NCBI RefSeq assembly: GCF_002927635.1
Contig: NZ_PRDS01000014.1
Coordinates: 1 to 33,245, forward strand
DNA length: 33,245 nt
DNA from: Albidovulum inexpectatum
GTDB taxonomy: Bacteria; Pseudomonadota; Alphaproteobacteria; Rhodobacterales; Rhodobacteraceae
Direction of reading: 5' to 3'
Shown: positions 1 to 33,245 of the stretch, piece by piece
How positions within the stretch are numbered: the stretch's first letter is position 1
Layout: each line of letters opens with the position of its first letter
The notes under the pieces: model-generated
What the model saw: only the letters and a program-made list of their open reading frames with translations
Told to the model about the DNA's origin: nothing
Database searches by the model: none
Program-made: the position numbers and the translations under genes

Positions 1-197
1 TCGGCCTCATTCAGATAGTCGAAGAACTGATCCATCTTGTCACGATCGCCCTCATCGTCACCGGTCTGGGCGGCCTGGCGTTGCCTGCGGAGGGCGCGCA
101 GGAATGACTTCAGACGCCGCTCGACCTCGTGCAACGTCGGCAGGTCGTCTTCGAACCGCAGAGCATGGAATGGAATCGTGGTCGTGGCACGGGGCAT
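1..197 (-). CDS. Unrecognised protein, N-terminal 65 residues only (runs off left edge)
   Basis: An open frame on the minus strand starts at the ATG whose complement is 195-197 and stays open to the window edge. It begins MPRATTTIPFHALRFEDD and continues with a charged, probably helical stretch rich in Arg, Gln and Asp. A good Shine-Dalgarno (AAAGGA, 8 nt before the ATG) supports this start. Codon use is GC-rich like its neighbours. I do not recognise the family. It lies downstream of the tnsABC-like operon in the same direction but is separated from it by a terminator and about 500 bases of repeat-rich DNA, so it is probably a separate transcription unit. The N-terminus does not resemble TniQ/TnsD. 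It could be transposon cargo or a flanking gene. Confidence 0.55.
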   Translation of the reverse strand, partial: MPRATTTIPFHALRFEDDLPTLHEVERRLKSFLRALRRQRQAAQTGDDEGDRDKMDQFFDYLNEA

Positions 198-278
198 CGC
201 AGAATCCTTTCGTGGCGCGACAGGGCTTGCCGTGCCGTTGTCCTCACCGCCGGGGCGGGCGGGACTGATGGGTGTGAA

Positions 279-292
279 AGGTTCCGGAACCT
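279..292. promoter_or_regulatory. 14-bp perfect palindrome upstream of the partial gene
   Basis: AGGTTCCGGAACCT reads the same on both strands. It lies 82 bases upstream of the start of the minus-strand partial gene, a plausible place for a dimeric repressor to bind. A TTGACA-like hexamer on the minus strand (complement 325-330) is nearby, but no convincing -10 follows. Operator function is inferred from symmetry and position only. Confidence 0.3.
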
Positions 293-467
293 GATTGCCT
301 CCAGTGACGCGATCCGGGGCGGCGTGTCAAATCAGGGGGGACGGGAAGCGGATGGCAAGCAGGTCGGGCGCAGGGTGATGCCTCACAAGCCATTGTTTTT
401 ACGACATAATCTTCGTTGAAAGCCGACTACCGCATCAACCAGCCTACCACCTTGCGCGCACTATTTC

Positions 468-539
468 GTTCCTTTGCGCGCACTTCTGGTTATTTTGGCA
501 CTTATTGCCAAAGCAACCAGAAGTGCGCGCAAAAAGAAC
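468..539. repeat. Long interrupted palindrome (about 30 bp of pairing)
   Basis: Positions 473-491 are the perfect reverse complement of 515-533 (19 bp). Inside, after a 2x2 mismatch, 494-500 pairs with 506-512 around the 5-nt loop CTTAT. Outside, 468-471 can pair with 536-539 across a small bulge. The arms carry TTTGCGCGCAC, a motif repeated nearby at 452-461 with 22-bp spacing. There is no T-tract on either side, so it is not a standard terminator. It could be paired transposase sites, a recombination site, a cruciform or a structured RNA. Confidence 0.75.
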
Positions 540-591
540 AAAGGGTGATTCGGCGATCTCGAAAAGCCAAGCTTTTTCAATGCGTTACGAG

Positions 592-650
592 ACTAAAAAT
601 TCGCTCGAAAACAATAAATTCGCGCAGGCAACAATAAGCCCGCGCAAACT
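592..650. repeat. Three tandem ~20-bp imperfect direct repeats
   Basis: Units at about 592-610, 611-630 and 631-650 share an AAATTCGC / CGCGCA core. Units two and three both begin ACAATAA and keep CGCGCA at the same offset, matching at 14 of 20 positions; the first unit is more diverged. Read on the minus strand the core is TGCGCG, the same word found in the palindrome arms. Array spacing fits protein-binding sites such as TnsB sites or iterons. Confidence 0.55.
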
Positions 651-694
651 TTTTTCGAAGTTTTTTTGCATGCCGCCGGCCTCACTGCCAGCAT

Positions 695-724
695 GAAAAA
701 AGCCCGTGTTTGGGACACGGGCTT
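695..724 (-). terminator. Rho-independent terminator of the tnsABC-like operon
   Basis: Positions 700-709 pair perfectly with 715-724 (10 bp, GC-rich) around a 5-nt loop. On the minus strand the stem is followed directly by a run of six T (complement of 695-700). It lies 27 bases past the tnsC stop codon, as expected for the end of that operon. Confidence 0.85.
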
Positions 725-750
725 GCATGAAGGTCGGATTGTGGGTGGCG

Positions 751-1716
751 CTACTGCCGCAGCGCTTCAAGGAAGGGATGATCCTTGCGGTACATCGTCT
801 CGTACGCTCTGTGGGTGAAGGGGGTCGCCGCGCGGTTGGCCTGCGTTTTCGAGACCCAGGCGTCGATGAAATGCCCCACTTGCAATTCAACTGCCCTGGC
901 AACGCGCGCAACTCCGACGGCGCCGATGGTCAGCTTGATGATCAGGCCCCAACGAAAAGCACCGGCCGTTGCAAGGCGGTGGTAGAAGTCTTCGGTGAGG
1001 ATGGCCTCATCCACCTCGAGACCGGCCTGCAGGGCATAACTGCCGACGATCTCATGGACCGTGTCATAGTCTTCTGGCAGTGAAACATCTTCAAACTCGA
1101 TGCGATTGACCAACCGGTGGAGTTGGGGCTCTTGGCGCAGGTAATCTTCCAGTTCCGGTACCCCCGAAAAGATCAGGATGAGGGGCCAGTCATGGGACTT
1201 CATGAGCGTCTTGAACGAGTCGAGGATCGCAAGCCGGTCGGCCTCATTCTTCTTGCGGAAGATGTGCTGTGCCTCGTCGTAGTGGATCCCCACGACCCCG
1301 GCGAGCCGGGCCTCGGTCACGACACGCTCCCAGATCTCAGCCTGGGTTAAACGTGCCTTGTCGTTGAGCGGGTATTCCAAGGCCCGGATCGTATTGCGCC
1401 CCAGATCCTTCCAGCTCTGCGTTCCACTCAGAATGCACTCGGCGAACCGGGCCGGGCGGCCGCCCGGCAACGGAATGCCGCTTGCGTTGAACCGTTTGAG
1501 AAGTTCGGCAATCTCTCTGGTCTTCCCGCTTCCGGATTGCCCAGTCACAAGGATACACTCGGTCTCGAACCGCGCTCCGCTCTCCAGGTTGCCGAGATGC
1601 TGGCTGAACACCCGGGCGAACTCGGTCTTGAGCCTCGTGGCCCGTTCAAGGGGAAAGACCCGATCGGCGGTGCTTGCCGCCGTGCTGCGGATGCCGGGGA
1701 TGACGAATTCACTCAC
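751..1716 (-). CDS. tnsC: TnsC/TniB-like AAA+ ATPase of a Tn7-like transposon
   Basis: This 321-residue protein should be the ATP-dependent regulator that links target choice to the transposase. Walker A is GQSGSGKT (59-66), Walker B is [11 protein letters not shown] (141-151), and a sensor-like strand [11 protein letters not shown] follows (179-189). This order is typical of TniB/TnsC and MuB-type ATPases. The length is closer to TniB and the short TnsC proteins of CRISPR-associated elements than to Tn7 TnsC (about 555 residues), so the C-terminal extension that contacts TnsD in Tn7 is absent. Translation starts at GTG (complement 1714-1716), overlapping the tnsB stop as GTGA; no in-frame ATG lies before the Walker region. 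It is the last gene of the operon, with a terminator 27 bases downstream. Confidence 0.87.
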
Positions 1717-3938
1717 AGTTTGCTCTCCTTTATGGGTTTGAAGGTCCGGCCTGGCCTGGGGGCGGTGTCCGGGGTTTCGGGCGGACCTTTCTGATCGTGG
1801 CCATGGTCCTTCCGAGATTCAGGCATCGCGTCTTCACGCATACTTGCCGGCGGGCTTTCGATTTCTGAAGCAGGCAAGGCTGCGGGAGGGGTACTCTCGT
1901 CGCGCTTCATGACCTGGCCGGGGAGTGTCGTGGGTGCGGAACGTGGCAGCGGAACCAATTCCACATGCGCCATCTCTTCCGCCAGCCGTCGGTATTTTTC
2001 CATCCGCTCATAGGACGAAGGCAGGTTGGAATCCGGAAAGTAACCGGACTCCCTGACGCGACGGGCACGGGCCTTTTTGAGATGCTCTTCGTGCAACGCG
2101 CGTTTTTCCGGGTTGTCTTCAACCGCCGCCCGCATGACAGCAATGGCCTCTTCCAGGGTCAGGTCGGCAAAGGTGGTCATCCGCAAATCTGCGGTCATCA
2201 CGTCTTTGGTCTCATCGCTGATCACCGTGACGTGTCGCAGATCGTCCGGGTTCAGGAAGACCGTCACGCGTTTCCGCTTGCCGCCTGCGAATTTCTGCAG
2301 CTCACCCGAGTTGTACGGGATCCCGAAGATCTTGACCCCTTCGGACGAGGTTGTTGCCGTGGCTTTTTCCCCCAGGTGGATGCGCAGCATCTCGGTATCC
2401 GGCGCGTCGATTTCGCCAAAGTATTTGGTGACTTCGTCGAGCTTCTGCATCGGGGTCGCGCTGAACATGCCGGTGCCGTTGTGACGATCATGCGGGTATT
2501 CATCGACGAAGAAGCGCGAAACATACCCCATCAGTTTCTCCGGAGTGAGTTCCGCATTCTTCTTGCCGTCATATCCATTCAATTCCCCGGGGCCACTTCC
2601 AACATAACCGGGCAGGAAGTTGAGAAGCCTCCACTGGAGGGTGCCGAACGGGCGTTCCCCGAAGGAATTGTCGACCGAATTGTATGTACGGCCGGTCACG
2701 ATGGTCGTGCCCATGCCAAGCAGGCTGGCATAGATGTCCTCGTTCCTGGTCGCCGTACCGTTGTCCGACTTCACAAGCTTCGGCCGGACTGGTGGGGCCG
2801 GATCGTGCGTGCAGCCATAGCGGATCTTCTCTCGCGTCTTGTCGCGCATCGCCATCCGCAGAAGTTTCTTCTGGTGATCGCCATCGGCGGTTTCGGAAAG
2901 CAACCAGGCCAGAGGCAGGCGCGTTGCCAGATCCATCATGTAGAACAGCCACAGGCGCCGGACCTCGCCCTCCTCCAAAGGCGTACCTTCTTTTTTTCGG
3001 TCGATCTCCCTGATCTTTTCTTCGCCCGATGAGTCCGTAAAGATCGACAAATAGACTTGGTCGGTCACGCAGGTCTCTCCGAATTTCAGGGCCCGAATAT
3101 CGGTGGAGCCGGCGCCGAACTTGTTCTGGGCGTATCGCCCGCCATTGCGGCCAATCTCCTTGACGAGCGAGCTCTCCGCCTTTGCCCGTTTCCGGACAGT
3201 AGTGATCGACGGAAACTCAAACCCCTGCAGAACCGCCTCCTCAGGAACGTCGAATACCTCCTTGGCATCCGTGTAGAGCGTGCCAAGTTTTGGTTGCCTG
3301 AGGTCGAGGAATTTATCGAGGACGAAATCGATGAACCGCTCCTGAGTCATGCAGAGGCGGCTTTTCCCTTTCTGCCAGCCCTTCTTGTTGTGCCGACGCA
3401 TGAGGACTACGGGATTGCGATCGAACTCCAGGAAAACTTGGCGCATCTCCTGGAGTTTCCGCCCTTTCGGGAGCGCGTGTGGGTTGGACGCACTCCCGAT
3501 ATTCGCGCAGCGGAACAGCTTCGTGTCTCCCGACAGTTTGACGGCCATCTTGCGCAGACGCTTCCTGACATCCCTGCGATCGAGATAGCGTTGCGTGAGC
3601 TTCGCGCCACTGGCCTCGAGCTTTTCCATGGCATGCACGAGGCCCAATCGGGCCCGCACATCCCGGCGCTCCTGTTCCGGAAGCTGCTCAACGCGCTCAT
3701 AGCCGCCCGTATACTCCAGCAGCTTCCTTTTGCTCTCGGCCTCTTTCGGGGTGATGAGGTGGGCATCGCCACACTTCAGGGCCTCGTCCACCCGATCGAA
3801 TGACAGCGTGACGCACTCGCCATCCTCGAGGCTTTCCACGGCGTACCCGCCCGGATCCTTCCCGACGACATGCCACCGCCGCCGGTCAAGGATCAGTTCG
3901 GACCCCTGCGGAACCTTATAAAGAGCACGCGGCGCCAT
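1713..3938 (-). CDS. tnsB: TnsB/TniA-like DDE transposase (Mu/Tn7 superfamily)
   Basis: A 741-residue DDE recombinase that should bind the transposon ends and catalyse strand transfer. The catalytic triad is readable: D293 (in CVTDQ), D392 (in KSDNGTA) and E428 (in [10 protein letters not shown]). The last two are separated by exactly 35 residues, the classical DD(35)E spacing of retroviral-integrase-type transposases. An N-terminal DNA-binding part occupies about 1-280 and a Mu-transposase-like C-terminal barrel about 520-600. A Pro/Ser-rich tail, where TnsB proteins usually contact TnsC, ends the protein. Length is close to Tn7 TnsB (702). The start ATG overlaps the upstream tnsA-like stop by one base (TGATG), and the stop overlaps the tnsC GTG, so the three genes are translationally coupled. 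It appears intact. Confidence 0.9.
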
Positions 3939-4669
3939 CAGGCCAGCCAGATCCGGGAATGCGGCCAGATGACCGCGTGCCAGTTCGCGCCCAGGAGCCC
4001 TTGGCCAATCAGCCGCAGGATGGCGTCAAAGGTCTTGCCCGAAGGCAGATCGCAGCGCGCGATCAGGTCTTTCATGAGCCAGAACGTGGTGCTGCGGGCG
4101 CGATCCAGAACATACGCGTCAACGTCCGGGTCCGCGGCTTTCGAGGCTTCCCAGACCCGAAGCAGGTTGTCCCGGTATCCTCGCGTGTATTGATCCCCGT
4201 TCACGACGACCTTGTCATCGGCGAAAGATTTTGGTGTCGCCTCGAAGATCGCTTCGATTTCGGCCTGGGTTTCCGGGCGCGCGAGGCTCCGGCCGTTGCG
4301 TACGAACACCGCCCGCCGAAACCCGTCGCGAAAGGTAATCCGCAGATCGAAACTGTGGGACCGCAGCTTTCCGTTGCGGCCACGATACGGGATGGGCGGA
4401 AGCTGAACCTCCAGCCCATACAATTCAGGGCTCAACAACGCCTCCAGTGCAACCGCCATCTCGCGCTGCCCATCGAAGTGATAGACCTTGCGCTGACCGC
4501 CGGTCGCAGGCGTTGCGATTGCCATTGATACCCGAGAGGTCGTCGAACTGCGGGTCAGCGGATTGCGATAGCCATCATAAGGCAGGACGCCGAAGATCGG
4601 CCCCACCCGCAGGGCAGGCTGCTTTTTCTGTTCGCCGAGCGAAGTATCCCAGTCCTGTTGATTTGCCAT
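3938..4669 (-). CDS. tnsA: TnsA-like endonuclease of a Tn7-like transposon, third catalytic motif altered
   Basis: The 243-residue product is assigned as TnsA, which nicks the 5' ends of the element in Tn7. Supporting evidence is its place directly before tnsB, its length, and a restriction-like core: E70 (GQREMAVAL) and D108 (SHSFDLRI) match the Glu and Asp of TnsA. Where Tn7 TnsA has Gln-x-Lys, this protein has F-V-R (122-124), so the catalytic Lys is replaced by Arg. The C-terminal part (about 150-240) resembles the TnsA winged-helix region. I chose the ATG at complement 4667-4669, which has GGAG five bases upstream; an in-frame ATG 39 bases earlier (4708) has a weaker site. The stop overlaps tnsB. 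The family call is less certain than for its two neighbours. Confidence 0.7.
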
Positions 4670-4802
4670 GACTTCTCCGTTCCCGAACGCCGGTGCGATC
4701 GAGTTCATGCATTTCCATCGTCGGGACAGGGATCGCGCTTGCCTGGGCCGTTTTCGGCCTCTAGTCTGGCAAGAGTTGACGGGCGATCTGCCCCACCTTC
4801 AT

Positions 4803-4830
4803 GGCACGCTTTCGGGCGTGCCTTTTTCTT
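4803..4830 (+). terminator. Rho-independent-type terminator, plus strand
   Basis: GGCACGC (4803-4809) pairs with GCGTGCC (4816-4822) around the loop TTTCGG and is followed by TTTTTCTTT. No plus-strand gene is visible just upstream, so it may insulate the tnsA promoter region, or be a relic of a flanking gene's 3' end. Confidence 0.55.
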
Positions 4831-5250
4831 TGACCCCGTTGGAACCCGGTGCGGCCCCCTCGGGGCGAGACGAAGCGCAACGTTCAGGGCGTTGCGATTC
4901 GAGTCAATTATTATTTTATTTCATGTAGTTAGACTTTCCTTCCCACTAAAATATTCGCACTCCGAACAGCCTGCGAATTCTGCAGTCACCCCCGTGGTGA
5001 CCGGTCTTGCCGCTGCTCGGTAACGACGACCTATGAGGAAAATTTTCGTCCTCAAAGTCCCCCGGCGCAAAATTCGGATGGTTTATGTGGATAACCTGTT
5101 CGAACTGGCCGTGGGCTGGGGTTGTTCAGTGAAATTGGAACCATTCGCTTTCGAGGTCGGAACGGACGCTTCGAAGGAGGCGGATCAATATCTTGCGGTC
5201 GTGGATTCCAGCTGCGCCAGATGTAGAAGCCGAAAGGAACAGCGGCATTG

Positions 5251-5264
5251 ATACCCGAGGGTAT
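5251..5264. promoter_or_regulatory. 14-bp perfect palindrome
   Basis: ATACCCGAGGGTAT is perfectly symmetrical. It lies in non-coding DNA about 430 bases before the antitoxin gene. It could be an operator or recombination site; nothing else supports a specific role. Confidence 0.3.
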
Positions 5265-5636
5265 GGGTAGGTCCGGCCAGGTCGGCGCAGTCCTCGGCTG
5301 GATTTTCCCGGCAGGGTCTTTCTAACCGCTGCAAGCACGTGGGCAACCCTCACCACGCACGCCTTGCAGGTCTCTCAGCCATTCGCACTCATGCCCGCGA
5401 ACCGGTCGACGGTCAGGAAGATGCCATTGCCGGACATAGCAAAAACTGGCCGCGGGATTTTCGGTCGAGGAAGGGTTTTCGCGGCCTGAGAGGCCGGAAA
5501 TATTTCCTACCAGCTCGAAGGATTTTTTGCCCACCTTGGCCTGTACGGGGCCCTCGTTCCGCCTTTGCCTTGAGCTGAAGCCAAAAAATGCTGCTCCGCT
5601 CACCTTGTCAGCTCAGCGCCAGCCAATGATGAAAGT

Positions 5637-5660
5637 TTCAATTCCCGATTGAATCTAATA
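5637..5660 (+). promoter_or_regulatory. Putative operator/promoter of the R-M operon
   Basis: TTCAAT-N5-ATTGAA (5637-5653) is a perfect 6+6 inverted repeat ending 44 bases before the antitoxin start. TCTAAT (5654-5659), a near-consensus -10 hexamer, follows at once; no good -35 is visible. Phd/YefM proteins typically repress their own operons by binding short palindromes at the promoter, so this is a natural candidate site. Confidence 0.4.
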
Positions 5661-5697
5661 GCCATTTCGGCCATTTCTGGGGCCGGGAGGACCACCC

Positions 5698-5879
5698 ATG
5701 ACCGCACTTTCCGCCCGCGACGCCAAGTACAACTTCGGCCGTCTGATCGACCTCGCCCGCGCCGAGCCGGTGGTGGTCGAGAAACACGGGCGCCCGGTCG
5801 TCGTGGTCCTGTCCGTCGAAGAATACGAAAGGCTGACCGGCAACAAGGTCGCCCCATCCCGACTGGAAGGTGAAGAGTG

Positions 5880-5880
<1 letters not shown>
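5698..5880 (+). CDS. Phd/YefM-family antitoxin-like protein, first gene of the R-M operon
   Basis: A 60-residue protein with the Phd/YefM fold signature: a short N-terminal stretch ([17 protein letters not shown]), then [24 protein letters not shown]. Family members bind DNA with the N-terminal part and neutralise a Doc, RelE or PIN toxin with a C-terminal tail; here the tail is only about 12 residues. Shine-Dalgarno GGAGG lies 7 bases before the ATG. No toxin gene is adjacent; instead the stop overlaps hsdM (TGATG). Such orphan Phd-like genes are known at the head of type I R-M operons, where a role as operon repressor is plausible. The family call is firm; the role is inferred. Confidence 0.85.
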
Positions 5881-8600
<2,720 letters not shown>

Positions 8601-8604
<4 letters not shown>

Positions 8605-9779
8605 GTGGGCCGGAACTTGCGGAGCAACCCTACTACGAGAAGCTTCCTTTGTGGCCAAGTTTTGATGTGGTCGACACATCCATCGATGGGCTCGTTCCCG
8701 CTTGTCGTGTGGAGAGCTGGAAAGCTTTCGTTGATATCATCAGTGTGGGCGAGGCGCGTGCGGCGCGTGAGGTCATTTACCGTGGGCAACGGCGTTACGA
8801 TTGGCCGCTAGAGTCGACTTTGACCCGAGTCTTCGATGGAGGCGCGATCCCATCAGATATGGCCGACCGCATGCGCTCCAAGTTTCTTCTGATGATGCGT
8901 GGTCGCAGCTTTGACCTCTCCAAGCAGGACAGCAATGAGGTATGGGCATTCGGGCAACACTTTGGGCTGGCAACTCCGCTTTTGGATTGGACGGAGTCGC
9001 CCTTTGTTGCGCTGTTCTTTGCATTCGTAAGAGAAGACCCAAGGTATGAGAAGGAAAATCCAAGTCGAGCGGTTTTTTACTTGGATCGATCGAGACTAGA
9101 AGAAATATTGCCCGAGTTGTTTTTTGAGCCTTCTTTGGGTGAGAATGGTCGCCTCGTAAACCAGGCTGGCTTGTTCACGGTGACGCCGGACGGAAATGAT
9201 AATCTCGTTACCTCGATATTGAATGCACTTTTGGATGTCGGCTCAATTGGTCCCGACGATCCGCAAGAGCTTTCTCAGTACATCGGAAAAATCCATATTC
9301 CAAACGAAGGTCGAGAACAGTGTCTGCACATGCTTCAAAAAATGAACATACATCACGCAAGTCTGTTTCCGGATCCATCAGGCGCCTCTGATTACTGCAA
9401 TATTTGGCTTGAAAAATTGGTCTCCGAGAGACGCAAACAAAAAGAAAACAAATCGAAAGCTGATAAAAAGAGAATTGATGTTGCGGCGCAAGCAGTACGG
9501 GGAGAGGAGGCACCGAAGCTTGTTGCCAAAATACTGGAAAAAATAATCGGAGAAAATGCAGAAGATCTAGAAATATCGCGATTTGCGAACAGAATAGACG
9601 AGAAATTTGCTGAGGAAGCATCGACGGACTGGTGGCTAAGACCTGGAGCCAAGGCTAAACTGCGCGTTGCGTTCCGCCGTTTGCTTTCCTCGTTTGGGAT
9701 TTCGCAGGAGCAAGTAGAACGGATCATTGAAGAGTTGATCCGATTCTATGAGATCCGCGCCCAACGCAAGGCCGATTAG
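8601..9779 (+). CDS. FRG-domain protein inside the type I R-M operon
   Basis: A 392-residue protein with the FRG domain, a module of unknown biochemical function found in many defence-associated and phage genes. The signature is clear: VIYRGQRRYDWPLESTLTR (58-76), with the family's YRGQ and W-x-L elements, then QHFGLATPLLDWTESPF (119-135). The C-terminal half (about 290-392) is charged, Lys- and Glu-rich and not recognised. I chose ATG 8601, which overlaps the hsdS stop as ATGA. An upstream in-frame start (8550) would run through hsdS coding sequence. From about 9040 the gene is strongly AT-rich compared with the other R-M genes, suggesting separate acquisition. hsdR begins 6 bases after its stop, so it belongs to the operon. 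Confidence 0.88.
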
Positions 9780-9785
9780 ATTTCA

Positions 9786-12700
9786 ATGACCTTCCTCACC
9801 GAAGACGACATCGAGAAGGCCCTGATCGCCAGGTTCGGCGAGCTTGGGTATGCGAACGCGCCTGATGCCGTCATCGGCCCGGACGGCACCGCGCCCGAGC
9901 GAGCGGCCTATGATGACGTGATCCTGCACGGGCGGCTGGAAGCGGCAGTCGAACGGCTGAACCCCCACATTCCCGCCGAGGCGCGCGAAGAGGCGATCAA
10001 GCAGGTTCTGAGGTCGGAAAGCGCTTCGCTTGTCGAGGAAAACCGCAGGCTTCACCGGCTGATCGTCGAAGGCGTGAATGTGGAGTTTCACGCCGACGAT
10101 GGGACCATTCGCGGCGACAAGGTGCGCCTGGTTGATTTTGACGACCCGGACGCCAACGACTGGCTGGTCGTCGACCAGATGGTCGTGATCGAGAACGGCC
10201 GCAACCGCCGGCCCGACGTGGTCGTCTTCGTGAACGGCCTGCCGCTGGCGGTGATCGAGCTGAAGAACCCGGGTGCCGAGACGGCGACGCTCACCGCCGC
10301 CTACAATCAGCTTCAGACCTACAAGGCCGAGATTCCTTCACTCTTTCGGACCAACGCCTTGTTGGTGATCTCCGACGGCACCTTGGCCCGGGTTGGCTCC
10401 CTTACAGCCAATGAGGAGCGCTTCATGCCCTGGCGTACCACCGATGGGCGCGAGGTGGCGCCGAAGGGCAGCCCCGAGATGGACGTGCTGATCGAGGGCG
10501 TCTTCGAGAAGCGGCGCTTGCTGGAACTCATCCGCGACTTCACCGTGTTTGGCGACACCGGCTCGGGGATCGTCAAGATCATCGCCGGCTACCACCAGTT
10601 CCACGCGGTCAAGAAGGCGGTTCAGAGCACACTTCGCGCAACTGCCGTCGATGGCGACCGCAAGGCCGGGGTGATCTGGCACACGCAAGGTTCGGGAAAG
10701 AGCCTGCTCATGGCGTTCTTCGCTGGCCAGCTGGTGCGCCACCCCCAGATGGAGAACCCAACCATCGTCGTGCTCACGGACCGCAACGATCTCGACGATC
10801 AGCTGTTTCAGACCTTTTCCATGTGCCGCGATCTGATCCGCCAGACTCCCGAGCAGGCGGAGAGCCGCGAACATCTGCAACAGGTCCTGAACCGTGTCTC
10901 CGGCGGGATCATCTTCACGACCCTGCAGAAGCTGTCGGAAGGTAAGATGACCGACCGGCGCAACGTGGTCGTTATCGCCGATGAGGCCCACCGGAGCCAC
11001 TACGGATTCCGAGCAAAGATTGACCCGAAGACCGGCAAGCGCACCTATGGTTTCGCGAAACTCCTCCGGGATGCGCTGCCCAATGCGTCTTTCATCGGCT
11101 TCACCGGAACGCCGATCGAAAAGGACAATGTGAACACCCCCGCCGCCTTTGGCGACTACATCGACATCTACGACATCACCCGCGCGGTCGAGGATGGCGC
11201 GACGGTGCCCATCTACTACGAGAGCCGACTGGCTCGCATCGAGCTGCCCGAGGAGGAGAAGCCGAGGATCGATGCCGAGATCGAGGCGCTGACAGAAGAC
11301 GAAGCCCTTTCTGAGCAGGAGAAGCTCAAGCAGAAATGGTCAAACGTCGAGGCGCTGGTTGGAGCCGAGAAGCGCCTGAAAATGGTCGCGGCCGATATCG
11401 TCCAGCATTTCGAGCGGCGGCTCGCCGCACTTGATGGCAAGGGCATGATCGTCTGCATGAGCCGGCGAATCTGCGTCGCGCTTTACAACGAGATCGTGGC
11501 GCTTCGTCCCGAGTGGCATTCCGACGATGACAATGCAGGCGTCATCAAGATCGTGATGACAGGGTCGGCATCGGATCCGGCGGATTGGCAACCACACATC
11601 GGCAACAAGGCGCGCAGGGATCTGATCGCGAAGCGCGCCAAGGATCCGGACGATCCGCTGAAACTCGTGATCGTTCGCGACATGTGGCTGACGGGTTTCG
11701 ACGCCCCGTCGATGCATACGATGTACATTGACAAGCCGATGCAGGGTCACGGGCTAATGCAGGCCATCGCTCGGGTGAACCGCGTCTTCCGGGACAAACC
11801 CGCCGGTCTCGTGGTGGATTACATCGGGATCGCGCAAAGCCTGAAGAACGCGTTGGGCCAGTATTCCGAGAGCGACCGGCGCCAAGCCGGCATTGATGAG
11901 GCCGAGGCGGTGGCGGAAATGCTGAAGCGCTACGAGGTCGTTCGGGATCACTTCCATGGGTTCGACTACAGCCAAGCCTTGAACGGGGAACCGTCAGATC
12001 GCCTCCGGACGCTCGCCGCAGCAATGAACTGGATCCTGGAGCGCCAGCACGCGGCAGCCGCCAAGGAGGCAGACGAAGAAGCAAGAAAGAAGGCCCTTCG
12101 GCGGTACCAAGACGACGTCCTTGCGCTATCGAAAGCGTTCGCCTTGGCAGCGGCCAGCGAAGAGGCTCAGACAATTCGCGATGAAGTCGGTTTCTTCCAG
12201 GCCGTTCGGGTGGCGCTTGTAAAGGCGACGCAAGGTACAGGTGGCTCGGCCGCCGACAAGCGCCTTGCCGTTCAGCAAATCATCGACAGGTCCGTGGTTT
12301 CAACAGAGATCGTCGATATCCTCTCGGCGGCCGGCCTCAAGTCGCCAGATATCTCGATACTATCGGATGAGTTCCTGGCAGAAGTCCGGCAGATGGAACA
12401 AAAAAACCTAGCGCTTGAGGCCCTCAAGAAGCTGCTGAACGACGAGATCAGATCTCGCGCCCGGTCAAACGTCGTCGAGAGCAAGAAGTTTTCTGAGCGG
12501 TTGGAGCAGGCCGTTGCGCGGTACCACACGAATGCGATCAGCACTGTCGAAGTGCTCCAAGAGCTGATCGAACTGGCGCATGACATTCGAGAGGCCAGGA
12601 AGAGGGGCGAGGAAGAAGGCCTGACCGAGGAAGAGATCGCCTTCTACGACGCTCTCGCCACCAATGAAAGCGCGATCGAGGTCCTTGGGAACGATTCACT

Positions 12701-12905
12701 CAAGCTGATCGCGCACGAGCTTCTGGAGAGCCTCAAGTCGAACGTGACTGTGGACTGGTCCCATCGCGAGTCCGCAAGGGCACGCATGCGGGTTCTGGTG
12801 AAACGCATCTTGCGTAAGTACGGGTATCCTCCAGACCTGCAGGACGCTGCGATCAGGACCGTTCTGCAACAGGCGGAAGCGCTGTCTTCGCAATGGGCCA
12901 ATTGA
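9786..12905 (+). CDS. hsdR: Type I restriction endonuclease/translocase subunit HsdR
   Basis: HsdR (1039 residues) is the motor and nuclease subunit that pulls DNA past the bound enzyme and cleaves unmodified DNA. An N-terminal PD-(D/E)xK nuclease is seen as D144 followed by E158-x-K160 (AVIELK). The superfamily 2 motor has Walker [10 protein letters not shown] (299-307), DEAH box (399-402) and motif III FTGTP (439-443), with the second RecA-like lobe up to about 700 and a helical C-terminal part that normally docks on HsdM/HsdS. Length is in the normal HsdR range. It is the last gene of the operon. No obvious terminator follows. It appears intact, so the system is probably active. Confidence 0.96.
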
Positions 12906-13637
12906 GTGCCGTTGGTTCGAGAAAACAATGTTGATTTGAACCCACCGCGAGGCGCGGCACCGCTGGCAGCGCGCTCCACACCCGTCGGGACGCTGGCGAA
13001 CGTCCGATCCCGGTCATTTCTGCGAGAATGCCACCCACATCAAAGTGTTCAGGTTTCGTTACAAAATAATGACGTGTTTCCAGAGCCTTGCGAAAAATTC
13101 ACCAAATCTGCGCAGTCAACAGGTTCAGAGAGTATCGGCCCGGAGAGACCGATTTCAGGCCTTCGGCGCCGCCGGCGGTGAACAGCCCCTCCCGCATAAC
13201 CCTCGAAAACAACGGAAAAATCCGGGCGCGCGCGAGGCAAGAGAAACAGTTCGGGAAAACAAGTGGCGGAGGGAATGGGACTGCGGTCGGACCTTCTCTG
13301 CCGTTAACCCATTGATTTTAATTTCGATATGATCACTCCTACCCTCCAAGCGAATGACAACGGTTCCCCCACCGCACGCTGCAATCTTGATACCGATCAG
13401 ATTCCGTCTGCCCGAAGCCAGTAGTTGGTGGCGTGGAGTGTGCCCCATTCAGCCATTCACTGCGCGCCGTCTCAAGGATAATGATGCGGAACAAAGCCGA
13501 CCTCTCATTCGTAATTCCTAGCGTCTGCCGTTGGTCCATCGCGACCATGGTCGCTTGTCAGAACTTGCGGCAGTTCATGCCAGTTGCTTACGGCGAAATG
13601 TCATGCATGATCGTGAAAACTGATCCTGTAGGACGCA
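12906..13637. other. Gene-free region between hsdR and the LysR gene
   Basis: About 730 bases with no convincing gene; open frames are short, lack ribosome sites and resemble no family I know. No T-tailed terminator after hsdR was found. A 10-bp palindrome TCATGCATGA lies at 13601-13610, 28 bases before the LysR start, where a regulator could bind. The composition shifts along the stretch, suggesting a junction between the R-M island and the catabolic region. Confidence 0.5.
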
Positions 13638-14540
13638 ATGATAAAAAGTCAGATAACCCTAAAGCAACTCGAAGCTTTTGCCTTTGTCGTGGACACTGGC
13701 ACCTTCCGCGCCGCCGCAACTGCTCTCGGAACGACGCAACCCAACATCTCATCCCGGATTTCTGCTCTGGAAATGGCTTTGGATGTCACGCTTCTCTATC
13801 GAGATGCAGGTTCCGTACGCCTGACCGAGAAGGGTCGGGAGCTCCTCGTTCTAACACGGGACATTCTTCGCGCCGGAGAAGCCCTGTTGGAGGCAGCGGG
13901 ACGGCAAGAGTTGATCCAAGAACGCCTTCGGCTTGGTGTCACAGAACTTGTGGCTTGCACATGGCTGCAAAATTTCCTGCGGCTTTTGCGACAAGAGTAC
14001 CCAAACCTGCGCGTCGAGCTGGAGGTCGATCTATCCCGTCAGATTGAAGAGCGCTTGCGCGAGGGACGGCTCGATCTGGCGCTGCAGAACGGTCCTTTTG
14101 CATTTCAAGCCACCGGCGAAAAGGCGTTGGCCGAGGAACCTTATGTCTGGGTCGCCAACACGGACCTTGCGAACGAGCTGGCAGGCGGGACATCGGTCGC
14201 GCGTTTCTTTGACAAGGCCGTCTTGACCCATGCCCGTCATACGAGCGCTGCGCGTGCGCTGCACGATCTTGCTGCAACGGAGGGCTATGACGCGGGCAAG
14301 ATCATTCACTCAAGCGCTCTGTCCGCGTGTCTTCCGATGGTCAATGAAGGCTTGGGGGTTGCGTTGCTGCCCCGCTCCCTGGTCTCGGAGGAGATGAAAG
14401 ACGGACGCTTGCAGTCTCTCAAGTCGGATTGGATTGCGCCACCGCTTTCGTTTTTTGCCCGTTTCAACGCGGATCGTGCACCGCGCTTCGTTGCCAAGGC
14501 TTGTGAGATTGCAGCATCCGTTCGGCCAGCGGAAGTGTAG
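13638..14540 (+). CDS. LysR-family transcriptional regulator, likely controls the hyu operon
   Basis: A 300-residue LysR protein. The winged helix-turn-helix occupies about 6-66 (ITLKQLEAFAFVVDTGTF, then TALGTTQPNISSRISALE, a typical recognition helix), followed by the linker helix and a substrate-binding domain (about 90-295) that would sense a pathway compound. The ATG is preceded by TAGGA at a good distance. Unlike most LysR genes it points the same way as its probable target operon, which starts about 100 bases downstream. A TTT-N11-AAA box lies in that gap. The ligand is unknown. Confidence 0.93.
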   Translation: MIKSQITLKQLEAFAFVVDTGTFRAAATALGTTQPNISSRISALEMALDVTLLYRDAGSVRLTEKGRELLVLTRDILRAGEALLEAAGRQELIQERLRLGVTELVACTWLQNFLRLLRQEYPNLRVELEVDLSRQIEERLREGRLDLALQNGPFAFQATGEKALAEEPYVWVANTDLANELAGGTSVARFFDKAVLTHARHTSAARALHDLAATEGYDAGKIIHSSALSACLPMVNEGLGVALLPRSLVSEEMKDGRLQSLKSDWIAPPLSFFARFNADRAPRFVAKACEIAASVRPAEV

Positions 14541-14551
14541 GATAGCTAAAA

Positions 14552-14568
14552 TTTATCGGGCGTAGAAA
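14552..14568 (+). promoter_or_regulatory. Candidate LysR box (T-N11-A type) before hyuA
   Basis: TTT-N11-AAA, embedded in a longer ATTT/AAAT symmetry, lies between the regulator gene and hyuA in AT-rich DNA. LysR proteins commonly bind T-N11-A sites near target promoters. Only one site is evident, so this is tentative. Confidence 0.35.
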
Positions 14569-14640
14569 ATCTATTGATTTGATTTCTGCTTTCGTGCGGG
14601 ACCTAATGCGATGAATTCAGGTGCTGCAGTGGAGATCGCA

Positions 14641-16728
14641 ATGAAGGCCGAATCTATTCGCATGGGCGTCGACATCGGCGGCACTTTCACGGATGTCGTC
14701 CTCGAAAAGGGCGGCGAGCAATTCTCGGTCAAAGTCTTGACGACCTATGCTGCGCCGGAAAACGCTATCATCGACGGTATGCATCAGGTTTGCGCCAAGG
14801 CTGGTGTGGATCCCTCAGCCATTGAGCAGATCATCCACGGAACAACTCTGGCCACCAATGCGCTGATCGAACGGCGCGGAGCCAAAACGGCTTTGATCAC
14901 CACGGAAGGCTTCCGTGATGTGATCGAGATGCGCACCGAAAGCCGGTTTGAACAATACGACCTGAACCTGAACCTGCCTGATCCGCTGTTGCCGCGTCAG
15001 ATGCGTTTCACTGTCCCGGGACGGGTGAACGCCAAAGGCGAAATACTCGTCGATCTTGATCGCACGGATGTCGAGGCAGTGGTGGACCGGATCGCGGAAG
15101 CGGGGTTCGAAAGCGTCGCCGTGGGGCTCATCCACTCGTACCTGAACCCTGCTCATGAGGAATTGGTGCGCGAGGTTCTGGCTGAAAGGCTGCCCGATGT
15201 GTCGGTGTCGATCTCTTCGGAAGTCTCGCCCCAGATGCGGGAATACGAGCGGTTCAATACGGTCGTCGCAAACGCCTATATCAAGCCCTTGATGGCCTCG
15301 TATCTTGGGCGGCTAGAAGATCGCCTGCGCCGTGAAGGTGTCACCTGCCGCATCTTCCTGATGCATTCAGGCGGCGGGATCATCTCGATCCAAAACGCTG
15401 CCGAGTTCCCAGTTCGGCTGGTCGAAAGTGGACCTGCCGGGGGCGCAGTGTTCGCAGCACATATCGCGGCGCGCTATGGTTTGGACAAGGTGTTATCGTT
15501 CGACATGGGTGGCACCACGGCCAAGATCTGCCTGATCAAGAACCAGACGCCAAAGACCAGCCGCGTGTTCGAGGTCGCGCGCACGTATCGGTTCAAGAAG
15601 GGGTCGGGCATGCCGATCTCGATCCCGGTGATCGACATGGTCGAGATTGGGGCGGGCGGCGGAAGCCTTGCCCATGTGGACGGCATGCGGCAAATCCGTG
15701 TTGGCCCCGAAAGTGCCGGGTCCGAGCCTGGGCCCGCTTGCTACGGACGCGGCGGCACGCGTCCCGCCGTCACGGATGCCGATCTTGTGCTGGGAAAGTT
15801 GGACCCGAACAATTTTGCCGGTGGTTCGATCGCCCTCCATCCCGATCAATCGCAGAAGGCGTTGAGCGCACATGTCGGTGACATTCTGGACATGGACGCG
15901 GTCGAGGCCGCCTTTGGCGTGGCCGAGGTGGTGGACGAAAACATGGCCAACGCGGCCCGCGTTCACGCCGTCGAGAATGGCGAGGACCTGAGCGAGTACA
16001 CCATGATCGCCTTCGGGGGAGCCGCCCCGCTGCATGCCGGGCGTCTTTGCGAAAAGCTGGGGATCGAGCGGCTGCTCGTGCCGCCGGGTGCAGGTGTGGG
16101 GTCTGCCATAGGCTTCCTGCGCGCGCCGTTCAGCTTTGAGGCCAACCGGTCGGTCTACATGAAGCTGAGCGATTTCGATGCGGACAAGATCAAAAGCCTG
16201 CTGACCGATCTCAAGGCCGAGGCAACGGGTTTCGTGCGCACCTGCGATGACGTCAGCCCGATCCTGTCAGAGTTCAAGGTCTACATGCGCTATACCGGTC
16301 AGGGTTGGGAAATCCCGGTTGATCTGACCGAAGATCAGGCGATGAACCCCGACGCCGCGACCTTTGAGGCCCGTTTTGAAGAGGACTACACCAAGCTTTT
16401 CGGACGCCCCGTCGCGGGCATGGATATCGAGATCACCGTCTGGTCGGTGAACGCCACCACGCCACCGGAAGAGGTCGCGCGCATTGAAACGACAGACGGC
16501 GATGCACCGGTTGCTCTGAACGGCACGCGGCAGATCTTTGATGCGGCCTCCGGGAAGTACCTTGATGCCCATGTCATCGACAGGAGCCTCATGGAGGCAG
16601 GCCAGCGTGTACATGGTCCAGCCGCCGTAACCGAAGCTGAGACGACCATCATCGTGCCCGCCAGTCGGGATGCCATCCGCCAACCGGACGGATGTATCGA
16701 CGTGGTGGCGAAGGGAGCTGTCCAATGA
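14641..16728 (+). CDS. hyuA: Hydantoinase/oxoprolinase subunit A (HyuA family)
   Basis: The ATP-binding half of an ATP-dependent amidohydrolase that opens hydantoin, N-methylhydantoin, 5-oxoproline or related rings together with HyuB. The 695-residue protein has the ASKHA-fold motifs GVDIGGTFTDVV (9-20), HGTTLATNALIERRGAKTA (66-84), SGPAGGA (263-269) and DMGGTT (288-293). I chose the ATG at 14641 because GGAG lies six bases upstream; an in-frame ATG 30 bases earlier (14611) has no clear ribosome site. The stop overlaps the hyuB start (ATGA). Relatives also include acetone and acetophenone carboxylases; the neighbours favour ring opening. The substrate is not readable. Confidence 0.93.
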   Translation: MKAESIRMGVDIGGTFTDVVLEKGGEQFSVKVLTTYAAPENAIIDGMHQVCAKAGVDPSAIEQIIHGTTLATNALIERRGAKTALITTEGFRDVIEMRTESRFEQYDLNLNLPDPLLPRQMRFTVPGRVNAKGEILVDLDRTDVEAVVDRIAEAGFESVAVGLIHSYLNPAHEELVREVLAERLPDVSVSISSEVSPQMREYERFNTVVANAYIKPLMASYLGRLEDRLRREGVTCRIFLMHSGGGIISIQNAAEFPVRLVESGPAGGAVFAAHIAARYGLDKVLSFDMGGTTAKICLIKNQTPKTSRVFEVARTYRFKKGSGMPISIPVIDMVEIGAGGGSLAHVDGMRQIRVGPESAGSEPGPACYGRGGTRPAVTDADLVLGKLDPNNFAGGSIALHPDQSQKALSAHVGDILDMDAVEAAFGVAEVVDENMANAARVHAVENGEDLSEYTMIAFGGAAPLHAGRLCEKLGIERLLVPPGAGVGSAIGFLRAPFSFEANRSVYMKLSDFDADKIKSLLTDLKAEATGFVRTCDDVSPILSEFKVYMRYTGQGWEIPVDLTEDQAMNPDAATFEARFEEDYTKLFGRPVAGMDIEITVWSVNATTPPEEVARIETTDGDAPVALNGTRQIFDAASGKYLDAHVIDRSLMEAGQRVHGPAAVTEAETTIIVPASRDAIRQPDGCIDVVAKGAVQ

Positions 16729-18434
16729 CCCAAGAACACTCGAAAGTCGCCTATCAGGTCATGTGGAACCGCCTGATTTCGGTCGTCGAAGAACAGGCGC
16801 AGGCACTGGTGCGCACGGCGTTCTCAACCTCGGTCCGCGAGGCCGGGGACCTGTCGGCGGGCGTCTACGACACCCATGGCAACATGCTGGCGCAAGCCGT
16901 CACAGGGACGCCGGGCCATGTCAACGCAATGGCCGATGCGGTCGCGCATTTCATCCGCCGGATTGGGCGGCAAAACATGTTCGAAGGCGATGTCTACATA
17001 ACCAATGACCCTTGGGAGGGCACGGGGCACCTGCATGACATCACCATGGTGACGCCGTCTTTCCACAAGGGCACGCTGGTGGGCTTCTTCGCCTGCACAG
17101 CCCACATCGTAGACATCGGCGGGCGCGGCTTTGGCGCGGATGCGCAGAGTGTCTATGAGGAAGGTCTGTACATCCCGATCATGAAGTTCGCGGATCGTGG
17201 TGTGGTCGATGAAACACTTGTCCGCATCATCAGGGGCAACGTACGGGAACCTGACCAGCTGATCGGTGACATCTATGCGCTGGCAACCTGCAACGAGATC
17301 GGACACCGCCGCCTGATCGACATGATGGAAGAGTTTGACCTCGACCATCTGGACGGCATCGCGGAGTTCATTCTGGACAATTCGCGCCGGGCGACGATCG
17401 AGGCGATCGCTGCATTGCCGCAGACATCCGCCACCGGCGAGATGACGATGGACGGCTTTGATGTGCCCATCACGCTGAAGGTGAAGGTCAGCGTTGAAAA
17501 AGACCGTATCGTCACCGACTTCACCGGAACGTCCGGCCTCGACAAGAAGGGCATCAACTGCCCGCTTGTCTACACCAAGGCCTACGCCTGCTACGCGCTC
17601 AAAGTGGCGATTGCGCCGGAGATACCGAACAACGCAGCCTCGCTTGCTCCGTTTGAAATCACAGCACCGGAAAACTCTATCGTCAACGCGCTGCACCCCG
17701 CGCCTGTCGCTCTGCGTCACATCGTGGGGCATTTTGTGCCGGATGCGGTCTACGACGCCTTTGACAAGATCGTACCGGGTTTGGTGCCTGCCGAAGGCGC
17801 GGGATGTCTGTGCAACTTCCAGGTCAGCCTGCGCCCGCGCAGCGATGCGCCAGCCCCCGCGGATGCGCGCAGGTCCGAAGTTTTGACCTTCAACTCCGGC
17901 GGTTCCGGCGCGCGGCCCGAGCACGATGGCCTGAACGCCACGGCCTTCCCCTCCGGGGTCATGACGATGCCCATCGAGGCCACAGAACACGCAGGCCCCG
18001 TCATCATCTGGCGCAAGGAATTGCGCCCCGACAGTGGCGGCGCAGGCCGGACGCGCGGCGGTTTGGGGCAATACATGGAAGTCGGCGCGCAGGAAGGCCA
18101 CGAGTTCGACATCCAAGCCATGTTCGACCGCAGCCAGTATCCCGCACGGGGTCGCCGCGGCGGCCGGAACGGCGCGCCGACGACGATTGCAATGGACGAT
18201 GGAACGGCGATGCGCGTCAAGGGCAAGCAGTTCGTGCCCCACGGTCGCAGGGTGGTGATGGCCTTCCCCGGAGGCGCTGGCTACGGCAATCCGGCAGAGC
18301 GCCCCAAGGACCTTGTGAAACGCGATTTGGCACGGGGATATATTTCTGAAGAAACGGCTCGGACGGATTATGGATTGTCCGCCGAGGATATCGCGGCGGT
18401 TCAATCTGCCGTCGCCAGGGGGGAACAGATATGA
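16725..18434 (+). CDS. hyuB: Hydantoinase/oxoprolinase subunit B (HyuB family)
   Basis: The 569-residue partner of HyuA, carrying the amide-hydrolysing half. Family blocks are visible: GVYDTHGNMLAQAVTGTPGH (46-65), TNDPWEGTGHLHDITMV (93-109) with conserved Asp and His residues likely to bind metal, and TDFTGTSGLDKKGINCP in the middle. Length is typical. The ATG at 16725 overlaps the hyuA stop, and the stop overlaps the next start (ATGA), so the genes are coupled. No amidase for a carbamoyl product (such as HyuC) is in the operon, which argues against a standard hydantoin or creatinine route. Confidence 0.93.
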   Translation: MTQEHSKVAYQVMWNRLISVVEEQAQALVRTAFSTSVREAGDLSAGVYDTHGNMLAQAVTGTPGHVNAMADAVAHFIRRIGRQNMFEGDVYITNDPWEGTGHLHDITMVTPSFHKGTLVGFFACTAHIVDIGGRGFGADAQSVYEEGLYIPIMKFADRGVVDETLVRIIRGNVREPDQLIGDIYALATCNEIGHRRLIDMMEEFDLDHLDGIAEFILDNSRRATIEAIAALPQTSATGEMTMDGFDVPITLKVKVSVEKDRIVTDFTGTSGLDKKGINCPLVYTKAYACYALKVAIAPEIPNNAASLAPFEITAPENSIVNALHPAPVALRHIVGHFVPDAVYDAFDKIVPGLVPAEGAGCLCNFQVSLRPRSDAPAPADARRSEVLTFNSGGSGARPEHDGLNATAFPSGVMTMPIEATEHAGPVIIWRKELRPDSGGAGRTRGGLGQYMEVGAQEGHEFDIQAMFDRSQYPARGRRGGRNGAPTTIAMDDGTAMRVKGKQFVPHGRRVVMAFPGGAGYGNPAERPKDLVKRDLARGYISEETARTDYGLSAEDIAAVQSAVARGEQI

Positions 18435-19642
18435 GCAACCAAAGCCCAACACAGCAAAGCTATGACGTGGTCATCATCGGAGGCGCCATCATGGGCGCCT
18501 CGACCGCCTGGTTTCTGTCGGACAACAAGGATTTCGATGGCTCGGTCCTCGTCGTCGAACGGGACATGACCTATCAGAACTGCTCGACCACGCACACGAA
18601 CTCCTGCATGCGGCAGCAATTCTCGACGGAACTCAATGTGCGGATCAGCCAGTTCGCCGCCGACTTCGTCAAGAACATCCGCAGCTATATGGGCGGCGAT
18701 GAACGCGTGCCGGAGCTTGGCATCCGCTCCTTCGGATACATGTACTTTGCCGACAACGAAGGCTTTGCCGATGTGCTACGCGAAAGCCAAAAGGTGCAAT
18801 TGGCGGCTGGTGCGGCAACCCAGCTGATGACACCTGAAGAAATCAAGGCCGCTTACCCCTTTTACAATGTGGACGACATCGTGCTGGGGTCCATCAACCT
18901 GGTGGACGAGGGGTATTGGGACGGAGCCGCTGTCAATGATTGGTGGCGACGCCAAAGCCGCGAACGTGGTGTCGAATGGGTCCAGAACGAAGTTGTGGCG
19001 ATAACCCGCAACGCTGCAGGCACCCGCGTCGAAAGCGTCACTCTCGCCTCTGGCGAAGTGATCGCCTGTGGTCAGGTCGTCAATGCGTCCGGCCCACGTG
19101 CGGCACGCACTGCCCAGATGGCGGGCATCGACGTGCCGGTGGAGCCGCGCAAACGCTATTCGTGGATATTCAAGGCCGAAAAACCGCTGGATCAAGACCT
19201 TCCGCTGACCATCGACCCCTCGGGTGTGCACGTGCGCGAAAACGGCGGCGGCACGTATCAGTGCGGCGGGCATTCCGACTACGACCCTGCGGTGGATTTT
19301 GACGATTATGCGATGGATCACTCCTTATGGGAAAGCCACGTCTGGCCCATCCTTGCGACCCGCATCCCGCAGTTTGAGGCGATCAAAGTGCAATCAGAAT
19401 GGGCCGGGCACTATGCCATGAACACTTTTGATCACAACGCAATCATGGGGCCACACACAGAACTGTCGAACTTCATCTTCCTCAATGGCTTCTCCGGCCA
19501 CGGGCTGCAGCAATCGCCCGCCATGGGACGCGGGACTGCCGAGTGGCTGACCTACGGCGAATACCGCGCGCTTGATCTGACACCGTTCAACTACGAGCGG
19601 ATTCCGGCAAACAGGCCGATCATCGAGAAAGCCATTATCTGA
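18431..19642 (+). CDS. FAD-dependent oxidoreductase (DAO / sarcosine-dehydrogenase-like)
   Basis: A 403-residue flavoprotein of the D-amino-acid oxidase superfamily, whose members oxidise secondary or primary amines, amino acids or hydroxy acids. The N-terminal FAD-binding strand is YDVVIIGGAIMGASTAWFL (11-29); the usual third Gly of GxGxxG is Ala19. It is followed by an acidic strand end VVERD (41-45). A conserved THTNSCMRQQFS stretch (54-65) and a C-terminal GFSGHGLQQSPAMGR are typical of the sarcosine dehydrogenase/FOXRED1 branch. No signal peptide or membrane segment is visible, so it is probably cytoplasmic. It overlaps hyuB and the aldolase gene. It may oxidise the ring-opened amine made by HyuAB; the true substrate is unknown. 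Confidence 0.88.
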   Translation: MSNQSPTQQSYDVVIIGGAIMGASTAWFLSDNKDFDGSVLVVERDMTYQNCSTTHTNSCMRQQFSTELNVRISQFAADFVKNIRSYMGGDERVPELGIRSFGYMYFADNEGFADVLRESQKVQLAAGAATQLMTPEEIKAAYPFYNVDDIVLGSINLVDEGYWDGAAVNDWWRRQSRERGVEWVQNEVVAITRNAAGTRVESVTLASGEVIACGQVVNASGPRAARTAQMAGIDVPVEPRKRYSWIFKAEKPLDQDLPLTIDPSGVHVRENGGGTYQCGGHSDYDPAVDFDDYAMDHSLWESHVWPILATRIPQFEAIKVQSEWAGHYAMNTFDHNAIMGPHTELSNFIFLNGFSGHGLQQSPAMGRGTAEWLTYGEYRALDLTPFNYERIPANRPIIEKAII

Positions 19643-20415
19643 TGAAGCTTCCCGCCAATCCCTTTGCGCGCGCCATTGCAGCCGGTGAAAAACAGGTCGG
19701 GCTTTGGATCAGCCTTTGCAGCAACTTCGCCGCAGAGGTGGTGTCGACCGCAGGATACGACTGGGCATTGATCGACATGGAGCACAGCGCCAACGATTAC
19801 TTCAGCGTACTCGGTCAGCTTCAGGCGTTTGCGGCGTCCCCGACCACGGCGCTCGTGCGGGTGGAATGGAACGACGCGGTTGCGGTCAAGCGGTTGTTGG
19901 ATCTGGGTGCGCCGGGCCTGTTGTTTCCGATGATCCAATCGGTGGAAGAGGCCAAGCAAGCGGTCGCGGCGACGCGCTATCCGCCACACGGCGTTCGTGG
20001 CGTCTCGGGCGCGACCCGGGCAACGGCCTTTGGGCGCATCACCGATTACGTGGCTCGAGTTGAGGAAGAAACCGCTGTTCTCCTGCAACTGGAAACTCGC
20101 GCGGCGGTAGAACAGGCCGAAGCGATTGGCGCGGTCGATGGCGTCAGCGGTATCTTCTTTGGACCTGCAGACATTGCCGCCGATATTGGCAAGCTCGGCA
20201 AGCCGATGGACCCAGATGTCTGGGCCTTGATCAAACCGGCGGCGCAAAAGCTGATTGCCAAGGGCATGCCGGTTGGAACCTTGGTCACGGACCCCGCCTT
20301 TGCGGCTGACCTCTTGAACGAAGGCTTCACCTTTGTTGCCATTGCCACAGACACGGGGCTTTTGGCGCGGGCCGCTGATGCGGCCCTGGCGCAAACAAAG
20401 GGCGCGCTGCAATGA
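19642..20415 (+). CDS. HpcH/HpaI-family class II aldolase
   Basis: The 257-residue protein belongs to the metal-dependent aldolases that split 2-keto-3-deoxy acids to pyruvate and an aldehyde. Expected active-site residues are in place: H48 (DMEHS), R73 (LVRVEWN), and metal ligands E151 (LQLET) and D177 (GPADIA). GVRGVSGATRA matches the substrate-phosphate or carboxylate region of HpaI/RhmA relatives. The start overlaps the oxidoreductase stop by one base (TGATG), and its stop overlaps the aminotransferase start. In context it likely performs the carbon-carbon cleavage step of the pathway. Confidence 0.92.
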   Translation: MKLPANPFARAIAAGEKQVGLWISLCSNFAAEVVSTAGYDWALIDMEHSANDYFSVLGQLQAFAASPTTALVRVEWNDAVAVKRLLDLGAPGLLFPMIQSVEEAKQAVAATRYPPHGVRGVSGATRATAFGRITDYVARVEEETAVLLQLETRAAVEQAEAIGAVDGVSGIFFGPADIAADIGKLGKPMDPDVWALIKPAAQKLIAKGMPVGTLVTDPAFAADLLNEGFTFVAIATDTGLLARAADAALAQTKGALQ

Positions 20416-21626
20416 GTTTCGCCTCATCGCGTCTTGCTCAGGTCAAACCGTCCGCATCTGCCTGGGTCAGCCAGGCTGCAAAAGAGGCCAGGGCGCGCGG
20501 TGAAGACGTCATTGATCTCGGTCTTGGCGAGCCGGATTTCGACACACCCGACCACATTAAAGAGGCCGCGCATCAGGCGGCCCTACGTGGCGAGACAAAG
20601 TATCCTCCGACGAATGGCACACTCGCGATGCGGCAGGCCGTCGTGGACAAGTTCAAACGTGAAAACGCTCTGGACTACGCGCTAGACGAAGTGATCGTGT
20701 CAAACGGCGCCAAGCAGGTATTGTTCAACGCCTTCATAGCCACGCTGGAGCCGGGCGACGAGGTGCTGCTTTGCGCGCCCTATTTCGGTCAGTACAAGGA
20801 CATCGTGTTGATTCTCGGAGGCGTGCCGGTGCCGCTGGAATGCCCGGCTGAGGCTGGCTTTCGCCTGACGCCTGATCAATTGCAGGGCGCCATCACGCCC
20901 AAGACCCGATGGCTGCTCTTGAACCAACCGTCGAACCCATCGGGTGCGGTCTATTCGGATGCCGAGATCACGGCACTCGGCGACGTGCTGGCCGATCATG
21001 AGCGTGTGTTGGTCCTGTCGGACGAAATCTATGAGCACATCCTGTTTGACGGGCGCGTGTTCAGATCTTTTGCGGCGCTTTGCCCGGGTTTGAAAGACCG
21101 CACCCTGACGGTCAACGGCGTGTCCAAAGCCTATGCCATGACGGGTTGGCGCATTGGCTATGGTGCTGGGCACAAGGAACTGATCGCGGCGATGACCAAA
21201 GTGCAAAGCCAGATCTCGTCCGGGGCGTGTTCCATCGCCCAAGCGGCTGCCGCGGCCGCATTGAACGGGCCACAAGATGAGGTCCGCAACTTTTGCCGGG
21301 CGTTCGAGGCGCGTCGTGACCTTGTGGTCGCGCGTGTGGCCCAGATCCCGGGCCTGACGCTCGACGCACCGGGCGGCGCGTTTTATGGTCTGATCGGCTG
21401 CGCCGGTCTGATTGGCGCCAAGACCCCTCAGGGCGATACGATTGAAACAGACACAGATGTGACCGCCTATCTTCTGAAGGCTGCGGGCGTCGCGGCCGTG
21501 CCCGGCAGCGCCTATGGCCTTTCACCGTTTTTCCGAATTTCAACAGCGGCCTCGGAAGAGGTTCTAAACGATGCGATGGATCGTATTGAACGCGCTGTTT
21601 CTGACCTCAAAGGACTGACTTCATGA
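20412..21626 (+). CDS. Class I/II PLP-dependent aminotransferase
   Basis: The 404-residue enzyme should exchange an amino group between an amino acid and a keto acid using pyridoxal phosphate. Fold type I landmarks are visible: LGLGEPDFDTP near residues 36-46, NQPSNPSGAVYSD (the NPxNPTG block), LSDEIYEHI, the Schiff-base lysine K239 in GVSKAYAMTGWR, and the carboxylate-binding Arg in FFRIS near the C-terminus. It is close to the aspartate/prephenate aminotransferase (AspC/AATB) branch. Overlaps with both neighbours indicate operon membership. It could produce the keto acid for the aldolase or recycle nitrogen; the amino donor is unknown. Confidence 0.93.
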   Translation: MSFASSRLAQVKPSASAWVSQAAKEARARGEDVIDLGLGEPDFDTPDHIKEAAHQAALRGETKYPPTNGTLAMRQAVVDKFKRENALDYALDEVIVSNGAKQVLFNAFIATLEPGDEVLLCAPYFGQYKDIVLILGGVPVPLECPAEAGFRLTPDQLQGAITPKTRWLLLNQPSNPSGAVYSDAEITALGDVLADHERVLVLSDEIYEHILFDGRVFRSFAALCPGLKDRTLTVNGVSKAYAMTGWRIGYGAGHKELIAAMTKVQSQISSGACSIAQAAAAAALNGPQDEVRNFCRAFEARRDLVVARVAQIPGLTLDAPGGAFYGLIGCAGLIGAKTPQGDTIETDTDVTAYLLKAAGVAAVPGSAYGLSPFFRISTAASEEVLNDAMDRIERAVSDLKGLTS

Positions 21627-22462
21627 AAAAGATCGTACTCACCGGCGCGGCGGGTCGCCTTGGTTCCTACCTGCGCGAACCACTTTCAAAGATGTGCCAG
21701 GAATTTGTATCCTCGGACATTGCGGACAGCGTCAAGAATCTTGCTGCGAATGAAACCTATGTAAAAGCCGATATCACCGATCTCGACGCCATGGTTGCGC
21801 TTCTGGAAGGCGCGGACATGGTCGTGCATTTCGGTGCGATCGGCGACGAAGCGCCCATGGACGTGCTGTGGGGACCGAACTTTTACGGCGCCTATACCGT
21901 GTGGGAGGCCGCCTACCGCAACAAGCTGCGCCGCGTCGTCTATGCATCGTCCATCCACGCGGTTGGCATGCACAAGAAGACGGATTTCATTGGCATTGAT
22001 GCGCCGCACAAGCCCGATACGTTCTATGGGCTCGCCAAGTGTTTCGCCGAAGATCTCGCCTCTCTCTACTGGGACAAGCGTGGATTGGAATCCGTCTGCA
22101 TGCGCATCCTGTCTTGCGCGCAGCCAACCAATTCACGCGCTGTGGGCACCTGGCTCAGCTATGATGATCTGATCCACTTGGTGGAACGCGCGATCACCAC
22201 GCCCATCACAGGCTTCAGCGTGGTCTACGGTGTGTCGAACAACGATCGTGCACCTGTTGATAACGCCAAGGCGCATCACCTGGGCTACCGCCCGAAGGAC
22301 AACGCTGAGCAATTCGCCGCAGAAATCTATGCGTCAGATGGCCCGCTGGATCCCCATGATCCCGCCAACACCCACCACGGCGGCCCATTTGCAGCCGTGG
22401 AGTTGGGCAATAGCGGCCTGGCCCATCTGAACCTCGGCGCAGACGATACCGGTAAGGACTAA
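21623..22462 (+). CDS. NAD-dependent epimerase/dehydratase, uronate-dehydrogenase-like
   Basis: A 279-residue extended short-chain dehydrogenase. The NAD-binding turn is TGAAGRLG (7-14), and the catalytic pair is Y135-x-x-x-K139 in FYGLAKCFAEDLA. The overall pattern, including VVHFGAI, the ASS motif before the active site, TWLSYDDLIHLVE and GYRPKDNAE, closely follows uronate dehydrogenase (Udh), which oxidises glucuronate or galacturonate at C1. It begins at an ATG overlapping the aminotransferase stop. A sugar-acid enzyme is unexpected in a hydantoinase operon, so the real substrate may be a cyclic hemiacetal or hemiaminal formed within this pathway. The fold is certain; the substrate is inferred. 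Confidence 0.88.
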   Translation: MKKIVLTGAAGRLGSYLREPLSKMCQEFVSSDIADSVKNLAANETYVKADITDLDAMVALLEGADMVVHFGAIGDEAPMDVLWGPNFYGAYTVWEAAYRNKLRRVVYASSIHAVGMHKKTDFIGIDAPHKPDTFYGLAKCFAEDLASLYWDKRGLESVCMRILSCAQPTNSRAVGTWLSYDDLIHLVERAITTPITGFSVVYGVSNNDRAPVDNAKAHHLGYRPKDNAEQFAAEIYASDGPLDPHDPANTHHGGPFAAVELGNSGLAHLNLGADDTGKD

Positions 22463-22466
22463 ACAT

Positions 22467-22568
22467 ATGGAAAAAGTTGCATTGATCACAGCGGGCGGTG
22501 CTGTCAGACGAATGCGAACCAGTCTCAGTGGGCCGCCAAACTCCCGATACTATGTGACCTGCCACTGA
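22467..22568 (+). pseudogene. Short-chain dehydrogenase truncated after about 11 codons
   Basis: Four bases after the preceding stop, with AAGGA at a good distance, an ATG opens a frame beginning MEKVALITAGGA, a typical N-terminal Rossmann strand and glycine turn of short-chain dehydrogenases. After about codon 11 the family pattern is lost and the frame runs through unrelated DNA to a stop at 22566-22568 inside an IS3 remnant. It seems to be the eighth gene of the catabolic cluster, cut by a mobile element or deletion at about 22500. With only 11 matching residues, the identity is tentative. Confidence 0.5.
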
Positions 22569-22758
22569 ACTTTCATCCACTTGGGATCAGAGTCCTTTGG
22601 GTTGATACGCCGATTGGCGCAGGTTGAGCAACCGGCAGCTGCGCGGAGCTTTCATCTGGCGCAGCGCTGCTGCCGGTTGCGGTGAACAGGCGCTCGGCAA
22701 ATGCCTTTGGTGTCTGATAGCCGAGTGCCGAATGGGGCCTTTCCTCGTTGTACAACTG
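22555..22758 (-). mobile_element. IS3-family fragment (3' end of the orfB transposase)
   Basis: On the minus strand a frame ends at 22573 and contains YNEERPHSALGYQTPKAFAE, the C-terminal hallmark of IS3-family orfB transposases, followed by a tail of about 38 residues. The element end is probably at 22555, where TGACCTGCC begins. Homology stops abruptly near 22758, with a stop codon just upstream in frame; the integrase core and orfA are missing. It is an inactive relic. Confidence 0.75.
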
Positions 22759-22775
22759 AACGCCAGAACACCCAC

Positions 22776-22977
22776 GTTACCGACCGGCGCGAGGTTCCTT
22801 ATCCATGGCATCCCTGGTTCGGCAGATCGGTCTATGTCCATTCTGTGATCGACAAGCCCGGCGATGCCGTGTTCCGGTGCAATCTCACCGGCCGCCGGTC
22901 GGACCGGCTTCTGGAAGTTCCCATATGGATGTTTGACCGGGCAGCATGTGCTTCCTGCCGCCGTTCTGGTTCTGCGC
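22776..22977 (+). pseudogene. Fragment of a small IS-associated protein (DUF5372-like)
   Basis: The plus-strand frame reads VTDRREVPYPWHPWFGRS, later LLEVPIWMFDRAAC. The P-WHPW-GR start and VP-WMFD block resemble small proteins of unknown function (DUF5372 type) encoded beside transposases in Rhizobiales and Rhodobacterales. The frame is fused upstream to the IS3 relic and ends at 22977 where the IS5 inverted repeat begins, so both ends are lost. The family assignment is from memory and uncertain. Confidence 0.4.
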
Positions 22978-24027
22978 GGCTCTGTTGCGCAAATCGAATT
23001 GGGGATTCATCCCTTGACTCCAGCGTGATAGCTGGGAGGCATGAGCAGACCATCACCCCCGACCTACAAGATCAGGAACTGGCGGACCTACAACGAAGCG
23101 CTTAAGCGCCGGGGCTCGCTGACAATCTGGTTCGATCCCGAGATGACGTGGGAGGCCAAGCCGACCGGCAAGCGTGGTCGACAGCCTACCTATAGCGACG
23201 CCGCGATCCAGACCTGCCTGACGATGAAAGTTCTGTTTGGCATGGCGCTCAGGCAGACGACCGGCTTCGTCGAAAGCCTTTTGCGGTTGAGCGGGCTGGA
23301 CTGGTCGGTGCCGGATTTCAGCACCGTGTCACGCCGCCAGAAAACGCTGGCCGTGAACATCCCGTATCGGGGTTCGCAGGGGCCGCTACACCTGCTCATC
23401 GACAGTACCGGGATCAAGGTCGAGGGCGAAGGGGAGTGGAATGCCCGCAAGCATGGCGGCTCCAAACGCCGCGTCTGGCGCAAGGTTCACCTTGGGATCG
23501 ACGAGAAAACACTGGAAATCCGAGCGGTCGAGTTCACCAGCAGCGATATTGGCGATGCACCCATGTTGCCGGAACTGCTCGACCAGATCCCGCCCGCTCA
23601 GGAGATAGGCAGTGTCACCGCAGACGGCGCCTACGATACCCGCAAGTGTCACAATGCCATCGCTGACCGCGGGGCAAATGCCGTAATCCCGCCCCGCAAG
23701 AACGCAAAACCCTGGAAGCCCGCCCCGGCAGGAGCCATTGCGCGCAACGATGCCCTCCGGGCGACGAAGTACCTTGGACGGGCACTCTGGCGAAAATGGA
23801 GCGGATACCACCGCCGGAGCCGCGTCGAGACAAAGATGCACTGCTTAAAACTGCTGGGCCAACGGCTGATGGCACGCAGACCTGACTGCCAGGTCGCCGA
23901 ACTTCAGATTCGTGTTGCCGTAATGAACGACTTCACCGCACTCGGCATACCCGTCACAGAGGCGGTGGGATAAGTGTGTCCGGGGAAAGGGGAGGCATGG
24001 CCGCCACCTGATTTACGGAACAGAGTT
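22978..24027 (+). mobile_element. IS5-family insertion sequence, about 1050 bp
   Basis: Left inverted repeat GGCTCTGTTGCGCAAATC (22978-22995) is of the IS5-family type. Right repeat at 24010-24027 is its imperfect complement (14 of 18 positions). One transposase gene fills the element. I see no matching target duplication at the flanks, so either the element has been rearranged since insertion or the right boundary is slightly off. Confidence 0.75.
23041..23973 (+). CDS. IS5-family transposase
   Basis: A complete 310-residue transposase. The N-terminal half matches the IS5 DNA-binding region (GRQPTYSDAAIQTCLTMK). The DDE triad is D121 (LLIDSTGIK), D195 (TADGAYDT) and E263 (YHRRSRVETKMHCLK), the last being the family's Y-R-E signature. 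GGAGG lies only one base before the ATG, closer than ideal, which may limit translation. No frameshift is visible, so the protein could be functional. Confidence 0.93.
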   Translation: MSRPSPPTYKIRNWRTYNEALKRRGSLTIWFDPEMTWEAKPTGKRGRQPTYSDAAIQTCLTMKVLFGMALRQTTGFVESLLRLSGLDWSVPDFSTVSRRQKTLAVNIPYRGSQGPLHLLIDSTGIKVEGEGEWNARKHGGSKRRVWRKVHLGIDEKTLEIRAVEFTSSDIGDAPMLPELLDQIPPAQEIGSVTADGAYDTRKCHNAIADRGANAVIPPRKNAKPWKPAPAGAIARNDALRATKYLGRALWRKWSGYHRRSRVETKMHCLKLLGQRLMARRPDCQVAELQIRVAVMNDFTALGIPVTEAVG

Positions 24028-24143
24028 GGGGGCAGTTGCCAGAATCGACGAGAATTGAGACACCTGCCACATGACATCGGATTGTTGTCGTCAGTGATGT
24101 CCTATCAGGGCCGACCCGTCTCTGTCATGTGAAGAACAACGCA

Positions 24144-25805
24144 TCACCGCACCAGCCATTCCTCGACCGCATCCGACACGTCGCGCAGCTTGATCCAGCG
24201 CGCGCCCGTGGGTTGGCCCTTGCGTAGCCGCAGCTTGCCCATGAGGCCCACCGCCACCCATTCGGGCCGCTCGGCGCGCGGCGTGTAGGGCCGGGCCGGG
24301 TCGTATGCCGGATTGAGCGCCGGCCGGGTGCCCGCCGTCCTGACCGCATCCGCCGGCGGCACCACGCCAGAGGGCAGGCGGTCGGCCATGTAGCTGACGG
24401 GTTCCGGATCGTCCTCCGTCCCGGCGTTCCACGACAGGTACTCGCAGGGCTCTTCGATCACCGCGCCGTAATCGTCGCGCAGGTACTTGCCGGACCAGGC
24501 ATTGCCCGCCGCATCGCCCAGCACCGTCGGGTTGGCCGAGACCACGCCGACGGGTTCCTCTCCGGGCTGCGCGGGGCGTACCTTGCCGCCCTCCAGCACC
24601 ACCGCCAGCCCACGCCGGTCCTCGGCGTCGGGGTTTCCATCGGCCCATTCGAACATCTCGGCATAGTCGGCCCCAGCCCCGGAATAGGCCCCGTCCGCGT
24701 AGGTCGCGCCGTCGCCCGCCACGCGGAATTTAGGGTCAGAAAAACCGTTCGTGGTCATACGGATCAGGTTGAACGCGCTGCTGGCAGAGATGTCTGTGTC
24801 GATATCAACCACATTAGATGTGAATGCAGCATTGGTGGCCTTGAACCGTGCTACGGACTGGTTGGCAGTGTCATATACACTCAACTTCCGAGTCGGACTG
24901 GTAATACCTACCCCAAGCCCCGTTGCGGTCCACCTCCCCAGCGTCACACCTGCCACAAACCACTGGTGAAATGTCGCGCCGCTGGCATCCCGGGAAATGC
25001 GGTAGTCATTGGAGATGAACACGCCGTTGTCATCGAGTGACTTGATGAAGAACGAATCGCTTGAACTCACAAGGCCGACACTCTGGTACCCCGTCGTTCC
25101 GCTGGTATTTTTCAATATGATCGACGCTGAGGCACCTTCCAGCCATGCGTCCCCGGCCACGTGCAGCTTCTCGGTCGGGGTCGTGATGCCGAGGCCGACA
25201 TTACCCGTCCCGTCGATCGACAGGGCCTCGGTCCAGGTCGTGCCATCGCCGGACACCTTGACCGAGAACCCGGTGCCGCCCATCAGCCCCATCTCGGCAT
25301 GCCCCGTCCAGCCCGACTGGAACAGGACGCTGGCGGTATTGCTGTCCGACGCCTTGTTGATCTTGACCTGATGCCCGGCGCCGTCATGGCTCAGCAGCGT
25401 CGCGTCCGCCTTCACCGACAGCCGGTTGGTGGCGTCGGCCGTGGTGTTGATGCCGAGCATCGGGACATTCTGCATGAAATCTCGCCAGCTTGCGCCATCG
25501 AAGACCAGCAGAACCGCCTCATCCTCGATCCAGACGCGCCAGCCCGCTTGCGGCGCGAGCCGGACCCACGCCCCGCCGGAGAACAGCACCAGATCGCCAT
25601 CCCAGCCGGCCCATGCACCCGTGGCGCCGGGTGCCACGATGTAGCGGTCGCCCTCGGCGGGGCTCGCGGGTGGCGCGGTCAGATCCCTGTCCTTGACCGC
25701 AAGCTGCACCAGCCCGTCGAGCCGATCGAGGGCCTCGTTGTGGGTGACATGCTTTTGCGCCTGTGCGGCGGCGATGTAGGGAAGCGCGAGGTTTGGCGTC
25801 GTCAT
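24144..25805 (-). CDS. Tail fibre protein, DUF2793 plus C-terminal Peptidase_G2-type domain
   Basis: A 553-residue receptor-binding or fibre protein. The first ~110 residues form DUF2793 (LPYIAAAQAQKHVTHNEALD ... EGDRYIV), an anchor region found at the end of many Rhodobacterales phage and GTA-like tail clusters. The middle (about 115-370) is a Gly/Thr/Ser-rich beta-repeat shaft (TTPTEKLHV, TSPTRKLSVY). From about 375, DYAEMFEWADGN (380-391) and GVVSANPTVLGDA match the Peptidase_G2 intramolecular chaperone, which trims itself off after trimer folding. The ATG has GAGG five bases upstream. It starts 7 bases past the host-specificity stop, so it is last in the operon. Confidence 0.85.
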   Translation of the reverse strand: MTTPNLALPYIAAAQAQKHVTHNEALDRLDGLVQLAVKDRDLTAPPASPAEGDRYIVAPGATGAWAGWDGDLVLFSGGAWVRLAPQAGWRVWIEDEAVLLVFDGASWRDFMQNVPMLGINTTADATNRLSVKADATLLSHDGAGHQVKINKASDSNTASVLFQSGWTGHAEMGLMGGTGFSVKVSGDGTTWTEALSIDGTGNVGLGITTPTEKLHVAGDAWLEGASASIILKNTSGTTGYQSVGLVSSSDSFFIKSLDDNGVFISNDYRISRDASGATFHQWFVAGVTLGRWTATGLGVGITSPTRKLSVYDTANQSVARFKATNAAFTSNVVDIDTDISASSAFNLIRMTTNGFSDPKFRVAGDGATYADGAYSGAGADYAEMFEWADGNPDAEDRRGLAVVLEGGKVRPAQPGEEPVGVVSANPTVLGDAAGNAWSGKYLRDDYGAVIEEPCEYLSWNAGTEDDPEPVSYMADRLPSGVVPPADAVRTAGTRPALNPAYDPARPYTPRAERPEWVAVGLMGKLRLRKGQPTGARWIKLRDVSDAVEEWLVR

Positions 25806-25812
25806 GGAAGCC

Positions 25813-28800
25813 TCATGTGATGGTAAGGGTGGCCTCGGCAGGGCTGCCGCGTCCGACGGTTGGCGAGAGTTGGGTGACGCGGATGGTCAGGGTTGCGCCG
25901 GGTGCGAGAACCGCGCCCCAGTCTGCCGTCTGGTGGGCGGCGGTGTAGGTGGCGCTGGTCGTTCCGGTGGCCAGTGTGCGTTTCACGGTGGCGCCGTCGA
26001 GAATGTCGATCTCCCAAGCCTCGGGCGTGTCCAGGATCGGCACATCGGTCGCCGTCCAGCTGTCAGCCGCGGGGGCGCGGGAGCGGGGCGTCCAGGAAAG
26101 GGTGATGTCGCCCGTGGGCTCGGCCGTCGCCCCGAGATGCACGGGCGCGAAGGGCCGGAGCGATATGCCCGATGGCGTCAGGGACAGCATTGAGTAGCTC
26201 GGATCCGACACCGGCCTTGTCGCGGGCCCCACGGCGAGGTTCCATGGCAGCCCGATCTCGCCGGCCGTGAACGGCAGTTCCGCCACGGCCGCGTCCAGCA
26301 CCACGACCCGCGCACCGGCCGGGGCCGGGTTGCCGATGGCCGCTTCCGTCCCCCGCTGGCCGCGCAGGAGCGTGGTCAGGCGATAGCGGCCGGGGGCGAC
26401 GAGCGCCACATCGCGGGCTTGCAGGATTTCCCAGGCGCCGGGTGCGCTCTCAACGGCGAATGCGTTGGCGCCTGCAAAGAGCTGCAGGTCGGTGACGCTT
26501 TCAAGCTGGCCCCAGGGAAGGTCGATCTCGAGGGCCGTGCCCCGATCCCAGCGCCAGGCGGACCCCGTCGGCAGGTCGGTGACCAGCGAGCCGATCCGCG
26601 CGCGGCGGGTGATCGTGGCGAAGGACGACCATCCCGATGTTTCCGGGCTGCGCAGCACCGCAACGGTGCCCGGCCAGGGATCGGCATCGACGGCAATGAG
26701 CGGGCGCGGCGGCGTGTGGGCGCTGGTCAACTGCGGCAGGTCGAGGATCGCGACCTGCGGCGCACCGAGCGGCACCGAGCGGGCCACGGCAGCGGCGCGC
26801 GGCGCCCCCGGCGCAAGGTCGTAGGCCTCGCGGTCCTGTCGGGTCGCCTCGATCCGCCGGGCGAAGCCGTCGGCGAGCGTGGACAGGCGGAACTCGGTTG
26901 TGGCGCCGTCCGCGAACTCGACAACGTCGCCCGGGTCCAGTGCCAGCCGCGACGGCGGCAGGCTGAAGCTCGCGTGCTCGCGGCCCACCCAGGCCTCCAT
27001 CAGGGCGCGGCGGCAGCGTCGCTCGGCTTCCTCGGGGGCGACGGCCACGGGAAAACTCTCGGCGGTCACGCGCACCGCGCCGGTGATGATGCGCCGGGCC
27101 TCGACCAGGGCGCTGTCGTAATCCTCGTCGGCGCGCGCCACGCTCCAGCGCAGGACCTGGGGCAGCTCGGTCTCCTGGCCGCGGCTGCGCTCGATGTCCT
27201 CGGCGTTGCCCGCCACGAGATCGCCAGGCGTGAGGGTGGCCACCGCTGCGCGCCCACGCATGACAAAGCGGATCACGCCCTCGCTTTCGACCGCATCGAA
27301 GCCGAAGTGTCGCGCAAGCATGGAGAGCGTGGTTCGCGGGCTTTCGATGGCGGTGATGGTCAGACCCTCGACCGCGCCCCAGAGGCCGGAGACGTCGATA
27401 TGCGCGGCGTCCATTCCGGCCGCGAGGCAGAGGTGACGCACGAGGGCTGCGAGCGACACGGACCCCAGCCGACCGGTCAGCCAGTGGCCGAGCCGCCAGT
27501 TGTCGCCGTCCGACCACACGTCGGTGAGCGCCGGGAAGAAGGGATGCGGGCGCGCGTCCCAGGTCCAGGCCGCGCAGTCGGCGGTGTCGATCATCGGCAG
27601 GCCGGTGACGCTGGAGACCGAATTGTGCGCAGGGTCGCCCCAGTAGAGCGCGGTGGCCTCGAGATAGGCCCGCTGGATGGCATCGTCGCGCCACCCCCGC
27701 GAGAAATACGGCGCCGCGCTTTCCGAGGACTTCGGGTCGAAGAAGACGTTCGGCTGGTTCGTGCCCCGGTCGATGGCCGGACAGCCGAACTCGGTGAACC
27801 GGATCGGCTTGCTTTCCGGCACCCATGCCGTGGGCGTTCCGCTTTCCACCCCGCCGAGGCGGTCATGATGCGCGTTCGACCACCAGCTGCGCAGGTCCTT
27901 GGCGCGGAACACCCAATCCTTGCCATAGGCGCCGTCGGTGATCGGCGTGCGCAGCTGCGCGTCCCGGTCGGCATCGCTCGCATAGAACCAGTCGAAGCCC
28001 TCGCCGCCCTCGATGTTCGATTGCAGATAGGCGCGGTCGTAAATGGCGTGCCAGCCGGCTTGCGCATCGGCGTGTTCGAACCCGTCGCGCCAATCACTTA
28101 CGGCCATGTAGTTGTCGATGCCGATGAAGTCGATGTTGGCGTCCGCCCAGAGCGGATCGAGATGGAAGGCAAGCGAGCTCGACGGCCGGTCCACAGTGAC
28201 GGACGGGCACTCATACCATGCCAGATAGCTGCCGCCGCCTTTGGGCTCCTCCAGCTCGACCACCACACGGATCATGGCGATATCGGTGCGATCCACCGTC
28301 CAGGAGAGGCTTCTCTCCAGTGTGCCTGACCCCGACCCGATGAGATTGCGGTTTGCCAGCTGGGTGCCCGGCAAGGAGCCGGAGAGGTATCCGTCCGGGT
28401 CAATGGCGTCGAGATCAGCCTGCGTATAGCCGATCAGCTTGATCTGGTCGTTCCAAGTCAAACCGCTCGGGTGATTGGTCACAAGGGTGTCAGAATATGT
28501 CACCGTCTCGCCCGGACTTAAACCCGTGGCGTCGATGTCGATTATCAACTGGAACGTGGTCGCATACATGTCGGTCGTATACGCAACGCGCCGTCCGAGC
28601 GTGACCGCCGCCGGATCGGGGGCCGACCCGATGCTCGAATTGAGACGCCATTGGCCGTAGTCGGGCAGCAGCCTGCGAGACTGAAGAGATACCCCCGATG
28701 CCAGCGGCGCGGAGATCGCCGTGTCTGCGAATGCTGCGCTCAGCAGGTCCGTATAGGGTTCGTCTATCTGGTGGTTGTTGTATTCCGACCAGTCCGCCGC

Positions 28801-30333
28801 GTAGCTGATCTTCGTGGACGGCCCGAGGATCGCGTGCACATCGGCGGCGAGGCTCTGAAGCTGTGCCACGGCCGGATAGCCTCGCTCGCAATTGCGGATC
28901 TGCGTGAGCCCGCGAAGCTCCGAGCCGATCAGGAACGCATCGACCCCGCCGGCCGCCGCGCAGAGATGGGCGTAATGCAGGATCATCCGCCGCCAGCCCC
29001 AGTCATTGCCGCCGGTCCAGGAGACGGTTTCGCCCGAGACGGCGAAGTCGGAGATCTGCGCGTTGCCGAAGAACGCCGCGACCTGGGCCTCGGCCGTTGC
29101 CGTCTTGTCCACCGAGCCCGCAAAGCCCGCCGCAGGCGAACAGGTGATCCGCCCGCGCCATGGCAACGCCGGCTGGCCGATTGCGGCGGCGTTGTCGGAA
29201 TATGGGTCCGGCAGCGTGTTGCCCTCGGGGACATCCATGAGAAGGAACGGATAGAAGGTCACGCGATAGCCCCGCGCCTTCAGCTCCTTGATCGCCTGCA
29301 CAACGGCCGCGTCGCTCGGGGTTCCGCCATAGACAGGACGCCCCTCGGCATCGGTCGAAACGAGATGCGCCGAGGCGCGGTCCAGCCCGTTCACCTGCCA
29401 GACCTGTGGCGTCGTGGTCTTGGTGGCGGTCTCGACGCCCGGCTTGATCTGGCAGCGATCACAGCGCAGATCGTCGCCGAACCACGAGACCACCAGCGAC
29501 ACGCTTTCAACCCCCGGCGCCAGTGCCTCGAGCCGGTCGAGTGAAACCAGAAAGTCGGCCCGGTCGGTCTCGGCATGCACGTTCTCCGGCGTGGTCTTCG
29601 CGCCTTCGGTCCGCATCACCGGCTCGGAGGCATGGACGAACTCGCCCGCGCCGGGGATCATGGTGACCGCCCGGATGGCGCCTTCGGCGGTGTCCGCGTC
29701 GGCTACGGGCGCGAACACCTCGAAGGAGAGCTGCGGAATGCGGTTGCCGAATGGCGTGAGGTCGAGTTCCTCGAACACCACGTAGGCCGTGCCGCGCCAG
29801 GCCGGCGCGCCCTCGGACCCCATCTTCGCGGCGATGAACGGGTCCGCCGCCTGCGCCTCGTCGCCCGGATACCAGCGCCAGGTGATGGTGGACGTATCCA
29901 GAAGCTCGCCATCGGCCCATATGCGGCCGATGCCGGTGATCGGGCCATCACACAATGCCACGGCGAAGGAAGCGGTGTAGCTGTATTCGGTGGTGGTGAC
30001 GCTCGGCCCACCGCCCTTGCCGCCGCCTTGCGTGGTGGTGCTCACATGCTCGGTAAAGTCGGTGGCCCAGATGATGTTGCCACCCAATCGCATACGGCCG
30101 AAGACGCGCGGGATCGTGGCGCCTTCGGTGGCGGAGGTCACCTGCAGGCTGTCGAGCCTTGCGCCCTCGTATCGCTGGTCGGGCTGGAGCGCGCCCACGA
30201 TCCAGCTGTCCACGACCGAGCCGGCCATGGTGCCGATCGCCCCGCCGATGGTGGCGGCCGAGATACCGAGGACGGCGCCGCCCACCGACCCGCCGATGGC
30301 GGCGCCGGCGGCCCCGAGAACGAGCGTGGCCAT
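25813..30333 (-). CDS. Host-specificity/tail tip protein with GTA-TIM barrel (Orfg15-like), with internal insertion
   Basis: A 1506-residue tail-tip protein homologous to GTA Orfg15. The N-terminus is a Gly/Ala-rich hydrophobic segment (about 1-50). The glycoside-hydrolase-like GTA-TIM domain spans about 430-930 (YAADWSEY at 511-518; FHLDPLWADANIDFIGIDNY from 723; QPNVFFDPKSSESA later), followed by the phage tail-3 domain and beta-sandwich domains (LGATAEPTGDITLSWTPRS near the end). Residues about 519-722 separate two stretches that in relatives are joined by a loop of only about a dozen residues, so this protein carries an extra ~190-residue, beta-rich domain; without it the length fits the family's ~1300. 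The start has CGAGG seven bases upstream. It likely recognises and locally degrades the cell envelope. Confidence 0.92.
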   Translation of the reverse strand: MATLVLGAAGAAIGGSVGGAVLGISAATIGGAIGTMAGSVVDSWIVGALQPDQRYEGARLDSLQVTSATEGATIPRVFGRMRLGGNIIWATDFTEHVSTTTQGGGKGGGPSVTTTEYSYTASFAVALCDGPITGIGRIWADGELLDTSTITWRWYPGDEAQAADPFIAAKMGSEGAPAWRGTAYVVFEELDLTPFGNRIPQLSFEVFAPVADADTAEGAIRAVTMIPGAGEFVHASEPVMRTEGAKTTPENVHAETDRADFLVSLDRLEALAPGVESVSLVVSWFGDDLRCDRCQIKPGVETATKTTTPQVWQVNGLDRASAHLVSTDAEGRPVYGGTPSDAAVVQAIKELKARGYRVTFYPFLLMDVPEGNTLPDPYSDNAAAIGQPALPWRGRITCSPAAGFAGSVDKTATAEAQVAAFFGNAQISDFAVSGETVSWTGGNDWGWRRMILHYAHLCAAAGGVDAFLIGSELRGLTQIRNCERGYPAVAQLQSLAADVHAILGPSTKISYAADWSEYNNHQIDEPYTDLLSAAFADTAISAPLASGVSLQSRRLLPDYGQWRLNSSIGSAPDPAAVTLGRRVAYTTDMYATTFQLIIDIDATGLSPGETVTYSDTLVTNHPSGLTWNDQIKLIGYTQADLDAIDPDGYLSGSLPGTQLANRNLIGSGSGTLERSLSWTVDRTDIAMIRVVVELEEPKGGGSYLAWYECPSVTVDRPSSSLAFHLDPLWADANIDFIGIDNYMAVSDWRDGFEHADAQAGWHAIYDRAYLQSNIEGGEGFDWFYASDADRDAQLRTPITDGAYGKDWVFRAKDLRSWWSNAHHDRLGGVESGTPTAWVPESKPIRFTEFGCPAIDRGTNQPNVFFDPKSSESAAPYFSRGWRDDAIQRAYLEATALYWGDPAHNSVSSVTGLPMIDTADCAAWTWDARPHPFFPALTDVWSDGDNWRLGHWLTGRLGSVSLAALVRHLCLAAGMDAAHIDVSGLWGAVEGLTITAIESPRTTLSMLARHFGFDAVESEGVIRFVMRGRAAVATLTPGDLVAGNAEDIERSRGQETELPQVLRWSVARADEDYDSALVEARRIITGAVRVTAESFPVAVAPEEAERRCRRALMEAWVGREHASFSLPPSRLALDPGDVVEFADGATTEFRLSTLADGFARRIEATRQDREAYDLAPGAPRAAAVARSVPLGAPQVAILDLPQLTSAHTPPRPLIAVDADPWPGTVAVLRSPETSGWSSFATITRRARIGSLVTDLPTGSAWRWDRGTALEIDLPWGQLESVTDLQLFAGANAFAVESAPGAWEILQARDVALVAPGRYRLTTLLRGQRGTEAAIGNPAPAGARVVVLDAAVAELPFTAGEIGLPWNLAVGPATRPVSDPSYSMLSLTPSGISLRPFAPVHLGATAEPTGDITLSWTPRSRAPAADSWTATDVPILDTPEAWEIDILDGATVKRTLATGTTSATYTAAHQTADWGAVLAPGATLTIRVTQLSPTVGRGSPAEATLTIT

Positions 30334-30335
30334 GG

Positions 30336-30791
30336 TCAGACCTCGTCAGGAAACAGGAAGGCGAAGGCGAGGCGCCGCCGCCAGGATCGGGTGAAGGGTT
30401 CCTCGATCACGCCCAGCCGCTCGCGGGCGTGGATGAGAGTTCCGTTGTCGGTGAGAATGCCCACATGCTTGGCGATGGCCCGTTCGCGCATGCGGAACAT
30501 CACGAGCGCGCCGGGTGGCGGATCATCCGCCGCCACCTCGATCATGCAGCCGCGGGCGCCCTCGGCGAGCACTTCGACCGGCCCGGCCTCGCCCCAGTCG
30601 CGGCTGTATGGCGGGATCGGAAAGGGCTCCGGCCCCACCACCTCGCGCCAAATGCCGCGCGCAAGCCCGAGGCAGTCGCAGCCGACGCCCCTGACGCTTT
30701 GCTGGTCGTGATAGGGCGTGCCGAGCCAGGCGCGGGCCGCAGCGATCACCTTCGCCCGAGCGGCAGGGCGATGGATGAAGCCCGCCATCAC
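30336..30791 (-). CDS. NlpC/P60-family tail peptidase (Orfg14-like)
   Basis: A 151-residue cysteine peptidase or amidase that in GTAs and siphophages sits at the tail tip and opens peptidoglycan during DNA entry. The catalytic Cys is C40 in GCDCLGLARGIW, His is H109 in KHVGIL, and a second His (H121, LIHARE) is well placed for the triad. The N-terminal ARAWLGTPYHDQ block is typical. The start overlaps the DUF2163 stop (ATGA), and the next gene begins two bases after its stop. Confidence 0.92.
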   Translation of the reverse strand: MMAGFIHRPAARAKVIAAARAWLGTPYHDQQSVRGVGCDCLGLARGIWREVVGPEPFPIPPYSRDWGEAGPVEVLAEGARGCMIEVAADDPPPGALVMFRMRERAIAKHVGILTDNGTLIHARERLGVIEEPFTRSWRRRLAFAFLFPDEV

Positions 30792-31675
30792 AGAACGCTC
30801 CCGTCATTGGCCCGGCCTTGGGAGGCGTAGCGCAGCACGGTGTCATTGCCGGGGATATGGGGGAAGCCCCGGAAGTTGACGGTGTTGGCAAAGCGGTCAC
30901 GGCAGGTGGCAAAGGCCTTGTCGCAGCCGGCGCGGATGGTGAAGGCGTCGTTTGCGGCGATGGGACTGCCGGGCGGCTCCAGCAGCGTGATGACGGCCTC
31001 GCCGGTGGCGGCCAGTTCGTGGCGTTCTACCTCCACCTTCCGGCCGGCATTGGCGCCGCTGTCCCAGGTCAGCGTGCCGAAGCTGAACAGCCCCGCCGCG
31101 AAGCCGGAAAGGCCGGAAGCCGAGAACACCCGGTCGCGCAGTGGGACCGCGACAGCACCCGTGCCCTTCCAAGCCGCGTTCTCGAGATCGATGCCGCAGC
31201 GCCCGTCGCCCAGCACCGCATCGCAGCCGGCCTGGAAGCTTCGTCCCACGGGCTGATCCAGAACGTGCGCGAGGCTGCGCATCTCGGCGGTGAAGGCCAC
31301 GCGCCCGCGCCGGATCTCGCCGATGGCGCCCCGGCGCATCAGCACGCGCTGGCTGGTATCCTGCCAGTTCACCCGCCAGACATCGACCGCCGCCCCGTCC
31401 CAGAGCCCGGCGGCGATGTCGGCCTCGGTAATGGTGCCTGACCGCAAAACGCCCTCGGCGTCCTGCGCATCGACCGCGAGATCGCCCGAAGCGCGCAGCT
31501 CGGAGGCCGCAAAGCCGCTTTCCGGCTCGAAGAGGGTAGCCTCAAAGCTGAGCGACCGGTCGTGATCGGTGAAACCGAACACCTGCCCGTCGGCCCGGGT
31601 GATCCGCCAGCACCACGCAAGCGTCGTCGTGCCCTCGTCGAGATGGGCCTGCAGTGCGGGTGAGAGGGATTTCAT
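30788..31675 (-). CDS. DUF2163 tail protein (Orfg13-like)
   Basis: A 295-residue structural protein of the distal tail. The N-terminal DUF2163 region (about 1-165) includes TTLAWCWRITRADGQVFGFT and LMRRGAIGEIRRG. The C-terminal phage_BR0599 domain (about 195-280) ends with CDKAFATCRDRFANTVNFRG and FPHIPGND, the family's Cys-containing block. In GTAs this gene follows orfg12 (DUF2460); here its start overlaps the Rz1-like stop (ATGA), so it is translationally coupled to lysis genes instead. Length is normal. Confidence 0.92.
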   Translation of the reverse strand: MKSLSPALQAHLDEGTTTLAWCWRITRADGQVFGFTDHDRSLSFEATLFEPESGFAASELRASGDLAVDAQDAEGVLRSGTITEADIAAGLWDGAAVDVWRVNWQDTSQRVLMRRGAIGEIRRGRVAFTAEMRSLAHVLDQPVGRSFQAGCDAVLGDGRCGIDLENAAWKGTGAVAVPLRDRVFSASGLSGFAAGLFSFGTLTWDSGANAGRKVEVERHELAATGEAVITLLEPPGSPIAANDAFTIRAGCDKAFATCRDRFANTVNFRGFPHIPGNDTVLRYASQGRANDGSVL

Positions 31676-31914
31676 CGGCAGGTTCCCGTCATGCGGTCAT
31701 CGAGATCGGCGATCCAGGTCGCCCATGCAGGTGGCACGGTGGCGACAGTCGCCGCAGGTGGCCGTGCCAGCCGTGCCTCGGCATAGGAGGCGCAGCCCGC
31801 ATCACCAGTGACCATCGTTGCGGCGCAGCCGCTGAGCAGGATCGCCAGCGTTGCGGCCGTCGCGCACCGCCTTGCGGCCCGCATCCAGCCGCTCTGAGTG
31901 TTTGCGAAATGCAT
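31672..31914 (-). CDS. Rz1-like outer-membrane spanin lipoprotein
   Basis: An 80-residue protein with an N-terminal basic and hydrophobic signal ending in the lipobox LLSGC (ATLAILLSGCAAT), then a short Pro-containing region (ARPPAATVATVPPAW), as in o-spanins. A strong Shine-Dalgarno GAGGAGG precedes the chosen ATG (complement 31912-31914); longer in-frame starts lack it. It begins inside the Rz-like gene in another frame and overlaps it by 113 bases, the classic Rz/Rz1 arrangement. The stop overlaps DUF2163. Role: fuse inner and outer membranes in the last step of lysis. Confidence 0.78.
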   Translation of the reverse strand: MHFANTQSGWMRAARRCATAATLAILLSGCAATMVTGDAGCASYAEARLARPPAATVATVPPAWATWIADLDDRMTGTCR

Positions 31915-32032
31915 CTTGATATGCCTCCTCTCGTCCGACTCGCCTGCCTTCTGCTCGACCAAGCAGGCGACCTATGAAGACACCGCCCACGGCAGCTGCC
32001 GCGCCGATGATCCAGATCAGAAGTTCACTCAT
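31802..32032 (-). CDS. Rz-like inner-membrane spanin
   Basis: A 76-residue protein with one N-terminal membrane helix (LLIWIIGAAAAVGGVFIGRLL) and a charged, helical periplasmic part (GRAEGRRVGREEAYQDAFRK), as in short i-spanins. It starts at ATG 32032, or the adjacent GTG 32035, overlapping the holin-like gene stop by 8 bases, and has the Rz1-like gene starting inside it. The assignment rests on topology and the nested lipoprotein gene, because spanins have little sequence conservation. Confidence 0.7.
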   Translation of the reverse strand: MSELLIWIIGAAAAVGGVFIGRLLGRAEGRRVGREEAYQDAFRKHSERLDAGRKAVRDGRNAGDPAQRLRRNDGHW

Positions 32033-32255
32033 CACCCCGGAACCCCCTCTCGATCCGGTCGCGCAGGCCGATCAGGCCGAGGCCGAGGAAGATCAGCCCG
32101 GCGGGCGAGGCGTCGCCCGAGCCGGCCAGCAGCGCGACCAGGCGGGAAAACTCGCCAACCGGGCCGGTGGCGGGCAGCGTGACGGAGGCGATGCCGGTCA
32201 GCATGGCGAGCAGCCCCGCCCACCAGGTGAGCGAATTGGGTCGGATGTAGCGCAT
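32025..32255 (-). CDS. Small two-helix membrane protein, holin-like
   Basis: A 76-residue protein with two hydrophobic segments, LTWWAGLLAMLTGIASVTL and ASPAGLIFLGLGLIGL, and a charged C-terminus (RDRIERGFRGDE). It lies between the endolysin and the spanin pair, 5 bases after the endolysin stop. Size, topology and place fit a class II holin that forms lesions letting the endolysin reach the wall. Sequence alone does not prove it. Confidence 0.65.
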   Translation of the reverse strand: MRYIRPNSLTWWAGLLAMLTGIASVTLPATGPVGEFSRLVALLAGSGDASPAGLIFLGLGLIGLRDRIERGFRGDE

Positions 32256-32260
32256 GGGGA

Positions 32261-32902
32261 TCAGGCCCTCCGTATCAGTGTGGAAAAGAAGGACGCCAGC
32301 CGGGCGAACCAGTTGGGTGGCGGGACGGGGGACGGCTCAAGCATTGGGGACCGAAGTAGATCCAAAGCCTCGTCCTCTCTGAGCAGCCGGATCGGCAGGG
32401 ACAAATCTACGCGGCCCTGCGCATCCACCGACCAGACCGGGATCGGGCCGCCCGTGTAGCTGCCCTCCCGGAACAGGTCACGCTCGGCCTCGCGGCGGGG
32501 GATGATGGACGCGGGCTTGCGCCAGTTCAGAAACGCGTTGGCGGCGGCAACGCGATTGCCGGCGTTCAGGTGGCAGGTGAGCGCTGCCCGCGCAATGCCG
32601 CCTGTGTTGTAGTGGAAGCTCACCAACGCATCGAACTCGTGCTGGGCGAGCGGGACGGTCACGGCATCTGCGACATCGCGCTCGTAGCGGGCCAGATCAG
32701 CGCGGAAGACCCGGAACGCCTCGCGGATCGCCGCGTCCAGGTCTGCGGGCATCCCGCGCGGCATGGTGGCCGGATCGGGCGGCCCGGCGGCTGCCGTGTG
32801 GCCGATGCCGAAGGTCCAGGTGCCGGTAGAATCGCGGTAGGGCCCGGGCACGATCCCCTCGTGCCGGGCAAGGGCCAGAAGGCCCCGGTCGGTCATGTGC
32901 AT
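32261..32902 (-). CDS. Phage endolysin, GH24 (T4-type) lysozyme
   Basis: A 213-residue muramidase that cleaves the glycan backbone of peptidoglycan at host lysis. The catalytic triad has the exact T4-lysozyme spacing: E15, D24 (+9) and T30 (+15) in HEGIVPGPYRDSTGTWTFG, followed by GIGHT. LAQHEFDALVSFHYNTGG is the second family block. I chose the ATG at complement 32900-32902, with AAGG upstream; the open frame extends further 5' (to 33097), but that part is Pro/Ser-rich and unlike the family. No signal-anchor sequence is seen, so release would depend on a holin. Confidence 0.9.
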   Translation of the reverse strand: MHMTDRGLLALARHEGIVPGPYRDSTGTWTFGIGHTAAAGPPDPATMPRGMPADLDAAIREAFRVFRADLARYERDVADAVTVPLAQHEFDALVSFHYNTGGIARAALTCHLNAGNRVAAANAFLNWRKPASIIPRREAERDLFREGSYTGGPIPVWSVDAQGRVDLSLPIRLLREDEALDLLRSPMLEPSPVPPPNWFARLASFFSTLIRRA

Positions 32903-32951
32903 GGGGTTACCTTGTCTTATGAAGACGGGAGGTTCCGTGGTTAGAAGGGAA

Positions 32952-32986
32952 CCACTGCCCGCCACGCCATTGATGGCGGGCAGTGG
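32952..32986. repeat. 13-bp perfect inverted repeat (strong hairpin)
   Basis: CCACTGCCCGCCA (32952-32964) and its exact complement (32974-32986) flank a 9-nt loop. On the minus strand it is followed by the T/C-rich TTCCCTTCT, so it could be a weak terminator upstream of the endolysin gene. On the plus strand it would begin a structured RNA leading to the IS110 transposase. Confidence 0.7.
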
Positions 32987-33114
32987 CGGCGGTTGGATCG
33001 AGGAGGCCTGGGTCTTCAGGACCGTTTCTGAGTAGGATCGACCGCCGCCTTCACCATGGGCCTGAACGGATACGCGTGTTTGAGCCACGCATGACAAGAA
33101 TAGGACTGGCGAAG
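32952..33114 (+). ncRNA. Candidate bridge (seek) RNA region of an IS110-family element
   Basis: IS110-group elements encode a guide RNA in the non-coding stretch just upstream of the recombinase gene. Here 212 gene-free bases precede the transposase. They contain the 13-bp hairpin and a second long-range pairing, GGCGGCGGT with ACCGCCGCC, enclosing about 47 bases with smaller internal stems. The element's left end and the guide loops cannot be fixed without the right end, which lies outside the window. The hairpin may instead belong to the phage module. Confidence 0.35.
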
Positions 33115-33245
33115 ATGACGGAGCATAGCATCGGGATCGACATTTCCAAATCCCACCTCGACGTTTTTCATCTGGAGACGCAGACGGCGAAGCGGTTCGA
33201 GAATTCGGCGTGCGGCTTTCGCGCCCTGCGCAAATGGCTATCGCC
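33115..33245 (+). CDS. IS110-family transposase, N-terminal 43 residues (runs off right edge)
   Basis: The frame begins MTEHSIGIDISKSHLDVF and continues to the edge. GIDISKSHLDV is the first block of the RuvC-like DEDD domain of IS110 recombinases, with its first catalytic Asp (D9). The rest of the domain and the Tnp_20 serine domain lie beyond the window. It is oriented opposite to the phage genes, and its insertion probably marks the right limit of the visible phage block. Confidence 0.88.
   Translation, partial: MTEHSIGIDISKSHLDVFHLETQTAKRFENSACGFRALRKWLS

Follow-up and report, generated by a model that had tools for sequence, protein, structure and literature searches.

Tn7-like elements are described, in the available excerpts of PMC11406308, as relying on a selector that binds an attachment gene, with insertion beside that gene at a 5-bp stagger, the gene surviving and the site remaining open; by the convention in the same excerpts, the right end is the one that lies upstream of tns. 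A second insertion is normally hindered by target immunity (excerpts of PMC11406308 and PMC11702153). PMC8649781 (excerpt) mentions neighbouring elements with multiple ends, and tandem CAST insertions occur at a low level, being rare because of target immunity (PMC11702153, excerpts). Among CASTs, types I-B2 and I-D home to tRNA genes, CyCAST insertion lying 30-33 nt from the tRNA (PMC10293859, excerpts). Here we analyse a stretch of 33,245 nucleotides from Albidovulum inexpectatum (hereafter the window), which is the whole of contig C14 in a genome of 2,997,984 bases and 27 contigs, and in which a strong palindrome lies beside tnsC. We consider it very probable that two Tn7-like elements from the same subfamily adjoin here head to tail, and that this region is their seam. 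Stacking of Tn7-like elements is already known and usually suppressed, and the locus is a clear natural example of it, not a new kind of system.

Structurally, the locus resembles Tn7 and other systems built on TnsABC and TniQ/TnsD in the order of its putative tnsA, tnsB and tnsC, its large 615-aa TniQ, its probable 5-bp duplication and its restriction cargo, and also in having end arrays of ~20-22-bp sites, with a compact right end that faces the attachment gene and a spread-out left end. Unlike Tn7, it uses tRNA-Arg(CCT) and not glmS as attachment site, has termini TGCCA..TGGCA where those of Tn7 are TGT..ACA, and has TniQ beside a Lon-like ATPase at the end towards the tRNA, cargo separating these two from tnsABC (as in Ruegeria intermedia). 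The tRNA-homing CASTs of types I-B2 and I-D (PMC10293859, excerpts) likewise insert a few tens of bp beyond a tRNA gene; no CRISPR-Cas family was found among 20 window ORFs compared with Pfam, and the distance from the tRNA is 16-20 nt versus 30-33 nt for CyCAST in those excerpts. As in the tandem CAST insertions of PMC11702153 (excerpts), two elements have ends meeting at one site, whereas the present case is natural, its seam can be read to the base in two hosts, and its right-end units are ~9-10% apart. A literature search covering titles and abstract starts of the best-ranked papers, with most subscription journals outside its scope, found no account of this subfamily, nor of a Rhodobacterales Tn7-like element inserted at tRNA-Arg(CCT).

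The palindrome and site arrays beside tnsC

The genes of the first element, which we call element A, are these:

751..1716, minus strand: tnsC (AAA+ / TniB), with TniB at 23.5 bits (cut-off 22.4) and AAA_22 at 48.7 (cut-off 27)
1713..3938, minus strand: tnsB transposase, with Mu-transpos_C at 29.7 bits (cut-off 21.7) and rve at 26.6, below its cut-off of 32.6
3938..4708, minus strand: putative tnsA, by position, size and conservation only
5877..12905, plus strand: Type I restriction-modification cargo (hsdM, hsdS, FRG-domain gene, hsdR)

TnsB also had structural matches, to solved chains of TnsB and of TnsAB (E 1e-4 to 4e-4), and is predicted to be a DDE transposase of the TnsB type; TnsC, which had no solved-structure match at E 0.01, is predicted from its domains to be the AAA+ regulator of a Tn7-like element. 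The putative TnsA is conserved in 7/7 aligned loci, gave no Pfam, PADLOC or NCBIfam match and nothing below E 0.26 in a PDB profile search, and its structure model (pLDDT 38.5) was too poor for a fold search. Among viral contigs, the TnsA alignment showed 0 of 30 stretches to be related and the TnsC alignment 1 of 74 (L092). Within the cargo, the FRG-domain gene (window 8550-9779) sits between hsdS and hsdR and is PADLOC candidate PDC-S15.

Beyond tnsC, the window reads, towards its first base, as follows:

700..724, minus strand: terminator-like site after tnsC, weak (2 such sites in 1-1500 vs 1.8 expected in shuffles)
629..648, plus strand: putative TnsB site, left end (motif and profile)
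609..628, plus strand: putative TnsB site, left end (motif and profile)
590..609, plus strand: degenerate putative TnsB site, left end, placed by eye in register with the next sites (its R. intermedia counterpart scores 12.7)
506..533, plus strand: terminus TGCCAAAGC.. of the left end, on the side of tnsC; its terminal putative TnsB site is 514-533; identical 28 nt in R. intermedia
501..505, no strand: predicted target-site duplication, 5 bp between the two termini (ATAAG on the minus strand, outward from tnsC)
473..500, minus strand: terminus TGCCAAAAT.. of the second element's right end; its terminal putative TnsB site is 492-473
451..470, minus strand: the right end's other putative TnsB site, spaced 22 bp from the terminal one (motif and profile)
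1..197, minus strand: start (aa 1-65) of the second element's Lon-like AAA+ ATPase, truncated where the contig ends, 98% to the copy on contig C1

The palindrome has two 28-nt arms (473-500 and 506-533) with 5 nt between them, which are complementary at 26 of 28 positions (93%) and perfect over the outer 19 bp. The earlier note on this DNA had picked out motif copies together with a perfect 19-bp inverted repeat, and both are real, the full repeat being the 28-nt one. When the best 28-nt inverted repeat with a loop of 0-10 was sought, none of 60 dinucleotide shuffles (positions 1-1500, first 301 nt) exceeded 18/28 (mean 14.8), versus 26/28 observed (400-700). The sequence TGCGCGCAA(A/G) stands at 451-460(-), 473-482(-) and 524-533(+), and ACAATAANNNCGCGCANNC stands, exact in both copies, at 611-629(+) and 631-649(+). 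Counted alone, such short motifs are weak evidence: with mismatches allowed, the window holds 10 copies of the former vs 5.5 expected (a count reached in 5/100 shuffles) and 4 of the latter vs 3.0 expected (reached in 32/100). The non-random feature is their arrangement. A 20-bp site profile, which was built from the seam sites and related sites and is not independent evidence, placed the window's five best scores (24.6-30.8) all in the seam region, the next best being 14.9.

The sites form two groups, one on the minus strand (451-470, 473-492) and one on the plus strand (514-533, 609-628 and 629-648, plus the degenerate 590-609), and the outer termini of the two groups are bases 500 and 506, exactly 5 bp apart. 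The units at 592-650 had been said to face the copy at 523-533; the units of 590-650 run in the same direction as 514-533 and opposite to 451-492. A right end has two sites 22 bp apart, a spacing repeated in the right ends of C1, R. intermedia, T. mobilis and P. ferrooxidans, and a left end has a terminal site, a gap and two to three sites ~20 bp apart. By sequence, the asymmetric left and right ends appear to be arrays of putative TnsB-binding sites. From this layout, the hairpin is best read as two inverted termini, TGCCA…TGGCA, meeting across a target-site scar. Genome-wide, the terminal-end pattern gave three exact matches in 3.0 Mb and its reversed control none (3 mismatches allowed); a dispersed genomic repeat was rejected on the same count of three end copies.

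Folded as single-stranded RNA, the palindrome is very stable (z-score -10.8), as a structured RNA (a possibility raised in the earlier note) or a transcription terminator would be. It had, though, no Rfam match at gathering score, and no intrinsic terminator, taken as a G+C stem with a T run behind it, was called at 473-533, the palindrome not being among the two terminator-like calls in 1-1500; the left ends of relatives, described below, bear further on this explanation.

Right ends at tRNA-Arg(CCT) and the Ruegeria intermedia array

Elsewhere in the genome, where the earlier note had proposed looking for a second motif copy, the minus-strand half recurs once, at C1:633942, 16 nt past a tRNA-Arg(CCT) gene. 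Behind this right end, C1 encodes a 366-aa Lon-like AAA+ ATPase, whose family matches are to AAA, with the Lon model far below its cut-off, and then a 615-aa TniQ protein. Since the same ATPase gene begins at window 197(-), window 500-1 is a right end of the C1 type, and the two units are 91-92% identical; window 1-106 is an exact 106-bp repeat shared with C1, and the contig starts inside this repeat. Both R. intermedia elements encode the 615-aa TniQ, as the C1 copy does, and none is found in the window, whose contig stops inside the ATPase gene. Judged from the C1 and R. intermedia copies, TniQ is the likely target selector of the subfamily, of the TniQ/TnsD kind.

The one relative returned by the contig search was R. 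intermedia DSM 29341 (tnsB 97%). In the direction of tnsABC, its contig carries tRNA-Arg(CCT), 20 nt, a right end, the ATPase, TniQ, cargo that includes a GmrSD-type restriction gene, tnsA-B-C and a left end, and continues with GT, a second right end, the ATPase, a second TniQ and, at the contig end, the 3' end of hsdR. The end pattern has three matches on this contig (control 1), and the order of its parts identifies it as a head-to-tail element pair, with one TnsB locus found when a second tnsABC was sought. As a side observation, three further hsdR fragments of R. intermedia (L088, L089 and L090, on C59, C62 and C31), 95-96% to the window's HsdR, begin at contig ends, two of them being short; they suggest several cargo copies and perhaps a longer array.

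A seam of this form would also arise if a single element had formed a circle or a head-to-tail dimer, its left and right ends joined through a short spacer of a few bp. The terminus of element B (the second element, at 500-451) is indeed the closest of the compared right ends to the left-end terminus of A (26/28, vs 25/28 for C1 and R. intermedia), and, as the contig begins in the 106-bp exact C1 repeat, B can be followed in this genome only into that repeat. The R. intermedia array, however, lies on a single linear contig and has two right ends that are 9.9% apart over ~500 nt, and since these units have diverged, that seam is not a circle or a copy of one element; pairwise, the four right-end units (~500 nt) are 88.8-91.4% identical (8.6-11.2% different), within and between genomes alike. 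The window's contig, moreover, runs into GTA genes on its other side, which leaves no closed circle. We regard a circle or dimer as very improbable, and favour the seam of two elements.

The spacer itself can be compared with the flanks at the tRNA genes. If A inserted where B already stood, ATAAG is the expected duplicated 5-mer. The tRNA-side flank at C1 reads ..CAA ATAAG TGCC|TGCCAAAGC, holding the window's 5-mer again with TGCC repeated, and ATAAG is in register only if this extra 4-bp TGCC is allowed for; the chance of a given 5-mer somewhere in a 16-nt flank is estimated at about 1%. The seam of R. intermedia, GT|TGCCAAAGC, has a spacer of 2 bp and not 5, and as it stands is no 5-bp duplication; with a tRNA flank of ..GTTGC|TGCCAAAGC, its GT could reflect a 3-bp slip, the loss of one TGC unit. 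Both fits, in the window and in R. intermedia, would thus need one small slip.

Single ends in other relatives

On plasmid pFER4 of P. ferrooxidans (tnsB 42%), one element stands alone: its right end lies ~17 bp after guaD (L047 13392) and its left end stops ~23 kb on (L047 36622), with the same site layout and the same TGCCA..TGGCA termini. CTTTT occurs immediately outside both ends. The outside identity continues into TGCC, so a duplication length of 5 bp presupposes an element that begins at TGCCA. This element fixes the termini by comparison and supports a 5-bp duplication for the family, a feature the earlier note had asked after and which, taking CTTTT together with the window's spacer, the subfamily probably has. 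Along with each end occurring alone elsewhere, it makes clustered TnsB-type sites at which two transposon ends met, one of the explanations put forward in the earlier note, the best reading of the region. The P. ferrooxidans element (L047 13392-36622) also carries two TniQ genes, DUF6634 genes and a restriction system.

Across related loci, a tnsC-side left end could be placed in eight (the comparison left out L043, whose contig ends just after tnsC, and L044 and L048, with decayed tnsC). An end after tnsC had been thought odd by comparison with Tn7; it is the ordinary left end, the right end being, by the convention given in excerpts of PMC11406308, the one upstream of the tns genes. An inverted partner adjoins the left end in only two of the eight (26/28 in the window, 25/28 in R. 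intermedia); the other six have a best inverted match of 9-11 of 28.

These counts bear on the proposal that the double end is a fixed site of one element with a function of its own, in resolution, recombination or regulation. The order tnsC, double end, ATPase is common to two genomes, as such a site would predict, whereas the spacers differ between hosts (ATAAG vs GT), unlike expectation for a fixed site, and ATAAG also stands in this genome's tRNA flank. The halves are also found apart, as right ends at the C1 and R. intermedia tRNA genes and as both ends singly in P. ferrooxidans, six of eight left ends lack the partner, and Pfam revealed no site-specific recombinase family among 20 window ORFs. 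A fixed site, including the recombination or resolution site suggested earlier, is highly improbable. The occurrence of the halves separately is likewise unlike expectation for one RNA or for a terminator, as is the missing inverted partner in six of eight left ends, and despite the stable fold we rate the probability of either as close to negligible. The seam of two elements remains our reading.

In T. mobilis, ~12 nt, judged by eye, separate a right-end-like terminus from the 3' half of tRNA-Arg(CCT), a half that is 48/49 identical to that of R. intermedia; only this 3' half is present beside the end on the plasmid (L046 32400-32490). The tnsC-side end (23475) points the same way as the right-end-like one, so the two are not a simple pair, and the locus appears to be rearranged or to hold two elements. 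Taken together, the elements seem to insert next to a conserved gene towards which the right end points: tRNA-Arg(CCT) for C1 and R. intermedia, the half tRNA-Arg for T. mobilis and guaD for P. ferrooxidans.

At family level, TnsB was detected at E <= 1e-30 in 15 of 394 genomes, own included, and wide regions were examined for 5 of the 14 other family genomes with TnsB and for 3 of 55 plasmid records. Within the genus, 3/22 genomes gave TnsB matches: this genome itself and two more, whose identity was 21-27%. Among congeners, tRNA-Arg and a neighbouring gene that we take to be SCO1-like fall within one match in 3/21 (L085, L086 and L087). In all three, similarity to C1 stops <=7 nt from the tRNA, and nothing downstream matches the compared C1, window or R. 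intermedia stretches; because the similarity ends at the tRNA, no downstream flank or clean empty site is definable. The tRNA-Arg(CCT) gene may be a general integration hot spot.

Probable stacking at one site, target immunity and the fate of element A

Mechanistically, we posit that the left end at 506-650 closes element A beyond tnsA-tnsB-tnsC; the 5-bp target duplication (501-505) would follow, and then element B, with its right end (500-451) and the Lon-like ATPase gene. The large TniQ would recognise the 3' part of tRNA-Arg(CCU), and TnsC would recruit TnsA and TnsB for a cut-and-paste insertion, right end facing the tRNA, ~16-20 bp past it and with a 5-bp stagger. The tRNA gene would stay intact, the site would remain open, and a later related element could insert at the same base pairs and push the older one away, giving a seam of left end, 5 bp and right end. 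The younger element would presumably be the one nearer the tRNA.

Under this scheme, the right end of element A in this genome would be the C1 copy; against it, A is not contiguous with the C1 tRNA locus in the draft assembly. Window 12617-13230, comprising the 3' end of hsdR and the stretch beyond, is an 89.5% match to the second element of R. intermedia. To the right of 13,230, the contig enters LysR/hydantoinase genes, after which the GTA genes come, and no right end or TniQ was found there. Element A's own right part has been lost, rearranged or misassembled, a rearrangement or an assembly break being likely. The genome yielded a single copy each of tnsB, tnsC and TniQ, and machinery belonging to element B itself was not seen. 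Separately, window 12617-13640 and C1 (L005 13440-14050) exit the element at about the same stretch upstream of TniQ, and beyond this point enter unrelated genes (LysR/hydantoinase in the window, TetR on C1), as if a rearrangement or misassembly had split one element between C14 and C1.

The interest of the locus is that an attachment site appears to have been reused despite target immunity, closely related ends being stacked side by side. Target immunity should hinder such stacking, and so the pair offers a natural test of how different ends must be before immunity fails. This subfamily might not enforce immunity at its own attachment site, or might escape it through ~10% divergence, which would lead to growing arrays of defence genes at the same base pairs; we offer this tentatively and think it rather doubtful. 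If true, seams with two inverted termini would let neighbours move together, or let elements without tnsABC move in trans. More practically, the seam yields base-precise ends, a duplication size and an attachment site for a Tn7-like subfamily whose apparent target is tRNA-Arg(CCU) and which has named relatives in Rhodobacterales. For annotation, it warns against taking every strong palindrome next to tnsC for an RNA or an operator, since such a palindrome can be the seam of two elements.

The Lon-like AAA+ ATPase travels with the elements (L005 10246-11346 on C1, L022 13738-14838 in R. intermedia, L047 24072-25160 in Paracoccus), adjoining the right end in two genomes and lying after tnsC in Paracoccus, where the copy is 38% identical. 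Rather than cargo, this gene may be an accessory one.
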